Origin: a virus
Direction: 5' to 3' (one strand)
IMG/VR virus record: IMGVR_UViG_3300009103_000008
Span: 42,153-106,152 of that record
DNA: 64,000 nt
The first letter of the stretch is position 1; every line of letters begins with the position of its first letter. Below, piece after piece: positions 1 to 64,000 of the stretch. Made by a program: the position numbers and the translations under genes. The notes beneath the pieces are model-generated. The model did no database searches, was not told where the DNA came from, and was given only the letters and a program-made list of their open reading frames with translations.

Positions 1-322
1 GATTAATCAAAATGTCATTACACCAAATTTCAAATTTATTTGGTTTTGCGCCACGGACTAATTTATAGTCCTTCTTACCAATAGTAAAGTCCAACTCTAC
101 GAGCAGTTCTTTTTGATTGATTGAATTGATTAGAAGGTCTTTCTTAAGATTTCGAAACCCACGGCCATACAATGCATAACATAATGCATCTAATAATGTT
201 GATTTACCAGCACCGTTTTCACCCAAGATTAGGGTTGTTTGATGAGAGTCAAGTAGTATCTTTGTAAACTTGTTTCCCGATGATAGTAAATTCTTATATC
301 TTACTTCCTTGAATTTTATCAT
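1..322 (-). CDS. 46: gp46 recombination endonuclease subunit (N-terminal part)
   Basis: N-terminal 107 residues of an SbcC/Rad50-type ATPase. The Walker A motif GENGAGKST is followed by LLDALCYALYG, the usual Rad50-family continuation. With gp47 it forms the Mre11/Rad50-like complex that resects DNA ends for T4 recombination-dependent replication. The ATG at 320-322 overlaps the gp47 stop by four bases (ATGA), so the two are probably translationally coupled. The gene runs off the left edge of the window, so the coiled coil, zinc hook and Walker B half are not visible. Confidence 0.93.
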   Translation of the reverse strand, partial: MIKFKEVRYKNLLSSGNKFTKILLDSHQTTLILGENGAGKSTLLDALCYALYGRGFRNLKKDLLINSINQKELLVELDFTIGKKDYKLVRGAKPNKFEIWCNDILIN

Positions 323-1386
323 AGATAAGTGTGTTCGTCTAATGCTTCATTATACAACGAAGTCATTAAATCGGTAAGTGGCTTTTTCTTACCTTGTATC
401 TCCATACCCTCAACATACTTGTTTAATATCGTTAATGTATCTTCTACATTTTCAACATCACTATCGTCCATTAAGTCCATATGTTTATGGTCATCTACTA
501 CTTGTAAATGTAATGGAGCTGCAGTATGTATCTTGTCTAGAAATGAATCGAACCAATATGGATTATCCTTATTAACAACAATTACTTTTGTAAATTTCCC
601 AGTGACATTACTATAGTCTTTATTACTAATGGTTTCAAAATTTTCCTTTGTATCGTCATAGAAAACTTTTTCAAAAATTCTAATCGGGTTGTGAACTGGT
701 AACATTTCTTGTGTATCAGTATCATAGATATGGAAGTATTTTGTATCCCCATAATCCGACCAAGTGAATTCCATTTGGGAACCGAGATAAACTATATTTG
801 CAAACGCAGATTTTTGGTGGAAGTGACCACTATAACATACATCAAATCTTTTTACATATGAATGGTCAAGGCCATGTTGACATGTCATATTAGGCATCAT
901 TAATGCACCTTCAAATTCAAAGTGTCCCATACAAATAGGTGCATTTGCAGACATAAGAAACTCAACTGAGTCTGCATAGTTATCACTATTAATCCATGGA
1001 CTCAATGCAATATTTGCCCCGTCATATTCCTTTACTATAGGTTCAGTAATAATATTAATATTATCATGCTCGAATAATAATAATTCAGGTGCATTTACAT
1101 CGTTAGTGTTCTTATAATAGGTGTCGTGATTACCAATAACTAAATCCATTGTCATGTTATTATCTAACATAGGCTGGATAAAGTGTTCTCGATTTGCTTT
1201 TAAAGAAGAGAAATTGATATATTTCCTACGGTCAAAGTAATCACCCAAATGTAGAATATGGGTTATGCCATGCTCTATTAGATAGGGGAAAAATACTTCC
1301 GTATAAAATCGTCCTTGATAATCTGCCATTGCCTGCATATCACCACGGACACCTGCGTGTGTGTCGTTAAGAATTGCTATCTTCAT
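319..1386 (-). CDS. 47: gp47 recombination endonuclease subunit (Mre11/SbcD-like)
   Basis: 355-residue calcineurin-like phosphoesterase. The metal-binding motifs are visible in order: NDTHAG near residue 8, HLGDYFDRR near 47, IGNHDTYY near 85, GHFEF near 154 and SGHFHQKS near 186. Length matches T4 gp47 (about 340). It is the nuclease partner of gp46 in end resection and recombination-primed replication. It overlaps gp55 upstream and gp46 downstream by four bases each, giving the same 55-47-46 order as T4. Confidence 0.95.
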   Translation of the reverse strand: MKIAILNDTHAGVRGDMQAMADYQGRFYTEVFFPYLIEHGITHILHLGDYFDRRKYINFSSLKANREHFIQPMLDNNMTMDLVIGNHDTYYKNTNDVNAPELLLFEHDNINIITEPIVKEYDGANIALSPWINSDNYADSVEFLMSANAPICMGHFEFEGALMMPNMTCQHGLDHSYVKRFDVCYSGHFHQKSAFANIVYLGSQMEFTWSDYGDTKYFHIYDTDTQEMLPVHNPIRIFEKVFYDDTKENFETISNKDYSNVTGKFTKVIVVNKDNPYWFDSFLDKIHTAAPLHLQVVDDHKHMDLMDDSDVENVEDTLTILNKYVEGMEIQGKKKPLTDLMTSLYNEALDEHTYL

Positions 1387-1943
1387 TCAGAAAATTTTTC
1401 TAGGTTTGTTTCTTTTTTTACTTTTTTTGTTCGTTTTGATTTTCGAGGTTCATAGACAACACGATTCATGTTCTCTTGCATCCACTCAACATTGGTGTTT
1501 GTAAGAGTCGGGTCGTGTTCACCGTCTATAGTTGTGTATGAGTCCATTGTAATATTTGATTCTTCGATTTGTTTTTGTTTGATAAAAACTTGTTTCTTCT
1601 CCTTTTGTATCCTTCGAAGAAATGCATAATAACAAATTTGGGTTACATATGCAAACGCATTGTTTGACTTTTCGGTATTGAAGTTGCCTATGTATTGGAT
1701 ACAATTCTCTATTGCATCACATATCATTTCATCACGGTATGTGTAATTAATGAAGTTAGGACGAGTGGATAATCGGGTTGCAATCTTATAGATACACTCC
1801 CCAATGTATTCAGTCATTCTAGGCGGTTCCTTACCTTTTGATTCTGCGAGTTTACATGCTTTGTTATACTCGGAGACTGCTAATGTGAACTCTTTGTTGT
1901 TAACATAGTGTTCTGCTTTTTTACGGTCTTTTTTAGTAGTCAT
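1383..1943 (-). CDS. 55: gp55 late-transcription sigma factor
   Basis: 186 residues, the size of T4 gp55. The region around residues 66-115 (YRDEMICDAIENCIQ, then IGNF and AFAYVTQICYYAFLRRIQ) matches the gp55 version of sigma region 2. gp55 directs host RNA polymerase to TATAAATA late promoters, which are plentiful in this window. The C-terminus is rich in Lys and Arg and acidic at the very end. In T4 the gp55 C-terminus binds the gp45 sliding clamp; I do not see an unmistakable clamp motif. A sigma70-like promoter lies directly upstream, fitting expression before late genes. Confidence 0.92.
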   Translation of the reverse strand: MTTKKDRKKAEHYVNNKEFTLAVSEYNKACKLAESKGKEPPRMTEYIGECIYKIATRLSTRPNFINYTYRDEMICDAIENCIQYIGNFNTEKSNNAFAYVTQICYYAFLRRIQKEKKQVFIKQKQIEESNITMDSYTTIDGEHDPTLTNTNVEWMQENMNRVVYEPRKSKRTKKVKKETNLEKFSE

Positions 1944-1949
1944 GGTAAT

Positions 1950-1978
1950 ATTATACTAGAAGTACCCCTATTTAGCAA
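1950..1978 (-). promoter_or_regulatory. sigma70-like promoter of gp55
   Basis: On the minus strand TTGCTA (1973-1978) is separated by exactly 17 bases from a perfect TATAAT (1950-1955). Six bases (ATTACC) then precede the gp55 ATG. With a standard +1 the transcript would begin at or next to the AUG. No Shine-Dalgarno sequence is present. The same DNA also contains CTAAATA (1969-1975), a possible late-promoter variant 25 bases from the ATG. Confidence 0.6.
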
Positions 1979-2028
1979 GAGGCTTTCTAATATTTATTTT
2001 TTTATATTTTTTAGCAAAACCCTCTTGC
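1975..2028. repeat. 8-bp inverted repeat flanking an AT-rich loop upstream of gp55
   Basis: GCAAGAGG (1975-1982) is perfectly complementary to CCTCTTGC (2021-2028), with 38 very AT-rich bases between. One arm overlaps the gp55 -35 element. It could be a protein-binding site or an unusual attenuator. No T-run follows it, so a normal intrinsic terminator is unlikely. The rest of the 1944-2132 gap is AT-rich and holds no convincing ORF; a short GTATCC/GGATAC hairpin sits at 2059-2073. Confidence 0.35.
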
Positions 2029-2132
2029 GTTTTGAGAATTTTGTGGTAAAATGATATTGTATCCAAGGGATACTATAATATATAACATATATCTCTTTAG
2101 GTATACTTCCTTTGTATATATTTATTGCGTCT

Positions 2133-2246
2133 TTAGAAGTATATTACACCGATCATATATCCGCAGAAAAAGAAAGCTGCAGCCCAAACGGGTTCTTGCT
2201 TTGCAAATTCCCAAACATTTAACCAATATTCGATAAAAAATTTCAT
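2133..2246 (-). CDS. small single-pass membrane protein, 37 aa
   Basis: Starts MKFFIEYWLNVWEFAKQ and continues into a hydrophobic stretch (about residues 20-36). I chose this ATG (2246) over a longer 61-codon reading because AGGAGA stands about seven bases upstream, whereas the upstream candidate would overlap the preceding gene. Function unknown. Tiny membrane proteins beside gp55 are common in T4-likes; roles in superinfection exclusion or lysis timing would be guesses. An 8-bp inverted repeat (2102-2109 with 2136-2143) overlaps its end. Confidence 0.55.
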   Translation of the reverse strand: MKFFIEYWLNVWEFAKQEPVWAAAFFFCGYMIGVIYF

Positions 2247-2284
2247 GACATCTCCTGTCTGTGGAGTTGCCATAATCACTCTGG

Positions 2285-2485
2285 CTACATTGGATAGTTG
2301 GCGTTGACCGTAATCCAAATTAAGCCAAATGGTAATAGTATTGGAAGAGACAGTAGTATGACAAATTCTACGACTTCACAAGTTCTCTGATATGCATCAG
2401 TCCTTCTTAGGTTTTCGAGATGTTTCCCTATGCTCTTCGCAAATTGTAAAACTGCTGTGGTCATGGGTTCCTTAATATTAAACAT
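2285..2485 (-). CDS. small membrane protein, 66 aa
   Basis: N-terminal amphipathic, charged half (FAKSIGKHLENLRRTDAYQ) followed by a strongly hydrophobic segment at about residues 38-60 (VVEFVILLSLPILLPFGLIW), consistent with one membrane span. It has its own consensus late promoter at 2519-2526 and a 5'-terminal hairpin leader, which supports real expression late in infection. It may form a unit with the 37-aa membrane protein downstream. Function unknown. Confidence 0.6.
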   Translation of the reverse strand: MFNIKEPMTTAVLQFAKSIGKHLENLRRTDAYQRTCEVVEFVILLSLPILLPFGLIWITVNANYPM

Positions 2486-2491
2486 TCATAG

Positions 2492-2526
2492 GTGTTATAC
2501 CGTTATATAACACTGATTTATTTATA
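2492..2526 (-). promoter_or_regulatory. late promoter with 5'-terminal hairpin leader (66-aa gene)
   Basis: A perfect TATAAATA lies at 2519-2526 (minus strand). Five bases later, at predicted +1 (2513), begins an 8-bp perfect stem: GTGTTATA pairing with TATAACAC around the six-base loop TAACGG (2492-2513). The ATG at 2485 follows six bases after the stem. There is no clear Shine-Dalgarno outside the hairpin; the loop carries a GG. Confidence 0.7.
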
Positions 2527-2538
2527 TAAGAAATAATC

Positions 2539-3063
2539 CTAGTGGATTTTTTTCTTGTCGGTAGGTTGTACCATGTGTTCAAAGTCTGCCATCTGTTCAT
2601 CAAACTCATCCCACTCTTCTTCTTCAATTCTCTCTAACATTCTTTGTTCCCTTGGAGTAATAGGCCCGCCTGTTTGTTCCATTAGGTCTTGGATAATTCT
2701 ATCCATATATGCTCTGTGTAATTCCTTTCTATCTTTTGTTAAAGGGATTGTTCCATTTTCAACCATGTCGAACCATCTAGAAGAAGCTTCATCATAAAAA
2801 GGAACGAACTGTTGATTCAATAAATTTCTGTGTGCAACCATATCATGAGGTATGATTACGGTTGGGTCAGAAGACATTGGTGAATAGGGATAGAAAGTTG
2901 CAAGTGTTTGTTGCTGAGCTGTAATAAGTTCTAGTTTACATATCATAGGTAAAGTAACTGCAATACCGTTTTGATTTTCTTTAGTCATGCCTACAATCTC
3001 TTGACCAGTCTTAAGTTTTAAGACTTCGTATTTGGTAGGAGAGACTAAGTCGTTAGGGTTCAT
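2539..3063 (-). CDS. conserved phage protein, possible LSm-like N-terminal domain
   Basis: 174 residues. The first 70 (starting YEVLKLKTGQEIVGMTKEN, then VTLPMICKLEL) have the alternating pattern of an Sm/LSm-like small beta-barrel, a fold I associate with short marine T4-like phage proteins of this position; this is inference, not a family match. The C-terminal half is acidic (ERIEEEEWDEFDEQMADFE). It overlaps the uvsW stop by 11 bases. An RNA-binding role is possible but unproven. Confidence 0.6.
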   Translation of the reverse strand: MNPNDLVSPTKYEVLKLKTGQEIVGMTKENQNGIAVTLPMICKLELITAQQQTLATFYPYSPMSSDPTVIIPHDMVAHRNLLNQQFVPFYDEASSRWFDMVENGTIPLTKDRKELHRAYMDRIIQDLMEQTGGPITPREQRMLERIEEEEWDEFDEQMADFEHMVQPTDKKKIH

Positions 3064-4468
3064 TTAAATCAAATTGTTTAATTTCGTAAGAAAAATTTTC
3101 CTCGTTGTATATATTTATACGATCTTTAAGGTGACTAAGGGTATAATTCTTATATTGAAGGTCGTCTGCGATATCAAATAACCTCATGTTTTCCTTACCT
3201 TCCACTTTACGAAGGCCTCTACCAATCGATTGTAGATTCCGTATTCTAGATTTAGAAGGACTTGCAAAAACAATATTATCGATTCTTTTTATATTAACTC
3301 CAGTTGAGAAAGTTCCATATGAAGCTAGTATAACACTCTCTTTAGCTTTCTCTACTAATTCTCTAACCTGTTCTCTATCTTCTGTATCTGTTCCACCATA
3401 GACATAATGTAATTTCTCTCCTAGTCTTTTAAACATTTTCTTATGAAGTAAGACACCGTGCTTCTCAACGAACTGAAATAAGACTAAGGTGTTTCCTTTT
3501 AGACTATAAACAAGATTACATATGAATTCATTTCTTGCTTCACTACCTACAAGGTAATCCATCTCATCTTGGTAAGACATTTTCTTTTGTTTAGTATGAC
3601 GAAGTATGACACAATCGATATCAATTTTAGCAATAGTCCCATCGTCCATTAACTCTTTCGAAGAAACTACTTTCTTGACTGGGCCGAACATTCCTTCCAG
3701 CTGAAGTCTATGACATTCTGAACCGTCAAGTGTTCCTGTAGTTCCAATACGAATTGCAGTCTTACTCATTTTTTCAAGTATACCTTTTAGTGTTTGTGCT
3801 TTGAATAAATGAGCTTCGTCTCCAACAACAACATCAAATGATTGCATTACATTCTTGGGTGCTTTACTAAATGACTGCCATGTAGTAACTGTTATTTCTG
3901 AATCGAATACTTCCTTTCCACTATAGATTTTACATATGGGTTTATCGTATCCATAGTCTGCAAAGTCTTTAGCCATTTGCTCAACCAAAGCAGTTGTAGG
4001 AACAATGATAACCGTTTTCTTATTGTAATATCTTGCAAGTAAATAAATGATTAAAGACTTACCACTTGCAGTAGGTGAAAGTAAGAGTTGCCTACCATAC
4101 TGAACAGCTGTTCTGAATGCGTCTAATTGATAGTCTCTTGGTGCGAAGGGTAAGTTTAATTCTTTAATAAAGTTTTCATCAGGTTCTCTTTCCTTGTCGC
4201 CAATGATATCACTTATACCATTTATTTCGTATCCTCTTTCTCTGCAGAACTCATCTACATAAGGGAGCAATCCAATATAAATTTTATTTGTTTTGATTGA
4301 GAAGAGCCTGACCTTACCGTCCCAGTATCTATTTCTTACCGAGGGCATGAACTTTGCATTAGGAACAGTGAACGAGAAAAAATCGAAGAGGTCTCTTTTT
4401 AACCCATCGTCACATTGAACTTGCATGAAGACTTCGTCTGTCTTCTTGAGAGTTATTTCAGAGGCCAT
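3053..4468 (-). CDS. uvsW: UvsW RNA-DNA and DNA helicase
   Basis: Superfamily-2 helicase of 471 residues (T4 UvsW about 500). Motif Q/I region RDYQLDA, Walker A SPTASGKS, DEAH box (GDEAHLF), motif III GTTGTLDG and motif VI IGRGLRK are all visible. In T4 UvsW unwinds R-loops and branched DNA, shutting off origin replication in favour of recombination-dependent replication. I start at MASEITLKK (4468); a longer frame to 4537 lies wholly within the upstream oxygenase gene. A 16-base overlap with that gene remains. Confidence 0.92.
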   Translation of the reverse strand: MASEITLKKTDEVFMQVQCDDGLKRDLFDFFSFTVPNAKFMPSVRNRYWDGKVRLFSIKTNKIYIGLLPYVDEFCRERGYEINGISDIIGDKEREPDENFIKELNLPFAPRDYQLDAFRTAVQYGRQLLLSPTASGKSLIIYLLARYYNKKTVIIVPTTALVEQMAKDFADYGYDKPICKIYSGKEVFDSEITVTTWQSFSKAPKNVMQSFDVVVGDEAHLFKAQTLKGILEKMSKTAIRIGTTGTLDGSECHRLQLEGMFGPVKKVVSSKELMDDGTIAKIDIDCVILRHTKQKKMSYQDEMDYLVGSEARNEFICNLVYSLKGNTLVLFQFVEKHGVLLHKKMFKRLGEKLHYVYGGTDTEDREQVRELVEKAKESVILASYGTFSTGVNIKRIDNIVFASPSKSRIRNLQSIGRGLRKVEGKENMRLFDIADDLQYKNYTLSHLKDRINIYNEENFSYEIKQFDLNEP

Positions 4469-5151
4469 CCAGTATTCCAAACAACTAAAGATTTTCTTGT
4501 TCCGTGTGTGACTGGAGTCACTTGGTGGTGTAACCATGAAGGAAATACTACCATTGAACCTAAAGTTTTTCCACTAAAGGGAGTAGTATGAATTAACTCA
4601 TCGGGTCTTATTGCCGAATCCCTTGTTTTTAAACTATCAAAAACACGCATAGATTCTAACCATTGAAAATATCCACCCTCATATTCTTCGGGATTTGATA
4701 ATTGAACTGAACAAGATATCTTTCTAGTTCTACCATCTTTGTAAGTGTCGGCACCTGCGTCTGTATGCCAAGTATAGAAGTCTCCAGTTGGTCTATCAGG
4801 TTGAGCTTCGTATATAGTATACTGCCATGCCTCCATACCATCTACTTCGTAATTCCAACCCGCCACTTGATTTGCATGAACCATTCCGTCAAATATTTTT
4901 TGTTTTAACACTTGGTCAAAATCACCTAGTTCGGCACCGTGTTCTAACCACTTATTAGTAGACTGTCTTATTGAATAATCTTGACTACCACTCTTACCTT
5001 CTGTTCGGTGCTGTATTCCGTCTTTGTCTTTTCCACCAAAACCCAACCTTCCCTCTTGGACGGGAAGCTTAAAAGCATATCCATGGATATAATCTACTTC
5101 TTCTTGAGTTAGAAACCCCTCAAGAATAACTACATATTGTTTATATAACAT
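4453..5151 (-). CDS. 2-oxoglutarate/Fe(II) oxygenase (prolyl-4-hydroxylase type)
   Basis: 232 residues. Double-stranded beta-helix motifs: HTD at WHTDAG (iron ligands His and Asp), distal His in WLHHQVTPV, and the 2OG-binding Arg in HGTRKSLVVW. GSMVVFPSWLHH is the usual strand before the distal His. It lies between uvsY and uvsW, joined to uvsY by a one-base TAATG overlap. The substrate is unknown; protein prolyl or nucleic-acid hydroxylation are family precedents. It is one of three such enzymes in the window. Confidence 0.85.
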   Translation of the reverse strand: MLYKQYVVILEGFLTQEEVDYIHGYAFKLPVQEGRLGFGGKDKDGIQHRTEGKSGSQDYSIRQSTNKWLEHGAELGDFDQVLKQKIFDGMVHANQVAGWNYEVDGMEAWQYTIYEAQPDRPTGDFYTWHTDAGADTYKDGRTRKISCSVQLSNPEEYEGGYFQWLESMRVFDSLKTRDSAIRPDELIHTTPFSGKTLGSMVVFPSWLHHQVTPVTHGTRKSLVVWNTGWPLK

Positions 5152-5594
5152 TAGGAACCCGCCATAAACTTACGCCATTCAATGGTATTCTTAATAGTTT
5201 GGTGTCTCCATGTTATATTTTCCATACACCTCTTTAAGAAATCAATCGTTATCTGTGCATACTCGGTCTGTGCATTTATAGTTTGCAAGTCTTTATCTGC
5301 ATTAAAGAATATCTGCATATCGTTTTTCATAATTTTAAGTCCGTCAAATGGGTCGTCTGACCAACCAAGTTCTTTGATTCTGTCTTCGTCCATTTTACCA
5401 TTGAACCATAACCATTTATCTTTAAGAAGTATAGAATATCTAAGGTTTAGATTCTTATGCCTAATAACAGCGTCAGTTAAGAGTTCGGAGTATTTTGCGT
5501 GGAGTCTTGGAAGTTCTAAAGACGACTTATCTAGTTCGATATCGTCAATTTCACAATCCTTCTTCCACTCTTCTTTCAATTCATCTAGAGTCAT
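5151..5594 (-). CDS. uvsY: UvsY recombination mediator
   Basis: 147 residues, close to T4 UvsY (137). A largely helical protein with the UvsY pattern: N-terminal LDELKEEWKKDCEID, DKWLWFNGK in the middle, and the C-terminal ITWRHQTIKNTIEWRKFMAG, which matches the conserved end of the family. It loads UvsX recombinase onto gp32-covered single-stranded DNA. Its place upstream of uvsW agrees with T4 gene order. A late-type promoter lies just upstream (5613-5620). Confidence 0.92.
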   Translation of the reverse strand: MTLDELKEEWKKDCEIDDIELDKSSLELPRLHAKYSELLTDAVIRHKNLNLRYSILLKDKWLWFNGKMDEDRIKELGWSDDPFDGLKIMKNDMQIFFNADKDLQTINAQTEYAQITIDFLKRCMENITWRHQTIKNTIEWRKFMAGS

Positions 5595-5612
5595 AATATA
5601 CCTATTATACCA

Positions 5613-5620
5613 TATTTATG
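5613..5620 (-). promoter_or_regulatory. late promoter of uvsY
   Basis: CATAAATA on the minus strand, 18 bases before the uvsY ATG, predicting a leader of about 12 nt that contains AGG as a weak ribosome site. A TATAAT overlaps the leader (GGTATAATAGG) and could instead be a host-type -10; I see no matching -35. Confidence 0.5.
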
Positions 5621-5639
5621 GTCTTTAGGGAAGGGGATT

Positions 5640-6185
5640 TTAGGAAGTGGTAGCTATGTCGTAATATGTAAATCTGAATTCAACGGTTGCAACAACGGTC
5701 TCACCGTCTGCACCTGATTCTAATTCTATACCACTTAAGGATATGGGGAATGCGTCATGGAATCTAAAGTATCTATTTGGTATATTTTTGTTTGTGTTTG
5801 TAACCAATGTGATATCTGAATACTGATTAACATCTGCATCAATAGAACTTAACTCCCCTGTAGTAGTTTTCTGAGCTTGAACTAAGTCACGAAACTTAGT
5901 TGGGTCGGAAACTGGAACAATTTGATCCATCCAATCGAAAATTTCTTTGAAGTTTGTAAGGTCTTCGTCTACTAAGAATCCAACTGATAATGAATCAAAG
6001 GTAATCTTATCGCCGGGAAAATATGCGTCTAAACCAATTCCCGCTGCAAGAACTGTCTCGGTAAATTGAAGGCCGGGAATATTTACAGTCTTAACAAAGA
6101 ATTCTGTATTAGGAACCTTATCAATAAGTAACCTAAAGTTATTCTTACTTAATAATGATTTATTAATTAGTGAAGTATCAGCCAT
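5640..6185 (-). CDS. tail tube (gp19-like) paralogue, virion structural protein
   Basis: 181 residues with the gp19/tube fold pattern: early NNFRLLIDKVPNTEFFVKTVNIPGL, then a mid-protein phrase on FDSLSVGFLVDEDLTNFKEIFDWMDQI, and the C-terminal strand pattern VVATVEFRFTYYDI. The same layout is found in gp19 at 12182. It lies between gp23 and uvsY rather than in a tail module. It may be a decoration, tube-terminal or internal protein; which is not decidable here. Its ATG overlaps the end of the 45-aa gene upstream. Confidence 0.7.
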   Translation of the reverse strand: MADTSLINKSLLSKNNFRLLIDKVPNTEFFVKTVNIPGLQFTETVLAAGIGLDAYFPGDKITFDSLSVGFLVDEDLTNFKEIFDWMDQIVPVSDPTKFRDLVQAQKTTTGELSSIDADVNQYSDITLVTNTNKNIPNRYFRFHDAFPISLSGIELESGADGETVVATVEFRFTYYDIATTS

Positions 6186-6315
6186 CTTTTTTCTCTAAAT
6201 GATAGGGTATATCGTTATACCTGTAAAATTTCCTAGTCGGCCAAAACCAAAACCAACCCCTATACTTGTGTTGGTCTAAAGGTATTTTCGATTCTACATA
6301 ATTTTTTCGTTCCAT
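6178..6315 (-). CDS. small aromatic-rich protein, 45 aa (short ORF)
   Basis: An open frame of 45 codons starting MERKNYVESKIPLDQHKYRG and continuing WFWFWPTRKFYRYNDIP. It is supported by its start: CATAAATA at 6321-6328, then exactly five bases, then ATG, the same leaderless arrangement found before gp20, gp25 and others. It ends inside the first codons of the gp19-like gene (8-base overlap), typical of coupled genes here. Basic and very rich in Trp, Phe and Tyr. No function recognised. Confidence 0.6.
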   Translation of the reverse strand: MERKNYVESKIPLDQHKYRGWFWFWPTRKFYRYNDIPYHLEKKDG

Positions 6316-6320
6316 AGAAC

Positions 6321-6328
6321 TATTTATG
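6321..6328 (-). promoter_or_regulatory. late promoter, leaderless class (45-aa gene)
   Basis: CATAAATA followed by GTTCT and ATG, giving AUG at predicted +1. It also serves the downstream gp19-like gene. It directly abuts the terminator hairpin at 6333-6350. Confidence 0.65.
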
Positions 6329-6332
6329 TAAA

Positions 6333-6350
6333 GTGGGGCCGAAGCCCCAC
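6333..6350 (-). terminator. hairpin with UUCG loop after the 71-aa gene
   Basis: On the minus strand GTGGGGC, loop TTCG, GCCCCAC: a 7-bp GC-rich stem with a UUCG tetraloop starting 12 bases past the stop of the 71-aa gene. The downstream tract is only TTTA before running into the next promoter, so termination may be partial. Confidence 0.65.
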
Positions 6351-6361
6351 AATCTCGACAC

Positions 6362-6577
6362 TTACTTCTCGTTTACAAACTCGTTAAGTTGTCTAGCAGT
6401 CGCAATGACTTCTTCCGTAGAAACGAATTGGTCACCTAATGGTTTCTTATCGTTTGGGAAGTTTTCATTATGAATACCAACGGACTCATTGATTCTGTAG
6501 ATGTTTCCTTCTAACAGACCTTGAGCTTGAGATAGTAAGTCGGCTCGGATTTCGAACCCTGATTTTGTTGTTGACAT
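6362..6577 (-). CDS. conserved hypothetical protein, 71 aa
   Basis: Sequence begins MSTTKSGFEIRADLLSQAQG and ends EEVIATARQLNEFVNEK: helical, no cysteines, no membrane segment. A small gene directly after gp23 with FEIRADLL near its start is familiar from marine T4-likes, always without function. It has a strong AGGAGG seven bases before ATG and its own TATAAATA promoter about 100 bases upstream. The separate promoter and flanking terminators suggest high, independent expression. Confidence 0.75.
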   Translation of the reverse strand: MSTTKSGFEIRADLLSQAQGLLEGNIYRINESVGIHNENFPNDKKPLGDQFVSTEEVIATARQLNEFVNEK

Positions 6578-6679
6578 AATTTCCTCCTGTGTGTGTGTTT
6601 TCTGTCAATAATAAGGGGCATCCTGTTGTGATGCTCGGAAATATTGTGGTAACTTTAGCAATGTCACCCCCCTGTATTA

Positions 6680-6687
6680 TATTTATA
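6680..6687 (-). promoter_or_regulatory. late promoter of the 71-aa gene, long leader
   Basis: Perfect TATAAATA on the minus strand. The leader before the ATG at 6577 is about 100 nt, much longer than other late leaders here (0-46). It contains a GGTGAC/GTTACC stem (one G-U pair) near its 5' end and a CACACACA run before AGGAGG. It sits immediately downstream of the gp23 terminator. Confidence 0.65.
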
Positions 6688-6692
6688 GCAAA

Positions 6693-6718
6693 AAAAAGGT
6701 CTCCGAAGAGACCTTTTT
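6693..6718 (-). terminator. intrinsic terminator after gp23
   Basis: Minus strand: AAAAAGGTCTC, loop TTCG, GAGACCTTTTT and further T residues. An 11-bp stem with a C(UUCG)G tetraloop and a U-tract, 20 bases past the gp23 stop. It is nearly symmetrical, so it could also work for plus-strand transcripts. Confidence 0.9.
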
Positions 6719-6737
6719 CACTCGAAACGAAATTCGA

Positions 6738-8042
6738 TTACAGAATATTGCTTACTGCCATTTTTCTGTAGTATTGATTTGTTCCTGCCGTAGCCATTCC
6801 ATTTGATGGAGTAGAGCCAACGAAAGGATTACTAACCATACCGTAACGGGTTTTGAAACCAATTTTTGGTTGGAAAGTGTTTTCGCCAACTGCTCTCACC
6901 ATTTGAAGTGGAACATATGGGCAATAGAACATACCAGCGTCATAAGGATTTGAACCCCTGTAACCAACTGTCATATAATCAACACCAGCATATGGGTCGA
7001 TGTATACTTTAACTCTTCCGTTAAGAACTCCAGCAAATGTATTGCCAGTGTCATCAACATTAAGTCCAGTTGATAGAGCAGGTGCATAATCCAATACTCC
7101 ACTCATAGAAAGAGCAGATGCAACATCACTAGAACAAAGAATAAAGTTACCTTTACCTCTTCGTGTTTCTTGTGCTATTGTATTAGCTTCTCTTTCGATT
7201 TGGAATAATAGACCTTTGAATTTCTCAACAGACCATCTACCGTTGGCATCAACATCTAAGTTGAAAGTTCCAGCAGTAGCAGTGTCAGCAGCACCAGTCT
7301 TCGCTTGAAGATTGACATTACGGACTACTTCTCTGTTGATTTCAGCCAGAATCTCACTTGAAAGAATATTTGCAAGTTCTGATTCTGCGTCAAGACCGTG
7401 GATTGCTTTGAGGTCTTGTGCTAATTCTAATGTGTACTCTGCTTTGAGTGCTCTTGACTTCGCTGTCACAGTTGCTTTCTCAATAGTGAAAGACATCTGT
7501 GCAAAGTGATTACCCGCTGCGTCACCTAGACTTTCTGCAGCTGCAGTGGTCATACCACTACCAGTTGTATCTGCATAAGAAGGTGAAGAAGTGTCGAATG
7601 GATCACTTATTGGGTCTGAACCAGCTGGGCCAGCTGTTGGGTCTGCACCACTTGAATAAGCTGAACGAGCTTCACCGTGTAGGGCTTCACTGTTATTCAG
7701 TCTAGTTTCAGTTGGATAATCGTTGTATCTTGCTTTCATAGCAAAGATAAGACCTGTAGGGCCTGTCATTGGTTGAACACCGCAAATGTCGTATGCAACG
7801 AGATTTGGCATAGCTCTACGCACTAATGAGATCAAAATTGGATCCCAGTTAGATATAGAACTACCAGTAGAGTTTAAAGGTGCAGCTTCCTCAAGAGTTG
7901 CTCTGTCTTCGTTAAGAGCTTTCTCTTGGTTTTCAAGTATTACTGCAGTGACGGCCTTCTTGTAGTTGTCTTCGATCTTAGGTAGATCGGAGTGCTCTAG
8001 AATTGGCTCCCACTTCTCTTGTAAGTTTTCTGATAAAAACAT
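6738..8042 (-). CDS. 23: gp23 major capsid protein precursor
   Basis: 434 residues, HK97-fold major head protein of T4-likes. Recognisable stretches are the N-terminal LQEKWEPILEHSDLPKI, WDPILISLVRRAMPNLVAYDICGVQPM near residues 66-92, and GLIFAMKARY after it. In T4 the precursor is cut by gp21 after the N-terminal scaffold-associated segment; a comparable site is plausible around residues 50-65 but not assigned. No late promoter stands directly before it. Transcription probably comes through from gp22; AAGGGG serves as ribosome site. Confidence 0.97.
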   Translation of the reverse strand: MFLSENLQEKWEPILEHSDLPKIEDNYKKAVTAVILENQEKALNEDRATLEEAAPLNSTGSSISNWDPILISLVRRAMPNLVAYDICGVQPMTGPTGLIFAMKARYNDYPTETRLNNSEALHGEARSAYSSGADPTAGPAGSDPISDPFDTSSPSYADTTGSGMTTAAAESLGDAAGNHFAQMSFTIEKATVTAKSRALKAEYTLELAQDLKAIHGLDAESELANILSSEILAEINREVVRNVNLQAKTGAADTATAGTFNLDVDANGRWSVEKFKGLLFQIEREANTIAQETRRGKGNFILCSSDVASALSMSGVLDYAPALSTGLNVDDTGNTFAGVLNGRVKVYIDPYAGVDYMTVGYRGSNPYDAGMFYCPYVPLQMVRAVGENTFQPKIGFKTRYGMVSNPFVGSTPSNGMATAGTNQYYRKMAVSNIL

Positions 8043-8061
8043 ACTGTTATACCCCTTAAAT

Positions 8062-9438
8062 TTAACCTAATGGTTTTAGTTTAGTTAATGCCTCGGAATA
8101 CCTAGCAATAGTTGGGTCAAGGACTTCTTCTACAGTAGTAGAGAATTCACCTGTTCCTTCCTCTTCCTTGGTTTCTTCCGAGATGGATTCACCGTCAACA
8201 CCGAAATAAGCTTCTTTGATTTCTGCAACTTTCTCTTCGAAATCTGCTTCGTCAGTGAAATCTATTCCATTTGATAATGATTCCATTTTCTCTTTTTGTG
8301 ATTCAGACAAGTCTTCACATGCCTTTCTCACAACATTTTGTCTTTTAAGACCACCAATCTCTTCTGTTATTTCCATATTCTTGGAAACTTCAGCATCAAG
8401 TTTGGATTCCATCTCGTCAAGACGATTTGCGAGTTCGTCAACGACATTATACTTATCTTCGGGAACTTCAACATAATGTTCTACGAACAATTTTTTGAGT
8501 CCTTCAATAAAGTTTTCAGTCATTTCTGATCTCAAACCCCTTTCTATTGCGAGTTCGTTTTCTTTCGACCACTCTTCAGCACAATATGTTAAGTATTTGT
8601 CAACAGAACCAGTTAGTTCTTCTTTGACAGTCTCAACTTGGGTTTTTAAATTCTCTGAATACTGCTCTTCTAGCTCTTTCTTGACTTCGTCAACTTTGCT
8701 ATGAACTGCAGCTTTGAAGATAGTTTTTGCTTTTTCAGCATTCTCTTCTGATAAATCTAGTGATTCCGAGATTTTAGATAGGTCGTCATCTATTTCAATC
8801 TCAACTAATGAAGATTCTACTTCAGCGGAAGCTTCTTCTTTGACGGATTCTTCTTTCTCGTCTTCTTCATCTTTTGATTCAGTTTGTTCTGCAGAAAGTG
8901 ATTCTACAAACTTTTTAACTTCTTCTTGAGATGAAGCCTTTAATGCTTCTACTATTTTTCGTGCAACTTCTGCCTTAGTCAAGGATTCATCGACCTCGTC
9001 TTCTGACAATGAAGCGAACAACTTGTTCATTTCTTCTTTGTTCAGACCTTTCATACTGTCGACTGCAGCCTTGATTAGTTCCATTTTAGATTCAACTGGA
9101 GCTTCTTCTTCTTTAGTTTCTGCTACAACCTCGTCTTCTTCTGAACTTTCCTCATCTTCTTTGAGTTTCTCGGGCTTCTCTGCTTTGCCAGCATTCTTGT
9201 TTACTGCATCTTTAGCTTCTTTCGAACCTTTTTCTGCAGCTTTAATACTTGCAACAGCTTTGTCAACAGGATTTTCATCAGGTTTGACGACTTCGCCTTT
9301 ACCGCTTTCGATTTTCTCTTCAGCAGACGAACCTTGTTTGTGAGCAGACTTGTCACCCTTTTCGGCACCTTTAGTAGGTTCTTCCACGATGGAATCAACC
9401 TCTTCGGTGTTCTCTACTTGGTTTTCTAAATCTGACAT
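8062..9438 (-). CDS. 22: gp22 prohead core scaffolding protein
   Basis: 458 residues, extremely acidic and Glu/Lys/Ser-rich, mostly predicted helix and coiled coil (for example KAKTIFKAAVHSKVDEVKKE in the middle). It is longer than T4 gp22 (269): an acidic low-complexity N-terminal half of about 230 residues precedes the scaffold-like core, as in other marine T4-likes. It forms the internal core on which gp23 assembles and is then degraded by gp21. Neighbours gp21 and gp23 confirm identity. It has its own strong late promoter and leader. Confidence 0.88.
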   Translation of the reverse strand: MSDLENQVENTEEVDSIVEEPTKGAEKGDKSAHKQGSSAEEKIESGKGEVVKPDENPVDKAVASIKAAEKGSKEAKDAVNKNAGKAEKPEKLKEDEESSEEDEVVAETKEEEAPVESKMELIKAAVDSMKGLNKEEMNKLFASLSEDEVDESLTKAEVARKIVEALKASSQEEVKKFVESLSAEQTESKDEEDEKEESVKEEASAEVESSLVEIEIDDDLSKISESLDLSEENAEKAKTIFKAAVHSKVDEVKKELEEQYSENLKTQVETVKEELTGSVDKYLTYCAEEWSKENELAIERGLRSEMTENFIEGLKKLFVEHYVEVPEDKYNVVDELANRLDEMESKLDAEVSKNMEITEEIGGLKRQNVVRKACEDLSESQKEKMESLSNGIDFTDEADFEEKVAEIKEAYFGVDGESISEETKEEEGTGEFSTTVEEVLDPTIARYSEALTKLKPLG

Positions 9439-9455
9439 AAATTTCTCCTGTTTAT

Positions 9456-9483
9456 GTAATAATTGATTACTTTTTTATTTATA
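9456..9483 (-). promoter_or_regulatory. late promoter with 5'-terminal hairpin leader (gp22)
   Basis: TATAAATA (9476-9483), five A residues, then at predicted +1 (9470) the stem GTAAT/ATTAC with a five-base loop. AGGAGA stands at the normal distance before the gp22 ATG (9438). Very like the gp18 leader in sequence and spacing. Confidence 0.8.
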
Positions 9484-9485
9484 TG

Positions 9486-10139
9486 TTACAGGCTTTCAAC
9501 AAACCTTTTCCATAGTTCCAATTTGGTTTCTTCCAACTGATTTAGCTTTGCAGTCCTCAATTCTGACTGCATTTTGTCTAAATCCTTTGCTTTTAAGATA
9601 CCACTCTCATAGACCCATTCAACTCCTTCCATTATTCCTTCAACGAAGGCTTCAGGTGCAGAAGGGTCTGCTACGATATCAGCAGCAGTTGCTAACTGAA
9701 AATCGTCTTTTACATACTGAGCATTTCCTTTAGACTCTAGTGAACCTAGTCCTCTAGAAGAAACTCCCAGTTTAGCACCATCATCAATCAAGTTTTTAAC
9801 TATCTGTCCGTTTGGTGTTGATAAAATCTTTGCTCTTCCCACATAGTTGTTTCCATCTTCTTCCAACTTGGTTATCATGTGAGATACTTTGTCAAGATTG
9901 ATCGTTGGGCCTTCGGGGTGTCCTAGTTCTCCAAACGCTCTATCTTCTTTTATGAATTCTTTGTTATACCTTTTAACTTCTGTTTGTATAACTTCTTTGG
10001 GGTATATGCGGCCATTACGATTCTTAATTTCAGCTTGCATAAAGATACCTTCGATAAAGTAATCTTTCTTACCGTCTTTGTTTTCTTCTACAATTACAGG
10101 ACTAACCCCGTAATCTTGAAATTCAGATATTAATTTCAT
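9486..10139 (-). CDS. 21: gp21 prohead core protease
   Basis: 217 residues, same size as T4 gp21. Serine protease of the prohead-protease superfamily: NRNGRIYPKEV near residue 40, the catalytic-His motif GELGHPEGP near 88, and the catalytic-Ser motif GVSSRGLGS near 145. It processes gp23, scaffold and other head proteins during maturation. Overlaps the preceding small gene by 17 bases. Confidence 0.95.
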   Translation of the reverse strand: MKLISEFQDYGVSPVIVEENKDGKKDYFIEGIFMQAEIKNRNGRIYPKEVIQTEVKRYNKEFIKEDRAFGELGHPEGPTINLDKVSHMITKLEEDGNNYVGRAKILSTPNGQIVKNLIDDGAKLGVSSRGLGSLESKGNAQYVKDDFQLATAADIVADPSAPEAFVEGIMEGVEWVYESGILKAKDLDKMQSELRTAKLNQLEETKLELWKRFVESL

Positions 10140-10416
10140 TCGTAATTTCCTCTATTGATATACCTTCTTCGGACATGTCTTGCAATATTTGCTTCACACT
10201 CTGCATACCAATTTTTAAGGACTCTTCGTCCCCGAAGGTTTCTTGTATTTCATGTCCGTTAAGAAATACTGAAATACCCTCTTTACACTCGGTGTAATAT
10301 ATATTTATAGCTTCTGCACCAAGTTTTAAACTTTCTGTTCGAATCAACTCATGCCCATCGGGACAAACAAACTTTGCCTCATGGAGCTCCTGAGCCAACT
10401 CCTTAAAATCTTTCAT
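10123..10416 (-). CDS. prohead core protein candidate (gp68 position)
   Basis: 97 residues, starting MKDFKELAQELHEAKF and ending in an acidic helix. T4 order is 20-67-68-21-22-23, and this gene lies exactly where gp68 should be. Sequence similarity to T4 gp68 is not evident to me, so the call rests on position and size. The CPDGHELI phrase with one other cysteine is unlikely to be a metal site. Joined to the upstream gene by a one-base overlap, with GAGGAG as ribosome site. Confidence 0.55.
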   Translation of the reverse strand: MKDFKELAQELHEAKFVCPDGHELIRTESLKLGAEAINIYYTECKEGISVFLNGHEIQETFGDEESLKIGMQSVKQILQDMSEEGISIEEITNEINI

Positions 10417-10610
10417 TAAGACTCCTCTGTTTCAGAAGGTTCGGGTTGATTATCTGCCCAATTAACAGACTTCTCAACTCGTTTCATATCAACAACTTCT
10501 GCAGCTTTCTGTTTGATTCCGTCAAAAACATCTGTCTTTGCTTGTTCTAACTTTCCTGCTTCAATTCCGTCAACTATCTTTCTTGATATGTTTTCTTCGC
10601 TCATTACCAT
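10416..10610 (-). CDS. prohead core protein candidate (gp67 position)
   Basis: 64 residues, charged with an acidic tail (QPEPSETEES), small and helical, as T4 gp67 (80 residues, cleaved to internal peptides). Position between gp20 and the gp68-position gene matches T4. The start overlaps the gp20 stop. The frame opens MVMSEE; MSEENISRK at the third codon is an equally good start. Confidence 0.6.
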   Translation of the reverse strand: MVMSEENISRKIVDGIEAGKLEQAKTDVFDGIKQKAAEVVDMKRVEKSVNWADNQPEPSETEES

Positions 10611-12139
10611 CCCCCGTCATCTTGAGAACTATCGTCACCGCCTTCCGCTTCACCTTCACTGGCAATTTGTTTGTCGATGAGTTTAATATCCTCTTCGGTT
10701 TGTCTTAACACATACTTTCTAATGTACTCATTAGAGTAGTATTTACCAACATAGTCTCCTATGGTTGAAAGAGTATCTAATCTCTCTCTTAAAATTTCTG
10801 CTTCTTTCAACTCTGTAAAGTGGTTGTCAGTCGCAAAATCAAACTGTATGAAGTCTTTGACTTTATCAAACTCTTCACCAGTTACAATTTCCTTAAGAAC
10901 CAAATGTGTCTTAAGGACATCTGTAAAAATTCTTGCAAACTTCTTTTGAAGTCTGTTTGTGAACTTATTAAACTTAAGTTCATCTCTTGAGATTTCAGAA
11001 GCACGACCCATATTGAATCCGTTATCTGCTTCCATTCTCGTTGCAGGCACATTTAAAGATTGATATAACTTCTTCTTGAAGTATTCAATATCATCTATGT
11101 CTGCAAGGTTTTGACCGCCTGGCAATGTGGTAATCTCTGTTCCTCTACCACCTTCTCTCCGAGGCAACCAAAAGTCCTCTAGCATTGACATGTGTTTTCT
11201 ATCGTCCTTGATTTCACCTGTCTCTGCATTATACACGAGTTTATTTCTATACTTGTGCATAACATCTGTAAGGTATTGTTCTGCCTTTGCTTTTGGCAAG
11301 TTACCAACATCAATGTAGAAGATTCTCCTCTCAGGAGCCCTTGAAATCCTATAGATAACAAGTGCATCTTCCATCATTGCTAACTGGTTTGCAGTCTTCA
11401 ATGCCTTGTGTAGATAACCTATGACTACATTCCTTGTGTAGTCTAGTAATCCACTGGTTGTGTAAGTTACTGCTTCAGGTGCAATCTTAACGGTTGAACC
11501 TTCCATTGCAGATGTCTTATCAAAACCTTTGTCGTTAAAGACATAGAACTCTTCGACTTTCTCTACTCGTTCTATCTTCGTCTTTGGGTCTTTACCCTTT
11601 TCGACATTTCTAACCTTCTTAATTTTAAGAGGGTCAATGTTCCTTAAATCTACGATACCTAGTTTTGGGCGTTTAGTATCAACGACTTTATGGAAATAAA
11701 TCCTGCCGTCAACATACCACTTTCTGAAAATTTCATGAGAGTTCGAATTGAACTTCATTAGGGATAAGATGTGTGCAAACTCGTCTTGCATCTTGTTCTT
11801 GATGCTGTCCGAGAGTTTGACATCTCGGAGGTCGAGTGCAACTATTCTATCCGAAGTATCAGAAGTAATACACTCATTAACTATATCTTCTATTGCTGAG
11901 TCACATTCGGGAACTAATGATGTCTCTCTGTATCTTCGAATGAGCTCAGCCTCATTCTTGATACCACCTTCCATATCAACATAAGCACCATATGCTCCGC
12001 CAGATATATATCCAGCTTGTTGTTGAATGACTGGAGTGCCATCATCGTCAATAGGAGGCACAAACGATTTTGCCGTTTGTGTTTCCTTGACTCGTAACTC
12101 GTCTTTCTTCCGAGTTATTTCAAACCCAAATAATTCCAT
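10604..12139 (-). CDS. 20: gp20 portal vertex protein
   Basis: 511 residues (T4 gp20 524). Portal signature stretches include the early ELIRRYRETSLVPECDSAIEDIVNE, GRIYFHKVVD, and the later MEDALVIYRISRAPERRIFYIDVGNLPK and GRASEISRDELKF. Forms the dodecameric DNA-entry ring at one head vertex, docking gp17 during packaging and the neck afterwards. It appears to be transcribed from a leaderless-type late promoter only five bases from its ATG. Confidence 0.96.
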   Translation of the reverse strand: MELFGFEITRKKDELRVKETQTAKSFVPPIDDDGTPVIQQQAGYISGGAYGAYVDMEGGIKNEAELIRRYRETSLVPECDSAIEDIVNECITSDTSDRIVALDLRDVKLSDSIKNKMQDEFAHILSLMKFNSNSHEIFRKWYVDGRIYFHKVVDTKRPKLGIVDLRNIDPLKIKKVRNVEKGKDPKTKIERVEKVEEFYVFNDKGFDKTSAMEGSTVKIAPEAVTYTTSGLLDYTRNVVIGYLHKALKTANQLAMMEDALVIYRISRAPERRIFYIDVGNLPKAKAEQYLTDVMHKYRNKLVYNAETGEIKDDRKHMSMLEDFWLPRREGGRGTEITTLPGGQNLADIDDIEYFKKKLYQSLNVPATRMEADNGFNMGRASEISRDELKFNKFTNRLQKKFARIFTDVLKTHLVLKEIVTGEEFDKVKDFIQFDFATDNHFTELKEAEILRERLDTLSTIGDYVGKYYSNEYIRKYVLRQTEEDIKLIDKQIASEGEAEGGDDSSQDDGGW

Positions 12140-12144
12140 AATAT

Positions 12145-12167
12145 TATTTATGCCTCGCTAACCGAGG
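12145..12167 (-). promoter_or_regulatory. late promoter, leaderless class (gp20), with abutting hairpin
   Basis: CATAAATA (12145-12152), five bases, then the gp20 ATG at 12139. Directly upstream is a CCTCG/CGAGG hairpin with a five-base loop (12153-12167), 15 bases past the gp19 stop. There is no T-run, so it may be a weak terminator or a protein-binding element. Confidence 0.6.
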
Positions 12168-12181
12168 TTATGTCACTGTAA

Positions 12182-12679
12182 TTACTTGACTCTTTCCCAA
12201 TGAGAATATGTGAAATCAACTGTAAACTCCTCTAATGCATCTACTGTTTCGTAATTTAATTCGATAGCAGCAATGTTTTTAGGGAACATGTTGAAGAACT
12301 CATATCTCGCGAGAACAGCGTCGTCTTTACCTAATTGTTCGACAAACGCTCTTGAGAGTAGGTAATCATTACTTGCCATACCTACACCTGAATCAAGTTC
12401 TTGAATGTCTTGTTGCCAAGCTTCGAGACCACTTCTAGCACTGAATTCAGAATCATTGATTACGGTAATTGACCAATCTTCGAATGTCCTGTCTCCAGCT
12501 AATTTGAGAATATGTCCTCTAAAGTTTAATGCAATTTCACCTAGGGTCGCAGCTGGTATATTTGCAGCCTTACATAGGAACTCAATCCTATTGCCTGCTC
12601 TAGGAATGAAGACTCTGAAACGGTTAGGTCTTGGGCCACCACCAATCAGTTGTGCTTTAAATTCATCTATTGTTGCCAT
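12182..12679 (-). CDS. 19: gp19 tail tube protein
   Basis: 165 residues, identical in size class to T4 gp19 (163). Pattern: NRFRVFIPRAGNRIEFLCKAANIP near the start, DWSITVINDSEF mid-protein, YEFFNMFPKNI and EFTVDFTYSHWERV at the end. It stacks as hexamers to make the inner tail tube. Follows gp18 directly with AGGAGT before the ATG, as in T4. Confidence 0.95.
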   Translation of the reverse strand: MATIDEFKAQLIGGGPRPNRFRVFIPRAGNRIEFLCKAANIPAATLGEIALNFRGHILKLAGDRTFEDWSITVINDSEFSARSGLEAWQQDIQELDSGVGMASNDYLLSRAFVEQLGKDDAVLARYEFFNMFPKNIAAIELNYETVDALEEFTVDFTYSHWERVK

Positions 12680-12689
12680 TCTTTACTCC

Positions 12690-14663
12690 TTAAACTGCTC
12701 CGTAGATTTCTTCAAACTCAACCCCTGACCTTGCAGCCACGAAGTTAAGAGTGATAAAGTTAATACTTCTAGCAGGTTTAACAAAGATAGAACAAACAAA
12801 TTCGTTTCTATCAATAACACTATCCGTGTTGTTTGTTTCGTCACATAATACTGTGAAATCTACTAGGCCTCTTCTGTTCTTAACATCTCTTAAGAAAGGT
12901 TCTACAGCAGCTCTAAACTGTGCTCTTGTGAATGCATCATTGAATTCAAAGAGTTGTGATTTAGCAGCTGTTGCTATTGCCTTCTCTAAAACGATGAACA
13001 GCCTTCTAACATTTATTCTGTCAAATGCTGAAGGACTTGTTAATGCAGTCTTATCTCCGAAGAGAACTGTTCCTTGGCCGGGAAATGTGCATATAGGATT
13101 GATTCTTGCACTGTATAAATCATCTCTAGATGATTGTGATGGGTTAAATGCAAGTTTAGTTATTCCTAGATACTGACCTCTAGAGAATCCCGCTGGTGAA
13201 TACCAAGGGTCTCGTAATAGGTCTGCTCTGGCCATGATACCTGCTGTATGTCCGTTGCCAGGCACCCAAACATATCTGTCATTGTATCTGTCATACTGGT
13301 ATACCCAGCCTGAATCTAGAACTGCATAAGAACTTGAAGTTACACTTGAAAAATCAGTTGTAACATTTGAACTTTGAGTTGATTCAGAAGTGACATTAAC
13401 GACTGATGCTTTTCTAGGTGAAGCAATTACCATACAGTCTTTTCGGTTTTCTGCAATCTGAATTAATTGATTGACGATAGTGTTGTGGTCTGCTACTATG
13501 TCTCCGTTAGAGGTTCTAGTTGAACCTGTTACTAAGAAACTAACATCTACTGTTTCGGAATCTCCGAAATTATCTACATATCCAGCATATTTTACTGCTG
13601 GTGTAGGTAATGTTCCGTCAGCTCCGTTTGCCAATGATGAGGATATTGGTGCTGAAGGTCTGCCGAATGCAGTGCTTCCTGAAGCTGCGTGAGTTGTCAC
13701 ACTGTTATTTGCAGCGTGAGTTGATGTTGAGTGACCAGTCCACCAAATCCATTTGGATTGATTATTGATTACAGTTTTGTAGTAGTTTGAAGCACCTTCT
13801 GAATTTTTTGCATCAGAAGCACAAGAAACAAATCCGTAAGATTCTAAAATCTCGTTTTGTTTTCCTGAAATTACTCCGTCTTCGTCTACTACGACTACAT
13901 GAATCTCGTCTGCACTACCTGATACTGCTGTTGCAGATGCAGATGTGCCGGGTGCTTTATCAAATTTGTTATAAAACTCCCAATATCTGTGAACTTGTGT
14001 TGCGTTAGCTACTGCGGTAACTAACCCAGTTCCAGCTGGTTGGTTAAGGGCTTCTACGGTTATTGTTCCTGTTGCTTTTGCTGTCACTCTATATTCTTGA
14101 GTGTCAGTCCCAAACCTAACTATATCTCTAATTTGGAAACCTGTTTCAGCAGTTACACTGATAACAGTTTGTCCTATAGCTTCTGCTTCGTCAGTAGTAG
14201 TCACATTGTCATTGTAATATGCATCACTTGATGCACAAACACTAACCTTTAATGAATTACCGATTGCGCCGGGATATTTTGCAGTCCATGCCCCAACCGT
14301 TCCAGCAGCACCACCGTCTTCATGAGACGATTGATACCCTGAAAGGTTTTTAATACTTGCATCGGTGTCTCCACCTATGTTTGCATTGTAAGCTGTTGAA
14401 CTGGCAACACGAACAACTCTTAATGATGAACCATATCGTAAGAAAGCCTCTGCAGAATAGAAATCCTCTGCACCAGCGTCTGTGTCTGCTGGTGTAAAGA
14501 AGGTATCTACTAAACCTACGCTATCTGAAACTGATACTACTTCATCAACAGGGCCCCATCTAAATGAACCCGCGAATCCTCCAGTTGTGGAAGATACTGC
14601 AGGCACAACATTTGTCAAGTCTACTTCTTTGACCTGAACGCCTGGTGATACTTGAAATGCCAT
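12690..14663 (-). CDS. 18: gp18 contractile tail sheath protein
   Basis: 657 residues (T4 gp18 659). Begins MAFQVSPGVQVKEVDLTNVV and has the sheath C-terminal domain ending SGVEFEEIYGAV; RINPICTFPGQGTVLFG and the stretch RAQFRAAVEPFLRDVKNRRG are typical of the handshake/C-terminal core. It assembles around gp19 and contracts to drive the tube. Expressed from a strong late promoter with the conserved hairpin leader. Confidence 0.96.
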   Translation of the reverse strand: MAFQVSPGVQVKEVDLTNVVPAVSSTTGGFAGSFRWGPVDEVVSVSDSVGLVDTFFTPADTDAGAEDFYSAEAFLRYGSSLRVVRVASSTAYNANIGGDTDASIKNLSGYQSSHEDGGAAGTVGAWTAKYPGAIGNSLKVSVCASSDAYYNDNVTTTDEAEAIGQTVISVTAETGFQIRDIVRFGTDTQEYRVTAKATGTITVEALNQPAGTGLVTAVANATQVHRYWEFYNKFDKAPGTSASATAVSGSADEIHVVVVDEDGVISGKQNEILESYGFVSCASDAKNSEGASNYYKTVINNQSKWIWWTGHSTSTHAANNSVTTHAASGSTAFGRPSAPISSSLANGADGTLPTPAVKYAGYVDNFGDSETVDVSFLVTGSTRTSNGDIVADHNTIVNQLIQIAENRKDCMVIASPRKASVVNVTSESTQSSNVTTDFSSVTSSSYAVLDSGWVYQYDRYNDRYVWVPGNGHTAGIMARADLLRDPWYSPAGFSRGQYLGITKLAFNPSQSSRDDLYSARINPICTFPGQGTVLFGDKTALTSPSAFDRINVRRLFIVLEKAIATAAKSQLFEFNDAFTRAQFRAAVEPFLRDVKNRRGLVDFTVLCDETNNTDSVIDRNEFVCSIFVKPARSINFITLNFVAARSGVEFEEIYGAV

Positions 14664-14680
14664 ACTTTTCTCCTGTTAAT

Positions 14681-14709
14681 GTAAAAAGTTGTTTACTGTT
14701 TTATTTATA
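14681..14709 (-). promoter_or_regulatory. late promoter with 5'-terminal hairpin leader (gp18)
   Basis: TATAAATA (14702-14709), five bases, then at predicted +1 (14696) GTAAA pairing with TTTAC around a six-base loop. ACAGGAGA precedes the gp18 ATG. Spacing from motif to ATG (38) is almost the same as for gp22 (37). Confidence 0.8.
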
Positions 14710-14729
14710 ACTTTCTTAACTCTAATGAA

Positions 14730-16334
14730 CTACCAATTTATTTCGTTTTCCATATCTTTGTTAAACCAACGGTCTCCTTCATCATCAACGAAGGTAGTCT
14801 CTTCGGGTCTTTCTTCTCCGAAAACACCAGCTGGTAAGACATCATCTTCTATCAACTTCTGTTGTTCGGCATACAATAAGTCTTTGACTTGTGTATCCGT
14901 AAGGTGATAAAAGTATTCAGTAGTAATAAACCAACTGAATAATACGAGATTCATAACCATATCATCATGGTATCCTCTGTCAGCTTCAAAGGAATTTCCT
15001 TTTGTGACAAAGGTCATAAGTTCTGTTATAGTAGCACGGTCTACAACTGTTAGTCGGGTTTCTTCTAATAATTCTTTAAGAGTAGAACAACCGACTCGTT
15101 TAATTTTTCTGTTTACTGTGACCCCAATATCTTCTGCTTTTAATAAACCTTGAGTAAAAACATTGGGATATTCTATATCATAGTGCAACTGATTTGCTAC
15201 CATTGCACCTTCTGCGTTGTTTTCTATAATAACTAACGCCTCATTATATGTCCTTACATACTTATTTATAATATCAGGAAACAGCATGGGACTTATCATA
15301 CTATCCCTGTATGTTGCAACCTGTTCAAAAGGTTTCGTAGATACATCAATTACGGTAAAGGTGGAGTGATCCATACCTCTTCCTTTTGCAACATCTACTG
15401 TGCAGATGTATTCATGACCTTCCTTTGGTCTTTTATATATGTTGACCCCGTCTCTATGCCATTCAGGTTCCCATGCTTTCATACCTAACAAGGTATCTGC
15501 ATTAATAAGTGTATTTCCTGTTCCTAAGAAACTATTACCATACTCTTGTTCGAACTGAGCCTCCGAGGTATTTGCAATGGTCATTGCTTTCCATTCTTCA
15601 TCTCGGTCTGGCACATCAAACCAGTTTATAATAAAATGTCTATATTCTGATTGTTCATGTACTGCAGATTCATATATTTTATGAAACATATTACCCACAC
15701 CATTTGCAGTTGAGGTTATAATCACCTTTGAATCTTTACCTGATGTGATAACGGGATATGTTGCAGTATAGAATGTATCTGCATCTTCTACGAAAGCGAA
15801 CTCATCTAGATACAACATATTGATTGACATACCACGAATTGAACTTGAACTCGTTGCAGCTGCAACTACTTTAGAATCATTTGAAAATTCTATTGAACCC
15901 TTGTTAAGAATCTTAACGCCGGGCTGTAAGAAAAATGGAACAGACTCTAACATGGTCACGATTCTCGCAATCATTTCCCTCGCAATAGCACCTTTGTTTG
16001 CAAGAACAGCAACAGTTACTTCGGGGTGAAATAAGAGATACCACAATAAGAATGCACAAGAAGTGATTGATTTGCCTGATTGTCTTGCAGCCAATACTAC
16101 ACTAAATCGATTATCATTATAATGGTCTATTAAGTCTTCTTGATATCCACGAAGTGCAAAAGGAACCATACCTTCGTCTAGGGATATAATCTGTGTATAT
16201 GATTCAATGAAATGTTTAGGGTCTTTAGAACACTTCATATATTCTTCCAACTGTTCTTTGGTATACTGCTCTTCAACACCAGCTCGTTTAATGAGTGTGT
16301 TTCCGAGGTATCCTTCGTTAGTTGGTTTAACCAT
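14730..16334 (-). CDS. 17: gp17 terminase large subunit
   Basis: 534 residues. ATPase domain with Walker A AARQSGKS near residue 85, Walker B NMLYLDEFAFVED near 175, and the coupling motif ITSTANG near 208. The RNase H-like nuclease domain begins at CTVDVAKGRGMDHSTF near 310 and continues IIENNAEGAM. It packages DNA through gp20 and makes the termination cut. About 70 residues shorter than T4 gp17 (610), mainly at the ends. The start overlaps the Rossmann-like gene by eight bases. Confidence 0.96.
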   Translation of the reverse strand: MVKPTNEGYLGNTLIKRAGVEEQYTKEQLEEYMKCSKDPKHFIESYTQIISLDEGMVPFALRGYQEDLIDHYNDNRFSVVLAARQSGKSITSCAFLLWYLLFHPEVTVAVLANKGAIAREMIARIVTMLESVPFFLQPGVKILNKGSIEFSNDSKVVAAATSSSSIRGMSINMLYLDEFAFVEDADTFYTATYPVITSGKDSKVIITSTANGVGNMFHKIYESAVHEQSEYRHFIINWFDVPDRDEEWKAMTIANTSEAQFEQEYGNSFLGTGNTLINADTLLGMKAWEPEWHRDGVNIYKRPKEGHEYICTVDVAKGRGMDHSTFTVIDVSTKPFEQVATYRDSMISPMLFPDIINKYVRTYNEALVIIENNAEGAMVANQLHYDIEYPNVFTQGLLKAEDIGVTVNRKIKRVGCSTLKELLEETRLTVVDRATITELMTFVTKGNSFEADRGYHDDMVMNLVLFSWFITTEYFYHLTDTQVKDLLYAEQQKLIEDDVLPAGVFGEERPEETTFVDDEGDRWFNKDMENEINW

Positions 16335-16779
16335 TTATTCGTTCCATTTCTTTAAATGCTCTTTGGTGCTTTTGATAGAATTCGCTCATAAAATCGTTAC
16401 CCTTTATCTGTAGTTTATCACCATACAAATATAAATTAGCTTTGGGCAACTCTCCTTGGTTATAATCTCCCCACCTTATATCCCAATTAGGATATAAACC
16501 TCTAGTATATACTACTGGCCAGAATTCCTTTTCCACTCCTATAATCTTTTTTGCACCATATATGTCTGCAATGTGTCCTAATAAACCAATCCCACTTCCT
16601 AAAATACATACAATTTTATCTTTAAAATCAAACTCTCTTTCAAGTTTTGAAATATTTACGGTCTTGTTCCAGTAGTTTGTATACTTTCTTGTCATAAATC
16701 CAAGAGACATTACCCACAATGGGTGGTCTTCTGTTACTGGTGGTATCTTAGTTTGGTAGTCTTTAGCTATCCTGAACAT
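16327..16779 (-). CDS. Rossmann-fold (methyltransferase-like) protein between gp16 and gp17
   Basis: 150 residues. Residues about 50-85 read VCILGSGIGLLGHIADIYGA then KKIIGVEKE: a glycine-rich SAM-binding motif I followed by the acidic end of beta-2, as in class I methyltransferases. The protein is too short for a complete enzyme and I see no clear catalytic motif IV. Its place inside the terminase operon, overlapping both gp16 (17 bases) and gp17, is not found in T4. It may be a degenerate methyltransferase used structurally or a packaging accessory. Confidence 0.55.
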   Translation of the reverse strand: MFRIAKDYQTKIPPVTEDHPLWVMSLGFMTRKYTNYWNKTVNISKLEREFDFKDKIVCILGSGIGLLGHIADIYGAKKIIGVEKEFWPVVYTRGLYPNWDIRWGDYNQGELPKANLYLYGDKLQIKGNDFMSEFYQKHQRAFKEMERING

Positions 16780-17176
16780 CTTTTTTAGACTCTTTCTTTA
16801 AGAACTTCTGCAACTCATGAGTTGACCCCACATATAAGTGATTGTGCTGTGTTCTTACAGAATCATTCTCCTTTTCTAAATCCTTTAATTTCTTTTGTAT
16901 GTCTATTAACTTTTCAGCAGTTTCAGATACAGTTTTAATTAACTGGCCGGCAACCTCATATGCACGAGGGTGTTCCGTTTCTTTGGAGAGTTCTAGTATG
17001 CCGTCTATGGCGTCTTGGCCCCGTTCTACAAGGTCGTAGAGGTTCTCACGGGCATACCTGTAGTCTGTTTCAATGTTCTTTTCTCTATCAGGAACCTTGA
17101 CTAACTTGGTTTCTTGTTTGATATTAGAACTAATATCTAGAAGATCATCTAATTTTTCGTCTATTTCTTTTGCCAT
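16763..17176 (-). CDS. 16: gp16 terminase small subunit
   Basis: 137 residues (T4 gp16 164). Mostly helical, with coiled-coil stretch TAEKLIDIQKKLKDLEKEN near residues 88-106, and the family pattern DYRYARENLYDLVERGQDAI near residue 37. It forms the oligomeric ring that recognises DNA and stimulates gp17. Order gp15-gp16-gp17 is as in T4 except for the inserted Rossmann-like gene. Confidence 0.9.
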   Translation of the reverse strand: MAKEIDEKLDDLLDISSNIKQETKLVKVPDREKNIETDYRYARENLYDLVERGQDAIDGILELSKETEHPRAYEVAGQLIKTVSETAEKLIDIQKKLKDLEKENDSVRTQHNHLYVGSTHELQKFLKKESKKDVQDS

Positions 17177-17178
17177 AA

Positions 17179-18222
17179 TTAACTATCACCAGCCGTATCC
17201 TCAGCATATGTAGAGGTCGTGCCTTCATCATAAAAAGTCACCGTTTCAGCAACCACAAATGTATCGGTTGGGTCAACTGAACCAACAAACTTCAATGTAG
17301 TGCCTGCATCAATAGTAATTGCACTACTCAATACCATATTAGTTCCATTTTCAGCTCTAGAAACAATGGTTGGGTTAGTTGCTAAGTTTGTTCCAAACAC
17401 TTCATCACCTACACTTATCTTACTATTTATTGCCGTAGCAAAGGTCACTGTCGTGGAATTGGATACTGCATTTGCAGTCTCACCAAAAGCTGGTTCATAA
17501 TGTTTAACTTCTTTAACCAACCCTGAACCTTGAATTTCACTTGTAGTAAATCCAGTCTGAACTTGGTCATTAATATATGTTCTTTCAATAACATTTTTAA
17601 TAACTTCTCCAGTATAAACTGGGCCGAAGAAGTATAACTTCATAGTAAACTCTAGGGTATATTCTATAACCCTTCTTTCTTCGAATGCACCTTCATACAT
17701 ATCTTCCATTGTTACAGAATTTAATATGACTGGAACATCTCTCACTTCGTCCATGCTGTCTACCATTTTCATTGCAACGGTATACTCGGGTTGGAAATAT
17801 GGAAGTATTTGTTCTACTACCTGAATTGCATCAATAACATTCTTTGCAAGAACAGAAAGGGAAAAAGATAAATTATAAGGTGCTGGTTGATATTGGAAAC
17901 CTCTCTTTCCACCAGTTTCTAATAGTCTTTTTTCAGCTCTTATTAATTTGTTTTGTTGTCTTGTTGAGTCGTATTCTAATCCTGTAAGTTCAAATGCAAT
18001 CCGAGGTAATGAGATAGAAGTCACACTTCCGTCTCTTGCTTTTGCATCGTCTTGTAGTCTTAATAAAAACTTTTGCTTTGGGCCATAGGATATCGGGACA
18101 ATTTGCTGTGTTAATACAGTTCCGTCTGATTGTGTTTTCTTAATGTAGATATTATTAAATAGAGTTCCAAAGATTGATATGGCTCTTTTAATAGTCTCGT
18201 TGTAAAAATATGTTCCGAACAT
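17179..18222 (-). CDS. 15: gp15 tail terminator / sheath stabiliser
   Basis: 347 residues, N-terminus MFGTYFYNETIKRAISIFGT closely matching T4 gp15 (MFGYFYN...). VPISYGPKQKFLLRL and LPRIAFELTGLEYD are further family marks. It caps the completed tail and joins it to the neck. About 75 residues longer than T4 gp15, owing to a Val/Thr-rich C-terminal domain (from about residue 265) that looks like an added beta-domain. Overlaps gp14 by one base. Confidence 0.92.
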   Translation of the reverse strand: MFGTYFYNETIKRAISIFGTLFNNIYIKKTQSDGTVLTQQIVPISYGPKQKFLLRLQDDAKARDGSVTSISLPRIAFELTGLEYDSTRQQNKLIRAEKRLLETGGKRGFQYQPAPYNLSFSLSVLAKNVIDAIQVVEQILPYFQPEYTVAMKMVDSMDEVRDVPVILNSVTMEDMYEGAFEERRVIEYTLEFTMKLYFFGPVYTGEVIKNVIERTYINDQVQTGFTTSEIQGSGLVKEVKHYEPAFGETANAVSNSTTVTFATAINSKISVGDEVFGTNLATNPTIVSRAENGTNMVLSSAITIDAGTTLKFVGSVDPTDTFVVAETVTFYDEGTTSTYAEDTAGDS

Positions 18223-19082
18223 TATGGTTCACCAAATGGATTTACTTCACTAAAGTCTAGATATGAACTATCCTTATCTTCAAATTCTTTATTCTGTGCA
18301 GAAGATAAATTGTGGAATGTTTGAGTATCTACTATCGCCCCAATCACTCTTGCAGTTGAAGAGCTCTTACCCGTGAGTGTATCTCCAACTTGTAGTGTCT
18401 TGGTGTTATCCTTAATTGTAAGTTTATTTGATTGTGGTTGCCACAAGACTACCTCACCAACTGTATATGTGACTGAATCAATAACCGTAGTTAATTCCTC
18501 TCCATGTGTAAAGTTTCCAGCACCAGTATTCATAGTCATTTCGATTGTGTAAGCTTGGTCTGCTTCTACCAAGTCTGCAGAAGTTCCAGTATCGAAATCT
18601 TCTCCACTGTATTCGAACAATGAACATCTCAACTTGAATACAAACATTTTTCCTAACTGGAAGAATGGGTCTTGGTCTTCTACAAATCTAATTTCAAATA
18701 ATGACCCTGTTAATGGGAAGTATATAAGGTCTCCTTCATTGGGTCTTAATGCAACTGCAAGATTTGAGTCTAGGGAAATAAATCTTTCCCAAGTTCTTAA
18801 TGATATTATGAATGTTGCTTCTTCTTGAATTTGAACACCGAATTTCGAGACTAGGTCTCCTTCTCCTTCGAACCCCTCCGTATTCTCCAAATACATATCA
18901 ACACTGTATGAGTCTCCAAATCTAGCTTGGACATCTTCGGTAAATATAGTGTCTTCTTCTACTATCGTGCGAGGGAGATATAGAACATCATGACCATAGA
19001 ATCGTAATGATTCAACGGTTAAGTCTTCATAGAGATGCTGTTCTGATTTTACAGCATGGTTAAAGTAAACATTCGTAGGCAT
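18222..19082 (-). CDS. 14: gp14 neck protein
   Basis: 286 residues (T4 gp14 256). Starts MPTNVYFNHAVKSEQHLYED; DVLYLPRTIVEEDTIF and MYLENTEGFEGEGDLVSKFG are typical of gp14. Completes the head-tail connector with gp13. An insert rich in Thr and Val near residues 185-260 (VDSVTYTVGEVVLWQPQSN) resembles the small beta-domain repeated in marine phage structural proteins. Confidence 0.92.
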   Translation of the reverse strand: MPTNVYFNHAVKSEQHLYEDLTVESLRFYGHDVLYLPRTIVEEDTIFTEDVQARFGDSYSVDMYLENTEGFEGEGDLVSKFGVQIQEEATFIISLRTWERFISLDSNLAVALRPNEGDLIYFPLTGSLFEIRFVEDQDPFFQLGKMFVFKLRCSLFEYSGEDFDTGTSADLVEADQAYTIEMTMNTGAGNFTHGEELTTVIDSVTYTVGEVVLWQPQSNKLTIKDNTKTLQVGDTLTGKSSSTARVIGAIVDTQTFHNLSSAQNKEFEDKDSSYLDFSEVNPFGEP

Positions 19083-19086
19083 TTAA

Positions 19087-19902
19087 TTACCCCATTAAGT
19101 CCATGACAGGAAGTTCGTAGTTAAGTCGCGACTCCTCTTCTAATCTTGTTATCTCCTCTTGTGCCTGTGATTTCATTTCTGTCGAATCCATAGTCACTCC
19201 GCCTGGCAATGCAACTCCTTGAAACTTCGAGAGATTCTCTGCCCATTGGTATTTGACTAATGCAGTTGAATATCTTTTCAACCACATATCATCATAGATA
19301 TCTGTCATGTCTGTAGGGTCAATCTTTCTAAAGCATTCTATAATAAGATACTCGCCTGCTACAAAACTGTCCATATCACCGTCAATGTATAGTCTATTCA
19401 TATGTTGCTTATATCTAACAGGCATTTGACCTACTAAAATACTATCCATCATACTAATGTGTTGTTGCACTTGTTCGTAATATAAAATATTGGTTGCAGT
19501 TAAGTCATATAAATCATTTAACCTCATTTGATATCTAAGGTCAAACATGTTAAGATTGTGTTTATCGTTGAAAGGGAATATCTTATTTACACCCAAAACA
19601 AATTCGGGAAGAACAATATAGTTCTTTTGTTGTTTAACTACTTGATTAGCATAGTCATGAGTCCCAGCTACATTCTCTACGAATGACTCGTCTGTCTTCA
19701 TGGTGGCGAGATTGTCTGCGGTAAGTTGGTGTTTTAGATAACATCTTATTGAACCGTCATAATGATACTCTTGGAAGTATTGTAATGCTTCGTCCAGTCT
19801 ATCATCAAACTGCTCATCGTCCACATTAATATCAAGGACGGGCGCACCCAATTTCCTTTTTACATATTCTTTTAGTGTTGCTTTACTGTTCGGTTTTGCC
19901 AT
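19087..19902 (-). CDS. 13: gp13 neck protein
   Basis: 271 residues. Begins with LKEYVKRKLGAPVLDINVDD near residue 10 followed by FDDRLDEALQYFQEYHYDG, the gp13 signature. It binds the portal after packaging and recruits gp14 and the tail. Fourth base after its start follows a leader with an unusual palindrome. It begins the 13-14-15-16-17-18-19-20 run. Confidence 0.93.
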   Translation of the reverse strand: MAKPNSKATLKEYVKRKLGAPVLDINVDDEQFDDRLDEALQYFQEYHYDGSIRCYLKHQLTADNLATMKTDESFVENVAGTHDYANQVVKQQKNYIVLPEFVLGVNKIFPFNDKHNLNMFDLRYQMRLNDLYDLTATNILYYEQVQQHISMMDSILVGQMPVRYKQHMNRLYIDGDMDSFVAGEYLIIECFRKIDPTDMTDIYDDMWLKRYSTALVKYQWAENLSKFQGVALPGGVTMDSTEMKSQAQEEITRLEEESRLNYELPVMDLMG

Positions 19903-19903
19903 A

Positions 19904-19937
19904 ATAGTAGTATCCCTTTCGTATACTACTATTTATA
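19904..19937 (-). promoter_or_regulatory. late promoter of gp13 overlapped by a 10-bp palindrome
   Basis: TATAAATA at 19930-19937 (minus strand), 27 bases before the ATG. A perfect 10-bp inverted repeat, ATAGTAGTAT (19904-19913) with ATACTACTAT (19923-19932), overlaps the end of the promoter motif. The nine-base loop on the minus strand is ACGAAAGGG, which is the only Shine-Dalgarno-like sequence for gp13. Confidence 0.65.
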
Positions 19938-19943
19938 CCTTTT

Positions 19944-20204
19944 CTACTCTTGGAAAAAAGTTTTATGCTGTAGACGGTCAAGTTTCTCGTCAATCTTCTG
20001 AATTGAAGATAAAACTCTCTCAAAATCAGCCTCAATTTGTTCTCTTGTTGCGTAGTCTCTTGCTATCTCTTCACGAGTTTTATTGACAAGAATGTCTAAT
20101 CTTTTTTGTTCTGATAATACATTACGAATCAAAAACCCAAGAGGGAGAATGATTATAGTCATTATAAGATTCCATAAGATGTATGGTGATATCGTGATTT
20201 CCAT
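19944..20204 (-). CDS. small membrane-anchored coiled-coil protein, 86 aa
   Basis: Starts MEITISPYILWNLIMTIIIL: one N-terminal membrane segment (about residues 8-29), followed by a charged coiled coil (EQKRLDILVNKTREEIARD and onward to the C-terminus). I chose ATG 20204 rather than a GTG at 20225 because CATAAATA lies exactly five bases upstream of it. The topology (one span, then a coiled coil) recalls spanin or Rz-like components, but there is no partner lipoprotein and no clear evidence for lysis. Confidence 0.65.
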   Translation of the reverse strand: MEITISPYILWNLIMTIIILPLGFLIRNVLSEQKRLDILVNKTREEIARDYATREQIEADFERVLSSIQKIDEKLDRLQHKTFFQE

Positions 20205-20209
20205 ATGGT

Positions 20210-20217
20210 TATTTATG
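20210..20217 (-). promoter_or_regulatory. late promoter, leaderless class (86-aa gene)
   Basis: CATAAATA, five bases (ACCAT), then ATG at 20204. It lies just beyond the stop of the oxygenase gene upstream. Confidence 0.6.
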
Positions 20218-20221
20218 GAAT

Positions 20222-20902
20222 TCACTTCGTCAGTTCGCCGTCTTCTCCTATTTCAAACCTGTCCCAAGCTGTATCAATTTCTAAAGGTTCTGACCTTCCT
20301 CCAGTCAAATATCGGGTATCTGTATTAAATGCAACACTATATCTATCCTTATTGGTTGGATTAGGTTCTACCATATGCATCATAGCACTAGGGAACATAA
20401 GAAGGGTTCCTGATATTGGTCGAACTTCATGTGATTCACGCTGTCTCATGTTATGTGGGAAGTCTGAAACAACTTTTGGGTCTGTATTAATTGCAACAAA
20501 ATTTCCTTCGTCACCTTCAGCATGAATATATAATGCACCACTATACCAACAACCGTTATGCAAATGTGGTTTATTCCACGCAAGGTGGTCATTAATATTA
20601 GCCCAAACATTACCAATAGTTACCTGAACTTTACTTAAATCAATACCATGAAATCGAACAATATCTTGGTTCAATTTATCTTTCATGACTCTCAACATTT
20701 TATTCCATATTGGTCTCCGCTCAACCCCGTCATTAGATTGCCAGCCCGTATATGCGTTAGATATTCTCCGTCCTACGGGGTCTTTGGCTCTCATGCTATC
20801 CATATCTGCTTTCAGTTGTTGCAGATATGTCTCCGTCACTAAACCTTCTTCAAGTAAGTTATACTCAAACAAAAAGGTAGGAAATAATAATCTAACTGCC
20901 AT
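20222..20902 (-). CDS. putative 2OG-Fe(II) oxygenase (TIGR02466-like)
   Basis: 226 residues from the ATG at 20902; a longer reading needs a TTG start. The pattern NVWANINDHLAWNKPHLHNG, then WYSGALYIHAEGDEGNF and LLMFPSAMMHMVEPN...RYSVAFN is that of the TIGR02466 family, in which PHxHxx and the later His are the iron ligands. Similar genes are frequent in marine phages and bacteria; the substrate is unknown. It lies in an oxygenase/glycosyltransferase cluster between the neck genes and the fibres. Confidence 0.75.
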   Translation of the reverse strand: MAVRLLFPTFLFEYNLLEEGLVTETYLQQLKADMDSMRAKDPVGRRISNAYTGWQSNDGVERRPIWNKMLRVMKDKLNQDIVRFHGIDLSKVQVTIGNVWANINDHLAWNKPHLHNGCWYSGALYIHAEGDEGNFVAINTDPKVVSDFPHNMRQRESHEVRPISGTLLMFPSAMMHMVEPNPTNKDRYSVAFNTDTRYLTGGRSEPLEIDTAWDRFEIGEDGELTK

Positions 20903-20904
20903 AA

Positions 20905-21843
20905 TCAATCTCTGTCTATATTTTCGTTAGACTCCGCACCGTCCCAGTTTAAATCTGTTTGACTTCTTTGCTTCTCAACGAAATCCATCTCTAACTGATT
21001 TTCGTCCTTTTCATGCATAGGACATTCAGGTGGAGGTGATTCTCCTTCTTTCATATGCTGAAAGAATTTACTTTTTGGATTCCATATCTTAGCCTGTCTA
21101 TATCCACCAATATTTAATCGAGAGTTCGGAAGTCCAGTTTCTTCGTCCACTAACTTTAAATCTCTTTGCCATTTTTGCATCGAATTCTCTGCTATTGCAT
21201 GTTCATTAAACCAAGTCTCGGACTCCCCATAGAAGTATGTCGATGCCCATTCTTCTCTTTTAAAAGGTACTACCTGTAGTATAGGAGTTCCAGTTGGAAT
21301 TATGAACGAGTAATCTACCCTAGGATAGAATATGATTTGTCCGTTATCTACGCCAACATTAAATTTATCGGTATCGATAACCCCTTGCCATACTGCAAAG
21401 TATTTATTCTGAAATAAAAACGGGTCTATAAACAAAACAGAATAGCCCGGCGGAGTTGTCATATTCCAATGAGAAGATATTTTAAATGCATCTTTAACTG
21501 GTGAATCATCAATATATTGAATAGTATCTGCAAGTTGTGCCGAAGGGTGTGATTGTGATACTTCTGTTATACCTTCTTCGACTTGCATTTCCTGACTACC
21601 GTCTGGCCAATTCCAATCTACTCCGTTTCTTACTGGAATATCCTTAGTGCAAACAATGTAATAACCCATTGTTAACCAGTCTTGCATTGCTGGACAAGAC
21701 CTAATAGTTTGAGTCAATCTACCTCTATGGTCAATTCTGACTTTCATCTTCTTCCACCATTCTGGCTGATAGTCTCTAGCTGCTATTGGTCTAAAGCTTG
21801 CATAAGACTCTTCGTCATAAGTTCTAAATTCAATCGTTGGCAT
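20905..21843 (-). CDS. conserved marine-phage protein, 312 aa, unknown function
   Basis: Starts MPTIEFRTYDEESYASFRPI. Notable stretches are DYQPEWWKKMK, TIRSCPAMQDWLTMGYYI, GYSVLFIDPFLFQN and the Pro/Cys-bearing PPPECPMHEKDE near the C-terminus. The layout resembles phage proteins classed as DUF6065-like, but I cannot verify this. A jelly-roll or cupin-type fold is conceivable from the beta-rich middle. It overlaps both neighbouring oxygenase genes, which suggests a shared process. Confidence 0.6.
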   Translation of the reverse strand: MPTIEFRTYDEESYASFRPIAARDYQPEWWKKMKVRIDHRGRLTQTIRSCPAMQDWLTMGYYIVCTKDIPVRNGVDWNWPDGSQEMQVEEGITEVSQSHPSAQLADTIQYIDDSPVKDAFKISSHWNMTTPPGYSVLFIDPFLFQNKYFAVWQGVIDTDKFNVGVDNGQIIFYPRVDYSFIIPTGTPILQVVPFKREEWASTYFYGESETWFNEHAIAENSMQKWQRDLKLVDEETGLPNSRLNIGGYRQAKIWNPKSKFFQHMKEGESPPPECPMHEKDENQLEMDFVEKQRSQTDLNWDGAESNENIDRD

Positions 21844-22537
21844 ATCTTCTTTTCTCGTCTAATACTGCAATCTCATCTCCTCGTAATACGATTGACCGTC
21901 TGTCTAAGTATTTAGCTTTTTTATGAGGTGCCTCTGCACCGTGTGGTATTCTTCCGTCAAACATTAATAATCTATTTGGAACAAAATCAACAGAACCAAT
22001 TTCAAGGCGATCCATTTCTTTTAAAATCCCCATAGGAATAGTATCTTTATAAAATCTTAATCTTCCACCAAAATTTGGGTTCCAAAAACTATTTGAGTAG
22101 TATAAAAAAGAAAGGCTCCATTCATCTTCTTGAGAAGCATCTGAATGACATGTTCCATGTTGTCCATGTGTTTGAGAATTGCCACCCATATATTGAAACC
22201 TAACCCAATCAAAACCAAAATCAGTTCGGATTTTTCTATCTAACCACCTCATTAAAGGTTTATTTGGATTGTCTCCAGCTGGAGTGAAGTCTATCCCAGC
22301 AAAATAAGAACAACCCCATAATTGGTGATTTGGTAAACCACCTCTATTAGGAATGTTACCGTTTACTTGATTATTTTTAGACCAAGCAGTTCTTCTGTGT
22401 AATTCATCATCTACATTTTTCCACAATGAAGTTTCTAGATAATTATCTAGAACATAAACATTGTTCTCTAATGGAAAACTGTCCTGAATATAGAAAGGCT
22501 CGTCTATAAAATGGACATTGATATTATCCAGCGTCAT
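21830..22537 (-). CDS. 2OG-Fe(II) oxygenase (second of the cluster)
   Basis: 235 residues starting MTLDNINVHFIDEPFYI; I prefer ATG 22537 over a GTG at 22555. Motifs: HSD in GTCHSDASQEDEWSLSFLYY, GGRLRFY, then VPNRLLMFDGRIPHGAEAP with the distal His, and RRSIVLRG with the 2OG-binding Arg. This matches phage and bacterial oxygenases with the H-x-D...H triad. Overlaps neighbours on both sides by 14 bases. Confidence 0.8.
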   Translation of the reverse strand: MTLDNINVHFIDEPFYIQDSFPLENNVYVLDNYLETSLWKNVDDELHRRTAWSKNNQVNGNIPNRGGLPNHQLWGCSYFAGIDFTPAGDNPNKPLMRWLDRKIRTDFGFDWVRFQYMGGNSQTHGQHGTCHSDASQEDEWSLSFLYYSNSFWNPNFGGRLRFYKDTIPMGILKEMDRLEIGSVDFVPNRLLMFDGRIPHGAEAPHKKAKYLDRRSIVLRGDEIAVLDEKRRYAND

Positions 22538-23102
22538 TTGGTTGTAACCCACCACTGCTTCTCAAATGAGAAGGTGGAGGCAGCTGCATTAAGTATTCCT
22601 CTAAAGGTTTAAGAGTATCTTCTCTTGTTATCGATATCTCTCTGAATACTTCTTCAGCAACACAAGCCAATGCGTCTGTATATTCCAAAACCCTTCGGGC
22701 ATTTGATCTGTGTGGATGCGCTGACCCTTCACGAGCAGCAATAGAAACTTCTACTATATCATCAAAACCATACTGTTCGACTTGTTGATAAGTGTTTCTT
22801 CTAACCCCTTCTGCAACTCGACCAGCATATTGTTGATTTAAACTAACCCCACTTGGTGGTTCAGAATTTTCAATATAAGCTTCGATTGCGTCCTTTTCAT
22901 TTTCAGATAAAGGAAGTTTTGCTTGTTCGTCAAGCTCTTTACCGTCTTCCCATTCTTCAACTTTGCATTCAATATCATCATATATTATAACTTGATAGTC
23001 AAATCCTAAGTCAGGAGCGTCAACACTTTCATGTCTCCACTCTAATCCATTTGGTTTTCTTATAAAAAGATTTCCGTTTTCGCAGTAAACTAATGCATTC
23101 AT
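22524..23102 (-). CDS. conserved hypothetical protein, 192 aa
   Basis: N-terminal region MNALVYCENGNLFIRKPNGLEW is beta-like and resembles the start of phage tail or fibre-associated assembly proteins. The C-terminal half is helical with IVEVSIAAREGSAHPHRSNA then RRVLEYTDALACVAEEVFREI. The composition suggests a soluble accessory or chaperone-like factor for the nearby fibres, but no family is recognised. GGAG precedes the ATG. Confidence 0.55.
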   Translation of the reverse strand: MNALVYCENGNLFIRKPNGLEWRHESVDAPDLGFDYQVIIYDDIECKVEEWEDGKELDEQAKLPLSENEKDAIEAYIENSEPPSGVSLNQQYAGRVAEGVRRNTYQQVEQYGFDDIVEVSIAAREGSAHPHRSNARRVLEYTDALACVAEEVFREISITREDTLKPLEEYLMQLPPPSHLRSSGGLQPNDAG

Positions 23103-23112
23103 ATTAACTCCA

Positions 23113-24741
23113 TTATACCTTTAACATTCTTTTATATGTTTCATATACTTCTAACATATTTATGTGTTCACAATCCATGCCTTTTATCCATGGGCCACCT
23201 CTTGTATAGTGAACTGCATGGTGACTATTTAACATGGTTTTTTCATATCCTTCGGTTGCAATTTTATCATGTGGTATCTTACTAATTTGATTAGTCCATT
23301 CAAACTGGTGTAAAAACTGACCACTTGCAGTATTAACTACTTCGGGTGTTAATTTCCTACAATCTTCATGACCATTATTAAATATCATCATACTAGACCA
23401 CAATTTTTTAGGATATGAAACATTCTTTTCTCCACCCATTTTTGTCTCGTCATGCTCTTTAAAATCATATTGAACACATGCAATAGCATGATCAGGGTCT
23501 AAGAAATAAAATAAAGACATAGGTGAATATTTCCATATGTAGTCATCGTCTATAAAGAAACTAAATCCTTCATAGTTTTCTAAATATGGAATTAAGAATC
23601 TACTGTAAGTAAACTCTGTCGATTGATTTGCGTAGTCCCTATTATATTCGGGAATTTGGCTTATGTCAAGTTTCTTAACTTCTACTTTGTAATCATTAAA
23701 AAACTCTTGGCCATCGCCACCGCTTCTACATTTATCTATTGAATCGTGTATAGAATTCTCTGCAATTTTAAATATATCACTATGAGAAGAATCATAGCCA
23801 AGATAGATATTAACTGGTTTCTTTTTACATAATTTAGTTACTTTTTTATTAAAATCATAAACATAATCTCTAAAATTTAACCCACCAACATTACTAGGAG
23901 ACCATTCAATCTTACCGTCTCTAGTGTATATAGCTGTGAGTGAGTCTCCCTTTACTGTGTCTTTCCAATAATCTAAGATATCATCTAAAGTCATTGAGTC
24001 AATGTTAGGAAATAAATTTGTATAATCTGTAACTAAAATAGGAAGTTCAGGTATGTCTATTGTTTCAAATACCTTTGAACGAATCGAGCCGGGATGAATG
24101 CTTATCTTAGGTATAATATCGTGCTCTTCTCCATCGGCCCCAAGGTATTTACCACCAGCTGCAGTATGTCCTTGTATGCATTGCCAGAGACCTTCTTTTT
24201 GTATATTATTAATCAACCAGTGTGCTTTTGCAGCGTGATAATATTGTGCTTGTAATGCATTTTCTTCGTCTATATTTAACTTATTACAATCAGGGTGGTC
24301 ACTAACAGTTGATAACCATTGATACTCATCATCTGTATTTTTAAAATCCATAGAACCACCTTTTACAGGGTGGTCGGGTCTAGGTTCTTGAGAATATCCT
24401 AAATGAAGGTATCTATGATATTGTAATGAATTATGATGCAACTGTTGATATCCCATCAACTTCCCAGCATCTATTAATTTTTTAACTTCTGACCATGGAA
24501 CCATTCGTATCGGAGGTTGTTGTGAGACAACATACTCCATTATCTTATAAGTTTCTGTCTCTTTATACTTGCCCGGCAGAACGGGTGCATCGTGGGGATT
24601 AATAAAACTTATAGAACCTAAGTTAAATTCCTGAACCTCACCGCGTGACGGAGACCCGTGAGAATTTTTTACCTCATCGAGGTCTCTACGGAATGTGAAT
24701 TTGCGGGCTTCCTCAAGTGTTTCTATCTTCACCATAGTCAT
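23113..24741 (-). CDS. glycosyltransferase with N-terminal HPG/ParB-like module
   Basis: 542 residues. The C-terminal half (about 290-542) looks like a GT-A glycosyltransferase: NIYLGYDSSHSDIFKIAENS, SRFLIPYLENYEGFSFFIDD then DY (a DxD-type metal site at IDDD), YPKKLWSSMMIFNN, and HHAVHYTRGGPWIKG near the end. The N-terminal half holds HWLINNIQKEGLWQCIQG followed by IHPGSIRSK, shared with the gene at 58083. Likely attaches a sugar to a phage structural protein or host surface glycan. Late promoter five bases before the ATG. Confidence 0.7.
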   Translation of the reverse strand: MTMVKIETLEEARKFTFRRDLDEVKNSHGSPSRGEVQEFNLGSISFINPHDAPVLPGKYKETETYKIMEYVVSQQPPIRMVPWSEVKKLIDAGKLMGYQQLHHNSLQYHRYLHLGYSQEPRPDHPVKGGSMDFKNTDDEYQWLSTVSDHPDCNKLNIDEENALQAQYYHAAKAHWLINNIQKEGLWQCIQGHTAAGGKYLGADGEEHDIIPKISIHPGSIRSKVFETIDIPELPILVTDYTNLFPNIDSMTLDDILDYWKDTVKGDSLTAIYTRDGKIEWSPSNVGGLNFRDYVYDFNKKVTKLCKKKPVNIYLGYDSSHSDIFKIAENSIHDSIDKCRSGGDGQEFFNDYKVEVKKLDISQIPEYNRDYANQSTEFTYSRFLIPYLENYEGFSFFIDDDYIWKYSPMSLFYFLDPDHAIACVQYDFKEHDETKMGGEKNVSYPKKLWSSMMIFNNGHEDCRKLTPEVVNTASGQFLHQFEWTNQISKIPHDKIATEGYEKTMLNSHHAVHYTRGGPWIKGMDCEHINMLEVYETYKRMLKV

Positions 24742-24746
24742 AATTA

Positions 24747-24754
24747 TATTTAGT
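24747..24754 (-). promoter_or_regulatory. late promoter variant, leaderless class (glycosyltransferase)
   Basis: ACTAAATA (CTAAATA type, as reported for some cyanophage late genes) followed by five bases and ATG at 24741. Confidence 0.5.
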
Positions 24755-24762
24755 GATTTACT

Positions 24763-25635
24763 TTAAGAGGTAATCGGAGTCGCAGGCCACTGTTGTTGTA
24801 ATACGCCATCCCATCTTGGAACTGGTGTTCGACCAGCCCTTTGATAAGTGAATGGACTTCTATGATCATATGTTGTAGGAGTTTGACCTTGTCTAGCATA
24901 GGTAAACGGAGACCTATAATTATAAGTGAACGGGGTTTGTCCAGTTCTCTGATAAGTAAACGGAGACCTATGTTGATATGTATCAGGAGTTTGTCCAGTT
25001 CTCTGATAAGTAAATGGACTCCTATGGTCATAGGTATAAGGTGACCTATGGTCATATATTACTGGTTGTCTTGAATCTCTAATATTAGGTTCTTGAATGT
25101 TCCTGATATTAGGTTCTTGTTGGTTCCTGATATTAGGTTCTTGTTGATTTCTAATGTTAGGTTCTTGAGCTGACCTAATGTTAGGTTCTTGTGCATTAGA
25201 AGGACTTTGAGCATTCTTAATAGTCGGTTGTTGAGCAGACTTAATCGTAGGTTGTTGTGCCGCAACTGGATTCCTATAGGTAAACGGTGACCTATATTGA
25301 TAAGTATTCGGCTGTCTTGCCGCATTTTGATAAGTAAACGGCGACCTATGGTTATAGGTAAACGGTGACCTATGGTTATATGTGCCTGGCGACCTCCAAG
25401 TGTAGGTAAACGGCGACCTATGGTTATAGGTAAACGGTGACCTATGTTGATAAATGGTCGGTTGTCTTGCTTGTGCGATAAATGGTTGTCTCGCAGGTGC
25501 TTGATAAGTGGTCGGTTGCCTTGCCTGTGCAATAAATGGTTGTCTCGCAGGTGCTTGGTATATTACAGGCTGCCGTGCCTGTGCAATAAACGGCTGTCTT
25601 GCGTTTCCGATAAATGGTGATTGATAAAAAGGCAT
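24763..25635 (-). CDS. octapeptide-repeat protein A, 290 aa
   Basis: Almost entirely built of proline-phased eight-residue units of the form [RQ]-x-P-x-x-x-x-x, such as RQPFIAQA, RSPFTYDH, QEPNIRNQ and QQPTIKSA, with occasional ten-residue spacers (TGQTPFTYQR). Repeats begin at residue 5 and run to about 275. No signal peptide, no charge clusters, no cysteine. It shares a one-base TAATG overlap with repeat protein B. Position between fibre genes and neck genes suggests a fibrous virion component such as a whisker or adhesin; no function is known to me. Confidence 0.75.
   Translation of the reverse strand: MPFYQSPFIGNARQPFIAQARQPVIYQAPARQPFIAQARQPTTYQAPARQPFIAQARQPTIYQHRSPFTYNHRSPFTYTWRSPGTYNHRSPFTYNHRSPFTYQNAARQPNTYQYRSPFTYRNPVAAQQPTIKSAQQPTIKNAQSPSNAQEPNIRSAQEPNIRNQQEPNIRNQQEPNIRNIQEPNIRDSRQPVIYDHRSPYTYDHRSPFTYQRTGQTPDTYQHRSPFTYQRTGQTPFTYNYRSPFTYARQGQTPTTYDHRSPFTYQRAGRTPVPRWDGVLQQQWPATPITS
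25040..25139. repeat. mosaic block identical to two places in repeat gene C
   Basis: 25040-25098 (59 bases) is identical to 33184-33242, and the overlapping 25084-25139 (56 bases) is identical to 33825-33880. Neighbouring codons have diverged, so the identity is block-like. This is what recombination or template switching between the repeat genes would leave. Confidence 0.85.
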
Positions 25636-26690
25636 TATTCTTTCTCCCCGCCTGGCGGTTGTCCACTATAATATAGTGGAATCCTTGCTTGATAAGTAAA
25701 CGGGTTCTGTGCATTATGCGTAAACGGACTTTGTATAGTCGCAGAATAGGTAAATGGATTCTGTGCATTATGTGTAAACGGATTCTGTCTATTTGCTGGA
25801 TAGGTAAATGGATTCTGTGCATTATGCGTAAACGGATTCTGTCTATTTGCTGGATAAGTAAACGGGTTCTGTGCATTATGTGTAAACGGATTCTGTCTAT
25901 TTCTACTATTCGGTTCCTGTCCTGACCTAATGTTAGGTTCCTGTCCTGACCTAATGTTAGGTTCTTGGAAATTCCTAATGACAGGTTGCTGACTTGACCT
26001 AATGTTAGGTTCTTGAGCATTCGCTGGATAAGTAAACGGAGTCTGACTTGACCTAATGTTAGGTTCCTGTGCATTTACAGGATTTCTATATGTAAATGGA
26101 GACCTGTGATTGTAAGTAAATGGAGACCTGTGATTGTAAGTAAACGGGTTCCTATATGTGAACGGAGACCTATGGTCATAAGTAAACGGCGACCTGTGAT
26201 TGTAAGTTAAAGGACTTCTGTGGTTATAAGTAGTAGGACTTCTGTGGTCGTAAGTATACGGTGACCTATGGTCGTAAGTAAACGGACTTTGTTTACTCCT
26301 ACTATTCGGTTGTTGAATATTTCTTATGTTTGGTTCTTGAGCATTCGCAATATAAGGATAGGGATTTTGTCTATCCCTTATATTAGGTTCCTGTGCAGCT
26401 GCAATATAAGGATACGGTTGTTGTGCATTTCTTATATTAGGTTCTTGACCATTCGCGATATAAGGATAAGCATTTTGCCTATTTCTTATATTAGGTTCTT
26501 GAGCTGTTGCAATATATGGATAAGGGTTTTGAACTGCTTCTTGCCCAGACGCATCATTCCATGTCGCCGGGCCGGTTTTTGCATATATTTGATCAACAGC
26601 CTTCCAAGTAGACGCACCTGTCTTTACCCAAGCACCTTGAGTTGCGTTCCAACCTGTAGGGGTCTTAACCTTCTGATTACCTGATGCCAT
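25635..26690 (-). CDS. octapeptide-repeat protein B, 351 aa
   Basis: A non-repeat head of about 50 residues (VKTPTGWNATQGAWVKTG and KAVDQIYAKTGPATWND, a W/K motif like that of phage fibre attachment segments) precedes the octapeptide array: YPYIANAQ, QEPNIRNI, DHRSPFTY and similar. Near the C-terminus an 18-residue unit RQNPFTHNAQNPFTYPAN is repeated about four times. The short tail ends PGGEKE. GGTGAGGA is the ribosome site. Together with genes A and C it forms a paralogous family confined to the fibre region. Confidence 0.75.
   Translation of the reverse strand: MASGNQKVKTPTGWNATQGAWVKTGASTWKAVDQIYAKTGPATWNDASGQEAVQNPYPYIATAQEPNIRNRQNAYPYIANGQEPNIRNAQQPYPYIAAAQEPNIRDRQNPYPYIANAQEPNIRNIQQPNSRSKQSPFTYDHRSPYTYDHRSPTTYNHRSPLTYNHRSPFTYDHRSPFTYRNPFTYNHRSPFTYNHRSPFTYRNPVNAQEPNIRSSQTPFTYPANAQEPNIRSSQQPVIRNFQEPNIRSGQEPNIRSGQEPNSRNRQNPFTHNAQNPFTYPANRQNPFTHNAQNPFTYPANRQNPFTHNAQNPFTYSATIQSPFTHNAQNPFTYQARIPLYYSGQPPGGEKE
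25690..25905. repeat. 54-bp tandem repeat array within repeat gene B
   Basis: About four copies of a 54-bp unit, encoding RQNPFTHNAQNPFTYPAN and close variants. Copies differ by a few third-position changes (for example GCATTATGTGTAAACGG versus GCATTATGCGTAAACGG). A likely site of copy-number change by slippage. Confidence 0.8.
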
Positions 26691-26701
26691 TTATCCTCAC
26701 C

Positions 26702-26722
26702 TACTCTTAACTATTAAGAGTA
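26702..26722. other. 9-bp hairpin at the fibre/repeat-B junction
   Basis: TACTCTTAA (26702-26710), loop CTA, TTAAGAGTA (26714-26722); overlaps the stop codon of the 540-aa fibre gene and lies 12 bases upstream of the repeat-B ATG. There is no T-run in the direction of transcription, so a translational or mRNA-processing role is more likely than termination. Confidence 0.5.
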
Positions 26723-28336
26723 TAAAATCCACAAGTCACCAACGGCCCCATCTCCTCCTGTAGGTGCTGAAGTTGACTGATACACATTTCTTGCTGTCCC
26801 ACCACTATTTGTGGCATTTGTTATTGTCACCGCACCAACCGACAATGGAGCTACAGAAATAGTTAAACCTCCTGTTGAAGCACCCGTGTCTGTTGTGGTT
26901 CCTAATATGAAACTATCTGCAGATTCGTCCCAACCCATAAATCCGTTATTACCTGTTGACCCTCTTTCAAGAATCAAACCAAGGTCATTAGAGTTAGAAC
27001 CTGTATTACCTGAACCAAGTTCGATTAATGCATCTTCAATAGTAGTATTAGTTGCACTATTAGTAACGGTTGCACCATTAACTGTTAAATTTCCTGATAC
27101 TATGACATCATCAAATGTTACATCGTCTGATGTGCCAACTGCCTGTCCGATACTGAACTGGCCACCTGAATAGGTAACACCTGTTCCAGCACTTAAATGT
27201 GCTCTTACTTCTGCAGCACTCGGGCCTGTATATGTGAATACACCTGTTGAATTATTATATGCAAGTGAACCATCTCCACCAGCATCTGTGACTGATACAT
27301 CTGCTCTTACTAAAGCTTCTGTGTATTGTGTTATTGTAGTTGCAAGTGTTAAAGTTCCCGCTGCATCATCATATGTTGCTGTTATTCCTGTTCCAGCAGT
27401 TACCAAAGCAGCGACTCTATCGTCTACTCTTTCTGATGTATGGTAAAGGTTACTTGAACCTTCTGATAATGCATCTGTGTCTGCAAGAACAGTTCCACCT
27501 AATGAAGTTGCAGAACCAGCGATTGTTATACTTGAATTTGAAAGTTTTGAATTTGAGATAGAACCTGCCAACATGGCATCTGTTATACCTAATGCTTTAA
27601 CTCGAACTGCATCTGAACTTAATTCTACTGAACTTCCGTCTACACCTACTGCAAGAACACCACTTGACGCTGCAAGTCCGTTTCCTGCTATTGCTGTAAC
27701 TACATCTGCTATTGCTTCTTTCTTACTTGAGTTATCTGTTGCATCTACTATTGCAAAACTGTCAGCTGCAACATCTACTGTAGCTGCTGTTAATTCGTTT
27801 AAGTCTAGTGCTAATGATACTGCACCACTTGTTCCACCACCTGATAAACCGTCACCTGCTGTGACTCCTGTTAAATCTGCAGTTGTGGATAAAACACCAT
27901 TTGTTGCAGTTATGTTTGTACCTGCCATTGCTGTAGCAAGGTCTGCGATTGATTCTTTTCTCGAACCGTTACTGTCGTTTGCATCAATAATTGCAATACT
28001 ATCGTTTGCAACATCTACTGAAGCTGCTGTTAATTCACTTAAGTCTAATGCAAGTGTGGCATCACCTGATGTCGCACCACCTGAAAGACCGTCTCCAGCA
28101 ACAACACTTGATATGTCACCTGTTTCTGCATCTCTTGTGATTGTTAGGGTTCCGGCTCCATCATTATATGATAATGATATACCCGAACCAGCTGTCATTA
28201 AAGTGTTTACTTGGTCATCGATTGCTTCTAATGCAGCGGTTCCAAATGCAGCTGCAGTTAAGTCTCCTGAACTGTCAATTACTTCGGTTGCACCTACATT
28301 CAGCCCGTTTTTTATTCTAAAATTCTGCGCTGCCAT
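26714..28336 (-). CDS. tail-fibre-like protein, 540 aa
   Basis: Low-complexity Ala/Thr/Ser/Asp-rich, beta-repetitive sequence typical of marine T4-like fibres. Duplicated modules of about 70 residues (GDGLSGGATSGDATLALDLS and GDGLSGGGTSGAVSLALDLN) are visible. The N-terminus NFRIKNGLNVGATEVIDSSG matches that of the 77-aa neighbour. The C-terminus ends GAVGDLWILYS, similar to the LWFVV end of the 408-aa fibre. Presumed host-binding or fibre-shaft role. Confidence 0.75.
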   Translation of the reverse strand: MAAQNFRIKNGLNVGATEVIDSSGDLTAAAFGTAALEAIDDQVNTLMTAGSGISLSYNDGAGTLTITRDAETGDISSVVAGDGLSGGATSGDATLALDLSELTAASVDVANDSIAIIDANDSNGSRKESIADLATAMAGTNITATNGVLSTTADLTGVTAGDGLSGGGTSGAVSLALDLNELTAATVDVAADSFAIVDATDNSSKKEAIADVVTAIAGNGLAASSGVLAVGVDGSSVELSSDAVRVKALGITDAMLAGSISNSKLSNSSITIAGSATSLGGTVLADTDALSEGSSNLYHTSERVDDRVAALVTAGTGITATYDDAAGTLTLATTITQYTEALVRADVSVTDAGGDGSLAYNNSTGVFTYTGPSAAEVRAHLSAGTGVTYSGGQFSIGQAVGTSDDVTFDDVIVSGNLTVNGATVTNSATNTTIEDALIELGSGNTGSNSNDLGLILERGSTGNNGFMGWDESADSFILGTTTDTGASTGGLTISVAPLSVGAVTITNATNSGGTARNVYQSTSAPTGGDGAVGDLWILYS

Positions 28337-28569
28337 TAAAAGGTTCCTCCGTCAATAGTAGCACCCCGAATGGTCTTCGCCTCTGATGCATCCGCTAGAT
28401 GGGTGTCAACTCTAGTAGTCGTGAAGTAAAGTTTAGTAGAACCTTCTGATATGTCATCAGTATCCAAGGTAGAGACGGCAGAAGATACTACCTTCCCACT
28501 TGCATTGATGACTTCGGTTGATCCACTATTATATCCATACTCTGATCTGAAATTTTTTGTGTCTGCCAT
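28336..28569 (-). CDS. short fibre-related protein ending DGGTF, 77 aa
   Basis: N-terminal NFRSEYGYNSGSTEVINASG matches the start of the 540-aa fibre. The middle EGSTKLYFTTTRVDTHLADA matches an internal segment of it. The C-terminus TIDGGTF is shared with two other proteins in this cluster. It looks like a minimal fibre unit: attachment head plus terminal tag. It has its own late promoter, and its stop overlaps the next ATG by one base. Confidence 0.65.
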   Translation of the reverse strand: MADTKNFRSEYGYNSGSTEVINASGKVVSSAVSTLDTDDISEGSTKLYFTTTRVDTHLADASEAKTIRGATIDGGTF

Positions 28570-28582
28570 TTTTAGTGTGTCC

Positions 28583-28623
28583 CTAAATTATGTTTCATTT
28601 AGTTGATTATAAGATTATTTATA
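28583..28623 (-). promoter_or_regulatory. late promoter and leader hairpin (77-aa gene)
   Basis: TATAAATA at 28616-28623, 46 bases before the ATG. The leader contains CTAAAT/ATTTAG (28583-28602) with an eight-base loop, directly followed by GGGA as ribosome site. This promoter follows the terminator at 28649-28670, so a new transcription unit starts here. Confidence 0.7.
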
Positions 28624-28648
28624 GGAATGGACTCCCTAAGTAAAAAGA

Positions 28649-28670
28649 AAAAGGGCCCGTAGGCCCTTTT
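28649..28670 (-). terminator. intrinsic terminator after the 136-aa gene
   Basis: Nine-base stem AAAAGGGCC/GGCCCTTTT with loop TACG (minus strand), followed by TCTTTTT. It lies 19 bases past the stop at 28690. The A/T-flanked stem makes it potentially bidirectional. Confidence 0.9.
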
Positions 28671-28689
28671 AATTTAGATTATTTTAAAC

Positions 28690-29100
28690 TTATGCATCTA
28701 TTAGCGTTCTTTCAAACTTAATTGTAGTTGAGTTTGCAGAAGCGGGTGTGCATTTGAGTCTAACATCTGAACCACTGATGTCTGCATCAAAGGTCGCAAG
28801 TGCTGTATCTAACAGTGTCCCATATGAAGTCAATGTGACTGTAGTTCCGTCATGAACTAACATAATTTCCGTAGAATGGAAATTAGTTCCTTCTGACATT
28901 GCAACGATATACCGTGCAGCTCTAAAGCTTGCATGTGCAAAAGTGTCAAGATTAAACTGTGATGTAGAAGTTTTGCTTGTAGCAGCCTTCTTACTGTTTT
29001 TATCATGCATTTTTTTGCTGGTTTCGATTACATCGTCTGTAGAATTATAAGTCAAATGACGGACAAGTTCTGCAAGTTTAAATGCGTTTGTTATAGCCAT
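28690..29100 (-). CDS. virion structural protein, 136 aa (paralogue of the next gene)
   Basis: C-terminal about 85 residues (FRAARYIVAMSEGTNFHSTE, HDGTTVTLTSYGTL, DISGSDVRLKCTPASANSTT) align with the C-terminus of the 274-aa protein upstream. The N-terminus instead is helical and basic (MAITNAFKLAELVRHLTYNS). A small beta-domain on a short helical stem is likely. It is the last gene of its transcription unit, and probably belongs to a fibre or decoration complex. Confidence 0.65.
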   Translation of the reverse strand: MAITNAFKLAELVRHLTYNSTDDVIETSKKMHDKNSKKAATSKTSTSQFNLDTFAHASFRAARYIVAMSEGTNFHSTEIMLVHDGTTVTLTSYGTLLDTALATFDADISGSDVRLKCTPASANSTTIKFERTLIDA

Positions 29101-29111
29101 ATCTTATCCTC

Positions 29112-29936
29112 CTACGAATGTCTTATTTGGAATGTGTCAATCGTTGTATTAGTGTTTGCTGGAGTCACGAGAAGTCTCATGTTTCCACCACTAATGTCAC
29201 TACTTAAAGTGAACAACGATGCGGTTGAAAATATATCTCCGTATTGAACGAAGTGTGCATTCGAACCGTCATTGATTAAAAGAACTTCTGCAGCGTGTGT
29301 GCCCGCAGAAGCATGAGTCGCGTTAATTACATACTTAATTGCTTTATTAGCAACTGCATTTGCAGATAACACTTGGTCGGCCGTTGTAGCAGCAAAGGAG
29401 CCTGCAGTATAATAACCTTGGACTAAGTCCGCAGCAGTTACACATACAATCTCGACAACATCTCCTGATATTGCGTTAGCAGCTAAAGTAACGGTGGTAG
29501 TGTTTGTAGCCGTATAGTCTGTTCCAGCATCAACAAGTTTTACACCATTTAAGTATACTTGTTCAGACCCTACTGTGTAGGATAAAGAAGCTCCGTCATC
29601 ATCGTTTCCAGTGATGGCAGTAGTATTACTTGTAATTGTGTATTTAAATATTGATATGCCTGAACCACCAATGTCTCCAAAAGACAAGGTTCCTGAACCA
29701 TTCGTCTTCATAACCTGACCGTTGGTTCCGTCACTCGTAGGAAATGTTATAGCATCATTGATTGTTAGAGAAGCTGGATTAGAACCGATTTCTGAAATTG
29801 CAGCTGACCCATCATTTTTTTCGGTATACATTCTACCATGATAGGTGTTTATTGCAATTTCCCCTAGAGCTAAATCACTCGTTGCTGGGACATCGTTCTG
29901 TGTCGAACTCCTTTTAAATTTGATCTCTGTTGCCAT
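29112..29936 (-). CDS. fibre-like structural protein, 274 aa
   Basis: N-terminus MATEIKFKRSSTQNDVPATSD followed by LALGEIAINTYHGRMYTEK is a very common opening of marine phage fibre proteins. The middle holds a beta-rich YTVGSEQVYLNGVKL domain like those of viral adhesins. The C-terminal 85 residues are shared with the 136-aa protein. GGAGG stands before the ATG. Confidence 0.7.
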   Translation of the reverse strand: MATEIKFKRSSTQNDVPATSDLALGEIAINTYHGRMYTEKNDGSAAISEIGSNPASLTINDAITFPTSDGTNGQVMKTNGSGTLSFGDIGGSGISIFKYTITSNTTAITGNDDDGASLSYTVGSEQVYLNGVKLVDAGTDYTATNTTTVTLAANAISGDVVEIVCVTAADLVQGYYTAGSFAATTADQVLSANAVANKAIKYVINATHASAGTHAAEVLLINDGSNAHFVQYGDIFSTASLFTLSSDISGGNMRLLVTPANTNTTIDTFQIRHS

Positions 29937-29965
29937 TGGTATCTCCTCCTAGATTAGATTATGGA

Positions 29966-31402
29966 TTAAAATGTTCCACCATCTATTCCAGTTATAGTGA
30001 CAGCACCCGAAGTAACCGTGAAGTTAGCACTTGCAAATGAGGCTATACCTTTATTTGCAGTTGTTGCGTCTTCTCCAGCGATTGTGATACTTCCGTCTGC
30101 ATTTGTCACATCGATACCTTCACCAGCAGTTAGGGTTGCAGCTGCAAAGTCATTATTTGTTCCATGACCTATAAGCAACTGACCTGCTGTTGGAGCAGAC
30201 CCGTCTACGCTTGTGATTGAACCTGAAAGTGCAAGACCACTTGCCTCAACTCCACCGAAGACAGCATTTAATGCTGTTCCTGAGAATGTTGAAGAAGAGT
30301 CAGTTGCAAGTCCTAATGCAACAAACTTTTGAGTTGAATCATCATATCCGAAGAATCCGACTCTAGCAGAACCGTCATTGTATTTAAATTTAATACCACG
30401 GTCTAAGTTATCGTCTGAACTATCGGCACCAATTTCGAATACTGGGTCAGCAATAGAAACAGTAGTAGAGTTAACTGTAGTAGTTGTTCCACTAACTGTC
30501 AAGTTTCCAGCAATAGTCACATTATCGGGTAAACCGATTGTAACTGTATTACCTGAGGCAGCAGTTGTCACCTCGTTTGCTGTTCCAGCAAATACCATTG
30601 TTTCTGAATCTAAGTCGATAGATAACGCACCACCTGTATCAGCTTGGAAATCCAAGTCTGAACCAGTTAATTGTGTGTCTACATAGTCCTTAACAGCTGC
30701 AGAAGTAGGTAAAGTAGTATCGTTATCGTTACCCGCAATACCTTCTGATTCTAAAACTAGAACTGCATCAGCGATTTTATCTAGTGTGACAGCATCAGCT
30801 GCTATCATACTATTTTCTACTGCAGTTGCAGCAATCGTTAATGCACCAGTTGACGCAATAGTTGCATCTCCTGATATGGTTTTGTTATCCCAACTGTTAG
30901 ACCCATCATAGATTAGCACCTGTCCTGACGCTGCGCCAGAGATGCTAGTGTCGGTTGCACCCGCCACCGTTGATGTTGTTGATGCGAAACTTAAGTTTCC
31001 ACTACCGTCAGTCTGTATGACTTGGGTATTAGTTCCATCTGAACTTGGTAAAGTCCATGTGATACTTGAACCTAATGCATTTGCAGCCTTAAGACCAACA
31101 AAGTTAGAACCGTTATCGGTATCTTCCATTAGTTTCAGTGTTCCACCTGTGGAAGCACTATTACCGACTAAGAAGTCGGCAGGAGTTGCACTTGAACCAG
31201 CAAGCATATCCGTATAATACTTACCACCAATCGCTTGGATTAATGGTGTAGTGTTATTAGAATCTACTGACTCAATGTAAAGTTTTGCCCCAGCACCACT
31301 ATTCGATCTATCTTGCACATATGCCAATTCACCTTCAGCAAGATCACTTACCGTTGGCGCACTGACTCCTGTGCTTCGTTTGATTTGAATTACTGTTGAC
31401 AT
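29966..31402 (-). CDS. tail-fibre-like protein ending DGGTF, 478 aa
   Basis: Starts [20 protein letters not shown] then [11 protein letters not shown], the same type of opening as the 274-aa protein. The middle is Gly/Ser/Thr/Asp-rich with repeated phage-fibre phrases ([39 protein letters not shown]). The C-terminus is [11 protein letters not shown]. The upstream gap of 145 bases has AGGAGG within a TATTCC/GGAATA hairpin (31407-31423) but no perfect late motif; a CTAAATA lies at about 31540. Confidence 0.75.
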
Positions 31403-31548
31403 TTTTTATTCCTCCTAGGAATATTTTATCGTTATAGTTAAATTTTCGTTTCACTATCCACGAAAGATACATTATAAAACTGTCCACTCACAATGTGGGT
31501 CGTGACTCACTGGAATGTCACCTTGATTTGATATAAGTATTTAGACAA

Positions 31549-31956
31549 TCAGAATCGTCTATAGGGTATAATTGGAATATAAATTCCTAGTCCAATTCCT
31601 TCATTTTGTATAACTGGGTATATTGATACCACTTGAAGAGCTCTTAGTGTGAATTGTCTTTCTCTTTGGTTCAGTCTCTTGTCTAGCATGTTGTAGATCA
31701 TATAATTCATTCCCAATTTTATAGCAATTACTTCCCCTTTCTTTGGGTGAGTTCCAACTAATTGATTTGTTTCGTAATAGGGACAGTGTGGATTTCGGTC
31801 TTGACATTCGATTAATGCGAAAGTCTGCATTACATCAATAGTCTGTAAAGTTATAAAAGATTTGTAGAGACGCTGGTCTTGAGTCGACCAATCGTCTAGG
31901 GCAGCGTTACATGTACCAGCAGCGGTTAATAGTAAGAATGTAATTAACCACTTCAT
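31549..31956 (-). CDS. exported protein in the fibre cluster, 135 aa
   Basis: N-terminal signal peptide MKWLITFLLLTAAGTCNA with cleavage likely after NA (the Cys at 16 could suggest a lipobox, but TAAGTC is imperfect). The mature part, WSTQDQRLYKSFITLQTIDV, CPYYETNQLVGTHPKKGEVI, resembles a small family of exported proteins seen in Gram-negative bacteria and their phages. It is the only secreted product in this cluster. It may modify the host envelope (exclusion or lysis). Confidence 0.65.
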   Translation of the reverse strand: MKWLITFLLLTAAGTCNAALDDWSTQDQRLYKSFITLQTIDVMQTFALIECQDRNPHCPYYETNQLVGTHPKKGEVIAIKLGMNYMIYNMLDKRLNQRERQFTLRALQVVSIYPVIQNEGIGLGIYIPIIPYRRF

Positions 31957-31963
31957 TCATATT

Positions 31964-32182
31964 TTAGAATGTTCCACCGTCAAGTACAGTTTTTGTCACC
32001 CACTTATCTGTCGCTTGATCGTAAGAGAGTAGACCGTTATCTGTTTCTGTAGCATTAACATCTAACAATTCATTGATTGATTTACTACTTAAATCTGTAG
32101 TTAAAGTTCCGCTGTTTCCAATCGCAACCTGTTTTGCTCTGATTTGATTTCCTTGTAGAACTCTTGCTTTAATACTTGCCAT
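31964..32182 (-). CDS. short fibre-related protein ending DGGTF, 72 aa
   Basis: Begins MASIKARVLQGNQIRAKQVA and contains LSSKSINELLDVNATETDNG then LLSYDQATDKWV, a widespread phage-fibre phrase. It ends KTVLDGGTF like the 77- and 478-aa proteins. A small trimeric connector is a reasonable guess. Confidence 0.65.
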   Translation of the reverse strand: MASIKARVLQGNQIRAKQVAIGNSGTLTTDLSSKSINELLDVNATETDNGLLSYDQATDKWVTKTVLDGGTF

Positions 32183-32184
32183 AA

Positions 32185-32517
32185 TTACCTCGTTACGCCT
32201 GGCGTTAAGATTGCTTGTCCTTCAACAACCCTAGTTGTTTCTGAAGCAGCACTTGTTATATTTAGGTCATAGACATACCTACCCGCCTCTAAAGCAGTTG
32301 TTTGAGTATCCGTAAGTGACATTTTCACTTTACCCGTCGCAGCTGTTATAACGCATGTAAAGGTTGCAGATATAGAAGTAGACCCATAAGTCTTTCTTAT
32401 TTGGGCAGCTGCAGTGTATCCAGTGAGGTCTAAAACTTCTCCTGCGACATCTGTGCAGTCTACTTCAATAGAATAATCTGTTCCTTGGTCGATATAAAGA
32501 TTTGCTATGATTGCCAT
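32185..32517 (-). CDS. small beta-rich virion protein, 110 aa
   Basis: IANLYIDQGTDYSIEVDCTD and DLTGYTAAAQIRKTYGSTSI, then TGKVKMSLTDTQTTALEAGR and YVYDLNI: this is the pattern of an immunoglobulin-like/BppU N-terminal type domain found in phage baseplate and fibre proteins. It probably serves as adaptor or attachment protein. Preceded by a leaderless-class late promoter, so the ATG at 32517 is well supported. Confidence 0.7.
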   Translation of the reverse strand: MAIIANLYIDQGTDYSIEVDCTDVAGEVLDLTGYTAAAQIRKTYGSTSISATFTCVITAATGKVKMSLTDTQTTALEAGRYVYDLNITSAASETTRVVEGQAILTPGVTR

Positions 32518-32522
32518 ACAAC

Positions 32523-32530
32523 TATTTATC
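32523..32530 (-). promoter_or_regulatory. late promoter, leaderless class (110-aa gene)
   Basis: GATAAATA, then five bases (GTTGT is adjacent on the minus strand with the shared A/T), then ATG at 32517. It lies in the 17-base gap after repeat gene C. Confidence 0.55.
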
Positions 32531-32534
32531 TATT

Positions 32535-34370
32535 TTATGATTTAGAATACTGTGCAGTAGGAACTTCTTGGTGTATTTTAGCTACAGCCTGTGTGCTGGG
32601 GTTGTGAACATAAACCTGTTTTACCTTAGTTGCCGTTGACTGCCCACTCTCATTAACAAATACACCTTTCACTTTTGCAAGAGGGCCAATTGGTCTTGTA
32701 GTTGAATAAGGCGTTTGATATGGAAACGGTGACCTATGGTCATAGTTAAGTTGATATTGATGCTGGTAAGTAGTCGGTTGCCTATGTTGTGCCTGAAATG
32801 GTTGTTGAGCATTTACTGGGTGACCATATGTAAACGGAGACCTATATTGATAAGTATTCGGTTGTCTTGCTTGTGCAGTATATGGATAGGTTTGTTGTGT
32901 GTCCCTACTATTTTGTGCGTCTGAAATAAACGGACTTTGATAAGTAAACGGACTTTGAACTTGGTATATAATCGGAGTTTGACCTGTCCTTTGATAAGTA
33001 AACGGACTTCTATGGTCGTAAGTATTCGGTTGTCTTGCTTGTCCTTGGTAAGTGCCCGGCTGTCTCGCATTTGCAATATATGGATACGGTTGTCTTGCAA
33101 CTCCAATATACGGTGATCTATGGTCATAAGTATAAGGACTTCTATGGTCGTAAGTAGTAGGACTTCTGTGGTCGTAAGTATACGGTGACCTATGGTCATA
33201 TATTACTGGTTGTCTTGAATCTCTAATATTAGGTTCTTGAATATTTCTTATGTTTGGCTCTTGACCTTGTGCTATCACCTGATTCGTAAAAGGTTGAAAT
33301 GCAATATATGGTGTATCACTTTGTGCTACTGACGGGTTCGCAGCTTGTGTTGGTTGATTTGTAACTTGGAATATATAAGGTGACTGCAATGGTGGCACGC
33401 CCGGCTCTCCGTCTGGAATCGGAGTCCGACCTATTGCTGGCCCACTATATTGGAAGGTGTAAGGAGTTTGAACCTGATACGCATTTTGATATTGTGCTTG
33501 ATAAAATCCACCTTGTGCAGTGCTTGGAGCTCGGGATGGTACATTCCTAGTTCTTATGTTAGGTTCTTGATTGGACATAACATAACTCTCTTCCACCAAC
33601 TCACCTCCACCCCAGCCCGGCCCAGTCCAACCACCAAAAGGTATATAGGCTGGGTTAGTCTGATAAGTAAATGGACTTCTATATTGATATGGTTGTTGAA
33701 CAATAGACGGAGTTTGAATATTTACTGGACTCGGTTGCTGAGCAGTGTAAGGAAATGGACTTCTATATTGGTAAGTATAAGGACTTCTATGATCGTAAGT
33801 AAATGGACTCTGTTTACTTCTTTGATTAGGTTCTTGAATGTTCCTGATATTAGGTTCTTGTTGGTTCCTGATATTAGGTTGTTGAATATCTCTTATGTTT
33901 GGCTCTTGTAAATTACTATTCGGAATAGCTAATTGACCTGTTCTTTGATAGGTAAATGGAGTCTGACTAATCGCAGGAAATGTAAATGGAGTCTGACTAT
34001 TTCTTATATTAGGTTCTCGGCCAGTTGCAATATAAGGATAGGGCTGTTGTTTGTTCTTAGCATTATTTTCTTGTGCGCTTACAGGTTGTCTACTTTGATA
34101 TTCAGTCGGGTGTTGATATATAACTGGTGTTCGACCTGTTCTTTGATAGGTAAATGGAGTCTGACTATTTCTTATATTAGGTTCTCGACCCTGAACTATG
34201 TTTTGATATGTAAACGGTGATTGTTCTGCATTCGTAAATGGATTTTGCCTATTTGCAATAGTTGGCACAGCTTTCTGTCGAGAGACAGGTTGCTGTCCTT
34301 GTGCAATTACTTGTCCTTGGTAAGGTTGTTGAAACTCCGACCCAGTGTTTATATAGATATCGTCAGCCAT
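32535..34370 (-). CDS. octapeptide-repeat protein C, 611 aa
   Basis: The largest of the three. Head MADDIYINTGSEFQQPYQGQ, then proline-phased octapeptides (QEPNIRNS, RSPFTYDH, RQPGTYQG, QQPYPYIA) to about residue 555. A Gly/Trp-rich interruption (FGGWTGPGWGGGELVEESYV) near residue 245 divides the array. The non-repeat C-terminus, KVKGVFVNESGQSTATKVKQ then VYVHNPSTQAVAKIHQEVP, is of a type seen at phage fibre attachment points. Probably an extended fibre with attachment at one end. Inferred, not established. Confidence 0.75.
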   Translation of the reverse strand: MADDIYINTGSEFQQPYQGQVIAQGQQPVSRQKAVPTIANRQNPFTNAEQSPFTYQNIVQGREPNIRNSQTPFTYQRTGRTPVIYQHPTEYQSRQPVSAQENNAKNKQQPYPYIATGREPNIRNSQTPFTFPAISQTPFTYQRTGQLAIPNSNLQEPNIRDIQQPNIRNQQEPNIRNIQEPNQRSKQSPFTYDHRSPYTYQYRSPFPYTAQQPSPVNIQTPSIVQQPYQYRSPFTYQTNPAYIPFGGWTGPGWGGGELVEESYVMSNQEPNIRTRNVPSRAPSTAQGGFYQAQYQNAYQVQTPYTFQYSGPAIGRTPIPDGEPGVPPLQSPYIFQVTNQPTQAANPSVAQSDTPYIAFQPFTNQVIAQGQEPNIRNIQEPNIRDSRQPVIYDHRSPYTYDHRSPTTYDHRSPYTYDHRSPYIGVARQPYPYIANARQPGTYQGQARQPNTYDHRSPFTYQRTGQTPIIYQVQSPFTYQSPFISDAQNSRDTQQTYPYTAQARQPNTYQYRSPFTYGHPVNAQQPFQAQHRQPTTYQHQYQLNYDHRSPFPYQTPYSTTRPIGPLAKVKGVFVNESGQSTATKVKQVYVHNPSTQAVAKIHQEVPTAQYSKS

Positions 34371-34371
34371 A

Positions 34372-35598
34372 TCATACTACAAACCATAAGTGACCTACAG
34401 CTGAAGAACCAACTGAGCCTGGCGCAGTAGATACTATCTCATAATCAAGTTCAACATTTCCACTATTGATTTCTATCCCCTTTGAAGTGTTTACAACGAA
34501 ATCTAATTGACCATTCGGGTCATCATAAGTTACAGTGATACCAGTTTCGGTATTGCCTGAAACCATACCTCCAACGATGTCTTCTATTTCTTCTTGAGTC
34601 TTCTGAGCAACTCCAGTAAAACTAAAACTATTTGCATTATCATCATATGATATTGAAATATTAGTGTGAGTTCCAGCCGAGAATGCATCATTCAATGCGT
34701 CTTGTGCATTTTCATTTGTATAAGTTGCAGCTGCATCATCATTTTCCCACTTACTGGTTGTCGAATTATAAACTAAAACTTGACCATTCGCAGGGCTAGA
34801 GGTTGTGACATCACTCAAACCACCAACCGAATGACCTGATATAGAATTTGTTGTTGATGAAGTTGTTGCATTACCAACAAAGTTTGTTGAAGTTATAGAA
34901 CTAAATCCTGTTCCTACACCACCTGTAATAGTTGCTGTTCCATCAGTAAGTGTTGGTGCAGTTAATGTTTTACCTGAAGCAAGTGTCATATTGTCTTCTA
35001 CAAAAACATTACCATTTGCTAACTGGATTGTATAACCCGACTCTAGTAAGACTGTTCTTCCTGTACTAGACCCATTTAAAATAACTCCATCAGTGTTAAC
35101 ATTATAAATTGTATTTGCAGCTGTTTCTACAAAGTGACCTCCAGCAGCTCCTCCAACACCACCAGCATCTCCTAGGACTGAACCAGTGAATGCATAAACT
35201 GTAAGAATATCATTTACTGCAGCTGCATTTTGTAAAGTTATTTTAGTCCATTTACCAGCAACTGCTGTGGCTGGGTTGTAATCTGTTCCTTCTACTAAAT
35301 GTTTTGAAGTTCCAGCCGAATGGTCATTTAAGAATACCTGATATCTGCCCGGCATAAGTTCTAAGGTATTAAGATTTGAATCTTCACCAGTGAAATCTGT
35401 CTGTCCAGCAGTTGCTACATATTCAAATGTTTGGAAGTAAAAAGTCTTAGCTTCTAATTCATTAATTGCATCTACTAGATTATTATCGTTAGATATACTT
35501 CCCGCAAGTCCAGCAATAGTTCCGACATCATTTGCGAGGTCGTTATGAGTGCTTCTAAACTCTTCTATAGTTTGATTTCTGTCTACTGTTCTAGCCAT
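34372..35598 (-). CDS. tail-fibre-like protein, 408 aa
   Basis: N-terminus MARTVDRNQTIEEFRSTHND followed by LANDVGTIAGLAGSI is a common marine myophage fibre start. Residues 50-130 form a beta-domain (FEYVATAGQTDFTG, then PGRYQVFLNDHSAG) seen in many marine phage fibres. The C-terminus ends SAVGHLWFVV, similar to the 540-aa fibre. The start overlaps the 67-aa gene by eight bases. Confidence 0.75.
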   Translation of the reverse strand: MARTVDRNQTIEEFRSTHNDLANDVGTIAGLAGSISNDNNLVDAINELEAKTFYFQTFEYVATAGQTDFTGEDSNLNTLELMPGRYQVFLNDHSAGTSKHLVEGTDYNPATAVAGKWTKITLQNAAAVNDILTVYAFTGSVLGDAGGVGGAAGGHFVETAANTIYNVNTDGVILNGSSTGRTVLLESGYTIQLANGNVFVEDNMTLASGKTLTAPTLTDGTATITGGVGTGFSSITSTNFVGNATTSSTTNSISGHSVGGLSDVTTSSPANGQVLVYNSTTSKWENDDAAATYTNENAQDALNDAFSAGTHTNISISYDDNANSFSFTGVAQKTQEEIEDIVGGMVSGNTETGITVTYDDPNGQLDFVVNTSKGIEINSGNVELDYEIVSTAPGSVGSSAVGHLWFVV

Positions 35599-35794
35599 CT
35601 TTGTTAATTAGTTCCTTTAATAATGTTTTTATCTCACTCATATCATTCTTTAAACTATTTATTTCATCTTTCTGTGTTCTTAGCATTTGCCTTCGTTTCA
35701 TAGTAAGTCTATATTGTTTAACATCAGTATTAATTATAGCATGAGATTCTTCGTCTCTTACTAAGTTTGCATGACCTTCTACTTTAATACCCAT
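35591..35794 (-). CDS. small coiled-coil protein, 67 aa
   Basis: Start chosen at MGIKVEGHANLVRDEESHAI (35794), whose ATG overlaps the stop of the giant gene by one base (TAATG); the longer 73-codon reading only adds residues inside that gene. The C-terminal half is a heptad-like helix (LRTQKDEINSLKNDMSEIKT). It probably acts as a small fibre/baseplate linker or chaperone; unknown. Confidence 0.6.
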   Translation of the reverse strand: MGIKVEGHANLVRDEESHAIINTDVKQYRLTMKRRQMLRTQKDEINSLKNDMSEIKTLLKELINKDG

Positions 35795-38700
35795 TATGCA
35801 AGTGCCATACATCTAAGTGCAGATACCGATGGAACAACACATGTGTTATTCCCTTGACCTACAATTTTAACTACAAATGAACTAAATTCGGGTAAGTCCT
35901 CTGCAGTATATTCGTATTCTTTAAAATTCTTTTGGTCTACCTCGATTGCTTTATCGGGAGCTCCAGTTGTATTAAAATATTCAAATCCAATATCATCTAA
36001 TGGAGTTGATTCATCTGCTTTAATAATTTTATACATGAACTTAAGTTCAGTATTTGGTGGTCTAAAGTTATCTGCAATAACCTTTAGGGTCGTAGCAGGT
36101 GTTTTAAGGTTGACTTTCCTTGTCACATACACCATTGCATTGTTATCACCTTCGGGTTCCGTAGAGGCCGAATATGTGACTCCTGTGGGTACATCTGCAC
36201 TACTATCTATAGTGTTTAGTCTATTTCCTATTGCAAGACACCCTATTGTTCCTACATCGATTACTGGTGAAATTGTATTATTCAATGAATACATTTGCAA
36301 TAATAATCTGAATGACCTTACACTTGACATTTCGTTGTCTTCATTAATTTTTGAAGCAACGATGCCTGGCGAATCTAAGAAAGAGTTGTCATTTAATGTT
36401 ATAAAATTGTTTTCTGACCTTCTAGTATATGCAGTATCTCCAGTTGCAATATGTCCCTCGGGAGCTTTCATTGCAGTTGATTCTGTGCTTGCAATAATTT
36501 TTGAACTACCTACTTGTGTTGAAGGTATCATTGTATGCAAACAATCGAAGTAATAGTTTCTAGAAGAAGTGACTTCTTCACCACCACCTGTTGTTGATTC
36601 TAATGCAGTATATCCACTTACAAACTTATTAGCTGCAATATAACTTGACATATCGACTGCAACATTGAATGAGTCAATACCCATATCTGATACTCCAGTA
36701 TAAGTTATTGTGCTTGCACCACCGATTGCGTCTACTGGAAGACCACCTAGGGTCTCACCAATAGTTTTAACATTAACTGTTAAGTCAACTGAGCCACTTC
36801 CGTCTGTTGCATGGTCAAAGTCTTGGAAGGTAATAGTGTTCCCAACTGCATGACCTTGGCCGGGGTCTTCGATTTCTATACTAGAAATAGCATTACTTGC
36901 TATTACAACTTTAAGTTTTAATCCTGACCCAGTTCCATTTGTCAAATCTTGAGCCCTTGCAGTATATGTTCCGTTAGTTGCAGTTCCACTTCCTAGAGCT
37001 GCACTCTCTACTTCTAATACAGAACCTAGTCTATCTCCAACTATACCTTTTACTTGAACATTTGAACCTGTATCATAATGTCCGTGCATATAACTTGAAA
37101 TTTTTACTGTATTACTACCTAGAGTTGTTTGTATTGGGTTCTTAGCAAGTTTTGATAATTCTAAGTCACCATTTTCGAAGTATAAACTTGCGACTTTCGA
37201 AGTATCAAAGTTTGCTACCTTCATGGTGAACTTCATATCATCTGTTTGTTCTGCTGTCCAAGTTGAAGCATTCTGTGATAAGAATAAGGAACCAGCATAT
37301 GGTTGTCCTGAAATTTGTTGTGAAGATATTATATCTGTTTCTCCCATTCTTGATATCCAACATTCGTATTCGTTTGAGTTGGAGTATACAACTAATGCAT
37401 ATTCTTTCTTCTCTTCAACCATTACTGGTGAATCAAAAGTAAATGTTGTTGCAGTCGCCCCGTCTGATGATATATTGACATCTGCTGGGTTCTTAGTTAC
37501 TGTAGAGAATGGTAATACTGTTTGAGCAGGATATCCATTAACCATTGTTCTTATTTCAACTGACACTGGCATATGTGTATCTTTTGCTTGGAAGTATACA
37601 TCAACCGAAGTTAACATCATTCCACCTGCTGCTTCCACTAAGAATGATTGTGCAAGTGGGTCTGCCCAACCTCTTTCCAAGAATGAGCCTGGCCCAATCC
37701 AAAAATCCTCTATATTTGGTTCAAAACTCGCGATTGGTGGTATCACAACCACTGGAGGCGGTACTGGGAATGTAATAACTGGAGGGTCAAAGAGTATAGG
37801 CGGTGCAGGCGGTACTGCTATCACTTCTGGCGGTAAAGGAATTACTACTGGCGTATCGTCAATCACTACAGTGATAGGGTCAGGTTGAGGATCAGCTATT
37901 GGTGTTGGTATTGGTATAGGAGTTGTATCCACTGGAATATCAGGTGCTACTGTATCAGAAGGAGACATATTTATTCTCTCACCCCTTCTTGTTTGTGACC
38001 TTTCCCCTTCTGTTAATTGAGATATAACTCTACCATTTCTTGTAGAAGTAATTTCTGTTTGTGAACTTGCCATTAGACCTTGAGCTTGATATACTGCAGA
38101 GCCCATACTTGGTGGATTACTTAAGTTATAAAAACTAGAAGTAAGTTTCAGTTCTCTCATTCCTACTGGGAATGCTTGTATATCGGTATTTGGTAATTCA
38201 AAATATCCTCTTAATCGACCATTACCGTCTGACTTAAGACCATCTGCTACAGTTGTAGTGGTGTTTGTAGAATAAGTTGCACTAAAAGGTCTTACATAAT
38301 TGTCCACTCTAATTCCGTCAAAGAAGAAGAAGTGGTTTGTGTTTGGTTTTAAGTTAGTTGCATCAATCTCAATAGTCCTTGCTCTCATAAATGGAATCAA
38401 TGTGACAGCTACAACTCTATCGTTTCTTGTTTCTACAAAGTCTTCTACTACAGAAGTTGTTAGACCTGTTCTTGTTTGAATTTCAGGGGTTTCTGTAATC
38501 TCTCTTGTAACTGTTTCTCCAGCTAACCATGTTCCACCTTGAGTTGGGTCTCCAGCCCATTGACCACTAGAAGTTGATTGAACTTCTGTAGATACTGTAG
38601 CGGGTTCTCCAACCCATGAAGTTTGCCATGAGTTCCATACAGTTCCTAGAGAGTTTCCTACATCAGCCATAACTGCATCATAGTTTCCTTCCCTGTTAAC

Positions 38701-41700
38701 TCTTACATCAGGAAGTCTCTCTGTATCGTTCCATACATCTGTGCCCGGCGTTAGTTTAACATTTCCGATAAATGCAAAGACATGATATGGGTTTACATTG
38801 ATATGTCTTGAAGCTTTGTCTTGGGTAATAAATGCTGTTTCAGTATAAGGTAATGTAATTAAATCACCAGTCTTTGTATAGTTTGCAGAAGTGCTTGTGT
38901 TTAATCCAATATCAAAGAACTGTGAATACGATTGAGGTCTTAACATACCCATTGAAGTATCAATAGCACACCTGTAATCAGGGTGATTAACATCACCAAT
39001 CTTATGTCCTCTAAAATTATCTACGAGGAATCCTGATTTGAATCTGTCAAAACCGTCTGCATCTAATATCTGTGCAGATTGCGTGTCTTTCTCTAATAGA
39101 GATAGTGAGGTAATCCTTTCTAAGTTTGTGACTCTGTTATTAATTTTACCAATATCTTTCATAGTATATCGTCTATGGTCAAATGACCTGACTCTAATTC
39201 TATCTAAAGACTTGGTATAAGCTGGTATGTATAACTCAAACATTTCGATTGAGTCGTCAATAGCTTTTGGTTTAGTCGGTGATAGTGAAGGTATACCAGT
39301 TGATATCTCAAACATTCCGTCCTTTTGCAAGAATACTTTATCGATTCTTGAAGTATAGAACTCTATATCTCCAGTTGTAACTACAGTAGGAACTGGTGTA
39401 TCTAATGCAGACCCACCTGTTCCAGCAAACTCTTTACTCAAATATTCGAATGGGTCTTTATTAGCTAATAACCCTGTAGATATATTAAAAGGACTTGCTG
39501 GGTCAGGAACAGAACTGTGGATAGTACCACTAAAAAGCTTTGATACACTTGGCCTATAGTCTACACAATCTGATAATTCGAATTGACCATCGGGTTCTAA
39601 TCCACCTAGGTCTACTTTGTTTGGTGAATAAACTGGAATATCTGCATAGTCTATTCCGTCATATGATTTTACATCATAGAATTCACCACCACTTGCTGTG
39701 AAGTAATCGAATACTATGAGTATTGAATTGTTTGGTGAAGGTTCGCCTGGCTTTAATGAAATTTTACCGTGGTCATAATATCCGTCTCTCTGACCATTGT
39801 CAAAGAAGTATCTGTCTGTTATATTGTCTGAGCCGGGCAGAATTGTTCCTAATGTTGCTATTGCATTTGAAGTCTGACCTACTACACTTTCACCGTCAGT
39901 GAAAACATATTTGTTCATGTAGTAGAAGTATGTTGCAGCTCCACTATTGTATTTGATTATTCTAGCTTTTGCACCACTTGTCTGTCCAATAAGAATTTCC
40001 TCTGCTACAGGTGTTCCTGTAACACTTCCTAATATTGCACTTGGTGGTAATGGTGTTGTCCCACCGATTCCTTCGTAGATACCTCTGACTCCAAAACAGT
40101 CTGCAACACCTAATGTAATATCTTTATGATTGTATGCAGTTCCATAATCCGTATTAGCTCCATCTGCAGCGTCTACTATTGCACATCTTGATCTCTGTAT
40201 ATGTTTGGTTCTATTTACTGGTGCATCTAATTTAACTGCATATGATACTATCCATTTACCATTATTACCACCAACAGTGAATGTATATTTTTCACCTGAA
40301 ACACCGTGTATATCTTTTGTAGCAGCTGCCCCACCACTGGTTGGGTCTACTTCAGCACCTAGTGTTGAAGACCCGTCTGAATTTGCATCGAAACAAGATA
40401 TTTGGAAATTGTCTCTAGATAATTGTAAGAATGATTCATTATTACCTGTCTCAATCACAATGTCCCCACTTGAAGCAGTAACAACCTTTTGTCGTTTAAC
40501 TGTTATATCATCAGGGGTATGATTTACAATCCAATCTCTCGGCCATGCGAATATAGCTGCAGATTGGTCTTGGTCATAAATCTTAACTCTTCGTCTATAT
40601 GCATTTGAATTTGATAATACACCAACACCCGAAGTTGCAACTGTTTGAGCTGCAATATTACTTGTGACTGTTGCAATTACTTGTTCTGCATTTGCACCGT
40701 CAAGAATTACATCTCCTTCTTTTAATTCTGCCGTAAATCTACTTCCTAGACCTGAAACATTACCATTAGCTGCAATAGATACTGTTCCTGATAATACTTG
40801 ATCATCATCTTCAACAACATCTGCAGTAAAGTCTGCTTCATTACTTGGCCTTTCTTGACCTATACCTCTTACACGGTCTATATTATATGACCTAACTTGG
40901 TTTGCAATACCTCTAAAGTTTTCACCTACGACTGTGCTAGCAAAGTCTCCGTCACCTGTTGTGGCTAGCACATCACCGTGGACGAATTGACCTACTACAT
41001 CATGGACATAGAGTGCGTCTGAACCATTGTCATATGCAACGATACCAGTTGCACCACTTGTTCCACCAGTGACTTTATCACCAGCATCTGCAGTTCCAGT
41101 ATGAGAACTATATTTAAGCTTGGTAAACATTTTTACATCAAACAGATATAAGTTTACTCCGTCTTCTGCACTTCCTGAATCGTCATTTGAATCGATATAT
41201 CTAACTCTTGCAAAACCGATATGGTCTCCTGAACCTAAATTCCCAGCAGTTAATGTAGTTGGGAATAGCTCACATACCTGAAAAGGAGTTATCGTTCCAT
41301 CTCCTGATTCATTACCAAAACTTGGGAAACCAAAGCAGTTTTCTACTTTAATATAGTTTCCTAATCTTGTTGGTGTTTTCGCACCTGAGGCTGATATAGT
41401 TGTTCTTGCCTTTTGGATATTTAAGTTTGTAGTTCCAATCTTATCAATTTCATAACCTTTAACATATGCCTTGCCTGGCGATACCTGTAGAATAAATTTA
41501 CTCTCGTCACCACCTTGGGCTTTAAGATAAAATCCTCTGTTAGTTGTATCGTCTAAATGTTCTCTTAAACTATGAGTGAATTGTTGTGTAACAAAGTCAC
41601 CGTTTGCATCGAATGTTCTTCGTGCAAGTGTATTTTCTATTTCTGTGTATATTGGTCTGACTGTTTTTAATTCAATCATACCTTTATTAACTCTGACTAA

Positions 41701-42537
41701 TTCAATAAAGTTTGCATCTTCTGTAGAGGTTAATACATATTTTGAAAGAGTTAATGAAAATTTAAATCTATCTGCACCCGAAGCGTTCTCATTTGAGCTA
41801 CCTGTTGCATTATCGTATAAACTTTTATCCTCAGCAGTTGATATCAATTCTTCTTTAATTGTTAAACCAACTCTATATGAAGGTTTTGCGTTATATTTTT
41901 CTAAGATTAATAATTGTTTGTCAACCTTACAAAAATACCCTCTAATGTATACAACACCTTCTGAAATATTTGCAATAGAACAACGACCTAAAGGCGTTTC
42001 TGTTTCCGCTTCAACCGTGAAGTCATTATTACTTGTGGTATCTTCTGTTACTACACCACTTGCATCAAATCCACACTTAACAAGAGTTTCTCCTGCTGAG
42101 AATCCAAATGAATTGTTTGCGTCTGTTCCTTGTCTTTCTAGTCTTACGAAAAGAGTAAGTTTATCTGTAGTTGTTTCAGCAGTTGAGTGTATAACCTTTG
42201 CAACAACACCTGTTGTTTGACCTACGAGATACTCTCCATGATAAAGAGCCCGATAAGATTCAGCAGCTGGGTCACCCAATTCATTCGGGTTAGCTGTTTT
42301 AACTTTAACATAATAGAGGTCAAAGTCTACATCGGATTGAGCCCCTGTGACGATTGACCCTTCTTCAAAGAAGTGATTACTAAATCTCTCTATCTGATTT
42401 TGTAAGATAGATTGTGTTTGAGTTAGTTCTCTTGCCTGTAATGGTCTTCCAGCTCTATATAGAACCTTATGAAAGTTTTTATCCTGACTGTAGTCGTCAT
42501 AATAGGGTGATATATTTAAATCAGTCTTCTCTGCCAT
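35794..42537 (-). CDS. giant virion structural protein, DUF4815-type, 2247 aa
   Basis: The N-terminus NISPYYDDYSQDKNFHKVLY then RAGRPLQARELTQTQSILQ is the DUF4815 signature. A proline/isoleucine/valine-rich linker (about residues 1525-1610) joins it to a C-terminal part with DPLAQSFLVEAAGGMMLTSV, QAKDTHMPVSVEIRTMVNGY and WISRMGETD, familiar from marine T4-like structural giants. It sits where T4 has gp9-gp12. Likely a baseplate-periphery protein that connects the fibres. One base overlaps the next gene. No late motif was found in its short upstream gap. Confidence 0.85.
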   Translation of the reverse strand: MAEKTDLNISPYYDDYSQDKNFHKVLYRAGRPLQARELTQTQSILQNQIERFSNHFFEEGSIVTGAQSDVDFDLYYVKVKTANPNELGDPAAESYRALYHGEYLVGQTTGVVAKVIHSTAETTTDKLTLFVRLERQGTDANNSFGFSAGETLVKCGFDASGVVTEDTTSNNDFTVEAETETPLGRCSIANISEGVVYIRGYFCKVDKQLLILEKYNAKPSYRVGLTIKEELISTAEDKSLYDNATGSSNENASGADRFKFSLTLSKYVLTSTEDANFIELVRVNKGMIELKTVRPIYTEIENTLARRTFDANGDFVTQQFTHSLREHLDDTTNRGFYLKAQGGDESKFILQVSPGKAYVKGYEIDKIGTTNLNIQKARTTISASGAKTPTRLGNYIKVENCFGFPSFGNESGDGTITPFQVCELFPTTLTAGNLGSGDHIGFARVRYIDSNDDSGSAEDGVNLYLFDVKMFTKLKYSSHTGTADAGDKVTGGTSGATGIVAYDNGSDALYVHDVVGQFVHGDVLATTGDGDFASTVVGENFRGIANQVRSYNIDRVRGIGQERPSNEADFTADVVEDDDQVLSGTVSIAANGNVSGLGSRFTAELKEGDVILDGANAEQVIATVTSNIAAQTVATSGVGVLSNSNAYRRRVKIYDQDQSAAIFAWPRDWIVNHTPDDITVKRQKVVTASSGDIVIETGNNESFLQLSRDNFQISCFDANSDGSSTLGAEVDPTSGGAAATKDIHGVSGEKYTFTVGGNNGKWIVSYAVKLDAPVNRTKHIQRSRCAIVDAADGANTDYGTAYNHKDITLGVADCFGVRGIYEGIGGTTPLPPSAILGSVTGTPVAEEILIGQTSGAKARIIKYNSGAATYFYYMNKYVFTDGESVVGQTSNAIATLGTILPGSDNITDRYFFDNGQRDGYYDHGKISLKPGEPSPNNSILIVFDYFTASGGEFYDVKSYDGIDYADIPVYSPNKVDLGGLEPDGQFELSDCVDYRPSVSKLFSGTIHSSVPDPASPFNISTGLLANKDPFEYLSKEFAGTGGSALDTPVPTVVTTGDIEFYTSRIDKVFLQKDGMFEISTGIPSLSPTKPKAIDDSIEMFELYIPAYTKSLDRIRVRSFDHRRYTMKDIGKINNRVTNLERITSLSLLEKDTQSAQILDADGFDRFKSGFLVDNFRGHKIGDVNHPDYRCAIDTSMGMLRPQSYSQFFDIGLNTSTSANYTKTGDLITLPYTETAFITQDKASRHINVNPYHVFAFIGNVKLTPGTDVWNDTERLPDVRVNREGNYDAVMADVGNSLGTVWNSWQTSWVGEPATVSTEVQSTSSGQWAGDPTQGGTWLAGETVTREITETPEIQTRTGLTTSVVEDFVETRNDRVVAVTLIPFMRARTIEIDATNLKPNTNHFFFFDGIRVDNYVRPFSATYSTNTTTTVADGLKSDGNGRLRGYFELPNTDIQAFPVGMRELKLTSSFYNLSNPPSMGSAVYQAQGLMASSQTEITSTRNGRVISQLTEGERSQTRRGERINMSPSDTVAPDIPVDTTPIPIPTPIADPQPDPITVVIDDTPVVIPLPPEVIAVPPAPPILFDPPVITFPVPPPVVVIPPIASFEPNIEDFWIGPGSFLERGWADPLAQSFLVEAAGGMMLTSVDVYFQAKDTHMPVSVEIRTMVNGYPAQTVLPFSTVTKNPADVNISSDGATATTFTFDSPVMVEEKKEYALVVYSNSNEYECWISRMGETDIISSQQISGQPYAGSLFLSQNASTWTAEQTDDMKFTMKVANFDTSKVASLYFENGDLELSKLAKNPIQTTLGSNTVKISSYMHGHYDTGSNVQVKGIVGDRLGSVLEVESAALGSGTATNGTYTARAQDLTNGTGSGLKLKVVIASNAISSIEIEDPGQGHAVGNTITFQDFDHATDGSGSVDLTVNVKTIGETLGGLPVDAIGGASTITYTGVSDMGIDSFNVAVDMSSYIAANKFVSGYTALESTTGGGEEVTSSRNYYFDCLHTMIPSTQVGSSKIIASTESTAMKAPEGHIATGDTAYTRRSENNFITLNDNSFLDSPGIVASKINEDNEMSSVRSFRLLLQMYSLNNTISPVIDVGTIGCLAIGNRLNTIDSSADVPTGVTYSASTEPEGDNNAMVYVTRKVNLKTPATTLKVIADNFRPPNTELKFMYKIIKADESTPLDDIGFEYFNTTGAPDKAIEVDQKNFKEYEYTAEDLPEFSSFVVKIVGQGNNTCVVPSVSALRCMALA

Positions 42538-42561
42538 AGTTTACTCTTTTAATCTGTTTAT

Positions 42562-42605
42562 GTCCATTGGGACAAATTTTAAACGGATGTAAACTTAATT
42601 ACATC
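42562..42605 (-). other. two hairpins upstream of the giant gene
   Basis: Minus strand: GATGTAA/TTACATC with a six-base loop (42586-42605, overlapping the gp8 stop), then a TGTCC/GGACA stem at about 42561-42574. A candidate mRNA-processing or translation-control leader, as no promoter motif lies here. There is no U-tract for termination. Confidence 0.45.
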
Positions 42606-44035
42606 TGTATGATCAGTTTGATATCTTCAATCTGATCGGCTGCTCTCGTTACGGCACCCCTATTCTCAACATACATGATGTTACCTGAATATTTAACTAT
42701 TTCGGGGAATGCTGCATCAACACTTGATACTGTTCCTTGGCTACCAGATGGTAGATAAACATTATCGTTGGTTGCAAAATTAACATATCCACCAGCACTA
42801 TTTGCTTGTGGTATATGTGAAACAACATTTCCTGTTATAGAAACGACTCTTGACACTGCAACACCAGCACCATCGGTGCTAGCATCTTTAATTATATCAT
42901 CAACTTTTATACTTCCAAGTGCTGACAGTGTCATTTGATGATAACATGCATAATTACTAGCAGTCGCAACTGTCGTTCCACTTGAGAATGGGTCTTGAAT
43001 CAAACCAATTCTTCGGAAGTCGTTATCAGTTGGGAAGTCACCAGCACCTTCTGCAAACTCTAATCTAGAGTTTACCAATACATAGTTTCCACCTAATTCT
43101 TCAACTGGGTTAGCACCATGTCCATATAATGGAGATATAATTGGAACCACTACTGCTTCTGTTGATGGTGTTCCAGCACCTAGTCCTGAACCGACATCAA
43201 TAGTAGCTCTTTTGTATCCCGTTCCATTATCTGTTACGGTCACATGAGATATAGCCCCTGAAGCATTCACATGAACTGTAACCTCTCCATCTGCACCGTC
43301 ACCAAGAATAACTTTACTGGTATAATTACCTGTGGTGTATCCAGCTCCTCCACTAACTACTTTAACATGAAGAATTCCGCCATCTATAGCATTGGATTCT
43401 ACATCCCATTGTGCAGTGGTGTCGTCAGCGACTCCACCTAATTCGGTCTTTGCACCAATGGTTTTAACGGGAATAAAATCGCTAGTAACAAACTTAATTG
43501 TATCGGCAGCTGATACAGTAGTTATGTACTTCCAAAGATATCCTCGTCCAGTTCCAGCACCAGTATCACTGGTTGAAACTAAAGCAGTTGCACTGGTTCC
43601 AGTAGGTTTAACAGTTGATGCAACGGTTGACCCGTTATCGGCTCTTCCTGTTCTAATGCATTTGTAAATATTATATTCGTCTGTAATCACATAAAAATTT
43701 GAATCATACAAGTTAGAAGCTGCTGCTGATCCTGATGAAACAGAACTCGCACTGATTTGGTGGTCATACTCATCATAAATTGTTCCTGTAGTCCAGTTCT
43801 TTCTTGAAACTGCATGTGTAACATCAGCAGTAGCAACTTTCTTCATTGCTATCATGTCTGAATATGCATCGTATTCCTCACCAGTTGAATTTGCTGGTGT
43901 AGGTGGTGAGGTATCGTCTGTCCAAGGGAAAGACCTACCTATAAACATAAAAGTTGAAGAAGCGGATTCTCCAAAGTCCTCTATGAATTGTTTAGCACTA
44001 TGTGTCCTAAACTTTTCGGTTATAATTGCTGCCAT
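42599..44035 (-). CDS. 8: gp8 baseplate wedge subunit
   Basis: 478 residues. The ends match T4 gp8 well: N-terminal IITEKFRTHSAKQFIEDFGE then TFMFIGRSFPW (T4: TSKFRTEK...FGRSEPW), and C-terminal SGNIMYVENRGAVTRAADQI (T4: SGEMIYMENRPPIIMAMDQT). It is about 145 residues longer than T4 gp8 because of beta-rich inserts (for example GGILHVKVVSGGAGYTTGNY). Part of the wedge that builds the baseplate with gp7, gp6, gp53 and gp25. Confidence 0.9.
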   Translation of the reverse strand: MAAIITEKFRTHSAKQFIEDFGESASSTFMFIGRSFPWTDDTSPPTPANSTGEEYDAYSDMIAMKKVATADVTHAVSRKNWTTGTIYDEYDHQISASSVSSGSAAASNLYDSNFYVITDEYNIYKCIRTGRADNGSTVASTVKPTGTSATALVSTSDTGAGTGRGYLWKYITTVSAADTIKFVTSDFIPVKTIGAKTELGGVADDTTAQWDVESNAIDGGILHVKVVSGGAGYTTGNYTSKVILGDGADGEVTVHVNASGAISHVTVTDNGTGYKRATIDVGSGLGAGTPSTEAVVVPIISPLYGHGANPVEELGGNYVLVNSRLEFAEGAGDFPTDNDFRRIGLIQDPFSSGTTVATASNYACYHQMTLSALGSIKVDDIIKDASTDGAGVAVSRVVSITGNVVSHIPQANSAGGYVNFATNDNVYLPSGSQGTVSSVDAAFPEIVKYSGNIMYVENRGAVTRAADQIEDIKLIIQM

Positions 44036-44049
44036 TTTAAATCTCCGTT

Positions 44050-44079
44050 AATCTATAGATTATTTATATACTATTTATA
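44050..44079 (-). promoter_or_regulatory. tandem late promoters of gp8 with palindromic leader
   Basis: Two perfect TATAAATA motifs three bases apart (44072-44079 and 44061-44068), 36 and 25 bases before the ATG at 44035. A 12-bp palindrome AATCTATAGATT (44050-44061) follows, then ACGGAGA as ribosome site. The distal motif overlaps the stop codon of the upstream giant gene. Confidence 0.75.
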
Positions 44080-47000
44080 AAGAACTCAAAGTTGAATTCG
44101 TAATATTTGAGGAAATTACATAGGAACCCCATGTAATGTCTGTCCTCCTGTTCTCTTTAAGGTCAAAATTCTTCATTCGGTAGTTCGGTAAGAACGAATC
44201 CATGTCTGAAATTGTTAACCCACTATGTTTAGATGTTTCCATTAGAACTGCACTTAAACCGCCATCGATATAATTCGGAGACGATCCTCCAACATCATCA
44301 GGGTGAGGGACACCACTTTCCAAGATGATTCTATCTTCTTCGGTGTTTGTGGTATCCTTTGCATCTGTCGTGTGTAAAACACCATCGTTATTCAACAAGT
44401 AATATGATATATCATAAGTTTGTTGTTCACTTATTTTATTTATGTCACCAATGGTAGAACCAAAGGGAACATATGAAGTAATTGTTGAGCCTTCTGTTCT
44501 CTCGTCAAGTAAAGCTCCACCATCTTCCAATTCAATGGAATTAAGTGTAAAGTTAGAAGAGTTTGTAACTCTTTCAGTTGCAAGATATTCAATAGCACCA
44601 CTATGAGTAATAGTTGCGTCCTCTAATGCCATTGTAAATCCGTCTTCTGTAATAAAAGTCCCACCATATATTGAACCACTTTCACCTTCTTCTCTTAAAT
44701 GATTATAATCATCTGCATCGTCTATAATAAATTTACTGTATCCGTCTTCTAATACTATCCATTCTTCTTCCAAAGTTTGGTGCATACCAGCTGGTAATAC
44801 AATTCCTGACTCTGCCATTCTGAATCTCCCTTCGAGTCTTTCGTATGGACTATGAGAAGGATTGTTTACATTATCAATACTTAATGATGTGTGTGTATTT
44901 CCTGTGTAATTTGTTATCGTACCACCCATACCACTATGATTTGTGCAAAAATAGTATAATGTAGTAGGTGTTGAAGAAGAAGTTGTAATTTGTGTATGAG
45001 TAGTGCCGTAGCTAACTCCTGTCGTATATGTTCCACCACTATTATGTGAACCATCAGGCGTTACTGAAAATCTAAATGGGTGAGTTGACGATGAAGTAAA
45101 GTAATATGTTTTATCTCTTTCCAATTCTAAATGCTTATTTCTTACACCATTAACTTTAAAGACATTTTGAGAACCATTGTTCTCTACTTCTACAGATACA
45201 CTTACACCTTGTGGATTTGTATCTATTCTCATTGGGGTGCTAACTATAGCATTTGCAATAGACTCAAGTATTCGAATATTAAATCTTCTTTGTCCATAAC
45301 TATCATCTAATGAAGAGGGGCCGAATCTCGGCTCGCCTTCGGGAGCAACTACAACTGTTGTTCCATCTACACCATTTCCTACAAATGGGTGTGTATTTCC
45401 TATTAACGATTCATCAAAACCGATTAGGGTAGCTAATTCCTCGTTTGCAAGTCTATCTTGTAATAGGAAGTGACCACCTAGGTCTTGGCCAGAAGTAGCT
45501 TCATTTACAATTACTTCTCCAGCCTCTGTAATAAATGTAGAAGTTTCCGTAGAATATATCTCCCACTCGTTTAAGTATTCGGTTATTGCATTTATATCAG
45601 GAGCGTCTTCCAATATCATATGATTCTTATCTGCCCAATATAGGAAAGCACCAGTTTCAGGGTGATAAACTTCCGTTGAAGTTTCTAAAATGATATTAGA
45701 CTCGTCATCTCTCCTATCTCCTACATAACCACTTGCAGGCGAGTCAACATTAAAGCCTGTGCCTGTTCCGTATTCTTCAATATCAATATGATAAGTTGGG
45801 AACCCGTGTATTATAATTGTTGGTAAGAAGTTAAATCTTTTAGTTCTTTCAAATCCTACTACATTTGTTAATTCATCAAAAGGATTTACAAATTCTTTAA
45901 CTGCAACTTCACCAAAGAAGATATGCCCAGCTGGGTGAACTAAATCTTTAACAACATGTCTCCACTTGTTAATAGACTCACCAACCCTGACAACATATGA
46001 ATGAGTTTGATATAACCAGCCGTCATGTAAATTAGAAGCAGATTCATCTAATGTGGATTCACTGGTTACTAACTGTCTTTGAATTGTTCCTTCACCACCA
46101 ACTTTTCCTCTTGCTTGGAATGGGTTAAATTTTAAACAAGTAAATTTGTCTATATTATTATAGTCACATACTTCGTTATCAAGGAAATGACCGTCTAGTG
46201 TATCAAATGTTAATACATGTGTGTTTGGATCATATTTTTTAACTCTACCTGTCGACCCTGTTATCGCTCCTGTAAAAGTTAAATTGGTAGTTAAAGTAGC
46301 TGTTGGTGTAGACACCAACATTTTAAACATAGAAGTTGAGTGTAATGATTGGTTATTTTTATAGTTATAACCTTGGGCTTGAATATTAAGTGAACCAACA
46401 CCACCAATTTCATCTGAATATGCAACAAGTTTTGCACCTGTTCCACTTGAGACTGCACATTGAACTGCTGTATTTGCAACCTCACTTGTTCCACCAGTGA
46501 TAACCTCTCCAGCAAGTGTAAATTGATTTACATCTGTATGTGTTCTTTTAACTATTATTCTTTTATTCTCTAAATCTATTCTTACAATAGTTGCAGTTGC
46601 ACTTGAAGTTGCACCAGTGACAACCTCTCCTTCAAGATATCCTTGTCGTCTGTTTAATGTGTCATACCATACTATATCGGTTGCTTTGTCAAAATAAATA
46701 TACCCGCCGGGAAAACATTGAGGTAGTTCTGAATACCCTGTGCCTGGCGAAGTGATTACAACATTTCTGATATATGATTCTGTTGTATTAAGTTGTATTC
46801 TTTGTCCGTCTTCGTATAATACATTATTAAAGGCTGTATAGATTTCTATAATATGTCCAGCTGTTCGCCCGTTGACGAATGTAACTCTATCGTTTTTGAA
46901 TGTGTAATCTGTGTATGGGACTTGTAAAACTCCGTTGTCAAATACCTTAACCGAGTTATCATTAAATAAAATTCTTTTTCCGTTATCGTCTTTACCCTTG

Positions 47001-48655
47001 AAAAGAGTTTGGTTTGCTGTTGCAGTTATTTGAAACTGTCCCCATTCAGTTCTATTCTCAAGGTGAGCAACATCTTCTATTGCACCGATAACCCCTTCTG
47101 CAGCGTTTCCGTCTGCATTCGAATTATCAAATACAACTAAGTCCCCGCCATTGTATCCTGTTCCACCGTCTTCAACATAGACTTTATCTACTCCACCCCT
47201 TCTTAGTCCGTTGACAACACCAAAGGATAATACTGTATCTCTTCCACTCTTACCACTCGTAAACTCTAATCTATCATTTAAGGAATACATAGAACCAAAA
47301 CTTTGGTGTTCGTTTAGTAAACCTCCTGATATAGTGTCATTAAAGTAATCTACATTCTCAGCCGTAGCTGAACCGTTTGCAGTTAATGTTGCATTAGTAT
47401 CATCTTCGATACTTGCTATTACATTTGTATATTTTGTATTGCCTACTTTATATGCAACGGTATCTCCAACCTTAAAGTCTGATAAGAATCTAGCACCAGC
47501 TGCACCTATTAATTTTTTATCAGTGGTTGAAGTTGTTATATTTCCTTTACCCTGTATACTTTCTAACAGTATACTGTCTCCGTCTTCCTGTGCTACATAA
47601 ATTGACGATTCTGTTTCGTCATAATCAGATAGAATACCTTTAACTCTTCCAGTGACCTTGGTCACTCCGTCTCTATCTACAAATGTGCAAGGCCACTCAT
47701 GGATAAATGTTCCAAAGTGGTTTTTTGTAATCTCTAATGAGTATTCTGCTCTTTGTGCGCTCGTTGTTGAAATATCGTAAACATTCTCTACGATTGATTC
47801 GGCTATAATTGTGACCCCGTCTAATTCATATTGAACCACCTTATCAGTTGAACTTGGACGAGTTTTAACATCGTCCATGACAACTGCAATTCTTCTTTGG
47901 TCATTATATCCTGACTCTGATACTTGGATTGTTTCGTCTATAGGATATCTAATCTCTGCGTCCATGCCATACAGGAATCGCAGTAATAATTCTAATGATT
48001 GTTTTGTTCCTTTAGATTGATAAAGGCCACTAATGTTTTTAATCGTTAGTCTTGCGTCTTTAGTGTCGTCTATGTCTAACGAAGGTATGAAATCTTTTTG
48101 GAAGTAATCTAAAAATTCTTCCGTTGTCTGATCAACATCTGAATAATTCAGTAGTTGATTGTTTGCAAGGATAGTATTATGTTTATATGTTTTAACTACA
48201 CCAGTTTGTTTACCTTGCCTACTGGTAACCGTTTCACCTGCGTCAAATCCATTTCCTTGGATTGTTTCTAGATATAAAGTATTACCATTAATTAATAGTA
48301 TCTTTGCAACTGTTTCAGTTCCTACCCACTCACCTAGAATCCACTTCCCGCCGACAATATAGTCTCCGACTTGAAAAGGATTCTTGTCTGGCATTTCATA
48401 TAATAATTTAGAAGTTGCACTATCAGGTGATGGGTGAACGGTTGCTGGTTCTACGAGAAGATAACCTAAGTCATCTTCAAGTAGAATTTCGTCCAGCTCC
48501 CCTTGAGATTCGAGAACTAATATCTCTGCTTCAAGGAATTCGAAGTATGCCTTTAGGAACTGCTCAAATATTGGTGCGTCTTCCTGAATAAAATCAGGGA
48601 CTAGAGTGGATATCCTATCAGATAACCTATCAATATTGAACGCGTCCTTAGCCAT
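44075..48655 (-). CDS. giant baseplate wedge protein (gp7 position), 1526 aa
   Basis: Lies between gp6 and gp8, the gp7 place in T4 (gp7 is 1032 aa). N-terminus LSDRISTLVPDFIQEDAPIF followed by FLKAYFEFLEAE is shared by marine T4-like structural giants. Mid-protein beta modules recur (VVTSPGTGYSELPQCFPGGY type). Residues about 1155-1255 form a cupredoxin-like domain (THPFRFSVTPDG, then LYYFCTNHSGMGG). Near the C-terminus are acidic, beta-repeat segments with ILEDG-like phrases. Direct similarity to T4 gp7 is weak, so gp7 is by synteny. Confidence 0.75.
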   Translation of the reverse strand: MAKDAFNIDRLSDRISTLVPDFIQEDAPIFEQFLKAYFEFLEAEILVLESQGELDEILLEDDLGYLLVEPATVHPSPDSATSKLLYEMPDKNPFQVGDYIVGGKWILGEWVGTETVAKILLINGNTLYLETIQGNGFDAGETVTSRQGKQTGVVKTYKHNTILANNQLLNYSDVDQTTEEFLDYFQKDFIPSLDIDDTKDARLTIKNISGLYQSKGTKQSLELLLRFLYGMDAEIRYPIDETIQVSESGYNDQRRIAVVMDDVKTRPSSTDKVVQYELDGVTIIAESIVENVYDISTTSAQRAEYSLEITKNHFGTFIHEWPCTFVDRDGVTKVTGRVKGILSDYDETESSIYVAQEDGDSILLESIQGKGNITTSTTDKKLIGAAGARFLSDFKVGDTVAYKVGNTKYTNVIASIEDDTNATLTANGSATAENVDYFNDTISGGLLNEHQSFGSMYSLNDRLEFTSGKSGRDTVLSFGVVNGLRRGGVDKVYVEDGGTGYNGGDLVVFDNSNADGNAAEGVIGAIEDVAHLENRTEWGQFQITATANQTLFKGKDDNGKRILFNDNSVKVFDNGVLQVPYTDYTFKNDRVTFVNGRTAGHIIEIYTAFNNVLYEDGQRIQLNTTESYIRNVVITSPGTGYSELPQCFPGGYIYFDKATDIVWYDTLNRRQGYLEGEVVTGATSSATATIVRIDLENKRIIVKRTHTDVNQFTLAGEVITGGTSEVANTAVQCAVSSGTGAKLVAYSDEIGGVGSLNIQAQGYNYKNNQSLHSTSMFKMLVSTPTATLTTNLTFTGAITGSTGRVKKYDPNTHVLTFDTLDGHFLDNEVCDYNNIDKFTCLKFNPFQARGKVGGEGTIQRQLVTSESTLDESASNLHDGWLYQTHSYVVRVGESINKWRHVVKDLVHPAGHIFFGEVAVKEFVNPFDELTNVVGFERTKRFNFLPTIIIHGFPTYHIDIEEYGTGTGFNVDSPASGYVGDRRDDESNIILETSTEVYHPETGAFLYWADKNHMILEDAPDINAITEYLNEWEIYSTETSTFITEAGEVIVNEATSGQDLGGHFLLQDRLANEELATLIGFDESLIGNTHPFVGNGVDGTTVVVAPEGEPRFGPSSLDDSYGQRRFNIRILESIANAIVSTPMRIDTNPQGVSVSVEVENNGSQNVFKVNGVRNKHLELERDKTYYFTSSSTHPFRFSVTPDGSHNSGGTYTTGVSYGTTHTQITTSSSTPTTLYYFCTNHSGMGGTITNYTGNTHTSLSIDNVNNPSHSPYERLEGRFRMAESGIVLPAGMHQTLEEEWIVLEDGYSKFIIDDADDYNHLREEGESGSIYGGTFITEDGFTMALEDATITHSGAIEYLATERVTNSSNFTLNSIELEDGGALLDERTEGSTITSYVPFGSTIGDINKISEQQTYDISYYLLNNDGVLHTTDAKDTTNTEEDRIILESGVPHPDDVGGSSPNYIDGGLSAVLMETSKHSGLTISDMDSFLPNYRMKNFDLKENRRTDITWGSYVISSNITNSTLSSL

Positions 48656-48663
48656 AATTCTTA

Positions 48664-49131
48664 TTAAGCGATTGTGCCACCTATGTTAGTCAATAAGTTC
48701 CAGCCACCTAATGAAGAACCCAACCACACTAAGACACAAGCATCGCCCTTGTCTGTAAATGTGATAGTTGTTCCATTATTAAATGTGCCAGGCGTTAATA
48801 CTACATCATGAGTTGAAGCTGGGTCAGTCGCAATCACTACGATTTTAATTTCTCCAGCATCACTTGAATCAGATAGACTCAATGCCAAGTTAGCTGAGAT
48901 ACTATCAGCATCTACAGCAATAATACCACCATCATTAATATTTCCTGACGCATTCACCGTAGTGATGTCATTAATTGCTAAATGAGTTGGTATATTTTCA
49001 AAAAGACTTGAAATTGCAAGTCTCTTGTTTACAGGTGTTCCTGACGGGTCATCAACAACATGAAGAATATCAGTTGCTGAAACCTCGGAACCTGCCATTA
49101 CGGTCAAAGCCGTTATTTTTTTATCTGCCAT
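48664..49131 (-). CDS. small fibre/baseplate-associated structural protein, 155 aa
   Basis: Starts [20 protein letters not shown], then [20 protein letters not shown] (a phrase widespread at the start of marine phage structural proteins). The remainder is a beta-domain ending [13 protein letters not shown]. It lies between gp6 and the gp7-position giant, with no T4 counterpart there. AGGAGG precedes its ATG. Confidence 0.7.
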
Positions 49132-49170
49132 TTTATTTTCCTCCTAAAATCCAAATAAATGGGAAACTAC

Positions 49171-49185
49171 TCGGGGGACTCCCGA
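49171..49185 (-). terminator. weak hairpin after gp6
   Basis: TCGGG/CCCGA with a five-base loop, 19 bases past the gp6 stop and about 40 upstream of the next ATG. The downstream sequence is moderately T-rich but lacks a U-run. May attenuate rather than end transcription. Confidence 0.35.
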
Positions 49186-49203
49186 CCACTTTATACATTT
49201 TTA

Positions 49204-51078
49204 TTAATATGAACTGGTAGAGGTAGTATTAAAACCTACACCAGCACTCGATTCACCACTTGCGATGGTGTCCACTTCAGCAGTCACTTTAATATCGTCA
49301 CTAGAGATATCAATTAAGTTACCTCGCTCTGCAACGATATCATTACCCGAAGGTATGACTGTGAAATCTATCGATGTATCAGTATTAACCGTTGAGGTTA
49401 AAATAATAGCATTGATAGTTACTAACCCAGTGGAATAGTCAACTACTCCAGCTGCGTTGTCTTTATAAATCCGAGTTGACCCTGATAAGTAATACCTTCT
49501 TAAATTACCTTTTCCGTCATCGTCAAAGTAATGAGTATTTACAGAATCCCCTCCGACTTTAAAACCACTTGTTACTGTAATCCCACCGGCCATTGCATTG
49601 TGACCTGAATGTGGGTTGTATAATGCATTACCCAACGATAATGTGTATCCTAATGGATTTGCAGAAAGCGTTGGTTTTAATTTCTTCCTCAACCTTATGT
49701 TTGTTGTATTAGATAAGATTGAAGAATCGGCTGCATCGATTACCTTTGTTAAATTCGAATGTCTAAAGATTGCATCAAATCCATTTAGAAAATCTGTATC
49801 GAATTGATTAATTGTGTTCTTAGTCAATGTTGCAAGTTCTCCCGCAGTTAAGGTTGTTAGAGTTGGATTGTATTTAATTGTTGTAGATATAAGAATCTTA
49901 ACAATATCAGCATCTATAATCTCGGGCCTAACTGTCAACATGTTTAACTTCTTTAAGTTGTTCTTCACCATTGTCTTTTCTGTATCAGAAAGATAGTCAG
50001 CATTGTTTGGTTTTAATGCAATGAATACTTTACCATATTGTGGTGGGTCATTATCTTCTCCACCCCAAACAGCAACTGCGTCTGCATTCGGATAATATTC
50101 TTGAACTTTTGCTTTGTAGTCATTAAGTGTGACTAATCTATTTTGTGAAGTATAGAATTTGGTTGCTTTAAATTTAATTGACTCGATTGATTCTTTCTCT
50201 GCACCACCTGTTGCTGCAGTTGTGGTGGCAATAGAAGAATCTGTAAATCCATTAACTGCAGATATTTGAGTAAACTTATTAGCTCCGTCTGCATGAAGAT
50301 CATCAACAATAATATATTCTACTGTAATTATATCTCCGTCTAGTAACCCAACACCTAATGTTCCGTCACCAAAATAAAGTTCTGTAAACCCTACTTCGTT
50401 TTCTTGAGTGTAATAAACTTTAGAAGTTGTGTCGATTGTTGATATATCAGTTGACAATGAGTAGGTAGAAGTTATCCCACCTGAATTAACATTAACTGTC
50501 ATTCTTGTTTTGTCCACTCTTGCATTTGATAATACAAACTTAGAATTTGGAATTTGTTTATCAAATACGAATTGGTCTTGTGCAAAAGTTCCTTGAACTA
50601 AATCTATACCAGCATATGTAAAGGTTGTTCCGTCTACTGTTGGTGTATAAGTAGCTGCAGTTGCAAACTCATAGTTGGAACCTTCATAAGTTGTTCTAAA
50701 TGTTGTTCCTCTTGGCATTATCATTTCAGTTAGAGTCGGTATAGTTCCGTCTGCACTTCTACAATTCTTTAAAGTCATTGTTGCTATTGCTGTTGAAGCT
50801 TTTTCTGATGAAGGAGTAAATCCTAAATCCTTTGCACGAGATACTACATTCTTTCTTATCTGTGCTGAATCTAAAAACAGTTCTGAAGCTGCTATGTTTG
50901 TGTTAATTGCACCTATGTGTGATGCATATGCAAGAAGGTCTACTAAAACTGCTAGTGATGACCCCTCGAAGTTATAGTCCCTGAATACCTCTTGACCTTT
51001 CAGATAGTTTTTAAGATTATCTGTAATGTTATCAAAATCTAAATCAGTGACATTTATTTGTGAACTATTTACTGCCAT
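49204..51078 (-). CDS. 6: gp6 baseplate wedge subunit
   Basis: 624 residues (T4 gp6 660). Baseplate J-like/gp6 family: N-terminal DFDNITDNLKNYLKGQEVFR then DYNFEGSSLAVLVDLLAYAS, and SAQIRKNVVSRAKDLGFTPS, with DDPPQYGKVFIALKPNNADY in the middle. It forms the inner wedge ring that transmits the contraction signal. One-base overlap with gp25, as close as in T4. Confidence 0.95.
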   Translation of the reverse strand: MAVNSSQINVTDLDFDNITDNLKNYLKGQEVFRDYNFEGSSLAVLVDLLAYASHIGAINTNIAASELFLDSAQIRKNVVSRAKDLGFTPSSEKASTAIATMTLKNCRSADGTIPTLTEMIMPRGTTFRTTYEGSNYEFATAATYTPTVDGTTFTYAGIDLVQGTFAQDQFVFDKQIPNSKFVLSNARVDKTRMTVNVNSGGITSTYSLSTDISTIDTTSKVYYTQENEVGFTELYFGDGTLGVGLLDGDIITVEYIIVDDLHADGANKFTQISAVNGFTDSSIATTTAATGGAEKESIESIKFKATKFYTSQNRLVTLNDYKAKVQEYYPNADAVAVWGGEDNDPPQYGKVFIALKPNNADYLSDTEKTMVKNNLKKLNMLTVRPEIIDADIVKILISTTIKYNPTLTTLTAGELATLTKNTINQFDTDFLNGFDAIFRHSNLTKVIDAADSSILSNTTNIRLRKKLKPTLSANPLGYTLSLGNALYNPHSGHNAMAGGITVTSGFKVGGDSVNTHYFDDDGKGNLRRYYLSGSTRIYKDNAAGVVDYSTGLVTINAIILTSTVNTDTSIDFTVIPSGNDIVAERGNLIDISSDDIKVTAEVDTIASGESSAGVGFNTTSTSSY

Positions 51079-51494
51079 TATCGTACCCTATTTACTGTGA
51101 ATTGAATCTCTTGATTGTTTAGACCATTTTTAATACTATAGTAGACGGTAACATCTAAAGAATTGTCTTCAACTCGAAATGTGCATCTCACATCTTCAAC
51201 TCTAGGCTCAAATATCATAATTGCTTTTGCCATTTGTTTTCTAGCCCGTCTAACTTGTCTATCGGTGTCCAATTCAAATAATAGACCCCTGACATTTCCA
51301 CCTAAACTTGGTTTAAATGGTCTCTCATAGTAGTTTGTTAATACAATATTCCTAACTGCTCTACGAACTGCGTCTGAATCAGACTTAGTTGCAACATCTC
51401 CAGTTATTGGGTGTGCGGTAAAAAACAAATCAAGGTCTTTATATGCTTCCTTGACTGCAACATTTTTACCTTTGTTTACTACATAGTCGACCAT
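51078..51494 (-). CDS. 25: gp25 baseplate wedge subunit
   Basis: 138 residues (T4 gp25 132). Lysozyme-like-named wedge protein with the conserved AVRNIVLTNYYERPFKPSLG segment and the IFEPRVEDV core (the EPR motif that contacts sheath). Part of the sheath-nucleating core bundle with gp6 and gp53. Preceded by a perfect leaderless-class late promoter. Confidence 0.95.
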   Translation of the reverse strand: MVDYVVNKGKNVAVKEAYKDLDLFFTAHPITGDVATKSDSDAVRRAVRNIVLTNYYERPFKPSLGGNVRGLLFELDTDRQVRRARKQMAKAIMIFEPRVEDVRCTFRVEDNSLDVTVYYSIKNGLNNQEIQFTVNRVR

Positions 51495-51499
51495 AATAC

Positions 51500-51507
51500 T
51501 ATTTATA
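51500..51507 (-). promoter_or_regulatory. late promoter, leaderless class (gp25)
   Basis: Perfect TATAAATA, five bases (GTATT), then ATG at 51494. It falls in the 30-base gap after gp5. GGAG occurs only upstream of the motif and would be outside the predicted transcript. Confidence 0.7.
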
Positions 51508-51524
51508 CTCCGTTAACATCTTTT

Positions 51525-52946
51525 CTATGAAGGTTTCTTAGTTTCTGCTGGAGCTCCTGAACCAGCACCACCCGCTCCACTAAAGTAATTGTGTGTATGA
51601 GTTGCAAGTGTTGGAGCATTTCCTGCCTTAGTATCAATATCACCTTGGGCAGTAATTGTTGAATCGTTAGTTTGTTTACCAGTTATATGAACTGTTCCAT
51701 CAACTGTTAAGTTTGTAGTCATTAATGTTTCAGGTGAAGTGAAGGTAGTGTTACCCACTACATCTGCATTTAATGTTCCGCCTATCTGTGCGTCAACATT
51801 ACCTAGTGTCACATCTAACCATACATTTCCTTCTGATACTGTTGTTTTCATATCACCTTTTGTAACCTCTGTATTAACATCACCTTGCAATACCTTCATA
51901 TCAACATCACCTGTATTGACATTAATAGTGACATGACCTTTCTCTACAGTTATGTCAGCGTTCCCAGCAATAAATAGTTTGTCGTCCTTTGCAATTACTT
52001 CCCATTTATCATTTACTATTCGTGTTGACTCTGTTCCATCAGGGTGAATCTCATGGAATGTTCCTGACCTATGGTATAAGTTAATCCTCTCTGCACCTTT
52101 TGTATCGTCTACCTCGAATACATGTCCACTCTCTGTTTCTGTAACTTTATTATATGGGTATACTGGTTTTGCTACAGTGTCTATCCATAACTTCTCATCA
52201 CTACGAGGGTATTGTCCACCCTTTGGTTTTACTGCACTGGTATCAATATCATTCCATGCTGTCGCAGCGTCTTCGTCCTTCGAAGTTGCAGATAAAAGTT
52301 TAGTTGATAATATTAATTCGTTTAAAGAAGACTTCTTCTTTAGTTCTCCTTCTGTAAAGACTCCTCTTGTATAAGGTGAGTAATCTGAGCTGTCTGTATA
52401 TAATGGATACCAAGGTAAGTCTTCCTTTGTTAATTCTCTTTCCTCTATTGTTGACCCAGTTCCGTCATAGTTGACTTCAATTTTTGCTGGATTAACTGGT
52501 GCGGTATCCATTGCAGTTGTAAGACCCCAACCTCTTCTTGAATCCTGAACTGGGTTTGGCATTTCAGAAGTATCTTTATAATCGTCAACGGTTAATTGTC
52601 TAGGGTCATTAAATCCTTTCTCTACATCTCTTGTTATTAATTCGTCTGTGATAGATTCTTTATACCCAACTTGTGGTATACCAGCTGCAGTTCCAAGAAT
52701 TATTGGGTCTTGTTTTGCAGCGTCTCTAAAGTATCCAAATACCGTAGACCCCTCTACAAGTCCATGGCCTGTTCCTATTCCTGATAGACCAGCAGAAGTT
52801 GTTGGAAGGATAACCTGACACCATGGTAAGTCTGCAGTTGCAATTAAAGTCTTTTCGTCTGTATGTATCCCGTGTATGCGCACGCGCACGCGACCCACTT
52901 GTAATGGGTCTTGTCTGTCTTCAACTATTCCGTAAAAGTAATCCAT
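51525..52946 (-). CDS. 5: gp5 baseplate hub/needle protein without lysozyme domain
   Basis: 473 residues from ATG 52946 (a GTG six bases earlier is less likely; the ATG overlaps the upstream stop as TAATG). N-terminal OB-fold: YGIVEDRQDPLQVGRVRVRI then HGIH, and CQVILPTTSAGLSGIGTGHG. The C-terminal triple beta-helix is visible as VTINVNTGDVDMKVLQGDVN and similar eight-residue steps. There is no gp5 lysozyme domain between them; the middle (about 190-320) looks unlike T4 lysozyme. It forms the membrane-piercing spike. Confidence 0.88.
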   Translation of the reverse strand: MDYFYGIVEDRQDPLQVGRVRVRIHGIHTDEKTLIATADLPWCQVILPTTSAGLSGIGTGHGLVEGSTVFGYFRDAAKQDPIILGTAAGIPQVGYKESITDELITRDVEKGFNDPRQLTVDDYKDTSEMPNPVQDSRRGWGLTTAMDTAPVNPAKIEVNYDGTGSTIEERELTKEDLPWYPLYTDSSDYSPYTRGVFTEGELKKKSSLNELILSTKLLSATSKDEDAATAWNDIDTSAVKPKGGQYPRSDEKLWIDTVAKPVYPYNKVTETESGHVFEVDDTKGAERINLYHRSGTFHEIHPDGTESTRIVNDKWEVIAKDDKLFIAGNADITVEKGHVTINVNTGDVDMKVLQGDVNTEVTKGDMKTTVSEGNVWLDVTLGNVDAQIGGTLNADVVGNTTFTSPETLMTTNLTVDGTVHITGKQTNDSTITAQGDIDTKAGNAPTLATHTHNYFSGAGGAGSGAPAETKKPS

Positions 52947-54406
52947 TACCACACTGCCTCTTCGGGTTCTATTTCTGGCCCTGTTCCTTCGTCAAGTGGT
53001 TTAGCATCTTCTACTTTCTTTGCATAACTCTCTTTAACACATTCTATATGAAGCATACCCGCCTTTTCTACTGGTGAAGCTGACAGTTTAATATCAGTAA
53101 TTAGATATCTATCGTCATTTACTTTATCATACTTATCACCCTCACCCATAATTTCAGGTGTAGGTATTAGTAATTTGATTATCATACCAACAGATAAATC
53201 TGTTCTTAATGGTATGGTGAGTATCATTCTATGTTGTTGTAATATTTCTAACAGAGCTCTTCTTTCTAGTATTCCACTATCGTTTAATTTCCTTGCTTCA
53301 AATACTTCGGGGTCTGATAGTTTGTCTACATTATCAAATGAATGTTGATTGTGATAATCATTAATAATTAATGAATCATATTCTTGAGTTGGTTGAAGGT
53401 CTATATCAATTTCATCTATTGAAGGAGACATTTCTCTATCAACTATCTCTCCAGCTGTTAATACTCTTTCCATATCATCGGTCATTAACATAATGTGTCC
53501 CGATACATGATTTCCCTTTTTCATTGCAGTCTCTAGACTAAAGATATTTTCTTCTTCTAATTTTCGTATGGGGTCATATACCTTTAAAGTAGATGCATAT
53601 GCACCACCAACCGTTGCTTGAAGTGTATCAAACAACTGTGGTTTCTTATACACATCAATCATTGTATTAAGACCATCAGGCGCATTTATATTTTCTGTTT
53701 CTGTTTCCGTTGTATTTCTAGGAAACTGGGAAAATGGAATTGGGAATTCCATGGAACACATAGTGTCCATACTTTGAAATCTAAACCCACCGTTCATGGT
53801 TTGAAAAAAGAACATACCATTTTTATATGCATGTGATTCGCTTGTTTGTGAATTGTTAACAATGTAATCTGTTATTTGTGCAACAGACCAGTTAGGGGAA
53901 ATAAATTGTTTGTTTTCAGGAATGGTTTGTTCCCATGCGTCAAATTCGTCAACTCTAAACTTTCCAACATCTACTAAAACATTTTGAAGTATTTGATCAT
54001 ACCTTCCACGAAGGGTTTGGCTTAGTCTCTTTCTTCTTGCATAAAACATTCTAGGGTCACATATTCTCATTACATAAGTTTGTGTTAACTCATCGACTCT
54101 GTTAAGATTATCTATTTTGTATACTCTAAAAGTTTTGTCTATTGAGAATTGGTCTTCTGACTTTTCGTCTAATCCTTCTTTCTGCCTAATTGCAATTCGG
54201 ATATACTCTTGTCCTGTTAATCTAAAGTTTTTTGGTAGATTAAGACCGTCTATTATATGCACTTCCCCAGTAAGAAATTTATTGTATATAGATTCATAGA
54301 TAGTAAAGTTAGAACATAATTGACTTATGTCTAACGATTCTTGATATTGATTTATTAAGGTGAAGGAATCTATAAAGAACTCACCTGCTACATAATTCCC
54401 ACTCAT
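52946..54406 (-). CDS. 27: baseplate hub protein, gp27-like
   Basis: 486 residues. FFIDSFTLINQYQESLDISQ, FTIYESIYNKFLTGEVHIID and GQEYIRIAIRQKEG near the start match the pattern of hub domains of gp27 ([20 protein letters not shown] type). It is followed directly by gp5 with which gp27 forms the T4 hub complex. Longer than T4 gp27 (391). The C-terminus is acidic (EGTGPEIEPEEAVW). Identification rests on pattern and synteny rather than high identity. Confidence 0.7.
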   Translation of the reverse strand: MSGNYVAGEFFIDSFTLINQYQESLDISQLCSNFTIYESIYNKFLTGEVHIIDGLNLPKNFRLTGQEYIRIAIRQKEGLDEKSEDQFSIDKTFRVYKIDNLNRVDELTQTYVMRICDPRMFYARRKRLSQTLRGRYDQILQNVLVDVGKFRVDEFDAWEQTIPENKQFISPNWSVAQITDYIVNNSQTSESHAYKNGMFFFQTMNGGFRFQSMDTMCSMEFPIPFSQFPRNTTETETENINAPDGLNTMIDVYKKPQLFDTLQATVGGAYASTLKVYDPIRKLEEENIFSLETAMKKGNHVSGHIMLMTDDMERVLTAGEIVDREMSPSIDEIDIDLQPTQEYDSLIINDYHNQHSFDNVDKLSDPEVFEARKLNDSGILERRALLEILQQHRMILTIPLRTDLSVGMIIKLLIPTPEIMGEGDKYDKVNDDRYLITDIKLSASPVEKAGMLHIECVKESYAKKVEDAKPLDEGTGPEIEPEEAVW

Positions 54407-55161
54407 GACTTCATTACTTGCTCAAACTGGGTAACAACTTTGTCAATCATAGCTGGTCTGATGATTTTAATTTTTCTCTTCTCTTCATTTGCTTCAAACT
54501 CAGCTTCCCAATGAGTTTTTGGTAAGTATCCTGATTTAAAATTATTTCTCTTAAGATTACCAAGATAGTAATGGTCAATTCCATCTACCATGTCTATAAC
54601 AGAAGTTGGTGTAAAGGAATGTCGGTATAACTCAGCTTGGCCATACCTTGTCAAGCTTGATGTACCTGTAATTGTCTTTGAAGAAAAATCTCCTACCACA
54701 TCACCTATTGCTAGTCTATTATGGGTAGGGTCTAGTTTAATGACTATCCCTGTTGCATCTGTTGCTGTTACTGTTTCTCCTATTAGAAATTTACTTACTA
54801 TAGGAGGTTCTCCTGTCCGTGATATTAAGTCTGTGCTTGCACTGGCAACAGCATACTTCCCTCTATATTTATGGGACATATATTTTTGAAATGTAGCTTG
54901 GTCTTTCCACCAGTCGTAATAATTTGCCCAATCATTTACTAAAAAGAATACCCAGTGTAAGTCACCATTACCGTAAAGTTTAGTTGCAACCACATCAGGT
55001 CTATCACCTTCTTCCAACTCATAGTATGTGTAATCGACAATGGCTTCTTTGGCCCCAGTTGAGATTGCAGATTTACGAAAGAAATCTTTAATAGTAATAA
55101 TCTTGCCGTCAGACAATTTGTATTGCATTTCAGGAAAGTTTTTAAAAAATTGTTTAGCCAT
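54403..55161 (-). CDS. 53: gp53 baseplate wedge protein
   Basis: 252 residues from MAKQFFKNFPEMQYKLSDGK (ATG 55161, overlapping the gp48 stop; GGAGG about eight bases upstream decides this over a longer reading). The LysM-like gp53 hallmark YYELEEGDRPDVVATKLYGN then DLHWVFFLVNDW is clear near residues 45-80. A later insert (VSKFLIGETVTATDATGIVI) is a beta-module also seen in the giants here. Forms the clamp that joins wedges. Confidence 0.92.
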   Translation of the reverse strand: MAKQFFKNFPEMQYKLSDGKIITIKDFFRKSAISTGAKEAIVDYTYYELEEGDRPDVVATKLYGNGDLHWVFFLVNDWANYYDWWKDQATFQKYMSHKYRGKYAVASASTDLISRTGEPPIVSKFLIGETVTATDATGIVIKLDPTHNRLAIGDVVGDFSSKTITGTSSLTRYGQAELYRHSFTPTSVIDMVDGIDHYYLGNLKRNNFKSGYLPKTHWEAEFEANEEKRKIKIIRPAMIDKVVTQFEQVMKS

Positions 55162-56309
55162 TATCCGCCTCCGTCTTGACCCCAAAGTTTACCGTCATCT
55201 GTTCCCGCGGTGTCGTTTAATAAACTTGGGGAACCAGTTGAGTCTACCATTCCGCCCGGCCCTCTTACTGAATTGGCTTTTGCCTTCATTGATTTCGGCC
55301 CAACCTTCTCGTTATAAACTTCTTGAGACATAATCTTGATTTCAGAAAACGATAATTCTATTTTAGTTGCTAAAGGCCAGACCTTTTCACCGTCTGAAAT
55401 CAATCCTTCTGAATTTCCATTAAAGGTATTTACAGTCATATCTTTTAAAACCATAGGTAAGAATCCTTCTATTTGATCTTGGACTCCTCCTTCTGGGCCT
55501 TCAATATGAACATCAAAAACATTTGGATAGTTAAAGAAGTTTTCGTTTGCAGATTCTTTATCCGCTGCAAAGGTATCAGGTAACATTGCAAGTCTAAATA
55601 TGTTTACAATCTTTTGAACCATTATTGCCTCTTTTGAATTCCTTGGCATAAATTCCCACTCAAAAGAATGGTCTCTAAAAGTTATACCTTCTAGGAACTG
55701 TTCTTCCATAGGATTAGAAGCCATACCTGCTTTAAGGTTTCTAATACCACCTGTCATACTATCACCTAGTTTATTAATAAAGCCTTTAATCACATTACCA
55801 GCTTCGTCTAACATGCCGTCTACTTTCTCACCTTCCTTCTTATTCAAAGCACTATCAACTCCTCTTGCTATTGCTCCAACACCCTCAGCTTTATAAGTAG
55901 TTGTCGATTGTTGAACTATGTCCTCGGGGAGATACAGTGCAATAGAGAATGTTTCTTTCGAAAGAAAGTTTCCACCAGCCCTTTTCTTTCTTGGTCGAGT
56001 TTCAAAGACCACATAATAATCATACCCACCTTGCATAGGATATTGTAATTCAGTCATTGATAGTTCAGGTGGTTTTTTAGCAACTGTGTTTGCTTTGTTT
56101 ACACTGGATAGTTGTTTTTCTAAACTACCTCTTCGTTCTTCTAATTTTCTTCTATTCTCTTCTGCTTGTTCTTGGAGTTTATCTACCTCTTCGGTATTAA
56201 CTCCACCCTTGTACCCAGCTTGCTGAATCTTTGCTTTGATTCCTTTTGCCGACTTTAGTGCTTGGGAGGCTTGGTTTACTTTGTTTAATAATTTATTAAT
56301 GTTTGGCAT
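55161..56309 (-). CDS. 48: gp48 baseplate tail-tube cap
   Basis: 382 residues (T4 gp48 364). Coiled-coil-like N-terminus (LQEQAEENRRKLEERRGSLE), then QGGYDYYVVFETRPRKK, FSIALYLPEDIVQQSTTTYK and FEWEFMPRNSKEAIMVQKIV, all characteristic of gp48. It lies between hub and tube, starting tube polymerisation with gp54. First gene of the leftward arm. Confidence 0.85.
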   Translation of the reverse strand: MPNINKLLNKVNQASQALKSAKGIKAKIQQAGYKGGVNTEEVDKLQEQAEENRRKLEERRGSLEKQLSSVNKANTVAKKPPELSMTELQYPMQGGYDYYVVFETRPRKKRAGGNFLSKETFSIALYLPEDIVQQSTTTYKAEGVGAIARGVDSALNKKEGEKVDGMLDEAGNVIKGFINKLGDSMTGGIRNLKAGMASNPMEEQFLEGITFRDHSFEWEFMPRNSKEAIMVQKIVNIFRLAMLPDTFAADKESANENFFNYPNVFDVHIEGPEGGVQDQIEGFLPMVLKDMTVNTFNGNSEGLISDGEKVWPLATKIELSFSEIKIMSQEVYNEKVGPKSMKAKANSVRGPGGMVDSTGSPSLLNDTAGTDDGKLWGQDGGG

Positions 56310-56316
56310 ATAAATA
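56309..56316 (+). promoter_or_regulatory. rightward late promoter for gp4 operon
   Basis: Perfect TATAAATA on the plus strand, 38 bases before the gp4 ATG. Its first base is also the complement of the first base of the gp48 start codon. It presumably drives the whole rightward operon, as no other perfect motif was noticed before 58959. Confidence 0.75.
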
Positions 56317-56348
56317 TCTCTATAGAAGTCTTTATTTGGTGTTATAAT

Positions 56349-56356
56349 CTATTTAT
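56349..56356 (-). promoter_or_regulatory. leftward late promoter for gp48
   Basis: CATAAATA on the minus strand, 39 bases before the gp48 ATG, overlapping the gp4 start codon. It is arranged as the mirror image of the rightward promoter. Confidence 0.65.
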
Positions 56357-56807
56357 GTCATACAGTGGTAAGTTTAAACCAAAGAACTATAAAAAATATA
56401 AGGGAGACCCTACAAAAATCTTTTACAGGTCTTTATGGGAACGCAGATTCATGGTTTACTGCGATAATAATCCCAATATTATAGAATGGGGAAGTGAAGA
56501 AATCATAATTCCTTATCGTTCTCCTGTAGATAAAAAAGTCCATAGATACTTTCCTGATTTCTATATTAAATATCAAAATAGTAAAGGTGAAGTCCTTAGA
56601 GAAATCGTTGAGGTTAAACCAAAGGCTCAATGTCTACCACCTAAAGAACCTAAAAGGAAAACAAGAAAATATAGGAATAAAGTCATCACCTATATAATCA
56701 ACCAAGCAAAATTTAAAGCAGCTGGTGACTATTGTAGAGATAGAAAAATGGGATTCAGAATTCTAACCGAAGACCACCTAGTCCCCAAGAGTAAAAGAAA
56801 AAAATGA
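56355..56807 (+). CDS. 4: gp4 head completion nuclease
   Basis: 150 residues, the size of T4 gp4/50. PD-(D/E)XK-type nuclease pattern: FYRSLWERRFMVYCDNN near residue 24, YFPDFYIKY near 65 (the PD) and EIVEVKPKAQ near 86 (the ExK). In T4 it acts on the DNA end/portal in head completion. Ends with a basic KSKRKK tail. Its stop overlaps the next ATG by four bases. Confidence 0.92.
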   Translation: MSYSGKFKPKNYKKYKGDPTKIFYRSLWERRFMVYCDNNPNIIEWGSEEIIIPYRSPVDKKVHRYFPDFYIKYQNSKGEVLREIVEVKPKAQCLPPKEPKRKTRKYRNKVITYIINQAKFKAAGDYCRDRKMGFRILTEDHLVPKSKRKK

Positions 56808-57394
56808 GTAAATTATTTGTATTTGATTTGGACGGAGTTCTTATTAACTCCCTACTTAACATGAAGAATGCATGGGACGCCGTAAGGGTGAAACATGAGA
56901 TTGAAATCCCATTCCGATATTATAAAGCACAAATAGGTAAACCCTTCCCTGACATTATGAGTGAACTAGGATTGTTTGATAAACACCTAGAGATATATGA
57001 CACCTATAAAACATATTCTCAAATGAACATTCACACTATTCCTATGTATGAGGGTGTTAATGAAACTCTAAACGAATTAAAAGACCAAGGTCATAAGATT
57101 GCACTATGCACTTCTAAAACAAAAGAAACCACTAACATACTCTTAAGTAAATTCCCTAAATTTGATTATGTCTGTTGTCCACAAAAAGGCCTTCGTGGTA
57201 AACCAGCACCTGACCAATTACTATACACTATTGCCATGTGTAATGTTGACCCTAAAGACACAATTTATATTGGAGACATGATGCCTGACCTACAATGTGC
57301 TGTTAGAGCTGGTGTCCATTTCGAATATGCAGAATGGGGATTTGGAGAATTAAAATGCGAGCACTCGCTGAAGTCGATTACAAATCTGATTTAG
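56804..57394 (+). CDS. HAD-superfamily phosphatase (phosphoglycolate phosphatase-like)
   Basis: 196 residues. Motif I FDLDGVLINS (nucleophile Asp, residue 8), motif II ALCTSKTK (Thr/Ser), conserved Lys in GLRGKPAPDQL and motif IV IYIGDMMPDLQ are all present, with a small helical C1 cap. Because kdsB follows with a 40-base overlap, dephosphorylation of a KDO precursor is an attractive guess. The usual KdsC has no C1 cap, so any sugar phosphate is possible. Confidence 0.82.
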   Translation: MSKLFVFDLDGVLINSLLNMKNAWDAVRVKHEIEIPFRYYKAQIGKPFPDIMSELGLFDKHLEIYDTYKTYSQMNIHTIPMYEGVNETLNELKDQGHKIALCTSKTKETTNILLSKFPKFDYVCCPQKGLRGKPAPDQLLYTIAMCNVDPKDTIYIGDMMPDLQCAVRAGVHFEYAEWGFGELKCEHSLKSITNLI

Positions 57395-58083
57395 TTATTG
57401 GGTTAATTCCCGCGAGGTGGAAATCAACTCGGTTCGAAGGGAAACCACTTGTAGATATAGCGGGTGTGCCTATGATACGAAGGGTATATGACCGTGCAAG
57501 TATTGCTAATCACTTAGACCAAGTCATTGTCCTTACAGACGACATGAGAATTAATGACTATTGTCAACTGAATCAAATGACATGTATTGTAATAGAAGAA
57601 GATTGCCGAACTGGAACAGACCGTTGCGCTCACGCTCTGAAATTATTGGAGGGTAGTCTCTTTGTAAACATTCAAGGAGACGAACCCTTGATTAATCCTT
57701 CTGCAATAGACAATCTTATAGAAAATTTCGATAATAATATAGGTGTTGCAAATGCATATACTAAAATTGACCAAGATTATAAACTAAATGACAGAAATGT
57801 TGTAAAAGTTGTGTTTGATAAGGCAAAAAATGCGCTTTATTACAGTAGATTACCTATATCAGACTACCAACAGCTGGGATTATATGCCTTTAACCGCGGT
57901 ATGCTGGACGCCTTTCCTAAATTTACCCTAGGAGAACTGGAAATTGACGAATCTATCGAAATGTTGAGGTATCTTGAGAACGGATTTGATGTTAAAATGG
58001 TTGAAGTCGAAGATGAGGGCCTTTCCGTAGATACTCCTAACGATTTAAAGCTGGTTGAACTAAAAATTAAGGGATATCACTAA
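57355..58083 (+). CDS. kdsB: KdsB-like CMP-KDO synthetase
   Basis: 242 residues from ATG 57355 with GGAG eight bases upstream. The cytidylyltransferase signatures are LIPARWKSTRFEGKPLVDIA (standard PARxxSxRLPGKPL), TGTDRCAHAL and VNIQGDEPLINPS. The product would be CMP-activated 3-deoxy-manno-octulosonate, the donor for LPS inner core or capsules. Embedded in a late structural operon, it implies glycan synthesis during virion assembly. Related NulO/other CMP-sugar synthetases are less likely given the GDEPLI motif. Confidence 0.88.
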   Translation: MRALAEVDYKSDLVIGLIPARWKSTRFEGKPLVDIAGVPMIRRVYDRASIANHLDQVIVLTDDMRINDYCQLNQMTCIVIEEDCRTGTDRCAHALKLLEGSLFVNIQGDEPLINPSAIDNLIENFDNNIGVANAYTKIDQDYKLNDRNVVKVVFDKAKNALYYSRLPISDYQQLGLYAFNRGMLDAFPKFTLGELEIDESIEMLRYLENGFDVKMVEVEDEGLSVDTPNDLKLVELKIKGYH

Positions 58084-58967
58084 TGGAACACATACATTTA
58101 AACGCACATAAGGTAAAATACTATGAAAATGGTGAGCAACCTTCTAGTTATCACCAACGAGACCCCGTAGCAGTAGAAGAAGTCAAACAAAAGTTCGAAG
58201 AAGTGTCAAAAGTCGGCCATCCTAAGATAATAACACTGCATGAAGCCCAAAAAGAAGGCATAGTTCAGACTAAAGGGTATTATAACGACAAACCAATGAC
58301 CCCTTTAGAGGCATATGGTTATGTATGGCTTGATAATGCCTATAAAACAGAATATCCTGACCCAAAAACAGCTAAAGGCCAAGAGTGGAGTGACTTTTTA
58401 ATGAAACCAATCGAAAATCAAGTGTTTCATTGCATTAAGATACAATGGTTAGTCAATATCATACAAACAGAGGGCCTTTATTCTTGTCCTCAAGCGGTAT
58501 TAAGAAAATCTCAATGGTTTGTCCATCCCGGCCAGTTCAGAGTTCATGCTATTACCTATACTGACTGTAATGAAGAGTTCATTGTTTGGGATACTAAGAA
58601 TATTTTACCTCAACCCGAAATAGATTATGAAGAATGGTGGTCTAGATACAGTCACCATACAGATAAAGGTTTATTTGCAGCAGTCTTTGAAGATATTGTA
58701 GAAATGCATGTCGGAGAATATCGCCAAGACCTATATGATAAGGTTGCTGGTGGGATAGATTGCTTCCAAGGTGTTAAACCAATACTCGAAGGAACATGTG
58801 ACGAGAGCATAGCACATTTATTCACCCATGGAACATACGAGGGCCACGGGATAGGGATTGTAGGACACTTTACCTTTGAAGATTTACAACATGTATGTGA
58901 CTTCCACCCAACAAAGCAATATATTGGCAAAGAAAACTTTACTTTGTATAACAATTATCATAAATAA
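58083..58967 (+). CDS. unknown protein sharing the HPG module of the glycosyltransferase
   Basis: 294 residues. Residues about 118-170 read IKIQWLVNIIQTEGLYSCPQ, VHPGQFRVHA then EEFIVWDTKNILP, aligning with residues about 170-255 of the 542-aa glycosyltransferase. The layout (helix, EGL..PI, x-HPGxxR, then IxVxD) resembles ParB-like domains, as an inference. The C-terminal part has many His residues (HLFTHGTYEGHGIGIVGHFT). Its ATG overlaps the kdsB stop, so it probably works with KdsB. Confidence 0.6.
   Translation: MEHIHLNAHKVKYYENGEQPSSYHQRDPVAVEEVKQKFEEVSKVGHPKIITLHEAQKEGIVQTKGYYNDKPMTPLEAYGYVWLDNAYKTEYPDPKTAKGQEWSDFLMKPIENQVFHCIKIQWLVNIIQTEGLYSCPQAVLRKSQWFVHPGQFRVHAITYTDCNEEFIVWDTKNILPQPEIDYEEWWSRYSHHTDKGLFAAVFEDIVEMHVGEYRQDLYDKVAGGIDCFQGVKPILEGTCDESIAHLFTHGTYEGHGIGIVGHFTFEDLQHVCDFHPTKQYIGKENFTLYNNYHK
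58959..58966 (+). promoter_or_regulatory. late promoter before the 195-aa gene
   Basis: CATAAATA on the plus strand, six bases before the ATG at 58973. One base longer than the leaderless class, so predicted start is at or one base before the AUG. Overlaps the end of the preceding gene. Confidence 0.5.
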
Positions 58968-58972
58968 TAGAT

Positions 58973-59560
58973 ATGGCAAGTCTATTTTCAGATATAATTG
59001 GTCAAAAGCCAGAAGAGATTGAAGCTCAAACCTTCAACTCGTTAGAATGGTTCCAAAAGAATGTAAGGGATATCCGTAGGAGTCCCGATAAGCTGTTAAA
59101 AGAAAATCAAAACTTTGTCACTCGATTTGAGTTAGGTAAAATGTATATGTTTATGTATGATGCTAAACGGCAAGATACATTGAAGTATTACGATTACTTT
59201 CCTCTCTCAATTTGTTTGAAAAGATATCCAACTGGTTTTCTAGGTGCAAATTTACATTACATTGCACCGAAATACAGAGCATTACTAATGGACGCAATGT
59301 ATCAGTATATCGAGAAAGACGAGACAACCGAGGAAGCTTATTTTAGGGTTAGATACCCTATGATTAAAAGCATTAGTAGGTTGAGGTGGGCAAGACCCTG
59401 TTTAAAACAATACCAATATGGTTATGTAAACAGTAGGATTGTTGAAGTTCAACCTGAAGCAATGGACATGGTAGTTATGCTACCAAGTCATAAATTTAAA
59501 TCAAAGGGAACTAACTTTAATGCAAATATAGTTCACCGAGAAAGTTTAGGAAAGACATGA
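58973..59560 (+). CDS. virion assembly protein, 195 aa (possible gp2/gp3-position protein)
   Basis: GKMYMFMYDAKRQDTLKYYD then YFPLSICLKRYPTGFLGANL and HYIAPKYRALLMDAMYQYI form a conserved T4-like family pattern. Members are variously annotated in marine phages (DNA end protector or completion protein); I cannot decide. In T4, genes 3, 2, 4 and 53 cluster, and here gp4 and gp53 are near. Ends with an ATGA overlap to ACP. Confidence 0.6.
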   Translation: MASLFSDIIGQKPEEIEAQTFNSLEWFQKNVRDIRRSPDKLLKENQNFVTRFELGKMYMFMYDAKRQDTLKYYDYFPLSICLKRYPTGFLGANLHYIAPKYRALLMDAMYQYIEKDETTEEAYFRVRYPMIKSISRLRWARPCLKQYQYGYVNSRIVEVQPEAMDMVVMLPSHKFKSKGTNFNANIVHRESLGKT

Positions 59561-59772
59561 TAGAAAAAATAGTAGCACAAACACTTGGTTGCAGCCAAGA
59601 TTCAATAAAAGACGAATCAAACTTTGTAAATGACTTAGGTGCCGACTCTCTTAACATAGTTGAGATAGTTATGGCAATAGAGGAAGAGTTCGATGTTTCG
59701 ATTCCTGATGAAGATGCTGAGACACTTCATACAGTCGGCGCAGTAAAACAATATATTGAGGACAACTCCTAA
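59557..59772 (+). CDS. acpP: acyl carrier protein
   Basis: 71 residues. Four-helix ACP with the phosphopantetheine-attachment motif GADSLNIVEIVMAIEEEFDV; the Ser is residue 31. ESNFVNDLGADSL and ISIPDEDAE-type features are conserved, and the protein is acidic. It would need a host holo-ACP synthase. It carries acyl groups for fatty-acid or lipid A synthesis, or might bind a host enzyme. Unusual in being fused by ATGA and TAATG overlaps to structural genes on both sides. Confidence 0.92.
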   Translation: MIEKIVAQTLGCSQDSIKDESNFVNDLGADSLNIVEIVMAIEEEFDVSIPDEDAETLHTVGAVKQYIEDNS

Positions 59773-60662
59773 TGCCAAAAGGAAGTAAGGCCACAGGTGG
59801 TGGAGCACCAAAATCTAGTGGAAAGTTTAACGATAAGAGAGGCATAGATGCTCTTAAGGGATATGTCGGCCAACCTCTACAACCAAATAGATTTATTTTT
59901 CAATTCTTAACACTACCAAAAGATTTTGAATTACCTGACGGAGATACTTTAAGTATACTCTGTCAATCAGCAACATTGCCGGGCAAGTCAATAGAAACAG
60001 CAGAACATATTAGACATAGATACATGCCTACAGGTGATGTTGATTACGGTCAAAGCATATCCCTTACTTATATTTGTGACACCTCATTTATGGATAGATA
60101 TATTATAGAAGAGTGGTTAAGATATGTCCATTCAGCAGATGTTGATACATGGACTGATATAAGTTATGGTAAAAGTTCTGACGGCGAGAAACAAATTTTC
60201 AGATTCTATGATGAGTATGCAGCTCCATGTAAAGCACAATGTCATGTATTAAGAAGAGATGGTAGTGCAGCTATGACATATACATTTCATGATGTATATC
60301 CACAAGGTATAGATGATATTTCATTAGAAATGAGTTCAAATGATGAAGTTATGCAGTTTTCATTTGATTTAGGATACAAGTGGTGGACAGTTGAATACTT
60401 ACCAATAGAAACAGAAGTAAAAATGAACCAACCTATGGACGGAAACTTTGAGATAAGTGGACTAAATAAAGGGAGGAAAATCTTTGATGCAGTTCTTGAA
60501 GGACTCAAGGTTGCTGGAAGGTTTAATAAGAAAGCGGGTGCAATGGGAAGGAGACTAGGTCAACTTGACACTGCAATAACCCGTGGTAGTAACATAAGCA
60601 GAGATATAGGTGGAAGCTTTAACTCTAATTATGTGACTAATAAAAGGCGTGGTGGAGGTTAA
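59772..60662 (+). CDS. 54: tail-tube-fold protein, gp54-like (tube initiator)
   Basis: 296 residues (T4 gp54 320). Tube-fold pattern: PNRFIFQFLTLPKDFELPDG, LCQSATLPGKSIETAEHIRH, SISLTYICDTSFMDRYIIEE and MQFSFDLGYKWWTVEY, arranged as in gp19. The extra basic C-terminal tail (residues 225-296, Gly/Arg/Lys-rich) is absent in gp19. In T4 gp54 caps the baseplate and nucleates the tube with gp48. A second possibility is another tube-associated protein. Confidence 0.65.
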   Translation: MPKGSKATGGGAPKSSGKFNDKRGIDALKGYVGQPLQPNRFIFQFLTLPKDFELPDGDTLSILCQSATLPGKSIETAEHIRHRYMPTGDVDYGQSISLTYICDTSFMDRYIIEEWLRYVHSADVDTWTDISYGKSSDGEKQIFRFYDEYAAPCKAQCHVLRRDGSAAMTYTFHDVYPQGIDDISLEMSSNDEVMQFSFDLGYKWWTVEYLPIETEVKMNQPMDGNFEISGLNKGRKIFDAVLEGLKVAGRFNKKAGAMGRRLGQLDTAITRGSNISRDIGGSFNSNYVTNKRRGGG

Positions 60663-60689
60663 TTCTAACACCACATAAAGAGGTATATT

Positions 60690-61394
60690 ATGGCTTTACC
60701 AAAGCAGACCGCACCGAAGTATAAATGCATACTTCCAAGTGACGGTTCAGAAGTGGAGTTTCGACCATTTCTAGTTAAAGAGCAAAAAGTATTAATGCTT
60801 GCTCAGGAACAAGAAAAGGATGAAGCAATGTTTGTTGCAGTGCAAGACCTTATCGAAGCAGTAACTTTCGGAAAGGTTAAATCCAAACAGTTACCTGTTA
60901 TCGACATGGAATATTTGTTCCTTAAAGTTCGATCAGTATCGGTAGGAGAAACAGCAACAGTAACCTTGTCTTGCCACGACCCCAAATGTGAAGGAGGGAA
61001 TGGAGAGGCAGTTGTTAATTTAGATGATGTGGAAGTAGTAGGAGACGAACCTGAACACAAAATTATGATTAGTGATGAATTAGGAATTGAGTTAAGATAC
61101 CCAAGGATAAGTGATGTAGAAGCAACACAACACCTTGAGGGAGGAGCTCAAACTATTGAAATGCTGAAGCAATGTATGGTGACAATATTTGATGAGGAAG
61201 AGGTCTACACAGTTCGAGATAGTTCTACAAATGAACTAAACGAATTTGTTGAGACACTAACAATGACTCAATTAGAATTGTTAACTGCATTTTTTCAAGG
61301 CATACCAGTATTGAAGAAGGAAGTCGAAACAGAATGTAAAGTGTGTGGAAAGGAAATTAGAACTGAATTAGTAGGTTTACAAAGTTTTTTCTAG
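60690..61394 (+). CDS. 26: gp26 baseplate hub / tail assembly protein
   Basis: 234 residues (T4 gp26 208). The T4_baseplate family pattern is EFRPFLVKEQKVLMLAQEQE near residue 20, followed by DLIEAVTFGK, MEYLFLKVRSVSVGET and a Cys-rich pair (CHDPKC, CKVCGKEI) that looks like a zinc site. The 3' end carries the slippery heptamer TTTTTTC directly before the stop, so a minor -1 product would add 66 residues. Confidence 0.85.
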   Translation: MALPKQTAPKYKCILPSDGSEVEFRPFLVKEQKVLMLAQEQEKDEAMFVAVQDLIEAVTFGKVKSKQLPVIDMEYLFLKVRSVSVGETATVTLSCHDPKCEGGNGEAVVNLDDVEVVGDEPEHKIMISDELGIELRYPRISDVEATQHLEGGAQTIEMLKQCMVTIFDEEEVYTVRDSSTNELNEFVETLTMTQLELLTAFFQGIPVLKKEVETECKVCGKEIRTELVGLQSFF

Positions 61395-61591
61395 TAGCCC
61401 TTTCTCATGATAGTCTAATAAACTATTTAAACACAAACTTTCAAATGATGCAACATCATGGCTACTCTCTTAGAGAGTTAGATGACATGATGCCATGGGA
61501 AAGGGAAATTTACATTAAATTATTACTTCAACATTTAGAAGAAGAACGGGAACGAGAAAAAGCTCGTGCCCAAAAAGCAAGAAGCAGATAG
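61382..61591 (+). CDS. gp26 -1 frame extension (gp51-like, predicted frameshift product)
   Basis: The -1 frame is open from inside gp26 through to a stop at 61589-61591. After a slip at 61385-61391 it gives LVALSHDSLINYLNTNFQMM then QHHGYSLRELDDMMPWEREI and a charged helix (LEEEREREKARAQKARSR). LDDMMPWEREIY is the sort of motif carried by the second frame of tail assembly chaperones. The only internal start, at 61445, has no Shine-Dalgarno, which favours frameshifting over separate initiation (48 aa). Confidence 0.65.
   Translation, partial: KFFLVALSHDSLINYLNTNFQMMQHHGYSLRELDDMMPWEREIYIKLLLQHLEEEREREKARAQKARSR
61385..61391 (+). promoter_or_regulatory. -1 ribosomal frameshift slippery site
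   Basis: T TTT TTC in the gp26 frame (X XXY YYZ), followed immediately by TAG. AGTAGCC (61393-61399) can pair with GGCTACT (61460-61466) across a 60-base loop; other local pairings (CATGAT/ATCATG) are possible. The stop codon next to the site may itself stimulate slippage. Confidence 0.6.
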
Positions 61592-61622
61592 CTCTTGCAT
61601 TTTAAATGAGGAGAAATAAGTT

Positions 61623-62006
61623 ATGGCAGATTCACGAGAACAGTTTAGTGGAGACATGTCGAGAAATGAAGTTGAAATAGATTTATCTAAATTTATGGAG
61701 ATGATTCAAGAGAACGCTGCATTAAAACAGCAGATTTTTGAATTAGAACATGACGGTAAGGTCAACCCCTATCAGAAGTGGATTCATTTATCAGCAATGA
61801 TTGATAGTTGGAGAATATGGCCAAGAGCATTTTTAAGTGTTTACATATTCTTAATTTACTATGTTGTAATGTGGTTTTTGGATTTAGCTGAACCAACAAT
61901 GGAACAAAGTGGACTACTTTCAATATTGGTTGGTGCTGGAGCAGCTTGGTTTGGACTATATGTCAATTCCGCTGCAAAAGAACATGCTACCAATAAGAGT
62001 GATTAA
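61623..62006 (+). CDS. two-span membrane protein, 127 aa
   Basis: A soluble N-terminal region with a short coiled coil (MEMIQENAALKQQIFELEHD), then two hydrophobic spans (WPRAFLSVYIFLIYYVVMWF, residues about 66-87, and LLSILVGAGAAWFGLYVNSA, about 97-116) and a charged tail. The pattern occurs in marine T4-likes without a known role. Two-span topology would suit a holin, but its place in the tail operon suggests a virion or tail-tip role. GGAGA ribosome site. Confidence 0.7.
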   Translation: MADSREQFSGDMSRNEVEIDLSKFMEMIQENAALKQQIFELEHDGKVNPYQKWIHLSAMIDSWRIWPRAFLSVYIFLIYYVVMWFLDLAEPTMEQSGLLSILVGAGAAWFGLYVNSAAKEHATNKSD

Positions 62007-62031
62007 TTTTTAATTAGTAGAGGAAAACAAA

Positions 62032-62253
62032 ATGGCAGAAGAAGAAACAATAAATGAATCACATGATGATTCAAATCATCTTGAAAGTCTAAAGGATAAC
62101 GCACCAGTAGAACCTAACAAGGACGAACTGGACGAACTACAATATGAGTCTGCAAAGGCTTCATATGATAGAGCTTTAGAACTATGGCAAGAACAAGTTG
62201 ATAAAACTGAAGCTTCACTTTTAGTAGAAGAAGAATTAAAAGAAGAAGAATAA
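62032..62253 (+). CDS. small acidic helical protein, 73 aa
   Basis: Very acidic (starts MAEEETINESHDDSNHLESL, ends VEEELKEEE), mostly helical with DELQYESAKASYDRALELWQ in the middle. No cysteine, no membrane segment. Situated between the tail assembly genes and the tape measure, it may be a small tail chaperone. GAGGA precedes the ATG. Confidence 0.65.
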   Translation: MAEEETINESHDDSNHLESLKDNAPVEPNKDELDELQYESAKASYDRALELWQEQVDKTEASLLVEEELKEEE

Positions 62254-62264
62254 GGCTTTAACCA

Positions 62265-64000
62265 ATGGCAAAAAAAGACGAAGACGGTCGCTCGAGTAAG
62301 CAAGCCGATGCATTTCTAAAAAAGGATCAACAACGATCCGAGAAATTGCAACAAGATAGGACAGACGCCCTTGAAAGGTGGACGAAGGCTAACGCTAATA
62401 CTTATAAAAAATCTGCTGAGAAACTAAATGCTGCAGCTGAATCTGGCATCAAGGCCATGCAGGCAAAGGAAAAGGCAGACGCATTAGAAGTTGCAAATAG
62501 AGAAAGAATGGCAGCTTCAAGAGGTGTCTCTCTAGCCCAATTCGAAAAGACCATGGACGCAACCATGAAAGAAGGTTGGAGTGCAACAGAAGGAGTCTTC
62601 GAACCCTTAGACGAACTCGGAAAGTCTATGGGTAAAATCCAAGTTGACGGAACTATGGGTAAATCCCTTGGTTCTGCAAGTGGTGCCATTAAAGAATTAA
62701 CTGGTGGTCTATTAGACCTTGGTGAAATGACTGGTGATGCAATGGATAAAGTGAAAGCAGTTGGAACACTCATTGCAACTCCGTTCAAAGTTGCAAACAA
62801 TGCTATCGCAGGTGCAACAAAATTCTTTGGTAAGGAATTCAATCCCGGCCAGAAGATGGCAGACTGGTGGGGTGGAACTGAAACTCTTATAGAGGACGGT
62901 GATAAAAAAGCTACGAAAGGATTTAGAGATTTAAAATTCAGTGAAAAAATGGGTAGGATATTTAGGCCATTTAGTCAGGGAGCTGAAGACGCAAAAGATA
63001 AATCAGAAGAAGGTGGTTCAAAAGTTTCTCAAGCTGGTGGTATACTATCTGCAGCTGGAGGTGATATAGAAGATGGTTCAGCTGAAGTTCCTAAAGCTGG
63101 TTCTAGACTATCTAAAGCTGGTTCTAAATTAGCTGATGGTTTTAATTCTTCCATGGAGAAGTTATCCGACTTAGGTGGAAGAATGAAAGAGAGTGCAAAG
63201 GCAATGGGAGCAGCGACTATTGCATGGATAAAAAACTTCCCAGCAATGATGAAAGGATTGTGGGGAACCATAAAACAAATGGGGAAATCTGCAGCAGCAT
63301 TCTTAATGGCTCTCCCAGCACTTATAATATCTAGTATTGCATTTGTCGCAGGATTAATTGCCTCTGCAGTTAGTATGATGATTGCAGCTGCACCAATAAT
63401 TGGTATTGCATTATTAATAGGGTTAGCAGTAGCAGCTCTTGTAATGGGTATTATGTTCTTAGTCCAAAACTTCGAATCTATTAAAACAACTATATCAGAA
63501 AAGATTACTGCAATGATAGATAAAGTCAAAGCGGTTGTGGGTAATATCGCAGACTTCTTTTCTAATATCTGGCAAGATATATCTGACTTCATTCGAGAAA
63601 AGGTATTAAAGATTAAATCAATCTTAGGTCTTACTTCTGATGCTGAAGAAGAAGAGTTAAAAGGTATTGAAGAAAGAAAGGCCAAGAAACAAGCATTGAC
63701 CGATGAGGCAAACAAACAAGCCGAAGCAGAAATTGATGAAATGAGAGCTAACGGTGAACTCGAAGGTATGAGTCGTAGAGAAATCAGGAACCTTACTAAA
63801 GAGAAAGCAGCAGAAGCCCTCGAGCGTGTGCAAGAGGAAGCGGAGTTCCAAGCAAAATCAGATGAAGAACTCTTGGCCCAGAAACATGAGGCTGATGATG
63901 AAATTAAAAAGCTAGATGAAAAATTAGCAGACAGGGAATTCGATAAAAAACAAGATGAAAGACTGTTCAAACAGGCGACAATCGATGATTTACATGAAGC
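62265..64000 (+). CDS. tape-measure-like tail protein (partial)
   Basis: At least 578 residues, open at the right edge; ATG at 62265 follows 11 bases after the previous stop. Helical charged N-terminus (RSEKLQQDRTDALERWTKAN), Gly/Ala-rich middle, then a very hydrophobic block (about residues 340-400: AAFLMALPALIISSIAFVAG and VSMMIAAAPIIGIALLIGLA), followed by coiled coil. This is the profile of tape measure proteins, and the order tube - gp26/frameshift - tape measure fits canonical tail modules. T4 gp29 similarity is not visible. Confidence 0.7.
   Translation, partial: MAKKDEDGRSSKQADAFLKKDQQRSEKLQQDRTDALERWTKANANTYKKSAEKLNAAAESGIKAMQAKEKADALEVANRERMAASRGVSLAQFEKTMDATMKEGWSATEGVFEPLDELGKSMGKIQVDGTMGKSLGSASGAIKELTGGLLDLGEMTGDAMDKVKAVGTLIATPFKVANNAIAGATKFFGKEFNPGQKMADWWGGTETLIEDGDKKATKGFRDLKFSEKMGRIFRPFSQGAEDAKDKSEEGGSKVSQAGGILSAAGGDIEDGSAEVPKAGSRLSKAGSKLADGFNSSMEKLSDLGGRMKESAKAMGAATIAWIKNFPAMMKGLWGTIKQMGKSAAAFLMALPALIISSIAFVAGLIASAVSMMIAAAPIIGIALLIGLAVAALVMGIMFLVQNFESIKTTISEKITAMIDKVKAVVGNIADFFSNIWQDISDFIREKVLKIKSILGLTSDAEEEELKGIEERKAKKQALTDEANKQAEAEIDEMRANGELEGMSRREIRNLTKEKAAEALERVQEEAEFQAKSDEELLAQKHEADDEIKKLDEKLADREFDKKQDERLFKQATIDDLHE

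Follow-up and report, generated by a model that had tools for sequence, protein, structure and literature searches.

The closest described system is gpG/gpGT of phage lambda, in which a short tail assembly chaperone (TAC) and a rarer, -1-extended form are made, the short ORF carrying a slippery site at its 3' end. This -1 frameshift is conserved in the TAC genes of tailed phages (Levin 1993, Xu 2004; in PMC5009743), and neither gpG nor gpGT is found in virions (PMC5009743). The same review, published in 2016, lists T4 as an exception to the G-T frameshift. TACs of T4-like phages were subsequently identified by Vladimirov, Gautam and Davidson (2022, Virology 566:9), according to two papers that cite this work. 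In the passages that cite it, PMC10885494 states that T4-like phages carry one short and one long copy and do not use frameshifting, and PMC12846349 refers to poly-T -1 signals in the TAC-N genes of T4-like phages. A GTTTTT -1 frameshift is also described in the TAC genes of Vandenendeviridae and Andersonviridae (PMC12846349). These phages belong to families other than that of the virus studied here and have an open -1 frame of more than 200 bp; as in our locus, a poly-T motif ends TAC-N and the downstream ORF is misannotated as a separate gene.

The locus lies in a stretch of 64,000 nucleotides (the window) from a virus record of 106,152 bp. The gp26 ORF (60690..61394, plus strand) is the candidate short form, TAC-N, comparable to lambda gpG. 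It matches PF12322 (T4_baseplate) with an E-value of 1.5e-54 and 185 bits, against a gathering cut-off of 24.5, and among the PHROG profiles it matches phrog_150, baseplate hub (E 1e-54). The PF12322 match is single-copy across the whole virus record. Directly upstream is the tail tube protein gene (59772..60662, plus strand; PF23849 Phage_TTP_2, E 1.6e-6; phrog_45, E 2e-28), whose product is the presumed partner of the T-like domain discussed below. Downstream, a tape-measure-like ORF (62265..64000, plus strand; phrog_58 and phrog_1272, E about 5e-7) runs off the window, and the tape measure protein is the presumed client of the gp26 chaperone. The first-pass annotation of this DNA had a tape-measure-like gene following gp26; the ORF at 62265 bears this out, but it does not follow immediately, as two small ORFs (61623-62006 and 62032-62253) intervene. 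The position of gp26/51 between the tail tube and tape measure genes is that expected of a TAC gene and is shared with lambda.

At 234 aa, gp26 is larger than lambda gpG, and neither its sequence nor its fold detectably matches solved chaperones. A search with its predicted model (mean pLDDT 87) returned no PDB match at E <= 0.001 and no solved tail-assembly chaperone fold. The comparison with lambda is therefore one of analogy: gp26 may work like a TAC, and we make no claim of homology to the lambda-type chaperones because the gp26 fold search was negative and the known TAC families are very divergent.

The last codons of gp26 read AGT TTT TTC TAG. They include the slippery heptamer T_TTT_TTC (61385..61391, plus strand), which is in the X_XXY_YYZ phase suited to a tandem -1 slip, and the 0-frame stop TAG (61392..61394, plus strand) adjoins its 3' end, with zero codons separating the two. 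This arrangement, noticed in the first-pass annotation, is seen both in the sequence and in the ORF list. The gp26 slip site, T_TTT_TTN, is unlike that of lambda. We propose, with a probability of about 0.93, that a -1 programmed frameshift on T_TTT_TTC yields gp26 and gp26-51 as a pair of chaperones resembling gpG/gpGT. Most ribosomes translating gene 26 would terminate at the TAG at 61392 and release gp26, the short chaperone (TAC-N). A minority would slip back one base in tandem on the heptamer, with tRNA-Phe re-pairing on TTT TTT, and would read 66 more codons to give gp26-51 (...GLQSFF-LVALSHDS...), the long chaperone (TAC-NC). By analogy with gpG/gpGT, the gp26 part may coat the tape measure protein and the gp51 part may recruit the tail tube protein. 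We infer the slippage, the rate at which it happens and the chaperone function; the anatomy of the site is directly visible, and its conservation, the coding selection on the -1 frame and the in-frame fusion in T4, all described below, are likewise shown by the sequences.

The -1 frame (61391..61591, plus strand) is the candidate C-terminal part of the long form. After the slip it begins CTA GTA GCC, it runs for 66 codons (61391-61588) and it ends with a TAG at 61589-61591. The open, protein-like extension of 66 codons that had been predicted is thus confirmed, and it encodes a domain matching phrog_634, the baseplate hub assembly catalyst gp51 (E 1.2e-25, 91 bits). The domain also aligns to the C-terminus of T4 gp51 (hhalign E 7e-5, 41 columns). 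Judged from these matches, the -1 frame is the gene known as 51, rather than a novel extension. Its predicted structure is helical (mean pLDDT 85), with helix 1 formed by residues 6-22, and a fold search with this T-like domain gave no significant match. The ORF list of the window gives no ordinary gene for the stretch.

In database records gp51 is entered as an ORF in its own right, start codon included, and in Vibrio phage D482, PVA8 and S-CRM01 an overlapping TAATG is found. Both would suit an independent small gp51 whose translation begins at a separate start codon (61445 in the window) or follows termination at the gp26 stop by reinitiation, an alternative that we nevertheless consider very improbable. 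In the window no start overlaps the stop. The first ATG of the -1 frame (61445..61447, plus strand; codon 19) is a poor candidate for independent initiation and, as claimed from the first inspection, it lacks a ribosome site, with no Shine-Dalgarno sequence in the preceding AAACACAAACTTTCAA. Among relatives the position of the first start codon varies between codons 1 and 32, and Nitratidesulfovibrio phage SRB7757 has a -1 frame without any ATG, GTG or TTG. Initiation at 61445 would drop most of the predicted helix 1 together with residues L4, S5, H6 and N16, which are invariant across 27 sequences and all precede the ATG of the window. In the 14 -1-frame codons that precede the usual first ATG, the differences at codon positions 1, 2 and 3 number 37, 20 and 67 (counted over the closest disjoint pairs, 22 pairs). 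Because these differences favour the third position, the -1 frame upstream of the usual first ATG carries the signature of coding selection, which argues against an independent start. In several relatives a start codon lies at most four codons from the heptamer, so a separate gp51 could also arise there. Independent expression would furthermore leave the invariance of the heptamer unexplained, even in the TAATG phages.

That invariance is extensive. A scan of IMG/VR gave 80 related loci with gp26 identities of 34-100%; in 80/80 an in-phase T_TTT_TTN stands either directly before the gp26 stop or one codon away from it, and the gp51-like -1 frame is found in all of them, with three contigs that end or stop early. 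Among annotated phages gp26 was found in 680 records and the -1-frame domain in 488, and in the cyanophages compared the spacing between the gp26 and gp51-domain matches equals that of the window. The heptamer is intact in 15 of the 18 named phages sampled first, at 0-6 nt before the gp26 stop, and the groups among these 15 include Emmerichvirinae and Emdodecavirus. It is present in Kyanoviridae, Vibrio Schizotequatrovirus, Aeromonas phage 65, Sinorhizobium phage phiM7, Rhizobium and Agrobacterium Pootjesviridae, Acidovorax phage ACP17, Nitratidesulfovibrio phage SRB7757, Methylophilales phage Melnitz and Ochrobactrum phage OC, and it is also intact in Stenotrophomonas phages such as Mendera. 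The three without an intact heptamer are IME-SM1, Klebsiella phage May and Vibrio phage K444. The test suggested with the original proposal, conservation of the heptamer together with an open -1 frame, is borne out by the 80 IMG/VR loci and by 15 of the 18 named phages; a heptamer that is not conserved in relatives, which the proposal had named as evidence against itself, is not what is seen in the lineage of the window.

Clustering at 70% gp26 identity gave 35 representative lineages, a set that excludes the three sampled phages without an intact site, and the presence of the heptamer in all 35 has a log10 P of -19.3 when the encoded amino acids and the pooled codon usage are taken as given. 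Of the 8037 other codon positions in the same 35 genes, only two have an in-phase T_TTT_TT. The first Phe is encoded by TTT in 35/35 lineages, the highest codon identity of any gp26 column. The second slip codon is TTC in 16, TTT in nine, TTA in eight and TTG in two; because it alternates between Phe and Leu yet keeps its TT, the constraint acts on the nucleotides. The gp26 stop follows the heptamer by 0, 3 or 6 nt in 12, 21 and two lineages respectively.

A G-L-x-x-F-F protein motif is kept even in T4 gp26, as might be expected if the heptamer had arisen only as a side effect of a conserved C-terminal Phe-Phe in gp26, with gene 51 surviving as a decayed relic in the -1 frame. Such an origin is contradicted already by the probability of about 1e-19 given the amino acids, and equally by the alternation of Phe and Leu with a fixed TT and by the third-position bias of the -1 frame. 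T4, CC31 and G37-3, moreover, retain a Phe or Leu motif with non-slippery codons, and we give this account almost no credence, less than any other considered here. Slippage of RNA polymerase on the T run, with the fusion translated from an altered mRNA, would agree with the site being a run of T and with the T8 found in 7 of the 35 lineages. Against it, T6 only is present in 26 of the 35, the window among these, and T6 is shorter than the runs known to slip efficiently in transcription. Tandem tRNA slippage suits both the codon phase of the T run and the stop beside it; transcriptional slippage seems even less probable than an independent gp51. Programmed ribosomal frameshifting accordingly remains our preferred reading.

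In T4 the arrangement differs. Gene 26 (208 aa) and gene 51 (249 aa) are divergent genes, residues 1-201 of T4 gp51 match PF12322 (E 4e-52), and its C-terminus matches the gp51 domain family. On sequence comparison, T4 gp51 consists of a paralogue of gp26 joined in frame to the domain encoded by the -1 frame of the window, so the fusion protein is a real product in T4. This fits an older remark that the first ~200 residues of T4 gp51 have no counterpart in the cyanophage protein (PMC3037559). T4 gp51 is needed for assembly and is absent from the particle (PMC3004832). The same two forms are thus present in T4, a short gp26 and a gp51 made of a gp26-like part and the C-terminal domain, but they come from two divergent genes with no slippery site, whereas the window has one gene and a predicted frameshift. 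A separately made small gp51 would leave this fusion of the same two parts in T4 unexplained.

There are two PF12322 genes in T4, two in RB43 and one in each of the other 21 records searched. No T_TTT_TTN is found at the aligned gp26 end of T4, CC31, AM101, G37-3, phiAS4 or RB43; the T4 end reads TTC TTT and that of CC31 TTC TTC. The slippery site has evidently been lost from gp26 in these six duplicated phages, which provide a natural control. In a protein tree the N-terminal parts of gp51 form one clade (100/99), and a 100/97 branch divides the duplicated gp26 and gp51 sequences, taken together, from every single-copy form, the gp26 rows of RB43 and phiAS4 being long branches of unsure placement. 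The simplest reading is one duplication in the T-even line, and T4 appears to have replaced the frameshift of tailed phages by two separate genes. The initial suggestion that gp26 of T4-like phages works like gpG/gpGT is supported for the lineage of the window, and in T4, which has no frameshift here, it holds by way of two genes.

A further variant is found in a clade that comprises Ackermannviridae (Det7, LIMEstone1, 3M and May), Vibrio phage K444 and Pseudomonas phage Cygsa01, where the open -1 gp51 frame is retained. The site in these phages is NTT TTY one codon before the stop, for example GAG ATT TTC ATT TAA, which permits good re-pairing of at most one tRNA. In our collection the gp26 3' ends with NTT TTY are those of L128, L129, L130, L095, L092 and L135 (e.g. 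L095:2717-2741). Stenotrophomonas phage IME-SM1 (L087:2726-2760) has T5 where phage Mendera has T6, which extends its gp26 to 280 aa in the wrong frame. We considered IME-SM1 as an exception using a +1 shift and rejected this, as 14 Stenotrophomonas records other than IME-SM1 have one base more than the query in the matching stretch; the IME-SM1 site is a one-base natural deletion or a record error.

Possible stimulators were sought on both sides of the heptamer. The 89 nt that follow it in the window have a predicted fold with a z of -2.0, but an alignment of ten relatives gives no consensus pair and Rfam gives no match. A downstream pseudoknot or stem-loop was rejected as the stimulator, since the fold of the window is not conserved among the ten relatives. 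Upstream by ~10 nt, a Shine-Dalgarno-like element is enriched over the 35 lineages (-5.7 vs -4.4 +/- 0.27 kcal/mol), with 0 of 300 synonymous resamplings as strong; in the window itself the value is -3.6 vs an expected -3.7, which is no enrichment. A bolder reading, which we consider less likely than not, is that the gp26 family makes its chaperone pair in three ways: by a tandem T_TTT_TTN slip in most lineages, by duplicated genes in T-even phages, and in the clade of Ackermannviridae, Vibrio K444 and Pseudomonas Cygsa01 from the degenerate NTT_TTY, either by slippage of a single tRNA or by some other non-canonical mechanism. On this reading the upstream Shine-Dalgarno-like element would, in many lineages, be the stimulator in place of a downstream RNA structure.

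What is called 'gene 51' in cyanophages and other marine T4-like phages is very probably no separate gene but the end of gene 26, reached by frameshifting, and in hundreds of public records it is annotated as independent or hypothetical, or is missing. The record of Acinetobacter phage AM101 already annotates gp26 and gp51 as tape measure assembly chaperones. To judge from the papers citing it, most of the gp26/gp51 frameshift idea appears to be already contained in Vladimirov et al. 2022, relative to which the present analysis would add confirmation and breadth.

Several other genes in this part of the window can be described. The first of the small ORFs downstream of the -1 frame (61623-62006) encodes 127 aa with a hydrophobic stretch resembling a membrane segment and matches phrog_10198, a family of unknown function; a small ORF is found at the same place in phiM7, RHph_N34, OLIVR5 and Melnitz. 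Upstream, a gene for a 71-aa acyl carrier protein (59557-59772; PF00550, E 2e-16) is inserted between a gp2-like DNA end protector gene and the tail tube gene. The ORF at 58083-58967 has no Pfam match; it comes next after a pair of genes located within the structural region (56804-58083), which encode a hydrolase of the HAD type (PF13419, E 2e-28) and a KdsB-type cytidylyltransferase (PF02348, E 2e-40), a combination that suggests phage-encoded sugar activation.
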